Source: Dysgonomonas hofstadii (GTDB lineage: Bacteria; Bacteroidota; Bacteroidia; Bacteroidales; Dysgonomonadaceae). From it: 64,000 nucleotides of DNA. A program made the translations under genes and the position numbers. The DNA lies in assembly GCF_014196915.1 (NCBI RefSeq), contig NZ_JACIEP010000006.1, forward strand, positions 124,001 through 188,000, given 5' to 3'. Shown here piece by piece: positions 1 through 64,000 of this stretch. Under the pieces are notes generated by a model that was given only the letters and a program-made list of their open reading frames with translations, was not told the DNA's origin and ran no database searches. Position 1 is the stretch's first letter. Every line of letters starts with the position of its first letter.

Positions 1-59
1 GACAGAGCAAAAAAGAGCCAATCATGAAGTAATCGGCAAAATCAACGAGACGCATAAAA

Positions 60-192
60 TTTGTCAGGTTTGTCAGGTTTTTCTCTATGTCATGCCGGAG
101 CGAAGCAAAACATCTATAAAGGATATCCTTCATTCTTCAGGATGACAAGAAAGGATTGAAAATTAAATTATGCGTCAACTTTGTCAACTTTT
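60..192. repeat. Composite dispersed-repeat locus 1
   Basis: The 301 bases before the sigma factor hold no gene. They contain a tandem TTTGTCAGG unit (60-82), a hairpin-forming unit bounded by GTCAT at 89 and ATGAC ending at 146, and a GTCAACTT tandem (174-192). The hairpin unit and the GTCAACTT module recur in the same order and with similar spacing at 50627-50734. The arms of the hairpin unit are imperfect complements of each other. Function is unknown; it could act in RNA as a REP-like structure. Confidence 0.75.
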
Positions 193-301
193 CATATTAT
201 ATGCCGTTTAATTTTATTGATTAAAATCTGTTTATTTTTTATCAATGATGCAACTAATTTCAATGGTTCTGCATCAATACAAAAGAGAGTATAGTTAGCC
301 G

Positions 302-862
302 ATGGAGGAACAATTGCTTATTGAGGGATGCAAACGTGGCGAATCATGGGCTCGTAAACAACTTTACGAGCAGTATACTCCTGTCATGATGGGAGTTTGC
401 ATGCGATACGTAAGCAACAGAGAGACAGCAAAGGATCTGCTTCAGGATGGTTTTATCAAAGTTTTCACCAAGATAGACATGTATTCCGGAACAGGTTCGT
501 TAGGCGGTTGGATGCGACGCATATTCGCAACCACTGCCCTTGAATATCTCAGGCGAAACGATACGCTTAGAATGAGTGTAAATATTGACGACTATAACGA
601 TGCGACAGAAAATGTCGATTATTCGGCATTGGAACGTCTTTCCGCCGATGAGCTGATGGCGTGTATAGCAGAATTGCCAAATGGATTCAGAACCGTGTTC
701 AACCTTTTTGCAATTGAAGGCTATACGCATAGCGAAATAGCCGAAATGCTCAATATTAAGGAAAGTACCTCTCGTTCACAATTTATAAGAGCCCGCAAGG
801 CCTTACAAAAGAATGTGCAATTATTAATAATGGAAGAAAATGCCAGACTGGAAAGATCATAA
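302..862 (+). CDS. ECF-type RNA polymerase sigma factor
   Basis: An alternative sigma factor of the sigma-70 ECF class, 186 residues, the normal length for the group. Region 2 lies at about residues 18-88 (LYEQYTPVMMGVCMRYV, then the KDLLQDGFIKVF segment that contacts the -10 element). Region 4 lies at about 112-172, with a helix-turn-helix around GYTHSEIAEMLNIKESTSRS. It overlaps the next gene by 23 bases, so the two are co-transcribed and probably translationally coupled. The partner is a membrane protein that could sequester it, as is usual for ECF pairs; that role is inferred. The target regulon cannot be read from this window. Confidence 0.9.
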   Translation: MEEQLLIEGCKRGESWARKQLYEQYTPVMMGVCMRYVSNRETAKDLLQDGFIKVFTKIDMYSGTGSLGGWMRRIFATTALEYLRRNDTLRMSVNIDDYNDATENVDYSALERLSADELMACIAELPNGFRTVFNLFAIEGYTHSEIAEMLNIKESTSRSQFIRARKALQKNVQLLIMEENARLERS

Positions 863-2129
863 TAAATTACCTGACGAATTCAGTAATCTTATAAGGCAAA
901 AAATAGAAGATTACCGGGTACCTGTCGACAGTGAATGCTGGAGCGGGATAGAGCAGCGTTTGCAGCCGAAAGGCGGCAAAAAATCGTTGTGGTGGGTTGG
1001 TGGTATTGCGGCATCGATAGCTATTCTTGTTGCGGTTCTTCTGTTTCGCCCTGCAGACCAAGGAGGAATAGTATCACCAATGATATCGACAGTAGAGCAC
1101 CTGAATATATCCCTTCCTGAAAAACAAATCGAACAAGAAACAGAAGAAGCGATTGAAACAATATATCCTACATCAGCAAAAAAAACCCGGATTGCCGAGA
1201 ACAAGCAAAGCCGGACTGAAGACAAGGACAAAGACAATACGGATGCAATAGAAAAAGAAATAAAAGAAACAATTAATTTAATAGATACAGTAAGCCTGGC
1301 CAGCATACCAGACAATACTCTCAACAACGCCTCTGACAATGAACCCGATGGAAAGAAGACTGATTCTACTTCTGACCAAAATAAGACAGAAAACAAGGGT
1401 TCTAAAAAAGTCTCTCAACCCGAAAAAATCTTACTCCCGAAAAAGAGTGCAAACTCTAGCAACTGGTTGTTGGCCGCTTCTGTATCCTCAGGTGGTAATA
1501 ACGCTGCATCGCAAGCACAAACAATTAACAATATGCCGATGCGCGACTATTCCAACGCAACAGACATGACAAAAGAGCCTGTATACATGCTATCGAACAG
1601 TCAGATACCCGAAAATGAGTTTTCCGACTTCGATTACTCCCTGCCTCTATCATTTGGTGTCACAGTAAGAAAAGACATAAATAATATATTAGGAATAGAA
1701 ACCGGATTAACGTACACATACTTGTCTACGACTATGAAGAAGGCGGGAACTCCTCAATATCAGGCAAAACAGGAAATACACTATCTGGGAGTACCCCTCA
1801 ACCTTGTGGTTTACCTTTGGAATAACCCGAAATGGAATGTCTACCTGTCTGCCGGAGGAATGCTGGAAAAAGGACTAAAAGGTATTTATACCCAAGATAT
1901 GTATCTGAACGGACAAAAGGCAGACGATACACGTATCAAAGGCAGTGTAGACGGAGTGCAATGGTCACTGAATGCTTCTGCCGGAGCATCATACTCTTTC
2001 TATCAGGGTTGGGGATTGTATGTCGAGCCCCGTATCTCGTATTTCTTCGACAATGATCAACCGATAAGTATCCGCACAGAAAAGTCTACCGTATTCGGTT
2101 TAGGTGCCGGATTCAGATATAAATTCTAA
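840..2129 (+). CDS. Membrane-anchored protein with C-terminal outer-membrane-barrel-like domain, sigma partner
   Basis: The 429-residue product has a short cytoplasmic-looking N-terminus (1-50), one transmembrane segment (about 51-70, WWVGGIAASIAILVAVLLF), a long charged Lys/Glu/Asp/Asn-rich linker (about 90-200), and a C-terminal region of alternating beta strands (about 260-429) resembling the PorT/OMP_b-brl fold and ending in a strand with terminal Phe. Similar two-part proteins follow ECF sigma genes in Bacteroidetes and are thought to act like anti-sigma factors. Here that role rests on the 23-base overlap with the sigma gene. No zinc-binding anti-sigma motif is visible. Confidence 0.75.
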   Translation: MPDWKDHNKLPDEFSNLIRQKIEDYRVPVDSECWSGIEQRLQPKGGKKSLWWVGGIAASIAILVAVLLFRPADQGGIVSPMISTVEHLNISLPEKQIEQETEEAIETIYPTSAKKTRIAENKQSRTEDKDKDNTDAIEKEIKETINLIDTVSLASIPDNTLNNASDNEPDGKKTDSTSDQNKTENKGSKKVSQPEKILLPKKSANSSNWLLAASVSSGGNNAASQAQTINNMPMRDYSNATDMTKEPVYMLSNSQIPENEFSDFDYSLPLSFGVTVRKDINNILGIETGLTYTYLSTTMKKAGTPQYQAKQEIHYLGVPLNLVVYLWNNPKWNVYLSAGGMLEKGLKGIYTQDMYLNGQKADDTRIKGSVDGVQWSLNASAGASYSFYQGWGLYVEPRISYFFDNDQPISIRTEKSTVFGLGAGFRYKF

Positions 2130-2155
2130 AAAGGCATCAATCATCATATAATTGC

Positions 2156-2182
2156 AGCCATATCATATATGGCTGTTTTTTT
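2156..2182 (+). terminator. Rho-independent terminator after the sigma operon
   Basis: AGCCATAT pairs with ATATGGCT around a short loop and is followed by a run of eight T. It lies 27 bases after the barrel protein stop codon. Confidence 0.8.
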
Positions 2183-2238
2183 ATTAAGTAATATACCTGA
2201 TTAAACACTATCTTTGCTGTTCAATAAAGAATAATAGA

Positions 2239-2817
2239 ATGAATTTCCTTGCGCACGCTTACCTTTCATTTGGCAATCCCGATATTCTTGTCGGTAATAT
2301 GATCGCAGACCTGGTAAAAGGCAAGCAGATAGAATCCTATCCCGAAAATATACAAAAAGGGATTCATATACACAGACAAATAGACGATTTTACTGACAAA
2401 CATCCTATCACTCACCAAACATCCGAAGTATTCCGAACGTCTGCCGGTAAATATGCAGGTGCTTTTCTGGACGTAGCTTATGATCATTTTCTGGCTCTGG
2501 ATGAACAAAACACACCCGAAGGAGGCTGGCATAGCTTTTCAGAGCAATCATACCAGCAGATAGAACAGTATGCTGATATACTGCCTTCAAAATTTTGCAC
2601 ATTGTTTATGTATATGAGGAACGAAGACTGGTTCTATAACTACAGGTACAAGTGGATGATAGAACGTAGTTTCGACAGACTGAAAAGCCGGGCTAGTTAT
2701 CTGGACGACGATGCTCCGGTCTTCCAAGGCTTCGAAAACCATTATGAAAACATAAAGAAAGGTTATATCCGCTTTTTCCCTGAACTAAAGAACTTCGTCC
2801 AAGGTATTTCCTTATAA
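2239..2817 (+). CDS. acpH: Acyl carrier protein phosphodiesterase-like (AcpH/DUF479)
   Basis: A 192-residue protein of the AcpH family, which in E. coli removes the 4'-phosphopantetheine arm from holo-ACP. It begins MNFLAHAYLS, the family start, and carries the expected His/Asp-rich segments: GNMIADLVKG (about 20-29), GIHIHRQIDDFTD (about 42-54) and DVAYDHFLA (about 78-86). These resemble the metal site of the HD-like fold. It is a single gene between the sigma-operon terminator and a convergent repressor-like gene. Family assignment is firm; the substrate in this organism is inferred. Confidence 0.85.
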   Translation: MNFLAHAYLSFGNPDILVGNMIADLVKGKQIESYPENIQKGIHIHRQIDDFTDKHPITHQTSEVFRTSAGKYAGAFLDVAYDHFLALDEQNTPEGGWHSFSEQSYQQIEQYADILPSKFCTLFMYMRNEDWFYNYRYKWMIERSFDRLKSRASYLDDDAPVFQGFENHYENIKKGYIRFFPELKNFVQGISL

Positions 2818-2827
2818 TATTTCTTTT

Positions 2828-3568
2828 CTACTTAAATACGCTAGATACCCGCTGCACAATATTCAACAGCTGGCATATATTATCCAGTTTCAAATCGAAA
2901 TCGGAGTATTCCGGCGATGAATTCAGTGAATGACAGGTAATTATACCACTATCCATGTCCTGCTCTATAATTTGTTTGCAGAGTATCGTATTGTCGAGAA
3001 CTACTATCCAGTTCGGATAATCTTCGGTATGTAGTTTATTTATCCAATGTTCTTTATTCAATTCCCGTGCCAGTACAATATCCCCATTGCTTAGGCTCCG
3101 TTTAGTATCATCATCCATACTATCGCCCTTTATTTCGAAAGCGAAGTATCGTCCATGCCCTATTTTATCTACGATGAAGTCAAACTCCTCGAATTCATTG
3201 TCTAAAATTTCAGCATCACGATATTCGTCTATATATTTGGCATAGGCCTTAACAGGAATAAAAGGTACGCGCATCCGGTATTTACCGTTCGCCATTTCAT
3301 AGTATTTCACTCCCGATTTAGTTATCAGATAAGGTTCCTCTCCTTTTACTTTGTTAGACCGACTCATGCGTCCTTCTCCTTTCAAGAGCCAGTCTTCATT
3401 TACTCCAAAATAAGAGGCCAATATTGATATATTCGATTTATTGGGATTAGTCTTGCCCTCCACATAATTGGCAATAGTCCCCTTTGTGATAGCTGTATCT
3501 TTCCATATACGATAAGCGGTCACTCCCTCTTTTTCTAATAAATACTTTAATCTGTCTTTAAACTCCAT
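2828..3568 (-). CDS. S24/LexA-like repressor with HTH domain
   Basis: 246 residues when started at the ATG at 3568, which has an AAGGCGGA sequence just upstream; an upstream in-frame start at 3622 would add 18 unlikely residues. The N-terminal helix-turn-helix (about 1-65, ending in the GVNEDWLLKGEG motif) is followed by a peptidase S24-like domain. That domain has GDSMDDDTKRSLSNGDIVLA (candidate Ser nucleophile) and a later Lys in ILCKQI. Phage CI and stress regulators share this layout. No phage genes are nearby, so this is probably a resident regulator. Targets are unknown. Confidence 0.8.
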   Translation of the reverse strand: MEFKDRLKYLLEKEGVTAYRIWKDTAITKGTIANYVEGKTNPNKSNISILASYFGVNEDWLLKGEGRMSRSNKVKGEEPYLITKSGVKYYEMANGKYRMRVPFIPVKAYAKYIDEYRDAEILDNEFEEFDFIVDKIGHGRYFAFEIKGDSMDDDTKRSLSNGDIVLARELNKEHWINKLHTEDYPNWIVVLDNTILCKQIIEQDMDSGIITCHSLNSSPEYSDFDLKLDNICQLLNIVQRVSSVFK

Positions 3569-3744
3569 AATTCCGCCTTTTTCTTTATATATTACATAAC
3601 ATATATAAGTAACACTCAACAAAAATAGTAAAATATTGAATTATCAAAATATTATTTAGGTTAAAAATCATCATTTCATCAAAACCATATATTAATATGA
3701 AGTTTTTTAGCTAGATTAGTATCCAATATTTATCAAAACCGAAT

Positions 3745-3921
3745 ATGATTGGCAGAAACGAAGAGGATAAAAGGTGGGGCATTATACAATGGATACTTCT
3801 GGCTGCTATCGTATTAATGATAGTATCTGCCATAGCCTATTTTTTCTTTGGCCTGCCCATAAAATTCATACCTATTATTTTTATTTTTCCTCTCTTGGGA
3901 GGGGTATTTTGCAGGAAATAG
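3745..3921 (+). CDS. Small membrane protein, 58 residues
   Basis: A short frame begins MIGRNEEDKRWGIIQW and ends GGVFCRK. A charged N-terminus is followed by two hydrophobic stretches (about 14-34 and 38-52) separated by FGLPIKF, suggesting a two-helix inner-membrane protein with a cytoplasmic N-terminus. It stands alone, divergent from the S24 repressor gene and 141 bases before the YtxH-like gene. The clear hydrophobic pattern and clean start and stop support it being real. No function is recognised. Confidence 0.55.
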   Translation: MIGRNEEDKRWGIIQWILLAAIVLMIVSAIAYFFFGLPIKFIPIIFIFPLLGGVFCRK

Positions 3922-4062
3922 AACAAAATCCGAATTAATTGTTTTTTTAACAAATTAGTTATTTTAGGATAAACAATCGGTTTCAGTTGATTGTTATTCT
4001 AATAAATATCCTATATTTGTTAAACAGGAAAGTAAGTACTAATCTATAAAAATATAACGCTT

Positions 4063-4365
4063 ATGAAAGGATTTATATTAGGATTGGCTGTTGGCGCACT
4101 AGGTGTATATGCAGCTTTGAAACTTTCGGATGAAGAAACCCGCGAAGAGTTACGTAACAGAGTAAACAATGCAACAGATAAAGCAAAAGCCGAACTTGAC
4201 TATGGCCTGACTGTGGGAAAAAGTAAAGCATTACGAGCAGGTGTTATAGCCAGACAAGAAGTCAGGAAAGGTAAAAAAAAGATCAATGAAGTTACAGCCA
4301 ATGCTGCAGGAAAATTAGCCGAAGAGTTGAGCGAAATAGAAGCAAAAGCAAAAGCCAACGCCTAA
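4063..4365 (+). CDS. YtxH-like small stress protein
   Basis: A 100-residue protein with one N-terminal hydrophobic helix (MKGFILGLAVGALGVYAALK) followed by a long, highly charged Ala/Lys/Glu helix of amphipathic or coiled-coil character. This matches the YtxH/gas-vesicle-like family of small envelope stress proteins. The ATG at 4063 follows a leader of about 40 bases. Downstream is a strong bidirectional terminator. The biochemical role of the family is not known. Confidence 0.7.
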   Translation: MKGFILGLAVGALGVYAALKLSDEETREELRNRVNNATDKAKAELDYGLTVGKSKALRAGVIARQEVRKGKKKINEVTANAAGKLAEELSEIEAKAKANA

Positions 4366-4431
4366 ATAAAATAAGAAAAAGGAAGAAATCGGGACTAGTA
4401 GTATTTTCTAATTCCGGTTTTCTTTTCAAAT

Positions 4432-4477
4432 AAAAAAATAATAGCCTCAGATATTCTTCTGAGGCTATTATTTTTTT
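4432..4477. terminator. Bidirectional terminator between convergent genes
   Basis: A perfect 14-bp stem (AATAATAGCCTCAG and its complement, 4437-4450 and 4459-4472) has an A-run on the left and a T-run on the right, so it can stop transcription from the YtxH-like gene and from the AraC gene. I see nothing further in the remaining AT-rich bases up to 4710. Confidence 0.85.
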
Positions 4478-4710
4478 AAGGAATCTCTTTCCTTAATGTA
4501 AAAAGCCCGCAAATTCCCTTCGCAGACTTTCCAACCTTAACACAAACTTTACAAAACTACACAATAATAGAGTTAAACTACAACCTAGTCAGGTTTTCAT
4601 TTACATAAATATATTTTCCTCATATATTTACAATACAAAGATATGGGATTGAAAGTCAATAAAATTACAGAAACGAACCTGCTTTTTCAGAATTCATGCC
4701 TTTTTACAGA

Positions 4711-5568
4711 TTATTTGCCGGATAATGATTTTTTGTGACGAATTCGCCCCGGAGTAACACCAAAATTCATTTTGCAAAAATCATTGAAGTGAGAAGGAGA
4801 TGAAAAGCCATAATCTTCACTTATCTCCTTAAATGATTTTTCAGAGCTGTTTATTTCATGGTATATAGCTTTCGAGCGCTCGTCTTTCATCCAATGGTAA
4901 GCCGATACCCCAAAGACTTTCTTAAATCGTTTTTGGAAGCCTGAAAGGCTATAATGAGTCATATTTGCCAACTCTTGCACGGTCTTAACCTTATAATGGT
5001 TTTTCAGAACCAGTTCTGAGAACGAAATATCCTTACTCAGTAACGGATAAAAGAAACGGAGCAATTCTTTCTTTGGATAATATGCTCTCAAAAGGAAATA
5101 ATATTCTTTAGCCTTCAGTTCAAAATAATATGTGCATTTCAGCCCGTCGCTCATACATGTATCCAGAAAGTCCAGAAAAACCTCTACACGTTCATTTATA
5201 TCAAGGAAGCACAAACCCGGATCGAAATTACTATCTTCTTCCTTTAATAAAGCATCTAACGAGAAGCAGTCGCACAGCTGCTTTGTATTATGCAAACGAA
5301 TCAATATCAGCACAGTATCTTTTTCGGCTATGCTTTTAAATTGGCTTCCGGCAGGCAATAACATCATCTTACCACAAGGAATCACCTCATCAATAACTTC
5401 ACCAAATGAGAAACTTAAAGCTCCGCTGACCACAAATATAGATTTATTGTCAATAGGAAAAACATCCCAAAGCTGCCCCTTTTTCAAGATTAGCTTTTCT
5501 ATTGTAGGTCTTTTCCCCTTCTCGTAATTATAACAAGAGAGATGTTCCTGAGCATATAATAATTCCAT
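4711..5568 (-). CDS. AraC-family transcriptional regulator
   Basis: 285 residues. The N-terminal half (about 1-130) reads as a cupin-like sensor (GALSFSFGEVIDEVIPCGKMMLLPAG). The C-terminal about 100 residues carry two helix-turn-helix units: VQELANMTHYSLSGFQKRFK and FKEISEDYGFSSPSHFNDFC, followed by the family ending FGVTPGRIR. It is divergent from the ABC/GntR operon, with a 271-base shared upstream region, and could regulate that operon or a distant target. The ligand is unknown. Confidence 0.88.
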   Translation of the reverse strand: MELLYAQEHLSCYNYEKGKRPTIEKLILKKGQLWDVFPIDNKSIFVVSGALSFSFGEVIDEVIPCGKMMLLPAGSQFKSIAEKDTVLILIRLHNTKQLCDCFSLDALLKEEDSNFDPGLCFLDINERVEVFLDFLDTCMSDGLKCTYYFELKAKEYYFLLRAYYPKKELLRFFYPLLSKDISFSELVLKNHYKVKTVQELANMTHYSLSGFQKRFKKVFGVSAYHWMKDERSKAIYHEINSSEKSFKEISEDYGFSSPSHFNDFCKMNFGVTPGRIRHKKSLSGK

Positions 5569-5777
5569 AGGGACGTATAGTTTGTTCGTTTCTAAATATA
5601 TGTCTTGTCTGCCTGCCTATACAAAAATAGAGAAAAAAAGTCAGTATACAGCATTTGAGCATTTTTATTTATCATCATACATATCTATTGGACATAGATA
5701 AATACTATTATCTATTTCCTACGAGACACGTAAAAGTTAATTTATTGATTATTTCAGAAAAAAAGTGCAAATATTCA

Positions 5778-5806
5778 TTGTACATAAAAAATATGTCATA
5801 TATTTG
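5778..5806 (+). promoter_or_regulatory. Bacteroidetes-type promoter of the ABC/GntR operon
   Basis: A TTG at 5778-5780 is followed after 18 bases by TATATTTG (5799-5806), which fits the TAnnTTTG -7 box. It lies 34 bases before the ABC ATPase start. Confidence 0.6.
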
Positions 5807-5807
5807 C

Positions 5808-5831
5808 GGTGTACTATTAAACTAATACACT
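5808..5831 (+). promoter_or_regulatory. YtrA-like operator
   Basis: GGTGTA (5808-5813), 12 bases, then TACACT (5826-5831) form an inverted repeat immediately after the -7 box. The Bacillus YtrA regulator is reported to bind AGTGTA-N13-TACACT, so this is a close match. The operon encodes a GntR protein of the short YtrA type (7455-7814), which suggests autorepression. Confidence 0.6.
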
Positions 5832-5839
5832 AGTCAAAT

Positions 5840-6673
5840 ATGATAAAGATTGAAAATTTAAGCTTTTTCTACAACAAAAAGAGACCAGTATTTGAACAGG
5901 TTTCTTTTGAAATGAATAGCGGAATATATGGTTTGTTAGGAGAAAATGGTGTAGGAAAGACTACGTTACTGCACATTATAAGTGGCCTGTGTTTTCCGAA
6001 GGAAGGAAGTTGCAAAGTTTTTGGATATGAATCGGCAAAGCGCAATCCGGAAATGCTTAAGCAGCTATTTTTTCTTCCCGAAGAATTTCAAGCTCCTACT
6101 TTACCTATAAAGGATTTTGTCAGATACAATTCGGGGTTATATCCAAATTTCAGCGAAGAGCATTTTGATACGTATCTTAAAGACTTTCAGGTAGAGAAAG
6201 ACCGTAAAATGTCGGAATTATCTTTCGGGCAGAAAAAAAAGACGATGATTGCTTTCGCTCTGGCATTAAATACCCCTATCACATTGCTGGACGAACCGAC
6301 AAACGGGCTTGACATCCCATCGAAGTCGCAATTCAGAAAAATAATAGCATCTGCTTATGATGAACAAAGATGCATCATTATATCAACGCATCAGGTAAGG
6401 GATCTGGAAAGCCTGATAGATCCGATTATTATACTTGACCGTAATCAGGTGTTACTAAATAATTCGGTTGAAGAAATAACCCGAAAGCTATTATTCTCAT
6501 ATACGCAGTACAAACCGGAGAATACGCTATACTGCGAACAAACAATGCAGGGATATACATCAGTATCTGCCAATGAATATGGAGAAGAAAGCACACTCAA
6601 CATCGAAGCCCTGTTCAATGCCGTGGTAAACAACAGAGCTGAAATAAAAAAATTATTCAACCCTAAACAATAA
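5840..6673 (+). CDS. ABC transporter ATP-binding protein (YtrB-like)
   Basis: 277 residues. Walker A is GENGVGKTT (about 34-42), the signature is LSFGQKKK (about 126), Walker B is ITLLDEPTNGLD (about 147-158), and the switch His lies in STHQVRDLE. It energises the membrane subunit encoded 5 bases downstream. With a GntR regulator third in the operon, this resembles YtrA-type systems that respond to cell-envelope stress. The transported substrate is not deducible. About 80 C-terminal residues after the ATPase core are not recognised. Confidence 0.88.
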   Translation: MIKIENLSFFYNKKRPVFEQVSFEMNSGIYGLLGENGVGKTTLLHIISGLCFPKEGSCKVFGYESAKRNPEMLKQLFFLPEEFQAPTLPIKDFVRYNSGLYPNFSEEHFDTYLKDFQVEKDRKMSELSFGQKKKTMIAFALALNTPITLLDEPTNGLDIPSKSQFRKIIASAYDEQRCIIISTHQVRDLESLIDPIIILDRNQVLLNNSVEEITRKLLFSYTQYKPENTLYCEQTMQGYTSVSANEYGEESTLNIEALFNAVVNNRAEIKKLFNPKQ

Positions 6674-6678
6674 AAACG

Positions 6679-7452
6679 ATGGATACTGTATTTAATATAA
6701 ACCGATTTGTAAATCTGGAAAAACGGAATATTTCCCTGTCCAAGATGCAGTATATCTATATTGCCAGCTCTCTTGCAGGACTATATATTCTATCAATGCT
6801 TTTGCATATTCTTACAGGAAGCAATTTTGCTGAATTCATTTATTTTATAGCTTATGTGGTAATAGTGGGAGGGCCTTGCTTCTTTGAAAAAAATATCAGC
6901 AAACATAGCAGCATATTTGATTTTACCCTGCCGACATCTACATTCGAAGATTTTCTCAGCATCTGGATAAAATATGTCATACTGATTCCTGTCTCTATTT
7001 TTCTGGTTATCCTCATATTAAATTTTGTTACAGGAATAGTTCCCATAGAAGCTTTACAGGAACATGCCAAAGATATGTCGTTTGCCGATCTTACATTAAA
7101 AAAGATATATAAGATATTAGCATTCCAATCGATATTTATGCTGGGATATTTTTTCTTCAGGAGATATGCTTTTGCCAAAACGACACTAATCATGCTCATG
7201 CTGCTTGTTATATTGACGTTTTTCGGAGTGATTATCGGATACCTGTTTTTTAAAGGACAAGAGTTCCAGTTCAATGGAAACATGGAGCACAACGAATCTT
7301 TCAATATGGGCTATACTCTCGGGCGTTCGATGGGGGTTACCGAAATAAAAAACGACTTGATTATTAGTATATGTGGTACTATAATTTCCATTATAATGCC
7401 AATAGGGGCATGGGTAGTATCGTATATGAAACTGAAAGAAACGGAGATTTAA
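6679..7452 (+). CDS. ABC transporter permease subunit
   Basis: 257 residues with about six hydrophobic segments (around 24-45, 52-68, 95-118, 146-163, 170-192 and 228-250). A mostly polar stretch (about 195-225) probably lies outside the membrane. It sits between the ATPase and the GntR regulator, with 5-base and 2-base gaps, so the three form one operon. There is no recognisable substrate signature. Confidence 0.75.
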   Translation: MDTVFNINRFVNLEKRNISLSKMQYIYIASSLAGLYILSMLLHILTGSNFAEFIYFIAYVVIVGGPCFFEKNISKHSSIFDFTLPTSTFEDFLSIWIKYVILIPVSIFLVILILNFVTGIVPIEALQEHAKDMSFADLTLKKIYKILAFQSIFMLGYFFFRRYAFAKTTLIMLMLLVILTFFGVIIGYLFFKGQEFQFNGNMEHNESFNMGYTLGRSMGVTEIKNDLIISICGTIISIIMPIGAWVVSYMKLKETEI

Positions 7453-7454
7453 AT

Positions 7455-7814
7455 ATGGATTTTAAAACAAACAAACCAATATACCTGCAAATTGTGGACT
7501 TTTGTTTCCAGAAGATGCTTACAAACGAATGGCCGGAAGAAGGGCGTGTCCCTTCAGTCAGGGAATTGGGAGCTACGCTACAGGTAAACCCGAATACAGC
7601 CATGCGCGCATTTGAATATATGCAAGCGGAAAATGTAATATATTCTAAACGTGGAATGGGATATTTTGTGGCCGAAAATGCACAGAAGCTGATACTGGGG
7701 CTTCAGAAAAAAGACTTTTTTGAAGAGACTTTACCCGAAACCTTTAGGACTATGGATCTTCTGGACATCAGTATAGACGAGATAGTGGACAGATACAATA
7801 AATCAAAAGAATAG
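7455..7814 (+). CDS. GntR-family regulator, YtrA subfamily
   Basis: 119 residues from the ATG at 7455, two bases after the permease stop; a start at 7371 would overlap the permease by 82 bases and is unlikely. The winged helix has the GntR signature (KPIYLQIVDFCF, then GRVPSVRELGATLQVNPNTAMRAFEYM). The effector region is only about 45 residues, typical of the YtrA branch linked to ABC transporters. It probably binds the inverted repeat at 5808-5831 and represses its own operon. Confidence 0.88.
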   Translation: MDFKTNKPIYLQIVDFCFQKMLTNEWPEEGRVPSVRELGATLQVNPNTAMRAFEYMQAENVIYSKRGMGYFVAENAQKLILGLQKKDFFEETLPETFRTMDLLDISIDEIVDRYNKSKE

Positions 7815-7833
7815 AGATATAAATCGTGAACAG

Positions 7834-7941
7834 ATGAAAAAATATGCTAATAAAACCCTTTTAGTTATGATCGCAATAATTGTAATTTGTATTATAGCAA
7901 TAATATACAGAGTGATAGATATTTTATCGTCAACTATGTAA
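7834..7941 (+). CDS. Single-pass membrane micropeptide, 35 residues
   Basis: A short frame encodes KKYANKT, a hydrophobic helix of about 20 residues (LLVMIAIIVICIIAIIY), and a short tail. It starts 19 bases after the GntR stop and ends just before the bidirectional terminator, so it is the last gene of the operon if real. It could be a small accessory subunit of the transporter. The evidence is only the clean start, stop and hydrophobic pattern. Confidence 0.4.
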   Translation: MKKYANKTLLVMIAIIVICIIAIIYRVIDILSSTM

Positions 7942-7961
7942 AGACACCTTCACCTTATAAC

Positions 7962-7998
7962 AAAAGGCCTGTGTATAAGATCATACACAGGCCTTTTT
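7962..7998. terminator. Bidirectional terminator
   Basis: The 11-bp stem GGCCTGTGTAT (7966-7976) pairs with 7983-7993, with A and T runs on either side. It separates the ABC/GntR operon from the convergent lipoprotein gene. Confidence 0.85.
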
Positions 7999-8012
7999 TA
8001 TGGGTTGGTATA

Positions 8013-8675
8013 TTATTTCTTGTCTTTATTTTGATCGGTGTTAGTTCTGGAACTGCTTCTTGTTGATGCTGAACTGGAATTTGTTGTCCCCGAGGAATTT
8101 TCCGGCCTCACTGTAGGGCGAGTTGTACTTGGACTATTCGAATTATTTTCTGCAGGGCGTGTAGAGGAACCACTATTTGTAGGGCGGGTGTTGGGACTGC
8201 CGGTCGAAGGACGGCTGGTCGAACCGCTATTAGAGGGCCTTTCCGAAGATCCCGAATTATTACCCGGACGACTTGGTTCTGATGGCCTGCTCGGTTGAGA
8301 CGGACGATTTGGCTGGGATGGCCTGCCCGGTTGAACGGGACGATTAGGTTGAGGTATGTAGTTCGGATTATTGGGATAATATGGATAATTACCACCTGAT
8401 ACATTTTCATACATGAAATCATACCCTGTCATTCTACCATTCAGAAATTCGACGGCATAGGATTCATTACGATAAGTCTGATATTCAAACACTTCGAACA
8501 TACCATCTTGTGTGTAGCTTGTAGAAAGAATACGCACTGGTTGTCCCATAATTCGCCCAACTTCATTCGGCGTCATACCCACAGACAGGTTATAGACATC
8601 AGAAACACGTGTAGTCACACAGCCTGTAAATAATATGATTATGGAAAATATAATAAAGAATACTACTCTTTTCAT
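8013..8675 (-). CDS. BamE-like lipoprotein with Pro/Ser/Arg-rich tail
   Basis: 220 residues. A signal peptide ends in the lipobox FTGC (Cys19). Residues about 30-90 resemble the SmpA/BamE domain (LSVGMTPNEVGRIMGQPVRI, then strands ending in AVEFLNGRMTGYDF). From about residue 105 the sequence is low-complexity: repeated RPSQP, RPSEP and STRP units, then Ser/Asn-rich text. The tail is probably disordered and may contact peptidoglycan or surface polymers (inference). BamE is a part of the outer-membrane barrel assembly complex, but this resemblance does not prove that role. Confidence 0.7.
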   Translation of the reverse strand: MKRVVFFIIFSIIILFTGCVTTRVSDVYNLSVGMTPNEVGRIMGQPVRILSTSYTQDGMFEVFEYQTYRNESYAVEFLNGRMTGYDFMYENVSGGNYPYYPNNPNYIPQPNRPVQPGRPSQPNRPSQPSRPSEPSRPGNNSGSSERPSNSGSTSRPSTGSPNTRPTNSGSSTRPAENNSNSPSTTRPTVRPENSSGTTNSSSASTRSSSRTNTDQNKDKK

Positions 8676-8771
8676 ATTACGAAGTTTTATTGATGTATAT
8701 ACTGATTAGAACATCAACAGATATAAAAGGTTTAATCTGGATTGCAGTTATTTATTCTAAATAAGTTTTGC

Positions 8772-9206
8772 TTAGTCTTTCTTTATATACAGAACTTTCT
8801 TTACAACCGCATTGGTGATACGGATAGAAGATACGATCTGCCCTGTATTCCGGGAGAATACATCTATATTCCAGACATGTGTGGAACGGCCTTTGTGTTG
8901 AATAATTCCTTTTGCATATACTGTGTCACCAACCAGGGCTGGTGACATATGGCTGGCACTGATCTGCATGCCAAAACATTGCTCGTCATTCCCGCACAGC
9001 ATATTTGATCCTATTCCGGCCAAAGATTCGGCCAAAGAGATAGTAGCCCCGCCATGCAGCACTCCCATCGACTGCGTCAGCTCGTGTACAACAGGCATAG
9101 TAGCTTCAAGAGACGCCAGATCATCAGATTCAATGAAAGTGATGTTCAGCGTCTCTACCAGTGTACCTTTAATATGTTCGCGTATTTCGTCCTTGTTTAT
9201 TCTCAT
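8772..9206 (-). CDS. PaaI-family hotdog thioesterase
   Basis: 144 residues with the hotdog-fold signature SMGVLHGGATISLAESLAG (about 48-66), including the HGG loop and a downstream acidic residue typical of acyl-CoA thioesterases related to PaaI and the menaquinone enzyme MenI. The substrate could be 1,4-dihydroxy-2-naphthoyl-CoA, since the frd operon implies menaquinone use, but nothing here decides it. It follows the Hint-like gene by 3 bases on the same strand and is probably co-transcribed. Confidence 0.85.
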   Translation of the reverse strand: MRINKDEIREHIKGTLVETLNITFIESDDLASLEATMPVVHELTQSMGVLHGGATISLAESLAGIGSNMLCGNDEQCFGMQISASHMSPALVGDTVYAKGIIQHKGRSTHVWNIDVFSRNTGQIVSSIRITNAVVKKVLYIKKD

Positions 9207-9209
9207 TAT

Positions 9210-9740
9210 CTAGTTTATACCTACTAAAAAGCCATTAGCCACAAGTGCGCTTTCGGCTGCATCTTCCAGCTCCAGTGTATATGTCTGTACCGGATCGAGT
9301 ACCCCCTGAATAACTGTTAATTCAACAAAGTCGGTACTGGTAACATTATAAAACAACACATATTCGCCTATGTTGCAGCGTTGAACTTCCGTATACTTTT
9401 TGTTCATCATCGTACGGTTAGGATCAACTGAAACCCAACCTTTCTCGCCCAAAACAGGATAATCGACAGTCAGTACTATTTGCACTCCTGATTCCAGCGT
9501 TATTCTGACAAGTCTGTTCATCATCACCTTACTTACAGACTTTACTGTTTTCTCTTCGTATACTTTATCTTTTGTATTGAATGCCAAAACCTTATCTCCG
9601 GCCTTTATATTTTCAATATTCTTCTTTGCATCATCACTCATAGTGATTTGTGTACCGGACGCAATACTAGTCTGTGCTTTCATGTTCAAACCGAACACAA
9701 ACAGGCAAACTAGAGTGGAAAGGAAGAGTCTGATTCTCAT
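9210..9740 (-). CDS. Secreted protein with degenerate Hint/intein-like domain
   Basis: 176 residues. A signal peptide probably ends around KAQ (about residue 23). What follows has the order of a Hint (hedgehog/intein) domain: SIASGTQITM (25-34, where active Hint domains have Cys at the first position), IKAGDKVLAF (45-54), LTVDYPVLGEKGW (90-102, where the usual block is TxxH) and the ending LVANGFLVGIN (usual ending HN). The first Cys is Ser and both His positions are changed, so self-splicing is doubtful. Almost nothing precedes it and no partner domain follows. The assignment rests on pattern resemblance only. Confidence 0.5.
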   Translation of the reverse strand: MRIRLFLSTLVCLFVFGLNMKAQTSIASGTQITMSDDAKKNIENIKAGDKVLAFNTKDKVYEEKTVKSVSKVMMNRLVRITLESGVQIVLTVDYPVLGEKGWVSVDPNRTMMNKKYTEVQRCNIGEYVLFYNVTSTDFVELTVIQGVLDPVQTYTLELEDAAESALVANGFLVGIN

Positions 9741-9840
9741 AATAATTTCGTTTTATGTAAAGTTTTTTTGCAAATATAAGAATATTTTACAGAAAGAAAC
9801 CTTTCCTGATTAAGTTATCAGTAATATTTTACCACTGAGA

Positions 9841-11685
9841 TCATTCTACAGTCACAGATTTAGCCAGATTACGGGGCATATCCACATCCCTGTTTTTATT
9901 TACGGCAATATGATATGCCAATAGCTGCAACGGGATTGACGTCAACAGGGGATCGAGACATTCGTCTGTGCGTGGAATTTCTATATAATGATCAGCCAGG
10001 GCCTTCATTGTTTCATCACCCTCGTTAATGATGGCTATCACCCTACCCTTCCGGGCTTTTATTTCCTGAATATTGCTGACCACCTTTTCATAAATAGCGC
10101 TGTGAGTGGCTATTGTCACTATAGGCATTTCATTATCGATAAGAGCAATAGGACCATGCTTCATTTCGGCAGCCGGATATCCTTCTGCATGAATATAAGA
10201 AATCTCCTTCAGTTTCAATGCCCCCTCCAATGCAATCGGATAATTGTATCCGCGTCCCAGATAAATAAAGTTCTGGGCATAGGTAAATATCAACGATAGT
10301 TCTTTTATTTTGTCGTTCACCGATAATACCTGTTCTATTTTTGATGGTATTTGTTGCAGTTCTTTAATAACTTCTATATATTTCTCTTCATTTATAGTTC
10401 CTTTTGCCTTACCTACGGCCAATGCCATCATTGTAAGCACTGTAACCTGGGCTGTAAAGGCCTTTGTCGAAGCCACGCCTATCTCATGTCCACAATGGGT
10501 ATATGAGCCTGAATCGGTATTGCGGGGAATAGATGAACCAACCACATTACATACCCCATATACAAAAGCTCCGGCTTTACGGGCAAGCTCGATGGCAGCC
10601 AGCGAGTCGGCAGTTTCTCCTGACTGCGATATAGCGATCACTATATCATCCGGACAAAGTATGGGATTACGATATCTAAATTCGGACGCATATTCTACTT
10701 CTACCGGAATACGGCAAAAATCCTCAAACAGATATTCCCCTATGAGCCCCGCATGCCACGATGTTCCACAAGCAATGATTATAATACGACGTGCATTGAC
10801 AAACTTTTCTTTATAATCTATTATACCCGACAAGGTAACATTGGTTCCCTCTATATTGATACGACCGCTCATACAGTTTTTCAGCGTTTCGGGTTGTTCG
10901 AATATCTCTTTCAGCATAAAGTGAGGATAACCGCCTCTTTCCAACTGGCTGAGATTCATTTCCAACTCTTTCACCTCCGGAGTTTTCTCAATATTTGATA
11001 TTGTTACGACCTTCGGATCTCCATCCCTCCTTATAACTGCAATTTCCTCATCATCCAGATAGATTACTTTATTCGTATATTCAATAATAGGAGAAGCATC
11101 CGATCCCAGAAAGAATTCCCCATCACCGATACCAATTACCAACGGACTACTTTTTCTGGCAGCAATGATCCGATCCGGGTTACCTTTTTCTATCACAGCA
11201 ATAGCATAAGCCCCTACTACCTGATTAAGAGCTATCTGCACAGCTGTAAAAAGATCACAGCTATGTCCTTTCTTTACATATTCTATCAATTGCACCAGCA
11301 CCTCGGTATCTGTACTGCTTTGAAACTTATATCCTTCATTGAGCAATTGTGTTTTTAGTACAGCATAATTCTCAATGATCCCGTTATGAATCAAAGCCAG
11401 TGATTCGGACTGCGAATAATGTGGATGGGCATTTGCATTACTGGGTTCACCATGTGTTGCCCAACGTGTGTGGGCAATACCTATCGTGCCTGAGATATCT
11501 TTATCCTGAACAAAATCCTCGAGATCCTTCACCCGGCCTTTTGCCTTATATAAGGAAAGCTTATTCTTTTCATTAATTATTGCTACTCCGGCGCTGTCGT
11601 ATCCACGATATTCGAGACGATGCAAACCTTTTATCAAAATAGGATAGGCTTCACGGAAGCCTACATAACCAACTATTCCACACAT
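9841..11685 (-). CDS. glmS: Glutamine-fructose-6-phosphate aminotransferase
   Basis: 614 residues, the usual length. It makes glucosamine-6-phosphate from fructose-6-phosphate and glutamine, the first step to UDP-GlcNAc for peptidoglycan and lipid A. The N-terminal glutaminase begins MCGIVGYVG with the catalytic Cys2, followed by HTRWATHG and SALIHNGI-type motifs. Two SIS sugar-isomerase domains follow (GTSWHAGLIGEY and SQSGETADSLAAIE in the first; LGRGYNYPIALEGALKLKEI in the second), and the C-terminus ends NLAKSVTVE as in the family. It is a monocistronic-looking minus-strand gene. Confidence 0.97.
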   Translation of the reverse strand: MCGIVGYVGFREAYPILIKGLHRLEYRGYDSAGVAIINEKNKLSLYKAKGRVKDLEDFVQDKDISGTIGIAHTRWATHGEPSNANAHPHYSQSESLALIHNGIIENYAVLKTQLLNEGYKFQSSTDTEVLVQLIEYVKKGHSCDLFTAVQIALNQVVGAYAIAVIEKGNPDRIIAARKSSPLVIGIGDGEFFLGSDASPIIEYTNKVIYLDDEEIAVIRRDGDPKVVTISNIEKTPEVKELEMNLSQLERGGYPHFMLKEIFEQPETLKNCMSGRINIEGTNVTLSGIIDYKEKFVNARRIIIIACGTSWHAGLIGEYLFEDFCRIPVEVEYASEFRYRNPILCPDDIVIAISQSGETADSLAAIELARKAGAFVYGVCNVVGSSIPRNTDSGSYTHCGHEIGVASTKAFTAQVTVLTMMALAVGKAKGTINEEKYIEVIKELQQIPSKIEQVLSVNDKIKELSLIFTYAQNFIYLGRGYNYPIALEGALKLKEISYIHAEGYPAAEMKHGPIALIDNEMPIVTIATHSAIYEKVVSNIQEIKARKGRVIAIINEGDETMKALADHYIEIPRTDECLDPLLTSIPLQLLAYHIAVNKNRDVDMPRNLAKSVTVE

Positions 11686-11703
11686 AAGGTATTCAATTTA
11701 CGC

Positions 11704-11736
11704 CAAAGATAATCAAAAAGATTTTTATTTATCAAA
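11704..11736 (-). promoter_or_regulatory. glmS promoter
   Basis: On the minus strand TTTG (11733-11736) is followed after 21 bases by TATCTTTG (11704-11711), a perfect TAnnTTTG -7 box. It lies about 18 bases before the glmS start codon. No glmS ribozyme-like sequence is seen. Confidence 0.55.
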
Positions 11737-11830
11737 TGAAAAGAAAAAAGACAGAAATAATGTGATTCCAAATCAATTACACGACTTTATGTCATATAAA
11801 TAATTTATATGAAAAAAATAAAGATATTTA

Positions 11831-12020
11831 TCTATAGGATAAACAATGAGCAAATGTGATAATATGCCAATGTGCCAATAATGAATGATCTTTGAAAAAA
11901 ATAATGGTTGACAAGTAAACAAGATACGAGATACAAGAATTTTGTCAGTTCTGTCAGTTTTTTGTTAACTGAGTTGACTGCTAACTGAATTGGAGCGAAG
12001 CATAAATCGACGGAGTCAAA
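11831..12020. repeat. Composite dispersed-repeat locus 2
   Basis: The 487-base gap between glmS and the next gene holds repeat modules in this order: TTATCTATA, an AATGTGCCAAT-type run, GATCTTTGAA, GTTGACAAGTAAACAAG (11907-11923) joined directly to ATACGAGATACAAG (11924-11937), TTTGTCAGTT tandem (11941-11960), GTTAACTGAGTTGACTGC, and AAATCGACGGAG. The two joined modules are those that bracket the four-helix-bundle gene at 53729-54157. An 80-residue minus-strand frame across this stretch is not believed. Confidence 0.75.
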
Positions 12021-12172
12021 TATGTATACAGTTTGTAATGTTTTAGTTAAAAACAGATTGTCACATAATGACATTTATAAAATAAACAAAGGTTATTTGG
12101 CGTTAAAAAATTTAGAATATTTGCTTATTTTTTATTAGTTTTACAGAGGAGTAATATAAAAAACGGGAAGTT

Positions 12173-12961
12173 ATGAAAAATCTAATCTTTATAATGTTAG
12201 TAGTGTCGATTCCCTTTTATGCTCAAACCCAAAAGGAAGAGACGCCCAAAGACAGCTTGCCTCCATTAAAGAAAGAAAATCTGAAGCTGAACGAGAAACT
12301 GGATTATTATCTGAAACTGGATAATGAACCGGATAAGAAATTGGAGAAAAACAACATCTTTAATTCAGACATACCGGAATTTGAGCCTTTACAAAAGAAT
12401 GAAAGCAAAAAAAAAGAGTTTGACCCGAAACTTCCACCTTTAGATATTTATACCGGACCACCACTGGAAAGTAATACGTTTTCCCGTAATCCTTTTATTA
12501 ACGATTACAGGTTTAATTCGGGAATGGATATATCATACAATGCCTGGCTCAGCACTTCTTCTATGCAAAACACTTACCCCAGTCTGGGCGCGGTGCGGAT
12601 GTTGAATGCAAACTTCAACTATCAGCCGCTGGACTGGCTTGTAATTTCGGGAGGCCCCTATGCGGCGAAATATAATCTGATGGGAAATTCCTATAATGAT
12701 ATTGGAGCTAACGGTAACTTAAAGTTTATTCTTCACGATCGCATCAGGCTAAATACTTATGGGCAATATTCTGTATATGGCGATAAAAACATGATACACG
12801 GACCTATGATGAACATGTTCCCCCAGACATATTATGGAGGCAGTATAGAAGTAAAGATTACAGAGAAGTTCGGAGTGGAAGGCGGAATAATACGGGAACT
12901 AAATCCCTTTAACGGAAAATGGGAAAACCGGCCGTTTTTTGCACCAGTGTTCTATAAATAA
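12173..12961 (+). CDS. Periplasmic/outer-membrane protein of unknown function
   Basis: 262 residues with a signal peptide ending near FYAQ (about 18). A Lys/Glu/Pro-rich region follows (about 20-100). The C-terminal about 150 residues have beta-rich, aromatic sequence (FNSGMDISYNAWLSTSS, LNANFNYQPLDWLVISGGPY and similar), which suggests a small outer-membrane barrel or beta-sheet domain. It ends 45 bases before the DUF1287 gene on the same strand, so they may be co-transcribed. No named family is recognised. Confidence 0.7.
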   Translation: MKNLIFIMLVVSIPFYAQTQKEETPKDSLPPLKKENLKLNEKLDYYLKLDNEPDKKLEKNNIFNSDIPEFEPLQKNESKKKEFDPKLPPLDIYTGPPLESNTFSRNPFINDYRFNSGMDISYNAWLSTSSMQNTYPSLGAVRMLNANFNYQPLDWLVISGGPYAAKYNLMGNSYNDIGANGNLKFILHDRIRLNTYGQYSVYGDKNMIHGPMMNMFPQTYYGGSIEVKITEKFGVEGGIIRELNPFNGKWENRPFFAPVFYK

Positions 12962-13006
12962 CAAGAGTAGGTATAGCCGCAGATATTATTGATTCGAAAT
13001 TTGTAT

Positions 13007-13597
13007 ATGAAAAAATACCTGATTATTTTATTACTGTGGCTGACACCAGTTACAGGGCTATTCTCACAGGATAAAAGTTTTTTTCAAAAGCTGTCGGATG
13101 CAGCAATAGAGTTAACAAAGGACAAGGTGGTCTATGATCCGCGCTATATTACCATTCCATATCCGAACGGAGATGTTCCCTCTGACAGGGGTGTTTGTAC
13201 CGACGTGGTGATCAGGGCTTACCGCAAACTGGGTATAGATCTCCAAAAAGAGATACATGAGGATATGAGAGCCAATTTCAGCAAATATCCCCAAAAATGG
13301 GGGATGAAACGCACCGATAGAAATATCGACCACCGAAGAGTCCTGAATCAGGCCATGTTCTTTTCACGCTTCGGCACAATCAAGAAAATATCTGACAAAG
13401 GAGAGGATTATGTGCCCGGCGACATCGTCACATGGGATCTGGGAAATGGCATTACCCATGTAGGAATAGTAACAGGCCGTATGTCGGGAGATAAGAAACG
13501 GCCATTAATAGTACATAATATAGGACAGGGACAAGTACTGGAAGACTGTCTTTTCAGCTTTAAAATAACGGGGCATTATTGCTATCAGAAAAAATAA
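13007..13597 (+). CDS. DUF1287 secreted NlpC/P60-like protein
   Basis: 196 residues from the ATG at 13007; an in-frame start 18 bases earlier would put six extra residues before the natural signal peptide MKKYLIILLLWLTPV. The mature part matches DUF1287: SDRGVCTDVVIRAYRKLG with a candidate catalytic Cys, VPGDIVTWDLGNGITHVGIV with a candidate catalytic His, and VHNIGQG. The fold is like papain-type NlpC/P60 peptidases, so cell-wall hydrolysis is plausible but not shown. Confidence 0.85.
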   Translation: MKKYLIILLLWLTPVTGLFSQDKSFFQKLSDAAIELTKDKVVYDPRYITIPYPNGDVPSDRGVCTDVVIRAYRKLGIDLQKEIHEDMRANFSKYPQKWGMKRTDRNIDHRRVLNQAMFFSRFGTIKKISDKGEDYVPGDIVTWDLGNGITHVGIVTGRMSGDKKRPLIVHNIGQGQVLEDCLFSFKITGHYCYQKK

Positions 13598-13605
13598 TAG
13601 CAGAC

Positions 13606-14550
13606 TCAATCTTTCACAAGAGGCTTCAGTTTCTTTATAGCCTTCTTCGCCTCGCTATAGTAATCATACCTGTTGTTGGGATCTAAGCGTAGTATCTTTT
13701 TGTAATCATTAATGGCATCATTGTAGTCTTTCCGGACTTCGAATGCTGTCGCTCTTTTCAGGTATAAATGCACATTGGCAGAATCGAGTAGTATCGATTT
13801 GTTGTAGTCCAAAATAGCTTTATCAAGGTTCTTTAGCAAGAAATAAGAGTCTCCTCTGTTGCAGTAAGCCATAATATTTAATGTATCGAGATCGATAACT
13901 TTGTTGTATTCTGCTATGGCTTTATCATAAGATTCTTTTGTTTTATATATTTCTCCCCTGTTATAATAAATATCTCTTAAATAGGGAGGGTTCAATTTTG
14001 CGGCTTTGTTGAGATCCGACAAGGCTAAATCATAATCTTTTTTCTCTTCATACAGAAGTGCCCGATTATAATATGCGTCGGCATAGCCAGAACTCAGACT
14101 AAGGGCTTTACTATAATCGAGAATGGCCAGGCTGTCCTTATTTGTAGCCTGATATACGCATCCCCTGCTATAGTAACCTCGTGGTGAAGTAGAATCTATC
14201 TCTATGATTTTGTTGGTATATTCCATCGCCTTCTTATAATTCTTGGCATCCAGATATTCGTTACTGATGTATGTATGCCCCTCTATCAGTAGTAAGTTCT
14301 TTTTTCTTGGGGTTATAAGGGCATTGTCTTCGTTAATATCCTCTATAATAGTCTTAAATGCCACTATCCTTTCCTTCGATGTATCCAGACTGTCGACAAC
14401 CCTCGCTATCTGGTGCCTGAAGTGGGAAATGTGTTCATCCTGCTTAAGCTCTTTATCGAAAAGCCCGCAAGAAGATAAAACGACTAATAGAGGAATCAAT
14501 AAGGCGTATGTAAATTTGTGGTACGTCAGTGATGAGTAAATTTTTACCAT
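13606..14550 (-). CDS. TPR-repeat lipoprotein
   Basis: 314 residues. The N-terminal signal ends in a lipobox (VLSSC, Cys about 28). From about residue 90 there are at least six tetratricopeptide repeats with the usual A/Y/G/A pattern (YYSRGCVYQATNKDSLAILD, YYNRALLYEEKKDYDLALSD, YCNRGDSYFLLKNLDKAILD). These form a helical scaffold for protein contacts at the membrane. It converges on the DUF1287 gene with an 8-base gap. The binding partner is unknown. Confidence 0.85.
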   Translation of the reverse strand: MVKIYSSLTYHKFTYALLIPLLVVLSSCGLFDKELKQDEHISHFRHQIARVVDSLDTSKERIVAFKTIIEDINEDNALITPRKKNLLLIEGHTYISNEYLDAKNYKKAMEYTNKIIEIDSTSPRGYYSRGCVYQATNKDSLAILDYSKALSLSSGYADAYYNRALLYEEKKDYDLALSDLNKAAKLNPPYLRDIYYNRGEIYKTKESYDKAIAEYNKVIDLDTLNIMAYCNRGDSYFLLKNLDKAILDYNKSILLDSANVHLYLKRATAFEVRKDYNDAINDYKKILRLDPNNRYDYYSEAKKAIKKLKPLVKD

Positions 14551-14648
14551 ATAAAAAAATATGAAGTAACCAATATACTTGAATGAACTAGCTCGGGAAC
14601 AAAGATAGAAAAAAATGCTAATATAATTAATTCTGCTATAATCTTTGA

Positions 14649-14756
14649 TCTAAGATAAAATACTTCTAAATAGTAGAAGCATCTATTCTCACGAACAAAT
14701 GCTTCTTTAAGTAGTGTTTTATTTCTGTAAAAAGTAATTTGTATTTTTATCTTAGA
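14649..14756. repeat. MITE-like inverted-repeat unit
   Basis: TCTAAGATAAAATAC (14649-14663) and GTATTTTTATCTTAGA (14741-14756) form near-perfect terminal inverted repeats. Inside, GAAGCAT (14676-14682) and ATGCTTC (14699-14705) form a second dyad, so the whole 108-base unit can fold into one long hairpin. It occupies most of the AT-rich 326-base gap between the TPR and lipoprotein genes. No obvious target duplication is seen. Confidence 0.5.
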
Positions 14757-14820
14757 ACTTTATCTATATAATAAAACGAAATTTTTAATAAAGTGTTACA
14801 TGAAAAATAAAATATTCCAC

Positions 14821-14853
14821 AAAAAAAGTCTGCCATATCTAAATGACAGACTT
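14821..14853 (-). terminator. Terminator of the lipoprotein gene
   Basis: AAGTCTGCCAT (14826-14836) pairs with ATGACAGACTT (14843-14853). Read on the minus strand, the stem is followed by a T run, just downstream of the lipoprotein stop. Confidence 0.7.
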
Positions 14854-14876
14854 CTGTATATGATTCTAATATTTTT

Positions 14877-15347
14877 CTATTTTTCAGATAATCCCCGCTC
14901 AAAGGTATCTACCGTGCTTACTTTAATAATTTTACGTTCGTCGATATTCAGCTTTTCCACAATTTCGCTTTTCAGATCAGAAACGACATATATCATCGAA
15001 TCGTCTTTCATAACAGATCTGAGTCCACGCGAATCATCCAGTATAAAAGTATTTTTATCAAGAGACTTGTATATTCCTTTCAATGGCTCCTCGTAGTTCT
15101 GATAATAATAGTAAGTTTTATCATTATTGAACTCATAACTCATTGTATTTTCATCAAGCTTTTTAGCAATATAATTCTCGATTATGACTTTTAGAGAAGG
15201 ATCTGTAACAAAAATCTCTGCTTTGGTAGACGAATACACCCAATGCCCCTGCACATTCTTCATCGAAGAATTATCTTCCTTTTCACAAGATGCAAAAAGA
15301 AGCCCTAATGCAATTATAGGTACTAATATGTATGTCAGGAATTTCAT
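14877..15347 (-). CDS. Small lipoprotein, lipocalin-like
   Basis: 156 residues from the ATG at 15347; a GTG 12 bases upstream is a weaker start. The signal peptide ends in FASC (lipobox). The mature protein starts with a Ser/Asn linker, then VQGHWVYSS and repeated strands (MSYEFNNDKTYYYYQNY, GIYKSLDKNTFILDD). The 'W-strand' opening resembles the lipocalin-like lipoproteins common in Bacteroidetes. No ligand or function can be assigned. Confidence 0.65.
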   Translation of the reverse strand: MKFLTYILVPIIALGLLFASCEKEDNSSMKNVQGHWVYSSTKAEIFVTDPSLKVIIENYIAKKLDENTMSYEFNNDKTYYYYQNYEEPLKGIYKSLDKNTFILDDSRGLRSVMKDDSMIYVVSDLKSEIVEKLNIDERKIIKVSTVDTFERGLSEK

Positions 15348-15525
15348 TCTAAAGCCCACCCTTTAAGATTATTTCACAAAAGTACATAATAAAAACGAAA
15401 TGGCAGATAAAATATTGCATTTTTTTAGCAAAAAACAGGTGGAAAAAGTTAAAAAACGTCCACCTGTCCGATCATCAAATTATCTATATGGTCATTATGG
15501 TTGATACAACTTGAAATCAGGGCTC

Positions 15526-17022
15526 TTAGAAGGTATCGAAATAGTAGCTATTACCAAAACCGTGATATTTGTATCTGCCTGCAGAGTACTCGAAACGAAT
15601 TTTAGTAAGATCGTCATCTGCTATCACAGTCTTACCCTGAGGCTTAATGATTATAATATCAAACGTCTCCAGATTCCATGTCTTATTCTCGTTATACCAC
15701 GCAGGGTTGATAGTGAGTACAGAATCGGATAATGCATAATCCAGCTCTAAGGCTTCGGCTTTTCTTCCAGCTGAGATATCACTGGAACCAAAGGCTCTTT
15801 TCGTTATCTCTATTTTGTAATTAGTTGTTAGGGTATCTGTAGCATCTTTTATCCTCACATTGGGAAGTATACATATTTCCCTGTCCTTCATCCTGTCACC
15901 TTTGTAAATAAATTTCCGATTGTGTGGTAAATGATCTCTATTAAGATAATCTGTTCCGAGTTTTACATAAAGCGTGTCGGAAGTAGTACTTGCAGATATC
16001 TGTTCTACAACTTTAGTGTCTTCCTTATGGGAATACGCAAATCCAAAACCCTTATTGCCGAGATAGAATACTGCGCCTAACCATAGAATAAGGCATATGA
16101 TGAAACTCACAAAACTACCGGATGTGAATGGAGTGCGTCTCAATAGCTTTACCAAAAGGATGAAGAATCCCAGTATTGGAAATATAAAGGCAATCACCAG
16201 CGAGATCTTAAAGTTCCATACATCGTAGCCCAATATCATCATATAGTTGGAAAGGCCTACAATATCGGTATCGAAATAAAGCCACACCAATACAATGATG
16301 AAAGAGATCAGAATAATGAATGTTATAACAGCGATGAAACCGACTATGATATTCAGGAGTATATTCAGAACCCTGTTTACAGAACTTCCTTTATATTTGC
16401 GGTTAGCGGGTTGACCGCGCTCTTCTATATTGAGAATAGATGGGTCATCGCCGGTCATCGCTAATTTTTGTTTAAATGTCCGGGCGGCAGGCATTACTAT
16501 CCATAAGATGATATAAATACCGACAATCAGCATACACGAAGGCATTCTATATCCGACAAAAAACAGCAGGAGGAATAATCCGGCAAAGATGAGGCGAATA
16601 GCAGTAGGATCGATTTTGAAATAATGCCCCAATCCACTACATACACCTCCTATAATCTTATTGTCCAGGTCGCGGAGCAATTTCTTTTCAAACTCGGGAT
16701 TTCTTCCATGGAGGCTGTTGCTCCCCGTAGTGTTGTCTGCACTCGCAAAACTATTGGCCGAATCGTCAAAATCTTTGGGATTTCCCATTATTTTTATGAG
16801 TTCCTCTGCATCATTTATAGATACAACCCCATCGTTTGCACTTATCCTCATCTGCAGCAACTCGCTTAACCGTGATTCTATATCAGAAATAATCTCTTCC
16901 GATTCAGGATTTCTGGCAAAGTGGGTTCTTAAAGCTTTCAGATAATTATCTAATACGAAGTAGGCATCTTCCTCAAGGGTAAAAGCCAATCCTCCTATGC
17001 TAACCTTTACTGTTGGTTTCAT
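15526..17022 (-). CDS. PspC-domain membrane protein (long form)
   Basis: 498 residues. Residues 1-90 form a soluble region found before PspC domains in Bacteroidetes (VSIGGLAFTLEEDAYFVLDNYL). The PspC domain spans about 110-180 (LLRDLDNKIIGGVCSGLGHYFKIDPTAIRLIF). Several transmembrane helices follow (to about 345), then a soluble C-terminal domain (about 350-498) probably in the periplasm. It is the last gene of a PspC-PadR-PspC operon, 11 bases after the padR gene. PspC proteins sense or relieve membrane stress; that role here is inferred. Confidence 0.85.
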   Translation of the reverse strand: MKPTVKVSIGGLAFTLEEDAYFVLDNYLKALRTHFARNPESEEIISDIESRLSELLQMRISANDGVVSINDAEELIKIMGNPKDFDDSANSFASADNTTGSNSLHGRNPEFEKKLLRDLDNKIIGGVCSGLGHYFKIDPTAIRLIFAGLFLLLFFVGYRMPSCMLIVGIYIILWIVMPAARTFKQKLAMTGDDPSILNIEERGQPANRKYKGSSVNRVLNILLNIIVGFIAVITFIILISFIIVLVWLYFDTDIVGLSNYMMILGYDVWNFKISLVIAFIFPILGFFILLVKLLRRTPFTSGSFVSFIICLILWLGAVFYLGNKGFGFAYSHKEDTKVVEQISASTTSDTLYVKLGTDYLNRDHLPHNRKFIYKGDRMKDREICILPNVRIKDATDTLTTNYKIEITKRAFGSSDISAGRKAEALELDYALSDSVLTINPAWYNENKTWNLETFDIIIIKPQGKTVIADDDLTKIRFEYSAGRYKYHGFGNSYYFDTF

Positions 17023-17033
17023 TGCAGTAGTTA

Positions 17034-17369
17034 TTATTTGTTTCGAATATTATCAATTACCCTCACCAGGTCAGACCACACGGCATCCAGTTCTGTCAGC
17101 ACGGCACGCCCTTTGTCTGTTATCTCATAATATTTGCGTGGGGGGCCTTGCGTAGATTCTTCCCAGCGATAACTGAGTAAACCCTGGTTTTTCTGACGTG
17201 TGAGCAATGGATACAATGTTCCTTCTACTACGATCATTTCAGAGTCTTTTAGTTCGTTTATTATAGCAGATACATATGCATCTCCCTTCGACAAAATGCT
17301 CAGAATACAGTATTCAAGTATCCCCTTTCGCATTTGAGCCTTTATGTTGTCCACGTTAATTGTTTCCAT
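17034..17369 (-). CDS. PadR-family transcriptional regulator
   Basis: 111 residues with the PadR winged helix: KGILEYCILSILSKGDAYVSAII, then VVEGTLYPLLTRQKNQGLLSYRW and the wing GPPRKYYEITDKGRAVL. It lies between two PspC genes (9- and 11-base gaps) and is very probably the autoregulator of the operon. A candidate operator is the inverted repeat at 18015-18041. Confidence 0.92.
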   Translation of the reverse strand: METINVDNIKAQMRKGILEYCILSILSKGDAYVSAIINELKDSEMIVVEGTLYPLLTRQKNQGLLSYRWEESTQGPPRKYYEITDKGRAVLTELDAVWSDLVRVIDNIRNK

Positions 17370-17378
17370 ATCCTTCGT

Positions 17379-17960
17379 TTATTTAGATTGAGATGTATAT
17401 TTCCTTATATTTTCAGCAGTAGGAGCGAATCCTCTCATTTGTAGCTTCTGTGCCACACTAAGGGCACGTGGCGCCACTATCCATAAGACAATGTACGCTA
17501 ATATAGCAGTGCCATAGGCGAAAACCAGAACAACAAAGATCACCCTGATAATTGTGACATCGATTCCGGTATATTCCGACAAGCCGCTGCATACACCTGC
17601 GAGCATCTTATTATCTATATCGCGGAAGAACCTTTTATCTCCTTTCGTGTAATCAGTATCATCGCTATTATACGCAGAATAAGTGTTTTGCTTCTGACTG
17701 TGAGATGCTCCCTCAACCTCACCCAAGTGATCTATCACTATTTGCACTAAAGCCATATCAACTACCTGATTGGAAAACCTCATTTCTTTCTGGAATAACT
17801 CGGCCACACGGGCCTCAACATCCTCCATTACTTCACGGGCTTCATTTTTATCCGGTATTGTATCTTCAAATCGCTTCAGATATTCTTTCAATCTGAAATA
17901 AGCATCATCCTCCATAGTGAAGTTGATCTTTCCTATACTTACTTCTATAATCTTTTTCAT
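17379..17960 (-). CDS. PspC-domain protein (short form)
   Basis: 193 residues. The N-terminal about 85 residues parallel those of the longer PspC protein downstream (VSIGKINFTMEDDAYFRLKEYL). The PspC domain (about 105-170) has FFRDIDNKMLAGVCSGLSEYTGIDVTIIRVIF, then one or two membrane helices. It is the first gene of the operon and carries the promoter. The two PspC proteins probably arose by duplication and may work together. Confidence 0.88.
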   Translation of the reverse strand: MKKIIEVSIGKINFTMEDDAYFRLKEYLKRFEDTIPDKNEAREVMEDVEARVAELFQKEMRFSNQVVDMALVQIVIDHLGEVEGASHSQKQNTYSAYNSDDTDYTKGDKRFFRDIDNKMLAGVCSGLSEYTGIDVTIIRVIFVVLVFAYGTAILAYIVLWIVAPRALSVAQKLQMRGFAPTAENIRKYTSQSK

Positions 17961-17996
17961 AACCTATTATTATTTTATACAATGATGTTTGTAATG

Positions 17997-18028
17997 CAAA
18001 TATATAAATAAATATTAGTACCATGCAA
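17997..18028 (-). promoter_or_regulatory. Promoter of the PspC-PadR operon
   Basis: On the minus strand TTG (18026-18028) is followed after 21 bases by TATATTTG (17997-18004), a perfect -7 box. It lies 36 bases before the first PspC start codon. Confidence 0.6.
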
Positions 18029-18041
18029 TACATAGTACTAA
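18015..18041. promoter_or_regulatory. Candidate PadR operator
   Basis: TTAGTAC (18015-18021) and GTACTAA (18035-18041) are perfect inverted repeats with a 13-base spacer. They span the -33 element of the operon promoter, a position suited to repression by the PadR protein encoded in the operon. Confidence 0.45.
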
Positions 18042-18185
18042 CAGAAAAGAAATAATTCTGGATATATAATTGATAACATGCAAATTAGTCAGATACAGCA
18101 ACATGAGATTTAACCTATTTTAACCACATGACAATATAAAGTAAACATTTTAGCAGTAAAAATGTAGTTAAAATCATATTTTATT

Positions 18186-18690
18186 TCAGAAAGTTTATCT
18201 ATATAATCAGAATAGTCAATGAAGTCATCTAGACTTTTTTTTATTAGCAATATTTTGGAGTAAATACTCGCTTTATCATTTTGAATTCGAAGAATCGGCG
18301 AAGCCAACAGAAATGAAAAATCTCTTGAGAAACGAGATGCTTCCTATCGCCAGCATGACAATCAACGATCGACGAAGCGAAGGCGAGTCAAAATGAAAGA
18401 AAAATTAAAAGTCTAGATGACATTAATATAAGCGATCTTTGAATTGTAAATCGACGGAGCCAAATGCGAAATCGGCATCGTCAGAAATATAGAAAATATG
18501 TCAGAAATGTCAAGTTTTAAGAAACAGTTACGAGTTGCTTCGCCTAACGGGCAGGTACGGGTTACAAGTTTGTTAACTGATAACTGAGTAATCTGTCAGG
18601 TTTGATTAAAAATGCTGCAAAAGTGTAACTTTTGTAACTTTTTTGTTAACCGAAGAATCTGTCAGATTTGTCAGGTTTTAGTAAAAAAAC
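18186..18690. repeat. Composite dispersed-repeat locus 3
   Basis: The 899-base gap before the tandem TonB_C gene holds no believable gene. Modules in order: TTTATCTATA; a 15-bp inverted repeat GTCATCTAGACTTTT (18224-18238 and 18407-18421) enclosing the hairpin unit (18276-18359); CGATCTTTGAA; AAATCGACGGAGCC; TGTCAGAAATGTCA; TACGGGTTACAAG; GTTAACTGATAACTGA; CTGTCAGGTTTGATT; a 40-bp block (18611-18650) repeated in perfect inversion at 60594-60633; and TTTGTCAGGTTTTAG (18668-18682). Confidence 0.8.
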
Positions 18691-18859
18691 AACAGATGAA
18701 CATTATTTAAATAAATCACAGCTTCTACAATTCAAACTTAAATCCAATTGACAAACAATCAATTAACTTTTTATGCGTTTTGATATAAACAATCTTAAAA
18801 ACCAATTTAGACGATAAGATATTTTATATATTTGTCGATCTAAGTTTTACGAAAGAGGA

Positions 18860-19747
18860 ATGAAACATAAAATAATTGCTTTATTAATTTTTATAACAAT
18901 CTGGATCACTGAAGCTTCTTCACAAACAGGAATTACAGCGAGGCTCATTGAGACCGAAACTACGATAGAGGGAACGACAAAGTCCCGCTTTCCGGGAGGA
19001 GAAGGCACTTTGTATGATTACCTTATCAAGAATATAAGATATCCTTATATTTTAGTCCAAACTGAAATGGAAGGGGATGTTGATCTAAAATTTTCGATAG
19101 ATAAGGAAGGTAAAGCAGAAAATATTGCAGTATTGAAAGGCTTTGATCCGCTGGCTGATGATGAAATAATCAGGGTTATAAAAAATATGCCTAAATGGAT
19201 ACCAGCCGAATCTGACGGGAAGCCTATAGATGCCAACTTTAGACTAAATATACATTTTAGCCTGAATGATGAATTGAAAGAACTGGCTAAACAAATGAAA
19301 GATACGGCCAACGAGTACAGCTATGTAGAACATCCTATTATAGCTGAATACAGAATGAAAACTGAAGAACTGGCCACAGCAGCAAAATTACCTGAGAATT
19401 CTGATATAGAGCCGGATAAAGAACAGACACAAGTTGATTTCTCCTTAAACCGAAGCCCAGAATTCCCAGGAGGGACAAATGCTTTGGAAGCCTATCTTAA
19501 AGAAAACATGAGATATCCCAAAAGAGCGATTAAATATGGCATAGAGGGACGAACAATATTTAACCTGCTAATATCACCGGAAGGGGAAATATCAAAAATA
19601 TGGATATTTAAATCCCTGTTCCCTGATTGTGACGAAGAAGCCTTCATTCTCATAAAGAAGATGCCCAAATGGGTACCCGGATTAAAGAATGGAGAACCGG
19701 CAAGCATGGAGGTCCTGGTTCCCATAGCATTTGTACTGCCTAAATAA
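18860..19747 (+). CDS. Periplasmic protein with two TonB C-terminal domains
   Basis: 295 residues. A signal peptide ends near ASSQ (about 21). Two TonB_C-like repeats follow: FPGGEGTLYDYLIKNIRYP at about 45 and FPGGTNALEAYLKENMRYP at about 202, each running to a MPKW(I/V)P motif about 55 residues later. Unlike an energy transducer it has no membrane anchor beyond the signal and no Pro-rich spacer. It may bind TonB boxes or peptidoglycan in the periplasm, but the role is unknown. A TATATTTG -7 box lies at 18827-18834. Confidence 0.85.
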   Translation: MKHKIIALLIFITIWITEASSQTGITARLIETETTIEGTTKSRFPGGEGTLYDYLIKNIRYPYILVQTEMEGDVDLKFSIDKEGKAENIAVLKGFDPLADDEIIRVIKNMPKWIPAESDGKPIDANFRLNIHFSLNDELKELAKQMKDTANEYSYVEHPIIAEYRMKTEELATAAKLPENSDIEPDKEQTQVDFSLNRSPEFPGGTNALEAYLKENMRYPKRAIKYGIEGRTIFNLLISPEGEISKIWIFKSLFPDCDEEAFILIKKMPKWVPGLKNGEPASMEVLVPIAFVLPK

Positions 19748-19840
19748 ATATTCTTTATAGAGTATAAGCGAACATATTTAACATTATATTGTTTTATATA
19801 TTAAAATTATAAAAACAACAATATAATAAATTACATAAAT

Positions 19841-20251
19841 ATGAAATTACTGGAAAAGAATACAGATTTAGGCTTGCTTATTTTACGATTGACCATAGGT
19901 ATATTGATGCTGCTGCATGGTATAGCCAAACTAATGCACGGCGCAGGAGGCATAGAACAAATGCTCGAGGGCATGGGTCTGCCTTCATTTATAGTATACG
20001 GCGTGTATATTGGAGAAGTGATAGCCCCATTATTCATTATCTTCGGTTACGGGACACGGATAGCGGCCGCTATTTTTGCCTTCAATATGATAGTTGCTGT
20101 TGGTATGGCCCATGCAGGAGATATATTCATTTTAAGCAAATCCGGAGGATGGGCTATAGAAATGCAAGGTCTGTATTTCTTCGGAGCAGTAGCTTTAATG
20201 TTTACAGGAGCAGGCAAGTATGCTTTAAGTAACAAGCATCTATGGGATTAA
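19841..20251 (+). CDS. DoxX-family membrane protein
   Basis: 136 residues with four hydrophobic helices and the DoxX family start GLLILRLTIGILMLLHGIAKLMHGAGG, then GEVIAPLFIIFGYGTRIAA. Family members are small inner-membrane proteins linked to redox or sulfur stress, with no single agreed activity. It is followed by a terminator, so it is probably transcribed alone. Confidence 0.88.
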   Translation: MKLLEKNTDLGLLILRLTIGILMLLHGIAKLMHGAGGIEQMLEGMGLPSFIVYGVYIGEVIAPLFIIFGYGTRIAAAIFAFNMIVAVGMAHAGDIFILSKSGGWAIEMQGLYFFGAVALMFTGAGKYALSNKHLWD

Positions 20252-20280
20252 AAAAAGTTTTAGATAAATAATCAGATAAG

Positions 20281-20314
20281 AGATCGAACCGAAAGGTTTG
20301 ATCTTTTGTTTTTA
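20281..20314 (+). terminator. Terminator after the DoxX gene
   Basis: AGATCGAACC pairs with GGTTTGATCT (one G-T pair) around a GAAA loop, followed by a T-rich run. Confidence 0.8.
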
Positions 20315-20353
20315 TCAAAAATAAAGAAATTTATCTATAACTTTGTGATCTAA

Positions 20354-21376
20354 ATGAAGAAGCCGATGACAACAAAAGAACAATACTGGAAATACACTCT
20401 TATTGCTCTTCTCATAATTATGGGAATCGTATTATTTCGTGAATATGCCCCTTTTCTGAGCGGTTTTTTAGGAGCTTCTACCGTATATGTTCTTGTCAGG
20501 AAACAAATGTTTTTCCTGGTTGAAAAGAAAAAAATCAGAAAAAGCCTGTCGGCAACCCTCATTCTTATTGAGGTCTTACTTATATTTCTCATACCATGTA
20601 CCTTTGCTGTATGGCTATTAATAGAGGAATTGCATGGGATTAATCTAAATCCCACTGCCACTATAGACACTATACAAAATTTCGCCAATCTTATAAAAGA
20701 AAAAACCGGGTATTATGCTTTAAGTACCGATAACCTGGTAAAAGCGGCTGCCTATCTACCTAAGATAGGGCAAATGCTGGTAGCCGGAGTCAGTAGCTTT
20801 GCTTTGAATTCGGTCATTCTTTTGTTTGTGCTATATTTTATGCTTGTAAGCGGCAAGGAAATGGAAAAGTTCTTTTATGATCTGCTTCCTTTCAATAATG
20901 AAAACAAAAAAGATGTATTGAAAGAAGTAAATGTAATGGTTAAGTCCAATGCCATTGGGATTCCCCTCTTAGCGATAATCCAGGGTGCTTTTGCCTTGAT
21001 AGGATATTATCTGTTCGATGTGCCAAATCCCGTATTATTTGCATTTGTCACCTGTTTTGCAACAATAATACCTGTTGTGGGCACAATGATGATATGGTTT
21101 CCTTTGGCACTATATATGGGACTGAACGGAGACTGGCCTAATGCCATAGGCTTAACTGTTTATGCATTAATTGTCATATCGAATGTGGACAATGTAGTAC
21201 GCCTTTTTCTTCAAAAACAACTAGCTAATATTCATCCTCTGATAACCGTATTCGGGGTAGTGATAGGGCTATCCGTTTTCGGTTTTTGGGGTGTAATATT
21301 CGGGCCTTTGTATTTATCTATGTTTGTTTTGTTACTTAATATATTCAAAAGGGAATATCTGGATAAGAACCAATAA
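20354..21376 (+). CDS. AI-2E family transporter (YdiK/PerM-like)
   Basis: 340 residues with about eight transmembrane helices, a soluble stretch at about 95-145, and the family's C-terminal motifs (GAFALIGYYLFDVPNPVLFAFV, then IIPVVGTMMIWFPLALY and the helix ending VIFGPLYLSM). Family members export autoinducer-2 or act as ion/proton antiporters, so the substrate is open. A TAACTTTG -7 box lies at 20338-20345. It converges on the large TonB-dependent receptor gene. Confidence 0.88.
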   Translation: MKKPMTTKEQYWKYTLIALLIIMGIVLFREYAPFLSGFLGASTVYVLVRKQMFFLVEKKKIRKSLSATLILIEVLLIFLIPCTFAVWLLIEELHGINLNPTATIDTIQNFANLIKEKTGYYALSTDNLVKAAAYLPKIGQMLVAGVSSFALNSVILLFVLYFMLVSGKEMEKFFYDLLPFNNENKKDVLKEVNVMVKSNAIGIPLLAIIQGAFALIGYYLFDVPNPVLFAFVTCFATIIPVVGTMMIWFPLALYMGLNGDWPNAIGLTVYALIVISNVDNVVRLFLQKQLANIHPLITVFGVVIGLSVFGFWGVIFGPLYLSMFVLLLNIFKREYLDKNQ

Positions 21377-21426
21377 CAACAGAGTTCCCCATAAAGGAGA
21401 ACTCCCAAAATAGATCTATCGTAAAT

Positions 21427-23976
21427 CTACATTCCGCCTCCTTGTCCTCCACCTTGTCCCGAGCCTTGAGCTCCACCCTGTTCTCCGCCGGACATTCCGT
21501 CATCGTTGCTTATACTCCGTTTGGTTTTCTTTATCTGTGCTTTCATTTCGCCAAAACGGAACGACACAGAGATACCAAAAGACCGCATCCGGTTTGTATT
21601 TCTCGTCTCGGAATAAAAGATCGGAGTAATTTGTTCGTTCTTAAACTCACGGTCTTTTTGGAACGGATTCTGCACAAATGCCCTAAAAGTAAGTCTCTCA
21701 CTCATAAATCCTTTTGATGCGGAAAGGCTATGAAAGGAGAATGTAGAGCCTTTACTCTCCAGTCCGATTTGAGGACTGAACACTCCGGCATTGGCATATA
21801 TGCGAAAAGCCTTTGGGAAAGAATACTGCGCCCCGCTATAGAAGGATCCCTGAAATCCGTGGTTAGACAGATTTTGATAATTATTAGATGCAGTACTGGC
21901 TTCAAGATTGGTCTTCACGTCTGTATATCCACCCCATAAGTTACTGTAGAAACGGAGTTTATCGGTGATACTCCAATTGACATAGGCCGACATACTCAGG
22001 CTTTTACGCTTTCCAATATTATCATAGGTGGTAGTGTTCACATTACCTTCTCGCGTGGCAATCCGTTCTATACCGTTGTTCTCAAAATTGTAAGATACAT
22101 TCATATTGAAGTTGATCTTCGGCGTAAAGAATCCATAATTTGAGTTAATTGAATGAGACTTTACAGCATCAAGCCCTGGGTTCCCTATCGTTACGAAGCT
22201 TGCATCAGAATTATTCTGATATGGATTCAACTGGTAAATACCCGGACGCGAGATGCGCATGTTATACCCCAAACGAATATTCTGAGCCGGTTTTATCTGA
22301 TAAGTAACAGTTGCCGATGGTACCAGATTTGAATAATCCGTTTTGAAATTCTGGACTGTATTTTTTGGATATTTGGCATTAAGCCAGGTGGCTTCATACC
22401 TTACTCCTGTTTTCAACCCCCATTTTTTGAATTTGGCGCTGTACCCTCCATAAGCGGCGAGAATGTCCTGCTCGTGCCTGAATTTATCTTCGACTCTATC
22501 TAATATTTCCCATGTCCCATCAGGCTTTAAGTCCTCTCTTCCACTATTACTCTGGTTGAGACGTATAATATATTTCAACCCTGTTTCAAGGCTATGCACT
22601 TTACCAAAAGGAGTGACAAAATCTATCTGGAAAGTATGTTCTTTCTGATCTGCATCGGAATATTGCCTGTTGTCAATCGCATTCTGAGGTATATCTCCTT
22701 CAGCATTCTGGATATTCACATCTGACTCCGAGTCATTAGGACTGACACTAAAACGGTAAGATGCGGTCAAAAGCTGATCTTTCTTTTTAAATGTACGCTG
22801 ATAATCAACATTGAGATCAGTACCTCCATAGGTATTTTTGTTATTGCCTAGCTGGTTGTATTTATAATATTGATCTCCATTCATATCGAACATCTGGTTG
22901 AACCAGTCCGACTTCGATTTACCATCTCCAAAATAACGGTTAAACCCAACATTGATCAGGTTGAGAGTATCTATCTCGTAACTTAGTTCACCCGAACCGT
23001 ATTGACCGCTACCATCATACTTTGATGAGCCGTTCCGGTGCAAAAACTTATTACTATTCGCCTCGGCAGTATTCCTCAGATCTTCCAGAAAACCATATAC
23101 ATCTGATGTAGGCTGTTTCCATTTATAATAATTATAGCCTCCATTGAAACCTATTTTCCCTACTTTCATCGTTAGGTAACCTCCACCTCCGAAACCTCCA
23201 CGATCATCTATACGTGCATTCAGGTTGGCGGTATAGCCACCCATAGATGAATTTTTCTGGGTTATAATATTGATAATTCCGGTTACTCCTTCCGCATCAT
23301 ATTTTGCTCCCGGATCGGTAATCACCTGTATATCTTTTACCGTATTGGCCGGCATGCTGCGCAATACGTCTTTCGGATTATTAGATATCATATTGGAAGG
23401 CTTCCCATTCATATATATCTTAAAACTGGACGACCCTTTCAACTGTATATTTTCCTCTCCGTCCACAGTTACCATCGGCACTTTTTTCAGCATTTCCAGC
23501 ACATTGTTGGTCTTTGACTCGGGATCACTCTCAATACTATAAGTTATTTTATCGAGATCGACTTGTACTAAAGGTTTCTGAGCAGAAACAACAACCTCAT
23601 TCAGAGCCTGGGCATCATCGCTCATCTCTATGTTTCCTAAGTCAAGCGTTTTTGTGTTTCCTATTTCTATTTCCTTAGAACATGTACTTTTCCCTATATA
23701 TTCCGACTGGAAGATATACTTACCGGTCTTATTCATCGTAAAGCTGAATTTACCATTCTCATCTGTAGCTATGGCTTTTACCGGAGTCACCGGATTATCA
23801 GCCGACAGAATTTTTATGGTAACATAGGGAATTGTTTCATTTGTCAGCGAATCTTTTACCTGTCCTTTTACAGTTACATTTACAACGGAATGCTGAGCAG
23901 AGACAAATGAAAAATTCAGGAGAAGAAACCCGGTTAATAAAAGGATAATCTTCAGATTGGGCGTACTTTGTTTCAT
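21427..23976 (-). CDS. TonB-dependent-receptor-like outer-membrane protein
   Basis: 849 residues. A signal peptide ends near SAQ (about 27), followed by a carboxypeptidase-regulatory-like beta sandwich (about 32-115), a plug-like domain (about 125-240, VDLDKITYSIESDPESKTNNVLEML) and a long C-terminal barrel of the OMP_b-brl_3 type. The C-terminus carries a flexible tail of repeated GGxQGG units. No SusD partner follows, so it is not a SusC-type glycan importer; the substrate is unknown. The tail is unusual because barrels normally end in a final strand with an aromatic residue. Confidence 0.88.
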   Translation of the reverse strand: MKQSTPNLKIILLLTGFLLLNFSFVSAQHSVVNVTVKGQVKDSLTNETIPYVTIKILSADNPVTPVKAIATDENGKFSFTMNKTGKYIFQSEYIGKSTCSKEIEIGNTKTLDLGNIEMSDDAQALNEVVVSAQKPLVQVDLDKITYSIESDPESKTNNVLEMLKKVPMVTVDGEENIQLKGSSSFKIYMNGKPSNMISNNPKDVLRSMPANTVKDIQVITDPGAKYDAEGVTGIINIITQKNSSMGGYTANLNARIDDRGGFGGGGYLTMKVGKIGFNGGYNYYKWKQPTSDVYGFLEDLRNTAEANSNKFLHRNGSSKYDGSGQYGSGELSYEIDTLNLINVGFNRYFGDGKSKSDWFNQMFDMNGDQYYKYNQLGNNKNTYGGTDLNVDYQRTFKKKDQLLTASYRFSVSPNDSESDVNIQNAEGDIPQNAIDNRQYSDADQKEHTFQIDFVTPFGKVHSLETGLKYIIRLNQSNSGREDLKPDGTWEILDRVEDKFRHEQDILAAYGGYSAKFKKWGLKTGVRYEATWLNAKYPKNTVQNFKTDYSNLVPSATVTYQIKPAQNIRLGYNMRISRPGIYQLNPYQNNSDASFVTIGNPGLDAVKSHSINSNYGFFTPKINFNMNVSYNFENNGIERIATREGNVNTTTYDNIGKRKSLSMSAYVNWSITDKLRFYSNLWGGYTDVKTNLEASTASNNYQNLSNHGFQGSFYSGAQYSFPKAFRIYANAGVFSPQIGLESKGSTFSFHSLSASKGFMSERLTFRAFVQNPFQKDREFKNEQITPIFYSETRNTNRMRSFGISVSFRFGEMKAQIKKTKRSISNDDGMSGGEQGGAQGSGQGGGQGGGM

Positions 23977-24295
23977 AGATGTTAGCGTTATTATTCTATT
24001 GGTTAAGTTCTTGTTGTGAATATAAAATGAGATAACAATTTTATCTCATTTTCTTATACCAGTCGTATTTATTATATTTTTATCACCATATCGTTTTCTA
24101 TTTCATTATTTTTAACAATAAAGATCTGTAATATAAATAAATATCTAAGTTCAGTATATTGTATTGCCAAATATATGTCTATTTTTTTAGACAAAAGAAA
24201 GACTGACTATTTTTTTAGACAATTTCACATTTAGTTTCGGCGGCAGAGTCAGCTTGTTAATCCCCTTATGGTAAACTTCTTAAAAAAACAATCCT

Positions 24296-24476
24296 ATATT
24301 TTAACAAAAACCTGACAAAACGGACAGATTCTTATCCTTTAGCTATTAATCAATAGCTATAAGCTTATTAACTAAAACCTGACAAAAGGGACAAAAATTT
24401 AATATTTATTTTCCTATTTCAAAGATCGCTTCCTACTTTCTACTGTCTACTGACTACTATATACACATAGATAAAG
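24296..24476. repeat. Composite dispersed-repeat locus 4 (minus orientation)
   Basis: The 576-base gap upstream of the TonB receptor gene holds, on the minus strand and in order, ACTTTATCTAT, an 8-nt period run of AGTAGACA-like units (24432-24454), CGATCTTTGAAATA, and two copies of TTTTGTCAGGTTTT (around 24306-24318 and 24374-24387). The order ACTTTATCTAT, CGATCTTTGAA, GTCAGGTTTTAG matches the locus at 60.6-60.76 kb. No gene is seen. Confidence 0.7.
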
Positions 24477-24501
24477 TATTCAAATATTTATTACATACCT
24501 A

Positions 24502-24545
24502 TTGCATAATCCAAATAAAAAAGATTACTTTGCATTTCAAAGTAA
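24502..24545 (+). promoter_or_regulatory. Promoter and operator of the membrane protein/regulator operon
   Basis: TTG (24502-24504) is followed after 20 bases by TTACTTTG (24525-24532), close to TAnnTTTG. The same TTACTTTG is the left arm of a perfect dyad, TTACTTTG-CATTT-CAAAGTAA (24525-24545), so a bound regulator would cover the -7 box. Its core CTTTGNATTTCAAAG recurs at 25477-25491 before creD. Confidence 0.65.
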
Positions 24546-24552
24546 ATAAATT

Positions 24553-25158
24553 ATGGATACAAACCTCGATGATTTGAAACATATACGTTCCATGATGGAG
24601 CGTTCCAGCAAATTCCTTTCATTAAGCGGCATGTCGGGCGTATCGGCCGGATTGGTGGCACTTATCGGGGCGTTTGCTGCCTATAATATACTTAAAGGGA
24701 GTTTATCTGTCACTGGGAATGTAAAGTATGACCTTGTCTTGCTGGCAATAATCGTAATTTTAGGAGCGGCAATAGTCGGATTCTACTTTTGTGCCCGTAA
24801 AGCGAAGAAAAACGGATCCAGGTTATGGATGCCCGTTACATATCAGGTATTAGCTGATTTCATGATCCCAATGGCTGTGGGTGGGATCTTCTGCGCTATT
24901 TTACTATATCATAACATATGGTTTCTTATTGCGCCATCCATGCTTATTTTTTATGGATTAGCCCTTATTATTGCAGGTGAACGTACATATAAAGACATAA
25001 AAATATTGGGTGCCTGTGAAATTATACTGGGACTGTTTGCCGCTATTGCCGACTGGAACAATCTTATCTTTTGGGCCATAGGCTTTGGTATTCTGCATAT
25101 AATATACGGACTGGTGATGCACTTCAAATATGATGCAAAGCCAAATAAAGACAGCTGA
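24553..25158 (+). CDS. Multi-pass membrane protein of unknown function
   Basis: 201 residues with six hydrophobic helices after a charged N-terminus (MDTNLDDLKHIRSMMERSSKF). Proteins of this type sit upstream of small winged-helix regulators in many Bacteroidetes. Here it begins right after a dyad operator and ends 2 bases before the regulator gene, so it is probably repressed by it. No transport or enzyme motif is recognised. Confidence 0.75.
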   Translation: MDTNLDDLKHIRSMMERSSKFLSLSGMSGVSAGLVALIGAFAAYNILKGSLSVTGNVKYDLVLLAIIVILGAAIVGFYFCARKAKKNGSRLWMPVTYQVLADFMIPMAVGGIFCAILLYHNIWFLIAPSMLIFYGLALIIAGERTYKDIKILGACEIILGLFAAIADWNNLIFWAIGFGILHIIYGLVMHFKYDAKPNKDS

Positions 25159-25160
25159 AT

Positions 25161-25460
25161 ATGAAGGATATTATATCAGGATTAAATAAAGCCTTCGACA
25201 GCCGTGTACGCCTAGGCATTATGTCTGTGTTATCGGTTAACGAGAGTGTGGACTTCAATACCATAAAGGAATTGCTCAACGTTACCGATGGCAACCTGGC
25301 CAGCCACCTCAAAGCCCTTGAAAAAGAGAATATCATCGAGGTAAAAAAACAATTCCTTGGCCGCAAACCCAATACTTCGTATATGATAACACCCTTAGGG
25401 GCAAAACTTTTTAAAGAACATATCGACGCACTTGAAAAATTAATTAATCCTTTATCATAA
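25161..25460 (+). CDS. Winged-helix transcriptional regulator (HTH_34 type)
   Basis: 99 residues forming one winged helix: NKAFDSRVRLGIMSVL, the recognition region FNTIKELLNVTDGNLASHLKALEKENII, and the wing KKQFLGRKPNTSYMITPLG. It is of the MarR/ArsR-like HTH_34 class without a metal-binding Cys cluster. Matching dyads before the upstream gene (24525-24545) and before creD (25477-25491) make it the likely controller of both. Confidence 0.88.
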   Translation: MKDIISGLNKAFDSRVRLGIMSVLSVNESVDFNTIKELLNVTDGNLASHLKALEKENIIEVKKQFLGRKPNTSYMITPLGAKLFKEHIDALEKLINPLS

Positions 25461-25476
25461 TTTTTTTATTTTACAA

Positions 25477-25491
25477 CTTTGAATTTCAAAG
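25477..25491 (+). promoter_or_regulatory. Second copy of the winged-helix operator, before creD
   Basis: CTTTGAATTTCAAAG is a perfect 5-bp dyad with a 5-base spacer. It matches 14 of 15 bases of the core at 24528-24542 and lies 30 bases before the creD start. Confidence 0.55.
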
Positions 25492-25520
25492 AACTTTTAA
25501 TAAACATCATTTTAAAGCTT

Positions 25521-26879
25521 ATGAAAACAAATTTTAGCAAAAACACCGATTTGATTTTAGTAAAGATCATAGTAGTTGCGGTCATTATTCTAGTGCTGCT
25601 GTGGCCTATACACATGGTAAAATCTCTGATAAAGGAACGGCAGGGAAACAAAGATGCCGAACAAACGGATATAGGCTGGAAACACGGAGGGAAACAGTTG
25701 ATCACGGGCCCTGTACTTGTTGTTCCTTACATTTATACTAAAGATAATATTTCAGAGAAAAGGCTCGCTTATTTTCTTCCGGACGAATATCTTGTCAATG
25801 GAAATGTAAAACCGGAAGAGCGTACACGCGGGATACAGAAGATTCTCAATTATCAGGCAGATATGAAGATTAATGGACGCTTTTCTTTTCCCGAGGTCAA
25901 CAATATAGGGATCGATCCTGCAACAGTTTCATGGGGCGAGTGTTTCCTTATGACAGGTATTCCTCATCTTCAGAACATCAGAAATAAAATAACCTTCAAG
26001 GTAAATGATCAATCATCCGAAGTAATCAACAGCATACCTCAAAACGATCTGCTAGCCAGGGGTATCATGGTCATGCTTCCTCTTCTGAATCCTGAAAAGA
26101 AAGACAAAATCGAATACAGCCTCGAATTAACACTGAACGGTACCGAAGGTCTCTACCTCAATCCCGTAGGCAAATACACAAGTATACATCTCACTTCGGA
26201 CTGGAAATCGGTAGAATACACCGGAGACTTCCTTGCAACCGAAAAAACCGATACAACAAATGGCATAGACGCACAATGGGACATATTCGACTACAACCGC
26301 GATTATACACAAAGTTGGAAAGGCAAAAACGAGAATTTCGAAAAATCGGTAGTCGGCATCGATCTCGAATTACCGCTAAACCACTATGACAAAACGCTGC
26401 GGGCGGTAAAATATGCTATCATGTTCATTGTACTTACATTTCTGGTCTTTTTCCTTGTCGAACTGGTCAGCAAAAAACGTATACATCCGGTTCAATACCT
26501 GCTTGTAAGCCTTGCCCTCATCCTGTTTTATACCTTATTACTTGCATTCTCGGAACATATAGGATTTACCCTGGCATATATAATATCCAGTATTGCTACC
26601 ATCTCACTGATAACAGCCTACTCACATTCTATTTTCAAAGAGATTAAACAAACTGTATTCATGGGTATCTTTCTAATAGTGCTCTATTTATATCTCTATA
26701 TAGTACTGCAACTGGAAAATATGGCTTTACTATTCGGAGCTACCGGTTTATTCATCGCATTGGCCATAGTAATGTATGTGCTGCGAAAAGTAGAATGGTA
26801 CAAGAAGGATAATATAAAGGAAGATGAACTAGTTGAAGAAACCCCTCCGGCATATATTCCGGAAAATGATAATAACTAA
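25521..26879 (+). CDS. creD: CreD-like inner-membrane protein
   Basis: 452 residues from the ATG at 25521; an upstream in-frame ATG (25479) would begin inside the putative operator. There is one N-terminal membrane helix (about 11-32), a large periplasmic region (about 35-295) with CreD motifs (KHGGKQLITGPVLVVPY, FLPDEYLVNGNVKPEERTRGI), and about six C-terminal helices (about 296-435). In enterics CreD is controlled by the CreBC system and affects envelope integrity; here the adjacent winged-helix regulator replaces that input. Confidence 0.92.
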   Translation: MKTNFSKNTDLILVKIIVVAVIILVLLWPIHMVKSLIKERQGNKDAEQTDIGWKHGGKQLITGPVLVVPYIYTKDNISEKRLAYFLPDEYLVNGNVKPEERTRGIQKILNYQADMKINGRFSFPEVNNIGIDPATVSWGECFLMTGIPHLQNIRNKITFKVNDQSSEVINSIPQNDLLARGIMVMLPLLNPEKKDKIEYSLELTLNGTEGLYLNPVGKYTSIHLTSDWKSVEYTGDFLATEKTDTTNGIDAQWDIFDYNRDYTQSWKGKNENFEKSVVGIDLELPLNHYDKTLRAVKYAIMFIVLTFLVFFLVELVSKKRIHPVQYLLVSLALILFYTLLLAFSEHIGFTLAYIISSIATISLITAYSHSIFKEIKQTVFMGIFLIVLYLYLYIVLQLENMALLFGATGLFIALAIVMYVLRKVEWYKKDNIKEDELVEETPPAYIPENDNN

Positions 26880-26896
26880 AATATATAAATGAAAAT

Positions 26897-26946
26897 ACTG
26901 AATGTCAAGCATCTAACAAACCTGGCATTCAGTCTTTTCTTGTTTT
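26897..26946 (+). terminator. Terminator after creD
   Basis: ACTGAATGTC (26897-26906) pairs with GGCATTCAGT (26924-26933) with one wobble, followed by a T-rich run. Confidence 0.65.
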
Positions 26947-27112
26947 GAGTAAAAAGAAAAAGAAATACAGTAAATCTATTTTTACATTAAAAACATATCT
27001 TTGCAATATAAGTAACCGAAAGTACTAATAGAACAACATCCGGTTCTTGCTTATTTTATTGTTGCATATACTCAAATAACAAATAGGTCTGTGACCTTAA
27101 CTTTTAAATCAG

Positions 27113-28354
27113 ATGCAAATGAAGGCCAATAATGTAAAACTTTTTTTCTTTTCAACAATTTTCTTCTGCCTCAGTGCAAATGTCTTTTCTCAAAACAACC
27201 CGGATTCCGACAGGAAATACTGGACTGATCTGGCATACAAAATTGCAGAACCCGTCCTCCGAAATATGAGCAACGGAGAACTGAGAAAAAATATGGAATT
27301 AGAACTAAGTCCGAAATGGGACGGACGGAATAAAAACGTGGCATATACCGAAGCCTTTGGCCGGCTAATGGCCGGAATAGCTCCCTGGCTTACCTTACCT
27401 GATGATAATACAGACGAGGGAAAACAAAGAAAACAACTCAGGGAATGGGCTTTGAAAAGTTACACAAACGCCGTTGATCCGGATAATCCCGATTATCTGC
27501 AATGGGCAGGGGTCAACCAAACCCTGGTAGACGCAGCCTATATTGCAACCAGCTTCATCCGTGCTCCGAAAGCCTTATGGGAACCACTGGATGACATTAC
27601 AAAACAACGTTACATAAAAGAATTTAAAAGCCTGCGAAAAATAAGGCCGCCTTATAATAACTGGGTATTATTCAGGGCAACAATAGAAGCATTCCTGGTC
27701 TCGATAGGTGAAGAATATGACGGCATGGCACTGGATATAGCTCTCCGCAAAATGGAAGAATGGTATCTGGCTGACGGATGGTATAGTGATGGTCCCGATT
27801 TTTCTCTGGATTATTACAATTCATTTGTAATTCAACCCATGATAGTAGAGATATCTGAAATTCTCACTGCAAAAAAAATATATAGCCCGATCAAATCCGA
27901 TCTGGCACTCAGGCGTATGCAACGATACAATCAGCTACTTGAACGACTTATCTCCCCCGAGGCAACCTTCCCGGCAATGGGACGCTCTATGACATACCGC
28001 ATGGGCGCTTTTCAGACATTGGCTCTCTCTGCCTGGAAATATAAACTACCGGCAACAATGACAAACGGGCAGGTACGCAACGCCCTTACTTCTGTTATGA
28101 AACGAATGTTCTCCGTGGAAGGCAATTTCAATAAAGCAGGGTATCTCCAATTAGGATTTGCAGGACATCAGCCCGAACTTGCCGATTATTATACCAATAA
28201 CGGCAGTCTCTATCTTACCTCACTAGTATTTTTGCCTCTGGGCCTAGCCCCCGATCATGATTTCTGGACTTCGCCTGCTGAGGAATGGACTTCTCAAAAA
28301 GCATGGAGTGGAAAACCATTCTTGAAAGATTATCATGAATCTGTGAAGAGATAA
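27113..28354 (+). CDS. DUF2264 domain protein
   Basis: 413 residues with a signal peptide ending near VFSQ (about 27); a second ATG lies 6 bases downstream. The mature protein matches DUF2264, an alpha/alpha-barrel-like family found with polysaccharide-degrading genes (YTEAFGRLMAGIAPWL, DAAYIATSFIRAP, GWYSDGPDFSLDYYNSFVIQPM). It probably acts in the periplasm on an oligosaccharide, together with the GH88 enzyme encoded 30 bases downstream. A TATCTTTG -7 box is at 26996-27003. The exact reaction is not known. Confidence 0.85.
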   Translation: MQMKANNVKLFFFSTIFFCLSANVFSQNNPDSDRKYWTDLAYKIAEPVLRNMSNGELRKNMELELSPKWDGRNKNVAYTEAFGRLMAGIAPWLTLPDDNTDEGKQRKQLREWALKSYTNAVDPDNPDYLQWAGVNQTLVDAAYIATSFIRAPKALWEPLDDITKQRYIKEFKSLRKIRPPYNNWVLFRATIEAFLVSIGEEYDGMALDIALRKMEEWYLADGWYSDGPDFSLDYYNSFVIQPMIVEISEILTAKKIYSPIKSDLALRRMQRYNQLLERLISPEATFPAMGRSMTYRMGAFQTLALSAWKYKLPATMTNGQVRNALTSVMKRMFSVEGNFNKAGYLQLGFAGHQPELADYYTNNGSLYLTSLVFLPLGLAPDHDFWTSPAEEWTSQKAWSGKPFLKDYHESVKR

Positions 28355-28384
28355 ATCAAAAAATACCAACAAAATAAAGCAATA

Positions 28385-29629
28385 ATGAAAACCTTAAATC
28401 TAGTTCTGTCAGTCGTATGCGTATCATCTATCTTTGTTTCGTGCAAACAGGACGCCGGTATTGAAAAAGAGAAGTTTATTAAAGAAAATGTAGAATTCGC
28501 CACAGCACAGACCGAAAAGATGCTGGAAACCACAGGAGAACCTACAGGCAAAAACTACCCACGCACGATGAGGAACGACAGTACGCTTGCGGTAACGGGT
28601 ATGTATGACTGGACTCCGGGCTTTTTCCCCGGATCGTTATGGTATCTGTATGAGTTAACGGGTGAAACCAAATGGAAAGAAATTGCGGAAAAATGGACTG
28701 TATCTTTAGAGCCTCTTAAAACACATACCGGAACGCATGATCTTGGATTTATGATGTATTGCAGCTATGGCAATGCCGAGCGCCTTGCTTCTAAGCCAGA
28801 ATATAAAGATATCCTTATCGAAAGTGCGGAATCCCTGTCTACCCGTTTCAGTGACAAAACGCAGGTAATAAAATCGTGGAACCGGTTCAAATCATGGAAT
28901 GATACCATCAGATATGATTATCCTGTGATTATTGATAATATGATGAATCTGGAGATGTTGTTTTATGCATCAAAGGCATCTGGAGATAAAAAATACTATG
29001 ACATAGCTGTAAGCCATGCCGATATGACATTGAAAAATCATTTCAGGGAAGACTTCAGTACATACCATGTCGTATCATACGACACAGTCAGTACAAACGT
29101 CTTGAGCAGGAATACTGCGCAGGGGTTCAGCGATAACTCTACCTGGTCGCGCGGACAAGCCTGGGCTATTTACGGATTTACAATGGTTTATCGTGAGACT
29201 AAAGACCCGAAATACCTTGACGCCGCCATCAAAGCAACTGATTATTATCTGAAAAACCTACCTACAGATCTTGTCCCTCTATGGGATTTCAATGTGGGAC
29301 AAGATGGTTATGTCACGGGAGACCGATCGTATGCTAAAGAATTTCAGGAAAAGCTAAGGGATGCATCTGCCGCTGCGATAGTATGTTCTGCGTTATTTGA
29401 ACTGGGAGAAGCGGCCAATAATCCGGCATATACTGATACTGCCGTGAAAATGTTACATAGCCTTGCTTCGCCACAATACAGAGCCACCCTCGGGTCAAAT
29501 GCCAACTTTATCATCATGCATTGCGTAGGAAGTATACCTCATAAAGCTGAAATAGATAAACCCTTGGTATATGCCGATTATTACTTCCTTGAAGCATTGG
29601 TGAGATATAAGAAAATGATGAATATATAA
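28385..29629 (+). CDS. Glycoside hydrolase family 88, unsaturated glucuronyl hydrolase
   Basis: 414 residues; a lipoprotein signal ends in FVSC (Cys19). Family 88 enzymes remove the unsaturated uronic acid left by polysaccharide lyases, using a hydration mechanism. Visible family segments include MYDWTPGFFPGSLWYLYE, HTGTHDLGFMMYCSYG with the first catalytic Asp candidate, YPVIIDNMMNLEM with the second, and WSRGQAWAIYGFTM. It pairs with the DUF2264 gene upstream. No SusC/SusD or lyase is in the window, so the natural glycan is unknown. Confidence 0.92.
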   Translation: MKTLNLVLSVVCVSSIFVSCKQDAGIEKEKFIKENVEFATAQTEKMLETTGEPTGKNYPRTMRNDSTLAVTGMYDWTPGFFPGSLWYLYELTGETKWKEIAEKWTVSLEPLKTHTGTHDLGFMMYCSYGNAERLASKPEYKDILIESAESLSTRFSDKTQVIKSWNRFKSWNDTIRYDYPVIIDNMMNLEMLFYASKASGDKKYYDIAVSHADMTLKNHFREDFSTYHVVSYDTVSTNVLSRNTAQGFSDNSTWSRGQAWAIYGFTMVYRETKDPKYLDAAIKATDYYLKNLPTDLVPLWDFNVGQDGYVTGDRSYAKEFQEKLRDASAAAIVCSALFELGEAANNPAYTDTAVKMLHSLASPQYRATLGSNANFIIMHCVGSIPHKAEIDKPLVYADYYFLEALVRYKKMMNI

Positions 29630-29641
29630 TTTAAGTATAAC

Positions 29642-29677
29642 AAAAGCCGGTACAGAGTAATATCTATACCGGCTTTT
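29642..29677. terminator. Bidirectional terminator
   Basis: AAAAGCCGGTA (29642-29652) and TACCGGCTTTT (29667-29677) form a perfect 11-bp stem between the convergent GH88 and DUF1015 genes. Confidence 0.85.
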
Positions 29678-29694
29678 CAACAAAAATATATTTA

Positions 29695-30939
29695 TTAATC
29701 AAGCTTATGTATCACTAACCCCGAACGCAGTTTCGGTTCAAACCAGGTTGTTTTAGGAGGCATTATATTTCCCGAATCGGCAATATCCATCAATTGTTTC
29801 ATCGTCACAGGATACAGAGCCAGAGCTAATTTCATCTCCCCGCTATCGACACGTTTTTTCAATTCACCCAGACCTCTGATACCACCGACAAAATCGATTC
29901 GTTTGTCCGAGCGAAGGTCTTTGATGCCAAGGATTTCATCCAGTATATACTTTGATGAGATAGTTACATCAAGTACTCCGATAGGGTCATTATCATCATA
30001 TGTACCTGCCTTTGCTATCAGACTGTAACATTTTCCATCCACATAGATCGAAAAATTATGAAGCCCCGCAGGTGAAACTATTTCCGATCCTTTTTCTTCT
30101 ACAACAAAATGCTCTTCCAGTTTATTCAGGAATTCCTGCACAGACAAGCCATTCAGGTCTTTTACCAGACGATTGTAGTCTATAATATTTAGTTGATTAT
30201 CAGGAAAGCAAACGGCCATAAAGAAATTATACTCTTCATCCCCTTTATGATTGGGATTTTGCTTTGCCTTTTCTGCACCCACTAAAGCGGCAGCAGCAGA
30301 ACGGTGATGGCCATCTGCTATATATAAATCAGGTATTCCGCTGAATATCTCAGTTATCCTGCTTATCACATCTTTATCCTTGATCACCCAGAAATGATGC
30401 CCTACCCCATCAATCGCAGTAAAATCATATTCGGCAGGAGTGGAAATTACTTTCTTTACAATTTCATCCAGCTCCTCATTGTCGGGATATGCAAAAAATA
30501 CAGGCTCCACATTGGCATTATTTATACGAACGTGCTTCATACGATCTTCTTCTTTATCCCGACGGGTCAGTTCATGTTTTTTGATACGGTCATTCATATA
30601 ATCTTCGGTATGGGAACATACCACAAGTCCGTATTGTGTTTTCCCGTTCATGGTCTGGGCATATACATAGTAGTATTCATCGGGGTCTTGCACAAGCCAG
30701 CCTTTTTCCTGAAATTTATTGAAATTATCAACAGCACGCTGATAAACATCCGGATGATGCTCATCTATCATTTCCTCAAAATCGATCTCTGGCTTAATGA
30801 TACGATAAAGTGATTTTTCATTGCCTTCTGCTTCGAGACGGGCTTCCAGCGAACTTAATACATCATAGGGACGGGAAACTACTTCCTGCACAATGTTTTT
30901 CGGAGGTCTTACTCCTTTGAAAGGTTTGATTACGGCCAT
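29695..30939 (-). CDS. DUF1015 family protein, serine-pathway associated
   Basis: 414 residues. DUF1015 motifs are clear: KPFKGVRPPKNIVQEVVSRPYDV at the start (read in part), DLYIADGHHRSAAAAL (about 210-225) with the family's DGHHR block, and VYAQTMNGKTQYGLV. The gene is divergent from serC-serA, and in Bacteroidales DUF1015 genes commonly neighbour these serine genes. The DGHHR block resembles nucleotide- or phosphate-binding motifs of ParB/SerK-like kinases, so a role in serine/phosphoserine metabolism is a reasonable guess, not shown here. Confidence 0.85.
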   Translation of the reverse strand: MAVIKPFKGVRPPKNIVQEVVSRPYDVLSSLEARLEAEGNEKSLYRIIKPEIDFEEMIDEHHPDVYQRAVDNFNKFQEKGWLVQDPDEYYYVYAQTMNGKTQYGLVVCSHTEDYMNDRIKKHELTRRDKEEDRMKHVRINNANVEPVFFAYPDNEELDEIVKKVISTPAEYDFTAIDGVGHHFWVIKDKDVISRITEIFSGIPDLYIADGHHRSAAAALVGAEKAKQNPNHKGDEEYNFFMAVCFPDNQLNIIDYNRLVKDLNGLSVQEFLNKLEEHFVVEEKGSEIVSPAGLHNFSIYVDGKCYSLIAKAGTYDDNDPIGVLDVTISSKYILDEILGIKDLRSDKRIDFVGGIRGLGELKKRVDSGEMKLALALYPVTMKQLMDIADSGNIMPPKTTWFEPKLRSGLVIHKLD

Positions 30940-31259
30940 GGTGATTTGTATTTAAATATTTAGGTTAAACAAATAGCTGTTATATGGTTTAAAGTTACGC
31001 AATTAACTAATAAATAGCCATTGCTCCTACAACACTCTTAAAAAATATCAAAAAGCTAAAATCCAACAACTCTTATTTTGCAATAAGACAGTAATATTTT
31101 ATTTCACTTATCCTTTTGTTTTTTAAGGAATAACTTTTTTTGTTTTTTTTATAAATAAAATTTCTTTCTTTTTGTAAACTACAAATATATATATAAAGAA
31201 AAATATAGGAAATTTTTATTAAAAAAAAGTTATAAAACATGTTGTATAAAACATTTTGA

Positions 31260-31277
31260 TATAATTCTTGAATTATA
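31260..31277. promoter_or_regulatory. Dyad in the DUF1015-serC intergenic region
   Basis: The 443-base gap between DUF1015 and serC is very AT-rich. It holds a perfect dyad, TATAATTC-TT-GAATTATA (31260-31277), about 48 bases upstream of a TAATTTTG -7 box (31325-31332) for serC. It could be an operator, but AT-rich DNA yields such dyads by chance. Nothing else is seen in the gap. Confidence 0.3.
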
Positions 31278-31382
31278 CTTAATAATATTTCTCCTTTTAA
31301 TATTCTGATTTAAGATATAATTACTAATTTTGAAGACCTTAATAAAAAAAAGAAGAATACTAATATCCTAATTTTTACCGAA

Positions 31383-32456
31383 ATGAAAAAAATTAATTTT
31401 AGCGCCGGGCCATCGATCTTACCTCAACAGACTATCGAGGAAACTGCAAAAGCTATTATGGACTTTAATGGTTCAACGTTATCATTGATGGAAGTTAGCC
31501 ATAGAGGCAAAGACTTTCAGGCTGTAATGGATGAAACTGTGGAATTATTCAAAGAACTCCTGGAAATACCGGCAGGGTATTCAGTAATCTTCCTCGGAGG
31601 CGGAGCCAGTCTTCAATTCTGCATGGTGCCTTTCAACCTGTTGGAGAAAAAAGCAGCGTACCTGAACACAGGGACATGGGCAAACAAAGCACTGAAAGAA
31701 GCTAAACTATTTGGTGAAACAGTAGAAGTAGCATCTTCAAAAGAGGCTAACTATACATATATTCCTAAAAATTATACAATACCTACCGATGCGGATTATT
31801 TCCATATCACTACTAACAATACGATTTTCGGTACTGAAATACATACAGACCTTGATTCTCCGGTTCCGTTGGTAGCCGATATGTCATCCGATATATTCTC
31901 CCGTCCTGTCAACGTATCAAAATATGGCTTGATCTACGGTGGAGCTCAAAAGAACCTTGCCCCTGCAGGTGTTACATTTGTTATCGTAAAAGACGAACTA
32001 CTGGGAAAAGTGACCCGTCCTATACCTACAATGCTCGACTATCGCACGCATATCGAAAACGGTTCTATGTTCAACACACCTCCGGTAGTACCTATTTACG
32101 CAGCTATGCAAACATTGAGATGGCTGAAAGCTAACGGCGGTGTACCTGCAATGTATAAGAAAAACAAAGAGAAAGCGGCATTACTTTACAACGAGATCGA
32201 TCGCAATCCTGTATTTAAAGGCACATGTCAGGTAGAAGACCGCTCAATAATGAATGTATGTTTCGTACTTTCTTCAGAATATGAAGGCAATGAAGCAGAC
32301 TTCCTTGCTTTAGCCAAGGAAAGAGGCCTTGATGGATTGAAAGGGCACCGTTCAGTTGGTGGTTTCCGGGCTTCTATCTACAACGCTATGCCTATAGAAG
32401 GTGTACAAGCATTAGTTGACGCAATGCAGGAATTTGAAAAGAAATTGGTTAAGTAA
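31383..32456 (+). CDS. serC: Phosphoserine aminotransferase
   Basis: 357 residues, the normal length. It transfers an amino group from glutamate to 3-phosphohydroxypyruvate in serine synthesis and can serve pyridoxal phosphate synthesis. It starts with the family motif [11 protein letters not shown], and the pyridoxal-phosphate Lys is K190 in [12 protein letters not shown]. The ending [22 protein letters not shown] is also typical. It lies 80 bases before serA in the same direction; that spacer is filled by a short-period repeat. Confidence 0.97.
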
Positions 32457-32472
32457 AAAAGAATTCAAGTTT

Positions 32473-32534
32473 ATTAGTATACTAGATGTTACGGAAAACA
32501 AACTAGTAAACTAGTAGACTATAAACTAGTAAAC
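32473..32534. repeat. Short-period repeat in the serC-serA spacer
   Basis: The spacer carries a run of 8-nt-period units, AGTAAACT/AGTAGACT (ACTAGTAAACTAGTAGAC and two further units). The same period and words (AGTAAACAAGTAGACAAGT) form the left flank of the four-helix-bundle gene at 53729-53761. Confidence 0.65.
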
Positions 32535-32536
32535 TT

Positions 32537-33463
32537 ATGACGAAAGTTCTTATAGCAACAGATAAACCATTCGCAGCAGAAGCTGTAAACGGAATCAGAA
32601 ATGTAATAGAAAACGCTGGCTTCGAACTTGTATTACTTGAAAAGTATACAGAAAAGAAGCAATTGCTCGACGCAGTCGCTAATGCTGATGCTGCAATCAT
32701 CCGCAGCGATATTTTCGACAAAGAAGTATTGGATGCGGCAAAGAGCATGAAGATTGTTGTTCGTGCAGGCGCAGGTTACGACAATGTAGATCTCGATGCT
32801 GCAACAGCAAACAATATTTGTGTGATGAACACTCCGGGACAGAATGCAAATGCAGTAGCCGAACTGGCACTGGGTATGGCAGTATATGCCGTACGTAATT
32901 TCTATAACGGAACATCTGGTACTGAATTGTTCGGTAAAAAACTAGGTATTCATGCTTATGGCAATGTAGGCCGCAACGTAGCCCGTATCGCCAAAGGCTT
33001 TGGCATGGAAGTATATGCTTTCGACCCGTTCCTTTCGGCAGAAGCTATCGAAAAAGAAGGAGTGAAAGCTGTTGCGTCGGCCGAAGAATTGTATTCTACA
33101 TGCCAATTTGTATCACTTCACATTCCGGCTACTGCTGAAACAAAGAACTCTATCAATTACGCTTTGTTGAGCAAAATGCCTAAAAAAGCATTATTGATCA
33201 ACACTGCCCGCAAGGAAGTGATCAATGAAGCAGAAATAGTAAAATTGATGGAAGAGCGCACAGATTTCAAATATGTAACAGACATTATGCCTGCCAACCA
33301 TGCTGAAATGGCTGAGAAATTTGCGGGACGCTACTTCTCTACTCCTAAAAAAATGGGAGCTCAGACCGCAGAAGCTAATACCAATGCAGGTATTGCTGCA
33401 GCTAACCAGATCGTTGATTTCATAAAGAATGGAAATGAACGTTTCAGGGTAAATAAGAAATAA
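32537..33463 (+). CDS. serA: D-3-phosphoglycerate dehydrogenase (short form)
   Basis: 308 residues. It oxidises 3-phosphoglycerate to 3-phosphohydroxypyruvate with NAD, the first step of serine synthesis. The substrate domain has VVRAGAGYDNVDLDAA with the catalytic Arg region, the NAD-binding loop is GIHAYGNVGRNVARI, and LLINTARKEVINE follows. It lacks the ACT/regulatory C-terminal domains of the long E. coli type, so it is probably not feedback-inhibited through ACT. It is co-directional with serC and ends at a strong terminator. Confidence 0.92.
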   Translation: MTKVLIATDKPFAAEAVNGIRNVIENAGFELVLLEKYTEKKQLLDAVANADAAIIRSDIFDKEVLDAAKSMKIVVRAGAGYDNVDLDAATANNICVMNTPGQNANAVAELALGMAVYAVRNFYNGTSGTELFGKKLGIHAYGNVGRNVARIAKGFGMEVYAFDPFLSAEAIEKEGVKAVASAEELYSTCQFVSLHIPATAETKNSINYALLSKMPKKALLINTARKEVINEAEIVKLMEERTDFKYVTDIMPANHAEMAEKFAGRYFSTPKKMGAQTAEANTNAGIAAANQIVDFIKNGNERFRVNKK

Positions 33464-33482
33464 AAATCTTATGTTATATTTG

Positions 33483-33512
33483 AACCTCCGATAAACAAAT
33501 CGGAGGTTTTTT
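33483..33512 (+). terminator. Terminator after serA
   Basis: AACCTCCGAT and ATCGGAGGTT form a perfect 10-bp stem with a 6-base loop and a T run, about 20 bases after the serA stop. Confidence 0.9.
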
Positions 33513-33540
33513 ATTTGAATAATTTCGGTTTTTATTAAAC

Positions 33541-33693
33541 CACGGAGAAGAAGAAGTAACACGGAGTTTTAAAAACACCTTTACTTTTTCAAATTGGTGG
33601 TATTCTATTACAAATATCCCCTCTTTGTCATTTTGAACGAAGTGAAAAATCTATTGATAAAAAGAGATGCTTCCTATCGTCAGCATGACAAAA
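33541..33693. repeat. Composite dispersed-repeat locus 5
   Basis: The spacer between serA and the CDF gene holds a CACGGAG tandem-like unit (33541-33567) and one hairpin unit bounded by GTCAT (33627) and ATGAC (ending 33689). Its right arm, AGATGCTTCCTATCG plus CAGCATGAC, is almost identical to that of the copy at 18276-18359. Confidence 0.7.
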
Positions 33694-33739
33694 GTATGTG
33701 AACAATAAAATAATTAGATGATTTAAAAGATATTTCACA

Positions 33740-34723
33740 ATGGAAGCGAATCCCGATAAAATAAAACAGAGAGTACAAACTATAGTTGTTATCTGTGGAA
33801 TAGTCTTATTAGTGGGAAAATTCGGAGCCTACTATTTGACAAATTCGGTAGGTATACTTACCGATGCGATGGAAAGCATAGTGAATGTTGTAGCCGGATT
33901 AATAAGCCTGTATGCCATCCGGCTGTCAGCAAAACCCAAGGATAACGATCATCCGTTCGGTCATGGGAAAATCGAATTAATCTCGGCATCCATAGAAGGA
34001 ATTCTTATTTTTGGAGCTGGAGGGATTATTATCTATGAAGGTATTCAACGCCTGTTCTCTCCTCCCGAAATACAGAAACTGGATATAGGTATTGCAGTTA
34101 TAGCCATTGCCGGGGTAGTCAATTATATTTTAGGCTGGTATAGCATCCGTCAAGGGAAGAAATACGACTCGATAGCCCTTGTTGCCGGAGGAAAGCATTT
34201 ACAATCCGACACTTATTCTACAATCGGACTGGTGGCAGGCTTGCTAATCCTCTATTTTACAAAAATCACATGGATCGATAGTGCCCTCGCCATCATCTTC
34301 GGAGGGGTCATAGCTATAACAGGTATCGGCATCCTCCGGAATACCATAAAGAATCTGATAGATACAGCCGACCGGGCTACACTGGAAAGAATCACAAAAG
34401 TGATAAATGAGAATCGAAAAGAAGACTGGATAGATATACACAACCTGAAAGTACTAAAATACGGTAGTGATTATTTCATCGACTGCGACCTTACCCTGCC
34501 CTGGTTTTATAATATAACAGAAGGGCACCGCCGGTGCGAAGATTTGCGAAGATGTTTATTGGATGCGTTCCCGCAGGATGCCCAGATATCGATACATGCC
34601 GATCCTTGTCTCGAAAAATATTGCTCTGTATGTCAGGTAAAGAATTGTAAATACAGGAAAAAACCTTTTGTGAAAGTCCAGAATTTTTCCCTGGAGAAGC
34701 TTATCACGGCAGAAGACGGTTAA
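33740..34723 (+). CDS. Cation diffusion facilitator family metal exporter
   Basis: 327 residues with about six helices in the first 200 residues. CDF metal-site motifs are visible: GILTDAMESIVNV, DHPFGHGKIEL and, later, GGKHLQSDTYSTIG. CDF proteins export Zn, Fe or Co in exchange for protons. The C-terminal cytoplasmic domain is followed by a Cys cluster (C-x4-C-x2-C-x4-C, about residues 295-310), a likely extra metal site. The last bases overlap the stop of the convergent helicase gene, sharing TTAA. Confidence 0.9.
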   Translation: MEANPDKIKQRVQTIVVICGIVLLVGKFGAYYLTNSVGILTDAMESIVNVVAGLISLYAIRLSAKPKDNDHPFGHGKIELISASIEGILIFGAGGIIIYEGIQRLFSPPEIQKLDIGIAVIAIAGVVNYILGWYSIRQGKKYDSIALVAGGKHLQSDTYSTIGLVAGLLILYFTKITWIDSALAIIFGGVIAITGIGILRNTIKNLIDTADRATLERITKVINENRKEDWIDIHNLKVLKYGSDYFIDCDLTLPWFYNITEGHRRCEDLRRCLLDAFPQDAQISIHADPCLEKYCSVCQVKNCKYRKKPFVKVQNFSLEKLITAEDG

Positions 34724-37700
34724 TCTTTATTGTCCATCAGTCCGGACAATATTTCCCCGTAAATTTTATTTTGATTCAAGATCAAATCATTCCCCACCAT
34801 AAATAATTGTTCCCGGGCGCGGGTGATAGCCACGTTCAGCTTCCTGTCTACCATATTATCCCGATCCATATTGGAGAAGTATTTTAACTGATATGGCTTG
34901 TTAAAGCAAAATGATAAGATAATAATATCACGCTGGCTACCCTGATAGCGCTCTACCGTATCGACCATAATATCCTGTAATTCTGCAATTCCTGTCGCTT
35001 CCAGTTTATGTTTTATCAAAGCTATCTGATTACGGTAAGGAGCAATAACACCCAGTGTTTTCTGTGAATCGAAATCTAAGTTGTTCGCCTTATATATTTC
35101 ATATATTGCTGATATAAGGAAGACAACCACGTCAGCTTCCTGTTTGTTTATTTTGTCCGAGATGTTTGAGTAATCGGTCGTTCTAACAGGGAAGAATGCG
35201 ATACGGTTTTTCGCTACTATCTTTTGATACCTATCTGTCTCATCGTAATGAGCATATTGTAATGGGATTTCCTGTCTTTGAGTAGCAATTTTGAGTTGAT
35301 TATCATAAAAATTAGAATTTACCAGATTGGCAATATCCTTATGCATCCGTCCATGATAGATCAATGTATCGTAAGCGTGTGTCCATCCATTTTTCTGACA
35401 GATGCGGAACAGGCGTTCGAACAAGGATTCCCGACAATCATATAATTCGATATCATTCAGACTTTTCTCCGAGACTTTCGATTTGTTCTCATTTTGCAGA
35501 GTTATTGTTGATAACTGCTTGTGATCGCCAATCATAATAAATTTATCGAACTGCGGCAACAATCCGGCTATTTGAGGTTCCAATATTTGTGAAGCCTCAT
35601 CTATAATGGCGATATTGAAATGCTTCAGATCGAAAAGTTCTGGCTTTCCTGTAATAGAAGCAAGTGTGCCAACAAAAATACGGGTGTTATGTATTTCACT
35701 TAAAAGCTCTTTCCTGTTTTTAGCATTATGTGATATATTTTGAAGCAGCCTGTGACGATAAGATTCATTACAGGATAGCTCTGTACCTACCCGGATAAAT
35801 TTATTGCAATTACGGTTTTCTTCTCCGAAAGCATTGCAAACCGATTCGCATAGCTCATCAACAGCCCGGTTTGTATAGGCCATTACCAAAATATTTGTAT
35901 CGGGATTTGCGTAATACCTAGCGATCAGCTCCTTGGCAAAAACAGAAGTTTTTCCCGTTCCCGGAGGGCCAACGATAAGAAAATAATCATCGGCTAATAA
36001 AGCTTTTTCTATAACAGTTTCTTGCGTCTGCTCTTTCGAAAGAATTTTTTCCTCTTCCTTTTGATAAAATGACAAAGGTTTTCTGGTACCCAATAACAAC
36101 TCTTTCTTTTCTGCCGGAGCTTTCAAAAAAGCGAAGAGACTTTTAAACATAGCATTATAACTATGATCAAGTTTATCATGCTCTGCCGCCCAGTATCGGT
36201 ATTTATCAAAAAAGTCGCGGTTTCGCTGTTTATATCTGAATCTCAGGATAACCTTTTGTGTGGATATTTCCACAACTGTTCCTTTCAATATCTGATTAGT
36301 GAGTACCGAATCGTCATCGTTATTTCGTGGATAAAGAATACATATCTCCCCTTCCCGGAAATTAACACAATCTTCCGATTCTTCCCGATTGAAATGTATA
36401 ACCATATCACGGCCACTATCGTCTATTTTTTCTATTTCTAATCCGGATATAAGATCAAGTGAGTCCTTCCGCTCTTCGAAGGTTGTATTCCATAATGCCG
36501 ACACACTCATGGACGAATCATAGCCTTCATCACCTGTCTTTTGCAGATATAATTCCCTGCTAATGAAACTCACATAGCGATAAAAATATTCTTTTTCGAA
36601 TGGAGACGCCGCATCCAGTACTTTTTTCAGTTCTTGAAGCTTGTCAATAAAGAATTGAGGTACACGCCCGTAATTATCCAGGTTGAACAGTGCTGAGAAA
36701 GTATTCTCTACAGCCGGGGCATCACCTGCATACAGATTATATTCAGTTGCTACGATCAGATTACGTATATTGATTATTTCTTTCTCCAACTGCTGGTATG
36801 TAGCTGCAAACCGGATATTCTCTCCATCGTTTTCAGCAGCCGAATAAAGGATCGTAGGGTAAATATGCCGGGGATCTTTGCCAAATACGCTTTGTATCAT
36901 CAAACGGTATACCACTGTCTGCGTTTCGTGATTCGGAGCGATTCTCGTTACATCCTCACGAGGGTATGGTGGCTTTCCCGATTTTAATTCTATAATACGA
37001 TGTATACCATTTTCTTCATCAGAGAGTTGTAGTAAATCGAGCCGCCCCTGAAAGCCATATTTCTCGCAAAAGAAAGAAGGCTCAAGAATACAGTCCGATA
37101 TATCGAAGCCGTTAGCCGGCATATCATTCAGCACTACCCGCCGAATATTCTCAAATTGAATTTTTGCCTTTTGTATAAACCCTTTAAAGTCATCGTTATC
37201 CTGTATTTCGCTGCATGAAGCATATTCGAAAGGCATCTGACGGAACGATTTCAGGAATACTTCGTCAAATGTCAGGCTTCCGGCATTTTCTGCATAAATG
37301 AGTTCATCCAAAAAAAAGTTAGCCAGATTTCCCAACAGAATATAATGTGTATTGACCGGCTGTTCAAACTTGCGCCGGAAATAATGCAGATGTGAATTGC
37401 CGTAAGACTGAAAGCATTCGGCCATAGCGGAGGCATCTATCAGATAATCGGGTTCCAGTACTAATATTTTCGGTATATAAAAACCTCTTTCGTCTCTTTT
37501 TACGTCGACAAGATTTAGTTGTGCCCCTATCCACAAAGACTCGATAGTATTATTAAATGAGTCATTTACTGGAGACACATTATACTTTACAGCTATTGTA
37601 TGCTCCGGTAGAGCTTCGCACTGGCAGATGATAAATTCTTCTTCGCTGTGAATCTCCAGTACCTGAACCCGTAGTTTATCTAAAGTTAAGAGAGTATTTG

Positions 37701-38097
37701 CTTCTACACTATTTTCACCGGGTATTTCTATTTCCTTATCTCCATCGATATACCGGAAGAATGCGATAAGAATCTCTTTGGCCTGCTGATATTGATAGGG
37801 TAAGATTAGGTTATTTTCGCTTCTAAGTAGAAAATTTGTTTTTATCCTTATGTTTTGCAGGCTCCATTCTAATGACTTCGGCAACTCAAGCCTCTGAGAG
37901 ATAAAGACAAGCCGCGAAAATAAAGAAGGAAACTGCAAAGATTCACTCATGGTAATCTCTTTGCAGCTTCTTTCGAGTATCCGTTTTAGGCGGATATATT
38001 TATTTCGTAATGATAAACCGGATTGATCTATTTGCTGTATTTCTGTGAGATAATCCGAAAATGAACTATTTAATATACTTTGCTGACTATCAATCAC
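34720..38097 (-). CDS. Dna2-like nuclease-helicase (Cas4-type nuclease plus SF1 helicase)
   Basis: 1125 residues; the start is GTG at 38097, overlapping the upstream lipoprotein gene by 8 bases. The N-terminal half contains a Cas4/RecB-type PD-(D/E)XK nuclease pattern (RLDLLQL at about 352, then RIIELKSGKPP at about 370, and a late Arg/His block). The C-terminal half is a superfamily 1B helicase: Walker A GPPGTGKTS (about 710), IIDEASQILEPQ, GDHKQLSTITLQ, GVIAPYRNQI, VDTVERYQGSQRDIII and NVAITRAREQLF. This layout is that of Dna2-type enzymes for DNA repair or replication intermediates. Whether it works alone or with partners is unknown. Confidence 0.88.
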   Translation of the reverse strand: MIDSQQSILNSSFSDYLTEIQQIDQSGLSLRNKYIRLKRILERSCKEITMSESLQFPSLFSRLVFISQRLELPKSLEWSLQNIRIKTNFLLRSENNLILPYQYQQAKEILIAFFRYIDGDKEIEIPGENSVEANTLLTLDKLRVQVLEIHSEEEFIICQCEALPEHTIAVKYNVSPVNDSFNNTIESLWIGAQLNLVDVKRDERGFYIPKILVLEPDYLIDASAMAECFQSYGNSHLHYFRRKFEQPVNTHYILLGNLANFFLDELIYAENAGSLTFDEVFLKSFRQMPFEYASCSEIQDNDDFKGFIQKAKIQFENIRRVVLNDMPANGFDISDCILEPSFFCEKYGFQGRLDLLQLSDEENGIHRIIELKSGKPPYPREDVTRIAPNHETQTVVYRLMIQSVFGKDPRHIYPTILYSAAENDGENIRFAATYQQLEKEIINIRNLIVATEYNLYAGDAPAVENTFSALFNLDNYGRVPQFFIDKLQELKKVLDAASPFEKEYFYRYVSFISRELYLQKTGDEGYDSSMSVSALWNTTFEERKDSLDLISGLEIEKIDDSGRDMVIHFNREESEDCVNFREGEICILYPRNNDDDSVLTNQILKGTVVEISTQKVILRFRYKQRNRDFFDKYRYWAAEHDKLDHSYNAMFKSLFAFLKAPAEKKELLLGTRKPLSFYQKEEEKILSKEQTQETVIEKALLADDYFLIVGPPGTGKTSVFAKELIARYYANPDTNILVMAYTNRAVDELCESVCNAFGEENRNCNKFIRVGTELSCNESYRHRLLQNISHNAKNRKELLSEIHNTRIFVGTLASITGKPELFDLKHFNIAIIDEASQILEPQIAGLLPQFDKFIMIGDHKQLSTITLQNENKSKVSEKSLNDIELYDCRESLFERLFRICQKNGWTHAYDTLIYHGRMHKDIANLVNSNFYDNQLKIATQRQEIPLQYAHYDETDRYQKIVAKNRIAFFPVRTTDYSNISDKINKQEADVVVFLISAIYEIYKANNLDFDSQKTLGVIAPYRNQIALIKHKLEATGIAELQDIMVDTVERYQGSQRDIIILSFCFNKPYQLKYFSNMDRDNMVDRKLNVAITRAREQLFMVGNDLILNQNKIYGEILSGLMDNKD

Positions 38098-38605
38098 GAA
38101 CGTATATATCTACATTGTTTTCGAATAAGAAAACCAATGGACCGCCATCTGCTATATTTGATGTTCCCGTAATGGTAATATCTACAAATCCATAACGTCT
38201 TATCACATCTATTGCATCTACCATGAAACTTTTAAAGCCATTATCGTCTATGTAAAATTCCCCATATTTATCCGGAGTTATCGTTCCCCTGTAGTCGTAA
38301 ATAATATTCCCGTTTGCAACTAGTCTCAATGACATCCTGTCATCACGAAGCAGATTCGATATAGTAAGCCAGGAATTCAAAGTATTGACATCTAATAAAG
38401 TTTCCCTGTTCGGTCTGAAATCAACAAAATAAGATTCGTCCACCCTTATAGTATAATCGAAGCTTCCGTTTCCTCTTACAGGAACATCCGTTTCAAAATC
38501 TAAAGTGGTTGCCACCCAATATTGTTCTTCCTCACACGAAGAGAAAACCAGTATGGTAGTGAGTAATAATGCAGTTGCTAATAGTTTGTTCGTAAATCTT
38601 TTCAT
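38090..38605 (-). CDS. Small lipoprotein upstream of the nuclease-helicase
   Basis: 171 residues from the ATG at 38605; an upstream in-frame start (38683) would hide the natural signal MKRFTNKLLATALLLTTILVF. The lipobox is FSSC. The mature part has strands such as TTLDFETDVPVRGNGSFDYTI and VDITITGTSNI, consistent with a beta-sandwich. It overlaps the helicase gene by 8 bases, which suggests co-expression, an odd partnership for an envelope protein. No family is recognised. Confidence 0.65.
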   Translation of the reverse strand: MKRFTNKLLATALLLTTILVFSSCEEEQYWVATTLDFETDVPVRGNGSFDYTIRVDESYFVDFRPNRETLLDVNTLNSWLTISNLLRDDRMSLRLVANGNIIYDYRGTITPDKYGEFYIDDNGFKSFMVDAIDVIRRYGFVDITITGTSNIADGGPLVFLFENNVDIYVRD

Positions 38606-38764
38606 AATGTTCTTGTTTAAGTGCAAAGGTACAACATTTATTTTTATATTATTATAGACTATATTTTTTTGATTTTGTAACATCTGAAAATGATAGTTAT
38701 AGAAAAAATTTATAAAAGGTAGGCGGCTATTTATTAAAAAGGATTAATTATCTTTGTCTCCGAA

Positions 38765-38855
38765 ATCTTAGGGGTGCCTTAATAAAACGGGCTGAGATCA
38801 TACCCATAAAACCTGATCCGGATAATGCCGGCGTAGGGAACGAAGAATTATGCAT
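38765..38855 (+). ncRNA. TPP riboswitch (THI element)
   Basis: The conserved THI-box order is complete: GGGGTGCC at about 38771, GGGCTGAGATCATACCC at about 38789, ACCTGATCCGGATAATGCC at about 38811, then GGCGTAGGGAACGAAG. It binds thiamine pyrophosphate and would switch off the downstream TonB receptor and PnuT genes when TPP is plentiful. It ends about 110 bases before the receptor start. A short hairpin and a C-T6 stretch (around 38900-38912) could be part of the expression platform, but I cannot fold it here. Confidence 0.93.
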
Positions 38856-38965
38856 TTGCGCGCACGCATATTTTAATCATCGGGAAATCATCTTATTAAA
38901 ACCCCTTTTTTGTTTAACATTGGTATAAACTTCTGGTTTATACATTAATCTATTATGTAATTTAA

Positions 38966-41194
38966 ATGAAAAAGGTATTTATGGCTTCTATTACACTTGC
39001 TTGTAGTATTGTAGCAAATTCACAACAAAAGGCTGACAGCCTGAAAGTCGTACAACTCGAGGATGTGGTAATCTCCGCTACCCGTGTAAGTGCGGATGCT
39101 CCCATCGCATTTTCGAATGTCGATGAAGCACAAATAAAAAAAGAGAATGCTGCAAAAAACATTCCTGCTCTTTTAGATGTACTGCCGTCTGTAGTATCTT
39201 ATACCGAAGGGGGAACACCTGTAGGTAATACCTCTTTCCGGATCAGGGGAACAGATGCCAACCGTATTAATATCACACTGAATGGTATGCCCCTGAATAA
39301 CGCAGAGAGCCAGGAGGTATATTGGGTAAATCTCCCAGACCTGTCAAATTCATTGCAAAGTATGCAGATCCAACGGGGAGTAGGTACTTCCACCAATGGT
39401 ACTGCTTCGTTCGGTGCAAGCATATCCATGCAAACACTGGGTGGCCGTCCGAAACCTTATGCCGACCTTTCAGCTTCTTATGGCCAATACAATACAACCC
39501 TATTGACTGCCGCAACGGGTACGGGAATTATGAAAAATGGGTTATCCATCGATGCCCGCTATTCATATGTAAAAAGTGACGGGTACATCCGCAACGGTAA
39601 GGTCGATCATAAAAATATCTATGCCGCTCTTTCCCATTATACCGATAAACAACTGATCCGCCTTATTTACATGAATGGTATTCAGCATACAGGAATTACG
39701 TGGGAAGGAATAGATCCTTCTATGGTAGAAAGTAACAGGCGTTATAATCCGGCAGGGAAATATAAAGACGAAAACGGGGAGGATCAATATTATAACAACG
39801 AAACCGATAATTATTACTCAAATATCGGACAACTACTCTATACACGCTATCTGACGAACGAACTGACATTGAATGCAAATCTTAGTTATAATCATGGTTA
39901 TGGCTACTATGAGAATTATAAAAGAGGCCAAGAATTCTTAAAAGAGTTTGGATTACCAAACCAGAATGTGAATGGTGTAGAATATAAGGAATCAGATGTT
40001 ATCCGTCGAAAATTAATGATGAATCACTTGTATACCGGAGGATTTAATCTTAATTACAAGAAAGATAAGATCGGATTAACTTTTGGTGGGGTTTACAACT
40101 ATTTCGACGGCAATCACTACGGCCATTTACTTTGGGTTAAGTATAATGAGAATATCCCGAATGGCTACGAATGGTACCGTAATACAGCAGACAAGAAAGA
40201 CATGAATGCTTACCTGAAAGCAGAATTCAGGCCATTAGATAACTTATCGTTATTTGCCGAGGTACAAGACCGCTATATCGATTATCGGATGAAAGGCATG
40301 GATGATGATCTCAAAGACCTGACAAATAATAATTACTATAACTTCATAAATCCCAAAGCCGGAGTATCGCTTCGCTTCGCCAAATATAACGAAGCTTATG
40401 CGTCATTCGGAGTAGCCAACAGGGAACCATTGCGCGCCGACCTGAAAGAGTCACTTAAAGGAGGAAGCACCCGTTCCATCACATCGGAAAGATTGTATGA
40501 TTATGAATTGGGTTACAGATATGCCAATCCGGTATTTTCTCTTAGTCTCAATTACTATTACATGAAATATCATGACCAGCTGGTACTGACCGGAAGACTA
40601 AATGATGTAGGATATAAATTACAGGAGAATGTCCCCGACAGTTACCGCACAGGTGTAGAAATTGCGATGGCTTATACTCCTACCGAATGGTTACGACTGG
40701 ATGGGAATGTAACAATAAGCCGGAATAAGATAAAGAATTACACAGCTTATAATGTCATATACGATCCGAATACATGGGAACCGGTAGAGCCTTATCAATA
40801 TGAAACTGAGCATTATAAATCTACCGACATTTCCTTTTCACCTAATCTTGTTGGCGCAGGCATCATTACATTGAAGCCATTCGAAAAAGAAGAGCTGACT
40901 CTGTCATTCATTAATAAATATGTAGGTAAAATGTATTATGATAATACATCCGACCCAGACAAACGGCTTCAGGATCATCTGGTGACAGATATGGTTTTAT
41001 CATATACCCTTAAAGCAACCAAAGCAGGAATATTCGATTTTCAATTCTACATTAACAATATGGCCAGTATAAAATACAATGCCAATGCCGGAACTGAAAC
41101 TTATGTATTCTCCGATGGCAGCCGTGAAGTTTACAAATGGGTTTACCCTCAGGCCGGTGCAAACCTGATGGGAAAGATAAGATACCGGTTTTAA
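38966..41194 (+). CDS. TonB-dependent receptor, probable thiamine uptake
   Basis: 742 residues. A signal peptide ends near NSQQ (about 21). A plug domain has LEDVVISATRVSADAP (TonB-box region, about 31-47) and PSVVSYTEGGTPVGNTSFRIRG-type sequence, followed by a 22-strand-type barrel with a C-terminal aromatic strand (LMGKIRYRF). Its position after a TPP riboswitch and before a PnuT transporter is the known Bacteroidetes arrangement for thiamine import. Specificity is inferred from context, not from residues. Confidence 0.9.
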   Translation: MKKVFMASITLACSIVANSQQKADSLKVVQLEDVVISATRVSADAPIAFSNVDEAQIKKENAAKNIPALLDVLPSVVSYTEGGTPVGNTSFRIRGTDANRINITLNGMPLNNAESQEVYWVNLPDLSNSLQSMQIQRGVGTSTNGTASFGASISMQTLGGRPKPYADLSASYGQYNTTLLTAATGTGIMKNGLSIDARYSYVKSDGYIRNGKVDHKNIYAALSHYTDKQLIRLIYMNGIQHTGITWEGIDPSMVESNRRYNPAGKYKDENGEDQYYNNETDNYYSNIGQLLYTRYLTNELTLNANLSYNHGYGYYENYKRGQEFLKEFGLPNQNVNGVEYKESDVIRRKLMMNHLYTGGFNLNYKKDKIGLTFGGVYNYFDGNHYGHLLWVKYNENIPNGYEWYRNTADKKDMNAYLKAEFRPLDNLSLFAEVQDRYIDYRMKGMDDDLKDLTNNNYYNFINPKAGVSLRFAKYNEAYASFGVANREPLRADLKESLKGGSTRSITSERLYDYELGYRYANPVFSLSLNYYYMKYHDQLVLTGRLNDVGYKLQENVPDSYRTGVEIAMAYTPTEWLRLDGNVTISRNKIKNYTAYNVIYDPNTWEPVEPYQYETEHYKSTDISFSPNLVGAGIITLKPFEKEELTLSFINKYVGKMYYDNTSDPDKRLQDHLVTDMVLSYTLKATKAGIFDFQFYINNMASIKYNANAGTETYVFSDGSREVYKWVYPQAGANLMGKIRYRF

Positions 41195-41336
41195 ATTATA
41201 ATTTTGCATACGGAGTGCCATTGCCATACTTATATAACAGTTAATATTATAATGATCGTTATAAGAAAATAGAACAATTATATTAAACTATCAATTTGCA
41301 TTATTAACAAGTACTCCGTATTTTTATTTATATATT

Positions 41337-41927
41337 ATGACTGATTTCTTAGAAAACAACTGGATAAGTATAGCCGGAGCCGCTATAGGATTAATATTCC
41401 TTTATCTTGAATATAAAGCCAGTAAATGGATGTGGGCTGCCAGTATAATCATGGCGGCATTCTTCATATATATTTACTACCGGACAGAACTATATGCCAG
41501 CATGGGGATTTATATATACTTCTTCTTCGCATCTGTTTACGGGTGGATAATGTGGCTCACCAGAAACAGGGAAGAGAATACAGGAGATGATATTATATCG
41601 CAGGTAGACAAAAAGTATATTCCTTCTATCATAGGGGCTATATTTGTTGTTGCCGCAATGATCTACCTCATCCTTATCCGGTTTAGCGGAAATTATGCAT
41701 TAATCACGATTGGCGATGCACTTTCCACAGCCCTCAATATAGTTGCCCTGTGGATGATTTCGCGTAAATGGGCAGAACAATGGCTTCTGGTGATCCCTGC
41801 CAATCTTATTTCAGGCATTCTGCTTTTTGCACAGCACGATATCATGTCAGGCTCTATGTTTATCATATACTTTATTGTCTCCATATTCGGTTACAGAAAC
41901 TGGCGAAGAATGATTAAAGCGTCTTAA
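41337..41927 (+). CDS. pnuT: PnuT-like thiamine transporter (PnuC family)
   Basis: 196 residues with about seven membrane helices and the PnuC-family motif YGWIMW after SVYGW (about 62-70), plus GDALSTALNIVALWMISRKWAEQW. PnuC proteins move vitamin precursors by facilitated diffusion, trapped by phosphorylation. Placement after the TPP-riboswitch receptor points to thiamine (PnuT) instead of nicotinamide riboside. In many Bacteroidetes a thiamine pyrophosphokinase gene follows; none is seen here. Confidence 0.88.
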   Translation: MTDFLENNWISIAGAAIGLIFLYLEYKASKWMWAASIIMAAFFIYIYYRTELYASMGIYIYFFFASVYGWIMWLTRNREENTGDDIISQVDKKYIPSIIGAIFVVAAMIYLILIRFSGNYALITIGDALSTALNIVALWMISRKWAEQWLLVIPANLISGILLFAQHDIMSGSMFIIYFIVSIFGYRNWRRMIKAS

Positions 41928-42028
41928 ACTGTATTTTAAATATAAAGAAATAATATAATGATAGCCAGATTATAGCTAAATACTATTATCTTTACATTCA
42001 GAAAACTACAGTTAAGTCTTGGTCATTG

Positions 42029-43093
42029 ATGAGGATATTTCAAATAATAACAGTTTCAGAATATGGCGGGGCTCAGACTATTGTCGCAAACCTGATAAAA
42101 TCATTAAGCTCTGAAGACGAGCTTTTTGTGTTATACGGAGGCGACGGAGAAGCCTGGGATGCTCTAGGGAACAACTTTACAAAAATAAAACTGAATGATC
42201 ACCGTAAAGAAATCTCATGGAAAGATGCGGGGTTATTTTTCAAGCTCTTATATTACCGTTTTAAATATAGGCCGGATGTAATACACCTTCATTCCTCCAA
42301 AATGGGTGTACTGGGACGTTTGGTATTTCCTAAAAAAAAGATTGTATACACTGTCCATGGTTTTGATTCCGTCAGGAAAGCTTTCAGCAGATTCCTGAAA
42401 ATAGAAAAAAGCCTTAAAAACAAAGCGTTCTGTATAGTAGGAGTCAGCCAGTATGATGTGAACAGTTTGGCTGAAGAAAGTATAACCCAAAATGTTGTCC
42501 GGGTATATAACGGAATTTCCGATGCTTACAAAAATCAGATAGAACTAAAAAACCAGATAACCGAAAGCCTGGAAAAAATAAGGCGGGACTATCCAAAAGT
42601 TGTGATCTGTATTTCCCGTATTTCCAAACAGAAAAAATTTGACCTGTTTCTCGACGTAGCGCGGCAACTACCTCAGTATGCTTTTGTATGGATAGGCAAC
42701 AAGCAGCCAATACCTGATTTACCGGCTAATGCATTCTGTCTGGGCGAGATGCACTCAGCTTACCATTGCCTGCAATATGCCGACTTATTTATTTTACCTT
42801 CAAATTATGAAGGGCTGCCTATTTCATTATTAGAAGCATTATCGTTCAAGATTCCGGTCGTTGCTTCTGCCGTAGGTGGTATTACAGAAGTTCTTGACGG
42901 CAAAAATGGTTTTGCGGTAGAGAATGAAACGAACCTGTTCAAAGAAAAAATAGAATATATATTTTCGGACGAAAATATACAAAAAGAGATGTCGGATTAT
43001 GCCAGACAATCTTATCTTGCTAACTTTACCATCGAAAAAATGGTAGATGGTTATAAAACTATCTTTAATGCAATTATTGCAAACAAAAAATGA
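42029..43093 (+). CDS. Glycosyltransferase family 4 (first of glycan operon)
   Basis: 354 residues from the ATG at 42029; a TTG 3 bases earlier is in frame. GT-B fold: GGAQTIVANLI in the acceptor half, VHGFDS, VVICISRISKQKKFDLFL, and the donor-binding LPSNYEGLPISLLEALSFKIPVVASAVGGITE with the EX7E-type glutamates. It transfers a sugar from a nucleotide donor to a growing surface glycan. It is the first gene of a tight operon to 49705 and overlaps the next by 4 bases (ATGA). Confidence 0.92.
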   Translation: MRIFQIITVSEYGGAQTIVANLIKSLSSEDELFVLYGGDGEAWDALGNNFTKIKLNDHRKEISWKDAGLFFKLLYYRFKYRPDVIHLHSSKMGVLGRLVFPKKKIVYTVHGFDSVRKAFSRFLKIEKSLKNKAFCIVGVSQYDVNSLAEESITQNVVRVYNGISDAYKNQIELKNQITESLEKIRRDYPKVVICISRISKQKKFDLFLDVARQLPQYAFVWIGNKQPIPDLPANAFCLGEMHSAYHCLQYADLFILPSNYEGLPISLLEALSFKIPVVASAVGGITEVLDGKNGFAVENETNLFKEKIEYIFSDENIQKEMSDYARQSYLANFTIEKMVDGYKTIFNAIIANKK

Positions 43094-44154
43094 GTAATCC
43101 GTTAGTATCGGTTTTAATACCTTGTTACAATGTGGAAAAATTTGTTGAAGAATCGGTAAACTCGATTCTCAACCAAACATATACTCATATAGAAGTAATT
43201 GCTATTAACGATTGTTCGACCGACCGGACAGGTGAAATTCTTTACTCGCTGGCAAAAGAAGATCCCAGGATAACCGTCATTAGCAATGAAGAAAATCTGA
43301 AGCTTATAAAAACCCTGAACAAAGGGATAAAACTATGTAGTGGAGAATATATAGCCCGTATGGACTCCGATGATATCGCCTTGCCGACCAGAATAGAGAA
43401 AGAGGTCGATTTTCTGGAAAAAAATAAAGATCACGATATAGTAAGTACTCTGTTCTATGCATTCAGATCCGAGAATCCGAATCGTAAAGACTTGCACCAC
43501 AGCCCCCTGACTGATGAAGAACTGAGAGCATTTATACTCTTCAAATCCGGCATTTGCCATCCGGCAGTAATGATACGTAAAAGAGTATTCACAGAATTAG
43601 GACTATCTTTCGAACAGGAATATCTTCATGTAGAGGACTATGCCTTATGGTCGAAAGCCATTTATAATACCAGACTGGCTAATATAGGTGAACCTCTGCT
43701 TCTCTATCGTGTACACCAGCATCAAATATCATCCCTGTATGAGGATGTGCAAACAGAAAATAAAAAGAAAGTATTTAAAATACATTGCAGACACCTGGGT
43801 TTGCCTGAAGATGATGATTTCATAGATGTATATGCATCTGTGGCAGAATGTGTGCCTTTACATTCGTCTGTAAAATATCTGGATAAATGTGAAGAACTAA
43901 TGCTGAAACTGATAGAGATAAATAAGGATAAGCCATTCTGTAGCATGCCATTTCTGGAACGGATGCTTTCTGTTCATTGGCTCCGGCTATGTGCCAATTC
44001 CCGTTTAGGACTTAGCGTTATAAAAAGGATGAAACAATCCCTCTTTTACAAAAACGAAAATTATACATCCAGAGATTTGGCTATATTTTATACAAAGAGT
44101 ACTTTTAAGCTTAAATATAAAAAATCCCTTATTTACAAACTGGTCTTTAGATAA
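43090..44154 (+). CDS. Glycosyltransferase family 2
   Basis: 354 residues. GT-A fold: VSVLIPCYNVEKFVEESVNSILNQT at the start (read in part), AINDCSTDRTGEI, the DXD-type ARMDSDDIALPTRI (about 94-107) and a later ED motif (HVEDYALWSKA). It adds one sugar in the operon's glycan. It overlaps the upstream gene by 4 bases, which suggests translational coupling. Confidence 0.93.
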   Translation: MSNPLVSVLIPCYNVEKFVEESVNSILNQTYTHIEVIAINDCSTDRTGEILYSLAKEDPRITVISNEENLKLIKTLNKGIKLCSGEYIARMDSDDIALPTRIEKEVDFLEKNKDHDIVSTLFYAFRSENPNRKDLHHSPLTDEELRAFILFKSGICHPAVMIRKRVFTELGLSFEQEYLHVEDYALWSKAIYNTRLANIGEPLLLYRVHQHQISSLYEDVQTENKKKVFKIHCRHLGLPEDDDFIDVYASVAECVPLHSSVKYLDKCEELMLKLIEINKDKPFCSMPFLERMLSVHWLRLCANSRLGLSVIKRMKQSLFYKNENYTSRDLAIFYTKSTFKLKYKKSLIYKLVFR

Positions 44155-44159
44155 AAGCT

Positions 44160-45452
44160 ATGCTGAAACTACAGAAGTGGGATATCCCTAAACCGAAAGA
44201 AATGGCGCCAATGCTGATACCTCTGCTATTGACGTTTTATTTCATATACCCTCAGGCTCTGGGGTTTATGGGATCTTCTTTCATTCTGTTTTCAGGTGCA
44301 CTGGGCATAACATATTATGCCTATCACAGATTTCCATTTCGGGAAGTCATAAGTGTACTTTTAGGCATGGCAGTTATTCTCCTATGGTTTTATTCTGTAG
44401 ACTGGTATAATAACGCAAATGACCCATATACCCTGGGCTTTTTCAAAAGTGAGATAGCCTGGTTCTTTTCCTCATATCTCATTATCCTTTATATATTTAA
44501 AGTACATAAAAATCCCACCATAGAAACGGTTTTGAAATACATTGTAGGTGCTGTGGCGCTACAATGCTTCATCACGTTTATAATGTATATGAATGAAAGT
44601 ATCGCCGATTTTTTCTGGGGAATACAGTTCAACAAAGAGTACTCGGAGGAATTAGTTGCCGAAAACAGCTGGCAAAGACTGATGGGATATGGCATCGGAT
44701 TCTTCGGTGCAGGGGCGAACAATGGTGTTGCCCTCGTAATCATTTCTTATCTATTGGTAAGCAAACCTATCAAAAATGAAGAGTTTATTACTCTCTCGGT
44801 GGTATATGTATTTATATTTTACATTAGCTTGTTTATGGCAAGGACAACAGTCGTAGGTGCTGCTGTTGGATTTGGATTAATGGCATTTTTCTATTTTTTT
44901 AAAGGTGAGAGGCACAACAAAAAACAAGTACGCCGGTTTTTGCTGTCATCATTATTCCTGATGTTCTCAGGCTACCTTTTCGTTATGCTATTTTTCGAAG
45001 GTATTTCCAATTGGGCTTTCGAACTCTTTATCAATTTTGTTGAAAGAGGAGAACTACGTACTCAATCGTCAGACGGACTTGGCGAAATGTTCCAGGTTCC
45101 GGAAACAACAAAAGTATTGCTTTTTGGCGATGGCCGCATGGTTTTCCGGGGCACAGATGTCGGCTTTTCCCGTATGCTGTTTTTTGTAGGAGTAGTGGGC
45201 TCTGTTCTATTCTATGCGTATCCTCTCTTTCTTGTCAGAATGTGGGGAACAAAAAATAAAAATGTGAAAATCTTAGGATATACCATCGCAGTTTACTGTT
45301 ACGTATTGAATTTTAAAGGGTGGTTTGACCTTAACCACATATTCTTTATGATCTTTTTCTTTTTTATGTTCTATAAGTACTATGTCTATTATCCTAAAAT
45401 ACAAGGCCAACAAGCTACTCTGAAAAATATAAGAAACAAATACGTAATATGA
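44160..45452 (+). CDS. O-antigen polymerase/ligase-like membrane protein
   Basis: 430 residues with about eleven hydrophobic helices and one larger loop (about 293-330) near GDGRMVFRGTDVGFSRMLFFVG. The GDGR...DVGFSRM region resembles the Wzy/WaaL superfamily active loop, which polymerises repeat units or ligates glycans to lipid A core. No flippase (Wzx) or initiating sugar transferase is in the window. Activity is inferred from topology and context. Confidence 0.7.
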   Translation: MLKLQKWDIPKPKEMAPMLIPLLLTFYFIYPQALGFMGSSFILFSGALGITYYAYHRFPFREVISVLLGMAVILLWFYSVDWYNNANDPYTLGFFKSEIAWFFSSYLIILYIFKVHKNPTIETVLKYIVGAVALQCFITFIMYMNESIADFFWGIQFNKEYSEELVAENSWQRLMGYGIGFFGAGANNGVALVIISYLLVSKPIKNEEFITLSVVYVFIFYISLFMARTTVVGAAVGFGLMAFFYFFKGERHNKKQVRRFLLSSLFLMFSGYLFVMLFFEGISNWAFELFINFVERGELRTQSSDGLGEMFQVPETTKVLLFGDGRMVFRGTDVGFSRMLFFVGVVGSVLFYAYPLFLVRMWGTKNKNVKILGYTIAVYCYVLNFKGWFDLNHIFFMIFFFFMFYKYYVYYPKIQGQQATLKNIRNKYVI

Positions 45453-46153
45453 AAGAATGCATTATTTTGGCAGGTGGGCTCGGAACCAGGCTGCGTGAAG
45501 TAGTAAGTGACGTGCCAAAGGTAATGGCAGAAGTTGCCGGAAAACCATTCCTGTCCTATCTGCTCGATTGGTGTACTATACAGTCATTCGATAGAGTTAT
45601 ACTTTCGGTCGGCTATTTATCTGAAATCATTGTAGAGTGGGTGCAGAGCAATAAATATTCATTCGAAATACAATTTGTAAAAGAAGAAGAACCTCTTGGC
45701 ACAGGAGGAGCCATCAAGTTGGCGATGAATTTTGCTAAAAGCGAAAAGGCCATTATTATTAATGGTGATACTTTCTTCAATGTTGATATTGACCGGTTAT
45801 ATACATTTCATTCTCAAAGAGGTGCTAAAATCAGTTTAGCACTAAAACCAATGGTCAATTTTGACCGTTACGGAAGTGTTCTTCTGGATCAAAAAGATAG
45901 AATTACAGCCTTTAAAGAGAAACAATTCTGCGAATCGGGTTTAATCAATGGTGGTATTTATTTAATAGATAAAACAATTTTCACATCAGCTTCCTTTTCG
46001 GAGAAGTTTTCATTCGAGAAGGAAATTTTAGAAGCAGGAATATCAGAACTTCCCATATATGGCAATATACAGGATACCTATTTTATTGATATTGGTATCC
46101 CTGAAGACTACCGGAAAGCCAATGTTGATTTCCAAAGATTCCATGATCTATGA
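45449..46153 (+). CDS. hddC: D-glycero-alpha-D-manno-heptose-1-phosphate guanylyltransferase
   Basis: 234 residues. Nucleotidyltransferase motif IILAGGLGTRL (about 5-15), then DVPKVMAEVAGKPFL, and NGDTFFNVDID (about 110) for metal binding. HddC makes GDP-D-glycero-alpha-D-manno-heptose from the 1-phosphate. The assignment over a mannose enzyme rests on the next two genes, which give the phosphatase and kinase of the same pathway. It overlaps both neighbours by 4 bases. Confidence 0.8.
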   Translation: MKECIILAGGLGTRLREVVSDVPKVMAEVAGKPFLSYLLDWCTIQSFDRVILSVGYLSEIIVEWVQSNKYSFEIQFVKEEEPLGTGGAIKLAMNFAKSEKAIIINGDTFFNVDIDRLYTFHSQRGAKISLALKPMVNFDRYGSVLLDQKDRITAFKEKQFCESGLINGGIYLIDKTIFTSASFSEKFSFEKEILEAGISELPIYGNIQDTYFIDIGIPEDYRKANVDFQRFHDL

Positions 46154-46722
46154 CAAACGGCCTGCAAAAATATAAATACCTTTTTCTCGACAGGGATGGC
46201 GTTATAAATATAGAACGTCCCGGCGATTATGTCAAATATATATCCGAATTTATTTTTGAGAAAGATGCCTTGAACGCCTTATCAATGCTAGCTTCCTGCT
46301 TTGAAAAAATATTTATAATAACCAATCAGCGTGGAGTCGGACGAGGCAAAATGACAATGGCACAATTACACGACGTACATGCCTATATGTTATCAGAGAT
46401 AAATATAAATAAAGGAAAAATATCAGGAATTTACTGTTGTACCGATACAGAATCCATCTCCATAAATCGTAAACCAAATACCGGAATGGCTTTCCAGATA
46501 CTGGAAGATTTTCCTGATATAGAACTTTCAGAAACGATAATGATAGGTAATAGCAAATCGGATATCCTTTTTGCAAAAAAGCTTGGTATTTACTCCGTTC
46601 TTGTGGGAGACAAATATCCCACGGAAGACGAAATTTACAATATCGCTGATGCATACTACGAAAATTTATATAAGTTTGCACTGTCATTAAAATCAGGCGA
46701 CAATGAAAATAATAAGAAGTAA
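46150..46722 (+). CDS. gmhB: D-glycero-D-manno-heptose 1,7-bisphosphate phosphatase (HAD)
   Basis: 190 residues. HAD motifs: FLDRDGVIN (about 12-20) with the nucleophile Asp, ITNQRGVGRG, KPNTGMAFQI with the Lys, and MIGNSKSDILFAKKLG with the acidic pair. The GmhB-type Cys-His zinc loop is reduced here: GIYCCTDTESIS, not the full CPH/C set, so zinc binding is doubtful. It overlaps hddA by 20 bases. Confidence 0.8.
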   Translation: MTNGLQKYKYLFLDRDGVINIERPGDYVKYISEFIFEKDALNALSMLASCFEKIFIITNQRGVGRGKMTMAQLHDVHAYMLSEININKGKISGIYCCTDTESISINRKPNTGMAFQILEDFPDIELSETIMIGNSKSDILFAKKLGIYSVLVGDKYPTEDEIYNIADAYYENLYKFALSLKSGDNENNKK

Positions 46723-47734
46723 AGCACCTTTCAGGCTTGGGTTGGCAGGCGGAGGGACAGATGTCTCCCCTTATTCCGACCTTTACGGCGGATGCATACT
46801 CAATGCAACCATCAGCCTTTATGCTTATGCAAATATAGAACCCCGTAATGATAGCAAAATAATATTCCGTATTCCACAGACAAATGAGGAATATATATTT
46901 GATTCGGCTCTGGAATTACCAATACTGAATGACAAAGCCGACCTGATGAAAGGAATATACAACAGAATTGTAAAAGATTTTGTAAACAAGCCGTTAGCAT
47001 TCACTCTTACCTGCGCACTGGAAGCTCCTTTCGGTTCAGGCCTCGGCACCTCATCAACACTCGCCGTCGCCATATTAGGTGCATATACCGAGTGGCTGGC
47101 ACTGCCTTTAGGTGAGTATGACCTGGCATATCTGGCATACCTGATAGAACGTATCGATCTGAATCAGGCGGGAGGGAAACAGGATCAGTATTCAGCTGCT
47201 TTTGGCGGTTTCAATTTCATGGAATTTTATGCTGATGACAAAGTTATCGTAAATCCGTTAAGAGTACGAAACGAGACCATCAATGAACTATCCAACAATT
47301 TGTTGCTTTATTATACTAATTCGAGCCGCAACTCGGGCAGCATAATCGAAAAACAGCAAAAGAACGTAAAAGAACAAAAGTCCAAATCCCTCGAGGCCAT
47401 GCACCAGATCAAACAACAAGCCTACGAAATAAAGGAAGCCGTCCTTAAGAATAATCTGGATGAAATAGGCCATATTCTTCACCGGGGATGGAGCCACAAA
47501 CGGGAAATGGCAGAAGGGATTACTACCCCATTCTTCGAAGAATTGTACGAGACAGCAATCAAAGCAGGATCTATAGGAGGAAAAATCTCCGGCGCGGGAG
47601 GTGGAGGATACGTATTCTTCTATTGTCCGGGTAATACCCGCTTTGAGGTAGCCAAAGCGTTGGAAAAACTGGGAGGAAAGGTTCAGCCCTATTCATTTAC
47701 TAAAAAAGGATTGGAAACCTGGCATATTAAATAA
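46703..47734 (+). CDS. hddA: D-glycero-alpha-D-manno-heptose-7-phosphate kinase (GHMP)
   Basis: 343 residues. GHMP kinase: it opens with KAPFRLGLAGGGTDVSPY and has the ATP loop PFGSGLGTSSTLAVA (about 110-124) and a C-terminal GKISGAGGGGYVFF. The start and GGTDVSPY block are typical of HddA, which makes heptose 1,7-bisphosphate. Together with gmhB and hddC it gives GDP-heptose; the isomerase gmhA, needed to start from sedoheptulose-7-phosphate, is not in the window. Confidence 0.85.
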   Translation: MKIIRSKAPFRLGLAGGGTDVSPYSDLYGGCILNATISLYAYANIEPRNDSKIIFRIPQTNEEYIFDSALELPILNDKADLMKGIYNRIVKDFVNKPLAFTLTCALEAPFGSGLGTSSTLAVAILGAYTEWLALPLGEYDLAYLAYLIERIDLNQAGGKQDQYSAAFGGFNFMEFYADDKVIVNPLRVRNETINELSNNLLLYYTNSSRNSGSIIEKQQKNVKEQKSKSLEAMHQIKQQAYEIKEAVLKNNLDEIGHILHRGWSHKREMAEGITTPFFEELYETAIKAGSIGGKISGAGGGGYVFFYCPGNTRFEVAKALEKLGGKVQPYSFTKKGLETWHIK

Positions 47735-47739
47735 ACCGG

Positions 47740-48597
47740 ATGAAAATTGCTGTTTTAATAAGGGTTTACGACCGCACTGAAGACCTGAAATATAACCTTC
47801 GGATAATCACAGATACTTGGAAAGAGAATCAATATTACATCATAGTTGTCAGTAATGGAAAAAATAAGGGATATGAGATACTGCCCGAATCCGTTTCGCT
47901 GATCGATAAACTTGTTATACTTGAAGAAAACGCCGGTCACCGTAAAGGAAACTCACAGTTATTGATAGAAGGGGCAAAACACATCCCCGAAGATTGCGAT
48001 TTCACACTTATTCTGGAAGCCGATACATGGATGTACGGTGATTCTGTACTATCAAAATATGCAAAGCTTTTATCTGCAAATGAAAAAACAGTATGGGCAA
48101 GCGCCGACTGGTATGACAAATTTTATGCATTAGCTACTGATATAGCCCTGATAAAGACCGGTTACATAAAAGAAAATCCCGGCATATTCGACTTCGAGCT
48201 TTTTCCGGAATGCCATATCTCCAATTTTTTAAGGGACACAGATGCCGGATATCTCTGGATAACAGAAAATATGCCTGTTCATGTGCCCAGTTACATCAAA
48301 TGGAAATATCCTTATGTACCCAATATAAAGGAGGGACGTTTTTATGTATTCCCTAAATCGAAGATGGCGACCCATCACATCGAATTTCTGAAAGGTGGCA
48401 TAGAAAAAAAGAAATTTTACTTCAACGTTTTAGCGGGTACCGATTATTTTACTGAAGTAAAAACACCATATAAAAGATGGAACCGGTTTACAATGCGTTT
48501 TTGGATTGGTTTGAGTAAATGTTTTTTAAAAAGAAGCTGGTATAGTAAGAAAACGTATAAGGAAATTAAAAATGAAGAATTAAAAATGAAGAATTAA
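47740..48597 (+). CDS. Glycosyltransferase-like protein (GT-A fold)
   Basis: 285 residues. It begins MKIAVLIRVYDRTEDLKYNL and has ILEADTWMYG (about 92) as the DXD-like metal site. Sequence such as HISNFLRDTDAGYLW is unlike the GT2 genes upstream, so the family is uncertain. The last about 12 residues (EIKNEELKMKN and the stop) are encoded by the short-period repeat at 48562-48607, so the natural C-terminus may have been extended. It follows hddA by 5 bases. Confidence 0.7.
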   Translation: MKIAVLIRVYDRTEDLKYNLRIITDTWKENQYYIIVVSNGKNKGYEILPESVSLIDKLVILEENAGHRKGNSQLLIEGAKHIPEDCDFTLILEADTWMYGDSVLSKYAKLLSANEKTVWASADWYDKFYALATDIALIKTGYIKENPGIFDFELFPECHISNFLRDTDAGYLWITENMPVHVPSYIKWKYPYVPNIKEGRFYVFPKSKMATHHIEFLKGGIEKKKFYFNVLAGTDYFTEVKTPYKRWNRFTMRFWIGLSKCFLKRSWYSKKTYKEIKNEELKMKN

Positions 48598-48637
48598 AAA
48601 TTATGCGAATCACTTTCATTATTCATTATTCATTTAT
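48562..48637. repeat. Short-period repeat with inverted arms
   Basis: GAATTAAAAATGAA units (14-nt period, 48562-48607) run over the end of the preceding gene. After a short spacer they are followed by TTCATTATTCATTATTCATT (48615-48634), which is the inverse with four mismatches. The whole lies between two glycosyltransferase genes of one operon. Confidence 0.65.
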
Positions 48638-48643
48638 TAAACT

Positions 48644-49705
48644 ATGTTTGTAGTAAACGGAAGGTATCTGACACAAAAAGCAACAGGCGTCCATCGTTAT
48701 GCTTTCGAAATATGTAATAAACTGCATGAAATGGGTGTGGATTTTCATGTGGCTATTCCGCAGGAAATCCACACCGATTATAAATTCAGTTTTAAAACCG
48801 TCAGGTGCGGATCATTAAATACCCATCTTTGGGAACAGATCTCCCTGCCCCGCTACTTGAAAAAGATTGGCAATCCTTTACTTATCAGTTTTACCGGCTG
48901 TGGACCGTTGTTCTATCGTAACCAAATAATGACCATCCATGATGTGTCGCATGAACGCTATCCCCAATGGTTTTCACCAAATTACTTTCGTTTCTATCAT
49001 TTTATGATGCCACGCATCGGAAAGAAAGCACATGCTGTTCTGACTGTCAGTGAATTTTCAAAGAAGGAGATTGTAGATACATTGGGTATCGACATAAATA
49101 AGATTCATGTAATACACAGCAATGTGCCTTTCCACAACAAACCATCGAAAGAGGAAATACTGGATTTCAAACGGGATTCTTCATCCGATAAGTATATTTT
49201 AGCCGTATCTTCAATGGATCCGCGCAAAAACTTCGAACGGTTAGTTACTGCCTTTAATAAGGTTAAGGATAAATCCGTTAAGCTATATATCATCGGAATG
49301 TCTTTCAAGGCATTTAATACACCTGATCTGCAAAAACTGATCGGAGAGAATGTATATTTACCCGGATATATTTCCGATGACGCCCTTCAAAACATGTATC
49401 AAAATGCGCTTCTATCCGTTTATCCTTCATTGTATGAGGGATTTGGCCTTCCTCCCTTAGAGGCCATGACTTACGGTTGTCCCGCCATCAATTCTGATAT
49501 TCCTGCTTTGCGCGAAGTGAGCGAAGACGCTGCACTGTATGTCGATCCGTATGATATAGATGATATGGCCATGAAAATAGAACAATTGCTGAATGATGAA
49601 CCTCTAAGAAAGAAGTTGCAATTGAAAGGGCTGGAACAGATAAAAAAATATTCCTGGGAAAAATCTGCGAAGCAAGTGTATGAACTGGCACAAAAATATA
49701 TATAG
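48644..49705 (+). CDS. Glycosyltransferase family 4 (last of glycan operon)
   Basis: 353 residues. It opens VVNGRYLTQKATGVHRYAFE, then has MTIHDVSHERYPQWFS, LTVSEFSKKEIV, SSMDPRKNFERLV and the donor motif YPSLYEGFGLPPLEAMTYGCPAINSD. This resembles mannosyltransferases of the WbaZ/MtfB type, so it may use a GDP-sugar, possibly the GDP-heptose made in the operon (inference). It is preceded by the repeat at 48562-48637 and followed by a terminator. Confidence 0.9.
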   Translation: MFVVNGRYLTQKATGVHRYAFEICNKLHEMGVDFHVAIPQEIHTDYKFSFKTVRCGSLNTHLWEQISLPRYLKKIGNPLLISFTGCGPLFYRNQIMTIHDVSHERYPQWFSPNYFRFYHFMMPRIGKKAHAVLTVSEFSKKEIVDTLGIDINKIHVIHSNVPFHNKPSKEEILDFKRDSSSDKYILAVSSMDPRKNFERLVTAFNKVKDKSVKLYIIGMSFKAFNTPDLQKLIGENVYLPGYISDDALQNMYQNALLSVYPSLYEGFGLPPLEAMTYGCPAINSDIPALREVSEDAALYVDPYDIDDMAMKIEQLLNDEPLRKKLQLKGLEQIKKYSWEKSAKQVYELAQKYI

Positions 49706-49726
49706 ATATAATCGATAATATACAAA

Positions 49727-49757
49727 AAAAAGAGCTGTGAAAATCATAGCTCTTTTT
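49727..49757. terminator. Terminator after the glycan operon
   Basis: AAAAAGAGCTGTGA (49727-49740) pairs with TCATAGCTCTTTTT (49744-49757) with one G-T pair. It separates the operon from the convergent lipoprotein gene and can act both ways. Confidence 0.85.
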
Positions 49758-49778
49758 CGTTTATACTTCAACTCTTAT

Positions 49779-50321
49779 CTACTCATATTCGTCTTTGTAG
49801 AATTTCAGGAATTCATCTTTTCTAAACAATTTCTTCATTGTTACCGTACCTGTCTTAGATGTTGTGATTTCATCCTTGAACGGAGCATCTACCTGGAAAT
49901 TCAGGTCGCCTGTATAAAGAACCGGTTCGTTGGATACCAAAGGGAACGGGCCTTCATATGTTTGGCCATCGATATTGATAATGGTATCGTTCGCTGTCGA
50001 TTGCATACCAACTCCATATTCCTGCAATACCCTCACATAAGTAGACAAAGTAGGATTTAGCATAACATGATCCTGATCGAGATTGAATTTAACCTCTTGC
50101 CCGTCTCCCACTTTCATAGTATGTTCTCCTTTACTAAGAGTTCCATCCATCTTTTTATACTCTTTTGCACCTATCGATATCGCATCTTTTCCGTCTATTG
50201 AAACCGAAATTGCCTGATCAGTAGGATTATCGATGGAATAAGTTGCTCCACCGGAACATGAACTCATAAAGAATAATACAACAATCAGTGCTGTAGCAAT
50301 GTTTGTGATGTGTTTTTTCAT
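49779..50321 (-). CDS. Lipoprotein of unknown function
   Basis: 180 residues. The signal peptide ends in the lipobox MSSC (Cys about 22). The mature part is beta-rich: YSIDNPTDQAISVSIDGKD, LSKGEHTMKVGDGQEVKF and GDLNFQVDAPFKDEI. The first half resembles immunoglobulin-like domains that handle charged side groups, but no family is certain. On the minus strand a TATATTTG -7 box lies at 50364-50371. Confidence 0.7.
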   Translation of the reverse strand: MKKHITNIATALIVVLFFMSSCSGGATYSIDNPTDQAISVSIDGKDAISIGAKEYKKMDGTLSKGEHTMKVGDGQEVKFNLDQDHVMLNPTLSTYVRVLQEYGVGMQSTANDTIINIDGQTYEGPFPLVSNEPVLYTGDLNFQVDAPFKDEITTSKTGTVTMKKLFRKDEFLKFYKDEYE

Positions 50322-50616
50322 TTTGTCTTAATTTACAGTTTGAGTTTAATTTTGTGTCGGAAACAAATATAGGGATATTCTCTCTTCAGGAAAATATTTT
50401 CGAGCCTTTGTTTTTAACAATCCATGTAAACAAGCAGTTAAAATGACACTCACAAATCTGATAATAAGAAGCTTAACATGTATTGAAATAAAATGTATGT
50501 AAACTTGTATTTTATTTTGAAAACTTTATCAATATTATTTTTAGTAAACAGTAACTAGTAGTCATTAAGAATAATTTACAGAAGATGAAGAATATTGAAA
50601 ATAAAATATATAAGGT

Positions 50617-50737
50617 TTTTCTCTTTGTCATGCTAGAGCGAAGCGAAGCATCTAAAAAGGGAGATCCTTCGTTCCTAAGGATGACAAAAACAAAATAAAA
50701 AAAACTAAAATATGTGTCAACTTTGTCAACTTTTAAC
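50617..50737. repeat. Composite dispersed-repeat locus 6
   Basis: The 681-base gap before the frd operon holds a hairpin unit (GTCAT at 50627 to ATGAC at 50685) and, 31 bases on, the GTCAACTTTGTCAACTTTT tandem (50716-50734), in the same order as at 89-192. No gene is seen. The frd promoter lies further downstream. Confidence 0.75.
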
Positions 50738-50874
50738 AGTTTTAACTATCGGTCTGCATATTTAATCAGGCAGAATAAATCAGGCTCAAAACCTATTTCA
50801 TGTGGAGATAAAAATAAGTTTCTCAAACAATAAAACATTTTGCTTTAAAAAGGGCAAAAAGCCCCGTGTATTCC

Positions 50875-50905
50875 TTTGAAAATCCCTTTATTTAATCTAT
50901 TTTTG
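50875..50905 (+). promoter_or_regulatory. frdCAB promoter
   Basis: TTTG (50875-50878) is followed after 19 bases by TATTTTTG (50898-50905), a near-ideal Bacteroidetes promoter. The leader to the frdC start is about 90 bases. Confidence 0.65.
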
Positions 50906-51002
50906 CATGACTATAGAAAAAAATGATAGCAGATGCTTATTTTCTATATTATATATCAACTAATAATTAACTATTCTATATAACTAAAAACAATTTTAAT
51001 TT

Positions 51003-51704
51003 ATGAGTTGGTTACTAAAATCTTCTATTGGTAAGAAGCTGATAATGAGTGTAACGGGAGTCGCTCTTATCTTATTTTTGCTGTTCCATGCGGCAATGAA
51101 TGTAACGGCTGTTTTCTCAGAAGAAGCTTACAATACCATTTGTGCTCTTTTGGGTGCTAACTGGTATGCAGTAGCAGGTACAGCCGCATTAGGCGCATTG
51201 GTGGCTCTTCACTTCATTTATGCACTAATTCTTACCCTCCAAAACCGCAAGGCTCGCGGAAACGACAGCTATGCGGTAAATGTACGCCCGAAAAATGTTG
51301 AATGGGCATCGCAGAATATGTTTGTTCTGGGAGTTATCGTTATCGGATTTATGGTGCTTCACCTCAGCCAGTTTTGGTACAAAATGATGTTTGTTGAATT
51401 AATGGGACAACATCATGTACAATTGGGTGATACTGTAGTGTCTCCTCAGGATGGAGCAGAGTTTATAAAATACTACTTCAGCCAGCTTTGGGTTGTAATA
51501 GCCTATCTTATCTGGTATGTTGCCCTATGGTTCCACCTGTCTCATGGATTCTGGAGTGCTATTCAGACTATCGGATGGAATAACAAAATATGGATGAATC
51601 GCTGGAAAGTGATCGGACAAGTACTTGCCACAGTTATTTGCCTGGCATTTGCTTTCGTTACTATCTATTTCTATGCCAGACATTATTTCTGTCCATTCGC
51701 TTAA
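51003..51704 (+). CDS. frdC: Fumarate reductase/succinate dehydrogenase cytochrome b subunit
   Basis: 233 residues with five membrane helices and the haem-binding His candidates of the Bacteroidetes/epsilon FrdC type (FLLFHAAMN, LHFIYALI, LHLSQFWYK, WFHLSHGFW). It anchors the FrdAB enzyme and passes electrons from menaquinol. It is the first gene of the operon; frdA begins 46 bases after its stop. Confidence 0.95.
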   Translation: MSWLLKSSIGKKLIMSVTGVALILFLLFHAAMNVTAVFSEEAYNTICALLGANWYAVAGTAALGALVALHFIYALILTLQNRKARGNDSYAVNVRPKNVEWASQNMFVLGVIVIGFMVLHLSQFWYKMMFVELMGQHHVQLGDTVVSPQDGAEFIKYYFSQLWVVIAYLIWYVALWFHLSHGFWSAIQTIGWNNKIWMNRWKVIGQVLATVICLAFAFVTIYFYARHYFCPFA

Positions 51705-51750
51705 AATAGGCACTGATTATTTTTGTTAAAGATTAAAAGAAAAACAGATT

Positions 51751-53724
51751 ATGAGTACTATACTAGATCCAAAAAAAGATTCAAAAATACCTGAAGGGCC
51801 ATTAGCAGAAAAATGGACCAATTATAAGGCTCACCAGAAGCTGGTGAATCCTGCCAACAAGCGTCGCTTAGACATTATTGTGGTAGGTACAGGCCTTGCA
51901 GGAGCATCGGCTGCCGCGTCTCTTGGCGAGATGGGCTTCAATGTGTTGAACTTCTGTATTCAGGATTCTCCCCGCCGCGCGCACTCTATCGCTGCACAAG
52001 GGGGTATCAATGCTGCAAAGAATTATCAAAACGATGGTGACTCTGTTTACCGTCTTTTCTACGATACAATCAAAGGTGGTGACTACCGTGCCCGTGAAGC
52101 TAACGTATACCGTCTGGCTGAAGTTGCGAACAGCATCATCGACCAGTGTGTTGCTCAGGGAGTTCCTTTTGCCCGTGAATATGGAGGCTTGCTCGACAAC
52201 CGTTCTTTCGGTGGAGCACAGGTGTCACGTACATTCTATGCCAAAGGACAAACAGGACAACAGCTATTGTTGGGAGCTTACTCTGCGTTAAGCCGTCAGG
52301 TACATAAAGGAAGTGTAAAACTTTACACCCGTTACGAGATGCTTGATGTTGTGCTTGTAAAAGATGAAAGTGGAGAAGAACGCGCACGCGGGATTATCGC
52401 ACGCAACCTTGTAACCGGCCACCTTGAGCGCTTTGCTGCTCACGCCGTAGTTATTGCAACAGGTGGATACGGAAATACATTCTTCCTTTCTACAAACGCA
52501 ATGGGATCGAACGGATCGGCTGCTATCCAGGCATACAAAAAAGGTGCTTATTTTGCAAATCCTTGTTTTGCCCAGATTCACCCAACTTGTATCCCTGTTC
52601 ACGGAGAATTCCAATCGAAACTGACATTGATGTCGGAATCGCTTCGTAACGACGGACGCATCTGGGTTCCTAAAAAAATAGAAGATTCGGAAGCTATCCG
52701 TGCAGGAAAGCTAAAACCGACTCAAATAAAAGAAGAAGACCGCGACTACTATCTGGAAAGACGTTACCCTGCATTCGGTAACCTTGTTCCTCGTGACGTG
52801 GCTTCACGCGCCGCGAAGGAAAGATGTGACGCCGGATATGGTGTAGGCTCTACAGGTCTTGCCGTATACCTTGATTTCTCATCTGCAATCCAACGCCTTG
52901 GACGTGATGTTGTAGAAGCACGTTATGGTAACCTGTTCCAGATGTATGAAAAAATAGTTGACGATAATCCATACGAAACTCCGATGATGATCTATCCGGC
53001 AATCCACTATACAATGGGTGGTATCTGGGTTGACTATGAGTTGATGACTTCCATCAAAGGTTTATTTGCCCTGGGAGAAGCTAACTTCTCTGACCATGGA
53101 GCTAACCGTCTGGGTGCATCTGCATTGATGCAGGGACTTGCCGACGGGTATTTCGTTTTACCTTATACTATCCAGAATTACTTATCCGATCAGATTTCTG
53201 TCCCTCGTTTCAGTACCGATCTTCCAGAGTTTGTTCAGACAGAGAATGCAATCAAAGAGAAGGTTGCTAAACTGATGAATATAAAAGGAAACCGTTCGGT
53301 AGACTCTATCCATAAGCAACTGGGAATTATCATGTGGGATTTTGTAGGTATGGCGCGTACAAAAGAGTCTCTTGAAAAAGCTATTGAAGATATCAAAGCC
53401 GTGAAAAAAGAATTCTGGACAAATGTACGTATCCCGGGTGAGGCAACAGATCTGAATACAGAATTGGAAAAGGCACTTCGTTTATCAGATTTTATCGAAA
53501 TAGGTTTATTAATGGCTTACGATGGACTTAACCGCAACGAGTCTTGTGGAGGTCACTTCCGCGAAGAATTCCAAACTCCGGACGGAGAGGCAATGCGTGA
53601 CGATGAACACTATTCATACGTGGCATGCTGGAAATATCAGGGTGATGACACAGCTCCTGAAATGGTTAAAGAACCTCTTGACTATGAGTTCGTAGTAAGA
53701 CAACAACGTAATTACAAAGCTTAA
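51751..53724 (+). CDS. frdA: Fumarate reductase/succinate dehydrogenase flavoprotein subunit
   Basis: 657 residues. It reduces fumarate to succinate (or the reverse) on a covalent FAD. The FAD-binding loop is [17 protein letters not shown] (about 47-62), with [18 protein letters not shown] holding the flavin-linking His, then the substrate region [11 protein letters not shown] and [19 protein letters not shown]. Succinate is a major end product in Bacteroidales, so the fumarate-reducing direction is likely. A foreign gene separates it from frdB. Confidence 0.96.
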
Positions 53725-53728
53725 ATCA

Positions 53729-53761
53729 GTTGACGAGTAAACAAGTAGACAAGTAAACAAG
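53729..53761. repeat. Left flank module of the four-helix-bundle gene
   Basis: A run of 8-nt-period units (GTTGACGAGTAAACAAG, then GTAGACAAGTAAACAAG) ends 8 bases before the ATG. A shortened form, GTTGACAAGTAAACAAG, stands without a gene at 11907-11923, and a near relative fills the serC-serA spacer. Confidence 0.7.
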
Positions 53762-53769
53762 TTTTTTTG

Positions 53770-54129
53770 ATGGGAACACATAAAGATTTAAAAGTTTGGC
53801 AAAAAAGTATCAACTTAGTAAAGTTGGTATATGTTGAAACTAAGTCTTTTCCTAAAGAAGAGTTATTTGGATTGATTTCTCAAATGAGAAGATCGGCCGT
53901 TTCAATTCCGTCTAATATAGCCGAAGGATTTGGACGGGGCTCGAAGAAAGAATGCGAACATTTCACATATATTGCTCTAGGTTCAGCATCTGAATTAGAA
54001 ACTCAGTTGATAATTTCTAAAGAATTAGAATATATAAAGAATGAGGAATATCAGACATTAAACCTTTTGCTTAGTGAAATAATCAAAATGTTATCAGCTC
54101 TTATTAATTCTATGAAGCCAAAAGAATAA
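53770..54129 (+). CDS. Four-helix-bundle protein (23S rRNA intervening-sequence-protein family)
   Basis: 119 residues from the ATG at 53770; a TTG 3 bases earlier is in frame. The family pattern is clear: THKDLKVWQKSINLVKLVY, FPKEELFGLISQMRRSAVSI, PSNIAEGFGRGSKKECEHF and an N/C helix pair. The family includes proteins encoded by insertions in 23S rRNA genes and the Avd accessory protein of diversity-generating retroelements. Here it splits frdA from frdB, and repeat modules touch both ends (53729-53761 and 54130-54157). No reverse transcriptase is near. Its function is unknown; nucleic-acid binding is inferred from Avd. Confidence 0.9.
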   Translation: MGTHKDLKVWQKSINLVKLVYVETKSFPKEELFGLISQMRRSAVSIPSNIAEGFGRGSKKECEHFTYIALGSASELETQLIISKELEYIKNEEYQTLNLLLSEIIKMLSALINSMKPKE

Positions 54130-54157
54130 CTTGTATCTCGTATCTTGTATCTCGTAC
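54130..54157. repeat. Right flank module of the four-helix-bundle gene
   Basis: Two copies of a 14-mer, CTTGTATCTCGTAT and CTTGTATCTCGTAC, begin on the base after the stop codon. On the other strand this reads GATACGAGATACAAG, found next to the left-flank module at 11924-11937. The gene-proximal ends ACAAG and CTTGT are inverted relative to each other. Confidence 0.75.
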
Positions 54158-54173
54158 CTAAAATAAAAAAACG

Positions 54174-54929
54174 ATGGAAAAACTAATAAATATAACATTA
54201 AAAGTTTGGCGTCAAAGAGGTCCTCAAGAGAAAGGAGCCTTTGAAACACATAAACTTGATGGCATTTCTACAGAAAGTTCATTTCTCGAAATGCTGGATA
54301 TTTTGAATGAAAAACTGGTAAATGAAGGCAAAGAACCTGTAGTATTTGATCACGATTGCCGTGAAGGTATATGCGGTATGTGTAGCCTCTACATAAACGG
54401 ACACCCTCATGGTCCAGACGAAGACATTACCACCTGCCAGCTTCATATGCGTAAATTTAAAGACGGGGAAACCATTACAGTTGAACCTTGGCGTTCAGCA
54501 GGCTTTCCTGTTATCCGCGACCTGATGGTTGACCGTAAAGCCTTCGATAAGATCATACAGGCCGGAGGATATGTGAACGTCAATACCGGAGGTATTCCTG
54601 ATGCCAACGCAATTCCAATCTCTAAAATAGATGCCGATGAAGCAATGGACTCGGCTTCCTGTATAGGTTGTGGTGCTTGTGTTGCAGCATGTAAAAACGG
54701 ATCGGCGATGCTGTTCGTTTCCGCTAAGGTAAGCCAATTGGCATTGTTACCTCAGGGACGTGTGGAAGCTGCCCGCCGTGCAAAAGCAATGGTAGCCAAA
54801 ATGGACGAACTTGGATTCGGTAACTGTACTAATACTCAGGCCTGTGAAATGGAATGTCCTAAAAACATCTCAATCAGTAATATTGCTCGCCTGAACCGTG
54901 AATTCCTGAAAGCAAAATTTAAAGATTAA
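54174..54929 (+). CDS. frdB: Fumarate reductase/succinate dehydrogenase iron-sulfur subunit
   Basis: 251 residues. The 2Fe-2S ferredoxin-like domain has [20 protein letters not shown] and a later TTCQLHM Cys. The C-terminal part holds the 4Fe-4S and 3Fe-4S ligands in [17 protein letters not shown] and [15 protein letters not shown]. It passes electrons from FrdC to FrdA. Expression now depends on read-through across the four-helix-bundle insert, since no separate promoter is evident. It ends at a strong terminator. Confidence 0.96.
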
Positions 54930-54950
54930 TATCTTTTACATCTCAATATA

Positions 54951-54980
54951 AAAGCGACTATCTCCGGATAGTCGCTTTTT
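54951..54980 (+). terminator. Terminator of the frd operon
   Basis: AAAGCGACTATC (54951-54962) and GATAGTCGCTTT (54967-54978) form a perfect 12-bp stem with a TCCG loop and T run. Confidence 0.9.
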
Positions 54981-55020
54981 GTCTTCTAAATACTTATCTT
55001 TGTATCAAAAACATACAATC

Positions 55021-55950
55021 ATGTCATTAAAATATGCGGTAATAGGCACTGGTGCTATTGGTGGATACTATGGAGGAAAACTTGCCAATGCAGGACAAGA
55101 TGTTCACTTTCTTTTTCACTCAGATTATGGATATGTAAAAGAAAATGGATTAAGACTCGATTCTGTGAATGGAGACTTTCATCTCAAGCAGGTGAATGCT
55201 TATAATGACACATCAGATATGCCGAAGTGCGATGTTGTATTGGTAGGATTGAAATCTACGAATAACCATTTATTGAAAGAATTATTACCTCCTCTTCTTC
55301 ATGACACAACCCTCGTTATTCTTATCCAAAACGGATTAGGCTTGGAAGAAGATTTGCAAAAAACCTTTCCCGGTCTATGGATTACAGGAGGACTGGCCTT
55401 TATTTGTTCAGCGAAAACAGGAGAAGGACATATTTCGCATTTTGATGAAGGACGATTGAATATAGGTTCATATTCCTGCCCGGACAACTCGTTGATAGAA
55501 CAGATTTGCAATGACCTGATGGATGCCGGAGTAGAAACCAAGATACAAAATCTGGAGCAGGCCCGTTGGATGAAATTAGTTTGGAATATTCCTTATAATG
55601 GTATGACTGTTGTAATGAATACAGATACCGATAAATTGATGAACAACACAGGAATGGAGAATCTATTACACGAAATGATGCTCGAAGTTATTCGGGGAGG
55701 CAATCATGCAGGCAAGGGTAAATACTCCATACCGGAAAGCTTTGCCGATGAGATTCTCGATACTACCCGGAAAATGGTGCCCTACTCTCCAAGCATGAAG
55801 CTTGATTATGACTTTAAGCGACCTTTGGAAATTGAGTATATCTATACACGTCCGATAGAAGAGGCAAAGAATAATGGCTATGATATGATCAGGGTGAACA
55901 TGCTTGAAAAGCAGTTGAAATTTATAGAAAGTCAATATATAAAAAAATAA
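55021..55950 (+). CDS. 2-dehydropantoate 2-reductase-like (PanE/ApbA) protein
   Basis: 309 residues from the ATG at 55021; a frame start at 54979 would lie inside the frd terminator. The NADPH loop is VIGTGAIGGYYGGKLANAG (about 6-24), followed by KSTNNHLLKELLPPL with the family Lys, and LIQNGLGLEED. PanE makes pantoate for CoA. Family members include other ketoacid reductases, and no other coenzyme A genes are nearby, so the substrate is not certain. Confidence 0.85.
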   Translation: MSLKYAVIGTGAIGGYYGGKLANAGQDVHFLFHSDYGYVKENGLRLDSVNGDFHLKQVNAYNDTSDMPKCDVVLVGLKSTNNHLLKELLPPLLHDTTLVILIQNGLGLEEDLQKTFPGLWITGGLAFICSAKTGEGHISHFDEGRLNIGSYSCPDNSLIEQICNDLMDAGVETKIQNLEQARWMKLVWNIPYNGMTVVMNTDTDKLMNNTGMENLLHEMMLEVIRGGNHAGKGKYSIPESFADEILDTTRKMVPYSPSMKLDYDFKRPLEIEYIYTRPIEEAKNNGYDMIRVNMLEKQLKFIESQYIKK

Positions 55951-55975
55951 GCGGGAAATTTCCCGCTTATTTTTT
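55942..55975. terminator. Bidirectional terminator overlapping a stop codon
   Basis: AAAAAATAAGCGGGAAA (55942-55958) and its exact complement (55959-55975) form a 17-bp stem with no spacer. It contains the TAA stop of the reductase gene and faces the convergent OmpA-family gene. Confidence 0.85.
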
Positions 55976-55999
55976 ATGCTTATTTATTTCTTATTATTC

Positions 56000-56668
56000 T
56001 TATGGATTAATCAGGAATAATACGGCACGGTTTTTATCATTATCTAACTCAAATGGCTGAATACCATCTCCTTTCCAGTTTACTGATAATCTATTCTTAG
56101 CTATACCATACTTTTCTTCCATAGCTTTAGCTACAGCTTCGGAGCGATTCTTCGATAGTCTTTGATTTATTGTTGCATTACCTGTTTTTTTATCTGCATA
56201 TCCTGTGATAACACACGTTGCACCCGGATTCTCATTCAGATAATTAACGGCCAGTTCTATTTTAGCCCATTCTGTCTGATCAATCACCCATTTATTGATA
56301 CGGAAGAATACCGGATCAGGTAAGAAGAATGGTTCTTTTTTAATTTCTTTGATCACTGGTTTTTCAGCAGGTCTCTCTACCGGCTTGTCTATTTCCGGGG
56401 TTTTCTCCCTTTCCACAGGAGCCAATATATCCGGGCAATCGAAATATTTACGACGTTTTGCCATTTCCGATTGTGCCACACTCAACTGTTGTGCACTCCT
56501 TTTTACTACGATAACTTCCTCTCCACTGTTCAATTGTAACAAAACTGAGTCTCTGGCAGAGCCACAATTACACGGATCGGCTTCGTTACCTGATTTGTTT
56601 TCTTGTGCGTTTAATGAAAAAGTCAATACTCCAAAGAGCATTGCCAATAATAAAAAATTTATCTTCAT
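56000..56668 (-). CDS. OmpA-family peptidoglycan-associated protein
   Basis: 222 residues. A signal peptide ends near NAQ (about 21). A Pro/Glu/Lys-rich linker with KTPEIDKPVERPAEKPVIKE (about 86-105) leads to an OmpA C-terminal domain (about 115-222): INKWVIDQTEWAKIELAVNYL, VITGYADKKTGNATINQRLS, KNRSEAVAKAMEEKYGI. The domain binds the meso-diaminopimelate of peptidoglycan. There is no membrane barrel, so it probably tethers another envelope protein. Confidence 0.88.
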   Translation of the reverse strand: MKINFLLLAMLFGVLTFSLNAQENKSGNEADPCNCGSARDSVLLQLNSGEEVIVVKRSAQQLSVAQSEMAKRRKYFDCPDILAPVEREKTPEIDKPVERPAEKPVIKEIKKEPFFLPDPVFFRINKWVIDQTEWAKIELAVNYLNENPGATCVITGYADKKTGNATINQRLSKNRSEAVAKAMEEKYGIAKNRLSVNWKGDGIQPFELDNDKNRAVLFLINP

Positions 56669-56874
56669 AATGTGATATGGTGTTAAGGTAAAACCCTATT
56701 TCATTTATTAAACCAAAGTACAAATTTAATTATTATTCTTAAATTATATTTTATTTTACCAACAAAAATAGATTATTCCCTTGTTTTTTTGATCCTATCT
56801 ATTTAAATATATAATTGTTATACTATAAATAACAGCTTATTTATACTTTTGTTCTCCAAAATGTATAGGAAATA

Positions 56875-58323
56875 GTGGAAAAGACAATTATCAATATTAA
56901 AGAAGCTATCCCTCGGCTTGAACTGTATCGTTTTAGTGAACCAGTCAACTGGGAAATTAGAGAAGGACAATACTGGGCTGTTATCGGTCCTAACGGAGGT
57001 GGAAAAACCTTGCTTACAGATTTATTGTCTGGCAAGCTGGCTCTAAAAAAAGGAGAAATAGAACCCGGGAATAATGAAAGGATATCCTCTACTGTAAAAA
57101 GCGTTGCATTCCGCGATATATATAGCATTGTAGATACTCAGAACAGCTACTACCAGCAACGCTGGAATAAAGGGGTGGAGCTAGACGTCCCCTTTGTTTC
57201 GGATTTAGTTGCCAATACAGACCGACAATGGCTCGATATGCTCATCGACTGGTTTGAAATCTCGGATTTGATGAATAAGAAAGTTGATATGCTTTCGAGC
57301 GGGGAACTGAGAAAGTTTCTCATTGTTAAGATCCTACTATCTAAGCCTAAAATCCTGGTACTGGACAATCCATTTATAGGCTTGGATTTCAAGTCGCGTC
57401 AGATATTAAGCGATTTATTAGCCCGTTTGAAAAAATTAGAAGGGTTACAAATCGTCTTGGTTCTGTCAAATCCGAAAGATATACAGGATGTTGTTACAGA
57501 CATCTTACCTGTTGCCGACAAAAAGATATACCCGCAAATATCTAAAGATGATTTTCTTGAGAATAGGTTATTTATAAAAGAACTATTTAAAGAAGACGAT
57601 AAGGTTGCTGGCATAAGCAATTTAGAGCCTCTGGTAGAAAAAGACATTATACCGTTTCAGAATGCTGCGATATTAAAGGATATACATATAAAATATGGAG
57701 AGCGAACCATACTTAAAGATTTAAACTGGACTGTTGAGCGGGGAGAGAAATGGGCATTATTAGGAGTTAACGGATCAGGAAAATCTACTCTATTGAGCCT
57801 GATCTGTGGCGATAACCCGCAAGCTTATGCTAATAATATTACATTATTTGACAGGAAAAGAGGCACAGGTGAAAGTATCTGGGATATAAAAAAAAGAATT
57901 GGTTATATATCTCCCGAGATGCACCTTTATTACCTGAAAAACGTACGGTGCATTGATGTGGTAGGCTCCGGTTTTTTCGACACAATAGGATTATACCGTA
58001 AATGTAATGCAGACCAGGAGCAGTTGGCACTGCATTGGATGAAAATATTCGGGGTAGAACATTTACAGGATATATCATTCCTTAACGTTTCATCGGGTGA
58101 ACAACGACTGATCTTGTTAGCCAGGGTTTTTGTTAAGAATCCCGATCTGTTGATTCTAGATGAGCCCTTACATGGTCTCGATTTCGTGAACAAAAGAAAA
58201 GTAAAGAGAATAATAGAAGAATTCTGCAATACTGAAAAATCCCTCATATATGTAACTCATTACGAAGAAGAAATACCGGATGTGGTAAACAAACGTTTAA
58301 TCTTAGAAAAAATAAAAGGATAG
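56875..58323 (+). CDS. Twin-cassette ABC ATPase (ModF/PhrA-like)
   Basis: 482 residues from a GTG at 56875, the only start upstream of the first motif (the ATG 14 bases earlier is followed by a stop); AGGAAAT lies just before and a TACTTTTG -7 box at 56844-56851. It has two ATP-binding cassettes: Walker A GPNGGGKTLL (about 39-48) and GVNGSGKSTLL (about 299), signatures LSSGELRKF and VSSGEQRLI, and Walker B ILVLDNPF and LLILDEPLHG. There is no membrane part. ModF/PhrA-type proteins are linked to molybdenum or photorepair; the role is uncertain. Confidence 0.85.
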   Translation: MEKTIINIKEAIPRLELYRFSEPVNWEIREGQYWAVIGPNGGGKTLLTDLLSGKLALKKGEIEPGNNERISSTVKSVAFRDIYSIVDTQNSYYQQRWNKGVELDVPFVSDLVANTDRQWLDMLIDWFEISDLMNKKVDMLSSGELRKFLIVKILLSKPKILVLDNPFIGLDFKSRQILSDLLARLKKLEGLQIVLVLSNPKDIQDVVTDILPVADKKIYPQISKDDFLENRLFIKELFKEDDKVAGISNLEPLVEKDIIPFQNAAILKDIHIKYGERTILKDLNWTVERGEKWALLGVNGSGKSTLLSLICGDNPQAYANNITLFDRKRGTGESIWDIKKRIGYISPEMHLYYLKNVRCIDVVGSGFFDTIGLYRKCNADQEQLALHWMKIFGVEHLQDISFLNVSSGEQRLILLARVFVKNPDLLILDEPLHGLDFVNKRKVKRIIEEFCNTEKSLIYVTHYEEEIPDVVNKRLILEKIKG

Positions 58324-58414
58324 TCTTTCTACAGGCTGATTTCAATTTTATTTTCTATCCTATGCACTTTGTAAAAATTTTACTATTTTTGAATTAAGAA
58401 AAAAACTAAACAAC

Positions 58415-58969
58415 ATGATATTTCGATTTTTACTTTTATCGGATGAAGCAGAAGACTTCAAACGTGAAATTCAGATAGATGCTGATGCGACATTCTTCGA
58501 TCTGCACAGAGCGATTCTCAAAGCGGTTGATTTTAAAGAAGGAGATATGACATCCTTTTTCATTTGCAGCGACGATTGGGAAAAAGAACAGGAAATCACT
58601 TTGGTGGAAATGGATACAAGTTCCGATGAAGACTCCTACACAATGGAAGCATCTATCCTGAATGATTTTCTGGAAGATGAGAAACAAAAATTAATGTATG
58701 TCTTCGATTACCTGACCGAACGGGCTTTCTTCATGGAATTGAGAGAGATCATCACAGGAAAGGATCTGGATGAGCCGGTTTGCACAAAATCTGTGGGTAA
58801 TCCGCCTGCGCAATTCGTCGACTTCGACACTATTGCAGCCACGTCAAATTCATTGGACATGGGAGAGAATTTCTACGGAGACGAAGGGTACGATATGGAT
58901 GAACTCGATGCTGAAGGATTCGACGGATTAGATAACATAGCCGAATCTTCGGGAGAAGAAGACTTTTAA
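58415..58969 (+). CDS. pRiA4b ORF-3-like protein
   Basis: 184 residues. The first about 100 resemble the pRiA4b ORF-3 family: [35 protein letters not shown] and [19 protein letters not shown]. The C-terminal about 60 residues are strongly acidic (Asp/Glu-rich). The family occurs on plasmids, transposons and chromosomes without an agreed function. It overlaps miaA by one base (TAATG), so translation is coupled. A TATTTTTG -7 box lies at 58384-58391. Confidence 0.8.
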
Positions 58970-59880
58970 TGAAAAAACTTATAGTTCTGCTTGGCCCTAC
59001 CGGAGTAGGAAAAACAGCACTAAGTCTCGATCTGGCCGAATATTACAATTGCCCCATCATATCGGCTGATTCCCGCCAGTTTTTTAAGGGCTTAGAAATT
59101 GGCACAGCCGCTCCGACCGTAACTGAGTTATTACGTGTACCCCATTTTTTGGTGGGCATGTTAGATGTACACAATTATTATAGTGCCAGTGAATTTGAAC
59201 AGGACGCTTTAAAGATAATAGCAGAGCAACACAAAACTCATGACATCCTCATTGCTTCGGGTGGCTCCATGCTTTATATAGATGCCTTATGTAATGGAAT
59301 AGATGATGTCCCTACAATTGATGAGAAATTGCGAGAGGATATATATGGCTTGTATGAAAGAGAAGGGCTAGAACCGATCAGGGCACAATTAAAAACACTG
59401 GATCCTGATTTCTACAACGAAGTAGACCTAAAAAATTATAAGCGGGTGATTCATGCCCTCGAAGTTTGTCTGATGACAGGCAGGCCATATTCATCTTTTC
59501 GGACAAAAACAAAAAAAGAACGCCCATTCAAGATTATCAAGATCGGACTAATGCGCGAACGGGAAGACCTGTATAACCGCATTAATAAAAGAGTGGATAT
59601 GATGTTAGAACAAGGCTTGCAGGACGAAGCTCGTTGCTTTTATCCTCAACGTTATCTCAATGCGCTTAATACTGTTGGCTATAAGGAATTATTTAAATAC
59701 TTCGATGGAGAATGGACACTCGATTTTGCCATAGAAAAAATAAAACAGAACAGCCGTATATATTCACGTAAACAAATGACATGGTTCAAGCGGGATAATG
59801 AAATAAACTGGATAAATTTATCTTCCGTGAATAATAGAGAAGTATTAGAGAAAATAATAGAAATCACAGATAACAAATAA
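58969..59880 (+). CDS. miaA: tRNA dimethylallyltransferase
   Basis: 303 residues. It adds the isopentenyl group to A37 of tRNAs that read codons starting with U. The P-loop is [15 protein letters not shown] (about 9-23), with [44 protein letters not shown] and [14 protein letters not shown] typical of MiaA. The length fits the family. It is second in a two-gene operon after the pRiA4b ORF-3-like gene. Confidence 0.95.
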
Positions 59881-59969
59881 ATACCTCAAAAGGTTTGTCT
59901 TTTTACACCTATTACTATATATTAGCAGCGATTTTCACCTTAATTATACTAATTTAAAACAAAAATCTT

Positions 59970-60470
59970 ATGAACAAGAAGCTTATCTCACTGACTGTCG
60001 TGTTACTGGCGGCAGTATTCCTACTACCTGGTTGTGCATCCATGTTTACAAAATCAACTTATCCTTTAACAATCAACTCTAATCCTCCAGGAGCAGATAT
60101 TACGATTACCAATAAAAAAGGAAAGACTGTATATCAGGGACAAAGCCCGGCTATAGTAAAATTAAAATCTAGTGCAGGATATATGTCCAAAGCTGAATAT
60201 GTAGTAAAACTGTCAACTCCGGGCTATGATGATTATCTGGTTACAATAGGTGCAGATATAGAAGGATGGTATTTTGCCAACATTTTACTGGGAGGGTTGA
60301 TCGGTATGCTGATTGTCGATCCGGCTACAGGGGCAATGTGGTCTCTCGATACTGAAGAAATAAACGCAACCATGAAACCTAATAGCACAACAGAAACTCC
60401 AACCCTGCAGATATTAGATATAAAAGATATCCCGGAAGACATGAGAAAATCACTGGTGAAGATCAATTAA
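59970..60470 (+). CDS. Lipoprotein with PEGA-like domain
   Basis: 166 residues. The signal ends in the lipobox LPGC (Cys about 22). Residues about 30-90 resemble PEGA domains (YPLTINSNPPGADITITNKKGKTVYQG, read in part). A Gly-rich hydrophobic stretch (about 102-120, NILLGGLIGMLIVDPATGAMW) follows. PEGA domains bind surface or cell-wall structures; no closer function can be given. Confidence 0.75.
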   Translation: MNKKLISLTVVLLAAVFLLPGCASMFTKSTYPLTINSNPPGADITITNKKGKTVYQGQSPAIVKLKSSAGYMSKAEYVVKLSTPGYDDYLVTIGADIEGWYFANILLGGLIGMLIVDPATGAMWSLDTEEINATMKPNSTTETPTLQILDIKDIPEDMRKSLVKIN

Positions 60471-60484
60471 AACATCTGATAATA

Positions 60485-60760
60485 AACTTGTTTCACTTCG
60501 CTGGCGCGGACATCTTGTCCGTGCCTCGAGCGATCTTTTTTGCTTCGCAACACACAGACTGGAAGTCTGTGCGAGCAAGATATTCAGTTATCAGTTAACA
60601 AAAAAGTTACAAAAGTTACACTTTTGCAGCATTTTCAACTAAAACCTGATACGTTTTCTCGTAAAAATGCTAAACTTCAAAAAAATAATTTTCAGTATTT
60701 CAAAGATCGTTTCTACTAACTACTGGCTATTAACCATTTCGAAGTATAGATAAAGTTCCA
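60485..60760. repeat. Composite dispersed-repeat locus 7 (minus orientation)
   Basis: The 378-base gap holds two small hairpins (CGGACA-TCT-TGTCCG, 60507-60521; CACAGACT-GGA-AGTCTGTG, 60553-60571), a TCAGTTATCAGTTAAC run, a 40-bp block (60594-60633) that is the exact reverse complement of 18611-18650, AACTAAAACCTGATA, TATTTCAAAGATCG (60699-60712), a CTACTAACTACTGGC run and ATAGATAAAGT. The order, read on the minus strand, matches loci at 24.3 and 18.2 kb. Confidence 0.8.
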
Positions 60761-60848
60761 GAAAAAAAATACAGGAAAAAGGTGATTCGCATTTATGGAT
60801 TTGTTCAACTCAAACATAATCCATACATTTGGAAGATCAATTATATAA

Positions 60849-61331
60849 ATGAATCTTATGAAAACAAGATTATGTAAATTTCTACCTGCATTATTTATTA
60901 GTGTGCTTATTCTTGGATTTACAGGATGTGGAGATGATAATCATTATTACGACATTGGTACTGATATGGATACATTTATATTTCCTGTAAAATATGAGGA
61001 CTGGGTATGGAACAGTAATGATAAGCGCTATGAATATTCTTATTCTTTCCCCGAATTCGATGACTATATGTTTGAAGAGGGGGCTGTACAAGGCTGGGTG
61101 TATATATGGAAGACTGAAGGGAATACAGACTATAAAGTATTGACTCAATGCCCTTATGTACAAACATACCCAAATGGAACAGCAGCTCCATATTCCGAAA
61201 CCATAGGTTTCGATCTTTATTTGACACCCACGAAGAAAATAGTATTTTATGTTCAAGCTAGCAACTTAAGTGATGAAGATCGATATCTGGATGATTATAC
61301 ATTTAAAGTAAATTTCATATACAGACAATAA
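60849..61331 (+). CDS. Small lipoprotein of unknown function
   Basis: 160 residues (157 if started at the ATG at 60858). The signal ends in the lipobox GFTGC. The mature part has aromatic beta-type sequence (FIFPVKYEDWVWNSNDKRYEY, read in part, and GAVQGWVYIW). It ends just before a 16-bp perfect hairpin terminator. No family is recognised. Confidence 0.65.
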   Translation: MNLMKTRLCKFLPALFISVLILGFTGCGDDNHYYDIGTDMDTFIFPVKYEDWVWNSNDKRYEYSYSFPEFDDYMFEEGAVQGWVYIWKTEGNTDYKVLTQCPYVQTYPNGTAAPYSETIGFDLYLTPTKKIVFYVQASNLSDEDRYLDDYTFKVNFIYRQ

Positions 61332-61349
61332 CTGTTAAATCTCCGTAAA

Positions 61350-61383
61350 GAAAAAGACAGACATAAATATGTCTGTCTTTTTC
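61350..61383 (+). terminator. Terminator of the lipoprotein gene
   Basis: GAAAAAGACAGACATA (61350-61365) and its exact complement (61368-61383) form a 16-bp stem with an AA loop. It ends 15 bases before the DUF763 start. Confidence 0.85.
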
Positions 61384-61398
61384 TTTACCTTTAAACCT

Positions 61399-62604
61399 AT
61401 GAAACGCGGACACGCCGATTTACCACTTCACTACGGAACAGTACCACCCTGGCTGGCTCAACGGATGAGTCTGCTTGGCGGAGCCATAGCCGAAGCAATC
61501 ATTATAGAATATGGTCGGTCTGCATTACTGCAAAGGCTGAGCGATCCGTTCTGGTTCCAGTCATTAGGTTGTGTTTTAGGCATGGACTGGCATTCGTCCG
61601 GTATAACCACATCTGTAATGAATGCTTTGAAAAAAGCTATTAATAAACGTTCTTCCGAATTGGGTGTGTATGTTTGCGGCGGACGGGGAAAGTCTTCGAG
61701 GCAAACTCCGGCGGAGTTATTGGAGATTGCCAATAAAACAGGACTGAATGGCGAAGAACTGGTCAGGAACAGCAAGCTATCCGCCAAAGTAGACAACACA
61801 GCTATTCAGGATGGATTCCAGCTATATCTGCATTCGTTTGTCGTTACACAAGATGGAGAATGGGCCGTTATCCAGCAGGGAATGAATCCCGATAACAAAA
61901 TGGCGAGACGTTATCATTGGCTATCTTCGTCCCTCCAATCTTTTACGGAGGAACCTCACACATCGGTTTGCGGAAAAAATCAGGGTCTGATACTTAATCT
62001 TACAGACAAGGAAGCTATGCCTACGAAAGATAGTATATTAGAACTGACAAAAGAGAACCCTGATAAACTGATGAAAGAAGTGTCGATTATCTTACCTAAT
62101 CACCACGACGTAAGGGAAGAAGACGTAAACATTCAACGTCTGGGAGCAGCATTGATCCTGGCACACGAAACAAATGTGACAGATATAGAATCTCTGTTAT
62201 TGCTTCAGGGAGTTGGTCCACGCACCCTGCAATCACTCACATTGGTAAGCGAAGTGATACACGGTACCCCTTCCCGGTTTTTCGATCCGGCACGGTTCTC
62301 TTTTGCCCATGGGGGAAAAGATGGGCATCCATTCCCTGTTCCGACAAAGATTTATGATCAAACAATCGGAATATTGGATAAGGCTATTCACCAGTCGAAA
62401 CTGGGAGATAAAGATAAGTCCGATGCCTTGAGAAATTTGTCTAAAATATCACTCGAGATAGAAAAAGGATATACTCCGAACAACTATTTCAATGACCTTG
62501 TACAACACGAACGGAACACCTCCTATAAATATGGCGGAAAGACAGTATTCGGTGATGCCAAGAAACCAAAAGACAATGGAACACAATTAAAACTATGGGA
62601 TTGA
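61399..62604 (+). CDS. DUF763 protein
   Basis: 401 residues from the ATG at 61399; a longer frame starting at 61369 would lie in the terminator. The family start is MKRGHADLPLHYGTVPPWL. A helix-hairpin-helix-like block (about 270-290, LLLQGVGPRTLQSLTL) is consistent with DNA or nucleotide binding. DUF763 has no proven function and lacks an obvious catalytic motif here. It probably has its own promoter, as it follows a strong terminator. Confidence 0.88.
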   Translation: MKRGHADLPLHYGTVPPWLAQRMSLLGGAIAEAIIIEYGRSALLQRLSDPFWFQSLGCVLGMDWHSSGITTSVMNALKKAINKRSSELGVYVCGGRGKSSRQTPAELLEIANKTGLNGEELVRNSKLSAKVDNTAIQDGFQLYLHSFVVTQDGEWAVIQQGMNPDNKMARRYHWLSSSLQSFTEEPHTSVCGKNQGLILNLTDKEAMPTKDSILELTKENPDKLMKEVSIILPNHHDVREEDVNIQRLGAALILAHETNVTDIESLLLLQGVGPRTLQSLTLVSEVIHGTPSRFFDPARFSFAHGGKDGHPFPVPTKIYDQTIGILDKAIHQSKLGDKDKSDALRNLSKISLEIEKGYTPNNYFNDLVQHERNTSYKYGGKTVFGDAKKPKDNGTQLKLWD

Positions 62605-62708
62605 TTTTTGATCAAAGGAAAGCAGATCATACAATTTGTTACCCGTTTAACCGTTATTAATAAATAAATTGTAATTACTTTGCATCCGATTATCTATGAT
62701 ATTTCCGA

Positions 62709-63656
62709 ATGAGGGTTAAATATATAATACTACCAATATTGTTTTTTGTTATGGGGCTCGGTTCTGTATATGGACAATGGGATCCCCAACTAAGCCAGTA
62801 TTGGAGGATGAAGAATTATTATAATCCCGCATTTATAGCTGAAACCAATAACATAGAGAGCGCCCTATTACACCGTCGTCAATGGGAAGGATTTACAGAT
62901 CCGCCAATATCCTCCATAGTTTCCATGAATATGCCGGTCAAGTTCTTTGGCAAGGAACATGGCGTAGGAATCATCATGACGAATGAAAAATTCGGACTGT
63001 TTTCCAATACTTACATGATGGGGCAATATATGTACAAATTCAAGTTCAAGAATAACAAATTCCTACATATAGGCATACAAGGAGGAATGCTGAATATTGA
63101 TTTCGATGCAGCCAGTATACATATCCCGGAGAGCGATTATCACGATCAGAATGACCCGGCAAAACCGACAGGCAGCGGAAGCAAAACTGTCGATGGTGGA
63201 TTAGGTGTAGCGTGGATCGCCCCGAAATATTATGTCGGCTTTTCAGTAAATCACCTCTGGGAACCGAAATTCGATATAGCAGAAGACCGTTCTGCCTTTG
63301 TAGGACGAACCTACTATTTGATGGGAGGATACAATATAATGCTTAATAATCCGTTGTTAGAGTTGCAACCTTCTGCGTTCCTTAAATCCGATGCTGTTGT
63401 ATGGCAACTCGACTTAACATCTAAAGTTGAGTATAATAAGATGTTCAATGGCGGAATATCTTGGAGAAAAGGCGAAGGTTTTGTATTTTTGCTGGGTGTA
63501 AAAATAAGGAATATCGACGCCGGGTATTCTTACGACCTGAATACGGGCTCAGCCTTGTCTGCCAGCAATGGTAGCCATGAGCTTTTTATACGGTACAGCA
63601 TTCCGTTGACCAAGAAGAGGGAACCAGGGCCAAGCAAGAGCATAAGAATATTATAA
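62709..63656 (+). CDS. PorP/SprF-family type IX secretion protein
   Basis: 315 residues. A signal peptide ends near VYGQ (about 22), and the mature protein starts WDPQLSQYWRMKNYYNPAFIAE, the hallmark of PorP/SprF. About 14 beta strands follow, ending near LFIRYSIPL. PorP/SprF proteins attach to cargo or to the secretion/gliding core at the outer membrane. It is followed after 87 bases by gldK, so it opens the porPKLMN/gldKLMN operon. A TTACTTTG box lies at 62675-62682. Confidence 0.93.
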   Translation: MRVKYIILPILFFVMGLGSVYGQWDPQLSQYWRMKNYYNPAFIAETNNIESALLHRRQWEGFTDPPISSIVSMNMPVKFFGKEHGVGIIMTNEKFGLFSNTYMMGQYMYKFKFKNNKFLHIGIQGGMLNIDFDAASIHIPESDYHDQNDPAKPTGSGSKTVDGGLGVAWIAPKYYVGFSVNHLWEPKFDIAEDRSAFVGRTYYLMGGYNIMLNNPLLELQPSAFLKSDAVVWQLDLTSKVEYNKMFNGGISWRKGEGFVFLLGVKIRNIDAGYSYDLNTGSALSASNGSHELFIRYSIPLTKKREPGPSKSIRIL

Positions 63657-63743
63657 ACAGTAGAAGAAACAAGAACATAATAATACATAATACAAAATTA
63701 CATCAAACAAGAAATCGGTAGCTAAAAGCTAATAAAGATAAAT

Positions 63744-64000
63744 ATGAAACAGCTGTTATTTGCAACTATAGCTTCACTTATGATACTTACTTCCTGCGGC
63801 AGTTCGTCGGGAGGGGCCAGTATCGGAGGTGAAGTAACAGGCGAAAAAGGTTCTTCATGGGCCGAGCCTGCACCACACGGAATGGTCTTGATTTCGAGGG
63901 GATCTATTGAAATGGGCCCCGCCGAAAATGATTCACTATGGGATATAAAGGCTAATCCAAAAGGAGTATCGATAGACAATTTCTGGATGGATGAGACGGA
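63744..64000 (+). CDS. gldK: GldK/PorK lipoprotein (partial)
   Basis: The gene runs off the window after 85 codons. The lipobox is MILTSC (Cys about 18), then a Gly/Ser linker and APHGMVLISRGSIEMGPAEN, the start of the formylglycine-generating-enzyme-like (sulfatase-modifying) fold of GldK/PorK. GldK and GldN form the periplasmic ring of the type IX secretion system. GldL, GldM and GldN are expected just beyond the window. Confidence 0.88.
   Translation, partial: MKQLLFATIASLMILTSCGSSSGGASIGGEVTGEKGSSWAEPAPHGMVLISRGSIEMGPAENDSLWDIKANPKGVSIDNFWMDET

Follow-up and report, generated by a model that had tools for sequence, protein, structure and literature searches.

What is a complete gene for a small four-helix protein doing between frdA and frdB, and how are the short repeated words on either side of it related to that gene? 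The question arises from a 64,000-nt stretch of Dysgonomonas hofstadii (the window; the genome is labelled G000 and the locus L001). A preliminary description had proposed a tiny mobile or homing-like cassette with no transposase of its own. The features of the locus, which encodes an intervening sequence protein (IVP), are collected in Table 1.

Table 1. Features of the frdA–frdB locus and gene-less arrays of the window
Feature	Positions	Strand	Description
frdA	51751..53724	+	upstream host gene, outside the element; FAD_binding_2 and Succ_DH_flav_C domains
left array	53728..53761	+	four 8-nt words, AGTTGACGAG TAAACAAG TAGACAAG TAAACAAG; from the sequence
IVP / four helix bundle protein gene	53770..54129	+	119 aa; PF05635, TIGR02436, relatives 2gsc and 2rld
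right array	54130..54159	-	four 7-nt words, inverted with respect to the left array; from the sequence
frdB	54174..54929	+	downstream host gene, outside the element; Fer2_3 and Fer4 domains
gene-less array	11908..11937	+	left-type 8-mers joined to right-type 7-mers
gene-less array	32466..32535	.	related ACTAG dialect, between two genes

The TAA stop codon of frdA occupies 53722–53724 in the sequence. Both the sequence and the profile scores place a complete 119-residue IVP-family gene where it was first proposed to be (53770–54129), and the run with an 8-nt period, which ends at 53761, does stop eight bases ahead of the ATG at 53770. Two 14-mers, CTTGTATCTCGTAT and CTTGTATCTCGTAC, begin at 54130, the base after the end of the stop codon at 54129; since they differ in the final base, they are near-copies and not the exact copies that had been described. 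Read on the other strand, the words of the right array have the form ATAC[A/G]AG and those of the left array are mostly TARAC[A/G]AG, words of the same kind. The IVP gene is therefore enclosed by two word arrays that are inverted to each other. Modules without a gene had also been reported elsewhere in the window, and they are represented by the two gene-less arrays of Table 1, the second in a related dialect.

For the left module pattern, 15 matches were counted in the window and a mean of 4.2 in shuffles. The right module is also above chance, as 0 matches are expected in shuffles of the window, and in the whole genome it was matched 13 times at up to two mismatches compared to 0 times for the pattern read backwards. 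The 14-nt left pattern AACAAGTAGACAAG was uninformative when searched with two mismatches in the whole genome (104 matches, 113 for the reversed control). The inverted similarity of the flanks at the window locus is moderate, being equalled by 3 of 200 shuffles and missing the cut-off, and it is only moderate because the left words are 8-mers and the right words 7-mers. Among the loci listed from the genome, ten distinct inverted arrays with this vocabulary and without a gene were recognised by eye, and paired modules lacking a gene are thus present beyond the frd junction. A further four-helix gene between copies of the same modules was sought in vain: the genome holds three IVP genes, each with a different dialect of words. 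By eye, three dialects follow in succession at 11861–11993 of the window, with AATATGCC/AATGTGCC words, the ACAAG array at 11908–11937 and CAGTT/AACTG words. Two of the ten gene-less inverted arrays (L017 and L019, contig C34 of G000) lie between tRNA-Ala and 23S rRNA in an rRNA operon.

Against PF05635, the window gene scores 142.5 bits (E 6.6e-42, cut-off 33.8) and against TIGR02436, 136.4 bits (E 4.1e-40, cut-off 24). Its solved relatives, 2gsc and 2rld, were each deposited with five chains, and Xanthomonas S23p is a homopentamer (PMC4990558). The same source, of 2016, gives the function of S23p proteins as not known. The profile matches of the window gene are PF05635 and bAvd, with no others; among them is neither a nuclease or endonuclease family, such as a homing element would bring, nor a Y1 tyrosine transposase of the RAYT kind. 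An identity as the Avd of a diversity-generating retroelement was rejected on a score of 26.3 bits, the cut-off being 80 (E 6.8e-6). The likeness is that of a distant protein relative, the neighbours here are frdA and frdB, and reverse transcriptase is absent. A defence reading was set aside as well, the window protein having no PADLOC match.

The frd site was surveyed in 25 Dysgonomonas genomes, 23 of them with FrdB, and spacers were counted with the stop codon included. A clean, gene-free frdA–frdB spacer of 9–15 nt is present in 7/23 (G001, G003, G006, G015, G017, G020 and G021), which shows the two genes adjacent and supports insertion. Spacers of 22–37 nt are found in another four (G004, G010, G023 and G024), and those of G004, G010 and G024 look by eye like array remnants. 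An IVP gene or its remnant occupies the junction in 12 of the 23 (G000, G002, G005, G007, G008, G009, G011, G012, G013, G014, G016 and G019), with a shortened frame in G012 and decay to 314 nt in G016. As judged by eye, the dialect is GTTGACGAG/TAAACAAG in G000, G005, G008 and G019, TTACGAG/TTACAAG in G002, G007, G009 and G014, and GTATACTAG in G011, G012, G013 and the decayed G016. The short A/T-rich spacers, also inspected by eye, display no clear target-site duplication.

Of 57 IVP loci found in the genus, 56 gave a protein and the 51 with at least 95 residues were placed in a tree. The 11 frd IVP rows, the G016 remnant not included, form one clade (support 92/87) that is split by dialect. 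Because the FrdA+FrdB and RpoB protein trees were weakly supported, a DNA tree of rpoB+rpoC+frdA+frdB was chosen for the hosts, several nodes of which are weak, down to 32. This tree places G016 with G005/G019 at 100 and then with G002 at 97, and it pairs G013 with the empty G017 at 100 and G011 with the empty G015 at 98. The frd IVP lineages are discordant with it, and filled and empty close relatives are adjacent (G011/G015 and G013/G017). A gene held at this spot by all relatives with a vertical phylogeny, put forward beforehand as the counter-case, is therefore not what is found. The proposed mobile cassette without a transposase survives in part, as an insertion that is patchy, given the clean spacers and discordant lineages, and lacks a same-module gene elsewhere.

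The element occupies the same site in relatives, patchily and in discord with a host tree of which some nodes are weak, as a homing element would, and this site fidelity fits the homing-like behaviour that had been suggested. So does a comparison of G005 and G019. Their IVP genes are identical (42/42 fourfold sites), and the frdA and frdB genes around them are 96% identical with fourfold identities of 0.84 and 0.82. Mismatches are zero over the IVP gene and rise across several hundred bases on either side, and the right array differs by one whole 7-nt unit. Co-conversion would leave such an identity tract; ordinary recombination would do so equally.

The IVP genes of the genus also lie at leuC–leuD, SDR–KDPG-aldolase, moxR–DUF58, trpB–trpE, hisA–hisF, hisF–hisIE and amidohydrolase–cyclodeaminase junctions, among others. 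The neighbour domains fit these names (one example of each checked), and the amidohydrolase beside the cyclodeaminase is taken to be hutI. At leuC–leuD, 9 of 23 full-length LeuD loci carry an IVP gene, some of them broken, and five have 19–33 nt between the genes; clean empty sites are found at leu as well as at frd. Both arms are kept around a deleted gene in G020, a different, G+C-rich hairpin is present in G012 and G006, and 99–110 nt of other sequence is present in G001, G017 and G023. The calls are resolved for the 23 LeuD loci except those of G009, G014 and G016. In G005 and G020, AATRTGCC words replace the AATTAGCA words on both sides; the leu arms therefore change dialect together.

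Flanks were tested at 50 of the 56 genus loci with 200 shuffles and a cut-off of 2/200, six loci having been dropped for a neighbour that was missing or distant. The left flank resembles the reverse complement of the right flank in 42/50 and the right flank directly in 13/50, and both neighbours are co-oriented with the IVP gene in 47/50. Of the three exceptions, two (L070 and L118) probably stem from miscalled ORFs; in the third, L072, the gene does run antisense to the ABC-transporter genes next to it. An IVP gene lies at the ABC-transporter junction both in L072 (G019), where it is antisense, and in L105 (G002), where it is in sense and broken (L105 neighbours by eye); with its arms inverted, the gene could be flipped by inversion at this junction.

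The architecture recurs across phyla. A search of genome contigs gave 582 relatives, the best 80 of which, one being the own locus of G008, come from Bacteroidota, Patescibacteria, Atribacterota, Spirochaetes, Deltaproteobacteria, Acidobacteria, archaea and others. At no more than 1/100 shuffles, the flanks of these best 80 are inverted in 57/80 as compared to 11/80 direct. Both neighbours, here mechanical ORFs, are co-oriented with the gene in 54 of the 61 loci among them where both lie within 250 nt. A 7-nt period marks the flanks (z 34 in the genus, z 33 in the best 80 of 582), accompanied by harmonics at 14 and 21 and by a lesser peak at 8 nt; the same analysis found none at 7 in coding DNA. 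Such framing, alike in many bacteria, suggests that the protein and its matching repeats are one genetic element. Two loci differ in their surroundings: in a Clostridia MAG (L208), the place of the inverted arrays around the IVP gene is taken by a long direct repeat of TTAGCGATAGGGCGGGACACCCGCACCCGAT type with nearly identical copies (direct score 45, z 27), and in a Gracilibacteria MAG (L167, 1677–1835) a 6S RNA match on the opposite strand directly precedes the IVP gene.

From these observations, the IVP gene may be considered as a fixed partner inside a cognate inverted array, accompanied by dispersed gene-less arrays in a REPIN/RAYT-like manner, a reading held with slightly less than even confidence. 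With REPINs and RAYTs (PMC3116915), likewise, a fixed gene stands next to repeats of its own flavour, a genome has several such flavours, and inverted doublets of each are dispersed. Here, the counterpart of such doublets, in the flavour that adjoins the gene, is seen in the ten gene-less arrays found by eye and in the dialect matching given below. The present system differs in having a four-helix bundle and no tyrosine transposase, and heptamer arrays in place of single REP palindromes.

The 23S rRNA intervening sequences (IVSs) have complementary sequences at their ends and are cut out by RNase III (PMC4990558). It is conceivable, if rather unlikely, that the loci are an mRNA counterpart of these, a tolerated selfish insertion in which the arrays pair in the polycistronic transcript and RNase III frees the IVP message by cleaving the stem. 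The Coxiella 23S IVS with its S23p ORF is alike in protein family, complementary ends, patchiness and transcribed setting (PMC4990558). The ends are complementary here too, as the RNA duplexes of the flanks are stronger than those of shuffles in 46/50 genus loci and the window arms reach -16.6 kcal/mol. The prevailing sense orientation and the two gene-less arrays in the tRNA-Ala to 23S spacer also favour an RNA-level explanation. However, no sign of selection for RNA-level pairing is present: at imperfect positions of the sense strand, G.U is not in excess over A.C in the genus (37 vs 39), and the best 80 of 582 go in the opposite direction (83 vs 122). In many gene-less arrays the two arms differ in dialect and pair poorly (by eye), and 23S rRNA was found in 0 of the 20 IVP loci scanned (19 of the 80 wide loci, mostly ones with odd neighbours, and L001). 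The window gene lies between frdA and frdB and not inside a 23S gene, and L001 has no rRNA match. Unlike the 23S IVS, the elements described here lie between protein genes of operons, end in arrays of 7–8-nt words and are joined by dispersed gene-less arrays of the same dialect.

The reading of the IVP gene as a fixed partner must also be weighed against the arrays being a general intergenic feature, made by slippage or by another transposase such as RAYT, with the IVP genes as passengers, an explanation that appears doubtful. A 7-nt period is indeed present, more weakly, in other spacers of the same loci (z 8 and 14), and 28/103 of these are self-inverted, as expected from dispersed arrays and equally if the arrays are a general feature. 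Hairpins of other dialects occupy the rpoB–rpoC spacers of G003, G004, G010 and G021, genomes without a PF05635 match. The gain or loss of a complete 7-nt unit that separates G005 from G019 and the 145-bp tandem hairpins of G008 can be counted on the same side. Against it, the IVP flanks are far more periodic, with a lag-7 identity of 0.50 compared to 0.34–0.36 in other spacers, and array dialect, some exceptions apart, tends to go with the IVP lineage present in the genome.

This dialect matching was obtained by counting five patterns in 25 genus genomes, with a reversed control of 0 or 1 per genome; the p-values ignore kinship, and the patterns were picked after the arms had been seen. Counts of ataCAAG are associated most strongly with the frd IVP of ACAAG type (p 0.0003), and less so with the IVPs of the SDR–aldolase (0.0007) and leu (0.0042) junctions. 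Those of ACTAG go with the ACTAG-type frd IVP (p 0.0015), those of ttaCAAG with any frd IVP (p 0.0011; TTAC type, 0.025) and those of AATTAGCA with the leu IVP (p 0.0017). The CAGT dialect is not specific, because the match to its own moxR IVP (p 0.024) is weaker than that to the hut IVP (p 0.0008). At least five frd-type words are present in 10/12 carriers of the frd IVP and in 0/13 non-carriers (Fisher 2e-5). With own-arm matches removed, the 18 high-quality genomes give 7/9 carriers vs 0/9 (p 0.002), and 6/8 vs 0/8 when one of each sister pair is removed (p 0.007). Dialect specificity among the 12 carriers has a permutation p of 0.002, or 0.003 without G019. The exceptions are G009, which carries the frd gene and none of the three frd-type patterns; G013, with 114 ttaCAAG matches yet an ACTAG-type gene; G001 and G020, with a moxR IVP and one CAGT match each; and G017, with 21 AATTAGCA matches and no PF05635 match. 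These exceptions and the p-values shared between lineages slightly lower the odds of the fixed-partner reading and of the wider proposal given below.

A role of the IVP gene in regulating the operon around it, such as in setting the FrdA:FrdB or LeuC:LeuD ratio, is highly improbable, for while the junctions often split subunits or steps of one pathway (domains checked at six junctions), the gene is patchy, decays (G016, G012 and G020), is absent in close relatives and sits in host pathways that vary from site to site.

If the IVP is the partner of its arrays, it may bind them as DNA, perhaps with one word per subunit, and a pentameric ring could read an array word by word. The protein might then help host enzymes to copy, convert or maintain the arrays. 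The prevailing co-orientation would be explained most simply by dependence of the IVP gene on read-through of the host operon, in which case sense insertions between cistrons would prevail. A wider proposal is put forward tentatively, in which IVPs might be the trans-acting partners of bacteria-wide, mobile or self-maintaining inverted heptamer arrays with lineage-specific dialects, the ring taking one 7-nt word per subunit. The 23S IVSs and intergenic heptamers would then be special cases of a transposase-less system.

Intergenic heptamer repeats include the STRR of cyanobacteria. Tandem, degenerate TAACTGA heptamers lie between genes in Beggiatoaceae, Cyanobacteria and Bacteroidetes, with no evident spreading mechanism (PMC4679880). 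In the arrays, as in these repeats, degenerate 7-mers stand in tandem between genes, within operons as well; the TAACTGA repeats, as portrayed there, are mostly direct and without an inverted partner or linked gene, whereas the arrays are inverted around an IVP gene and have many dialects (PMC4679880). The IVP family, heptamer repeats and REPIN/RAYT systems have thus been described already, and a link between IVPs and arrays was not found in the open-licence literature; a term search of PMC8305728 found nothing matching. An IVP bracketed by heptamer arrays at operon junctions of many phyla joins the question of S23p function to that of heptamer spread and makes both testable. Should the IVP bind its own words, the result would be a REPIN-like system built on a non-transposase protein, and one that lets genes enter operons between cistrons while the operons stay unbroken.

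Gene-less arrays have features of their own in the genus. A gene-less hairpin is present by eye in the rpoB–rpoC spacer of most of 20 genus genomes (L124–L143). Its dialect differs by species, being TTAGC, AATGTGCC or G+C-rich (by eye); at this one junction, therefore, one hairpin takes the place of another. A ~145-bp unit with an inverted array is repeated in tandem 2–4 times at several places in G008 (L256, 584–1041; L257, 506–815; L258, 359–522). Mosaic gene-less arrays of G005 (L261, L266, L268 and L269) have a left arm in the CAGT dialect and a right arm in the ACAAG dialect, and several of the G005 mosaics lie within an outer repeat of GGTAACAAAGGTAACA type (both by eye).
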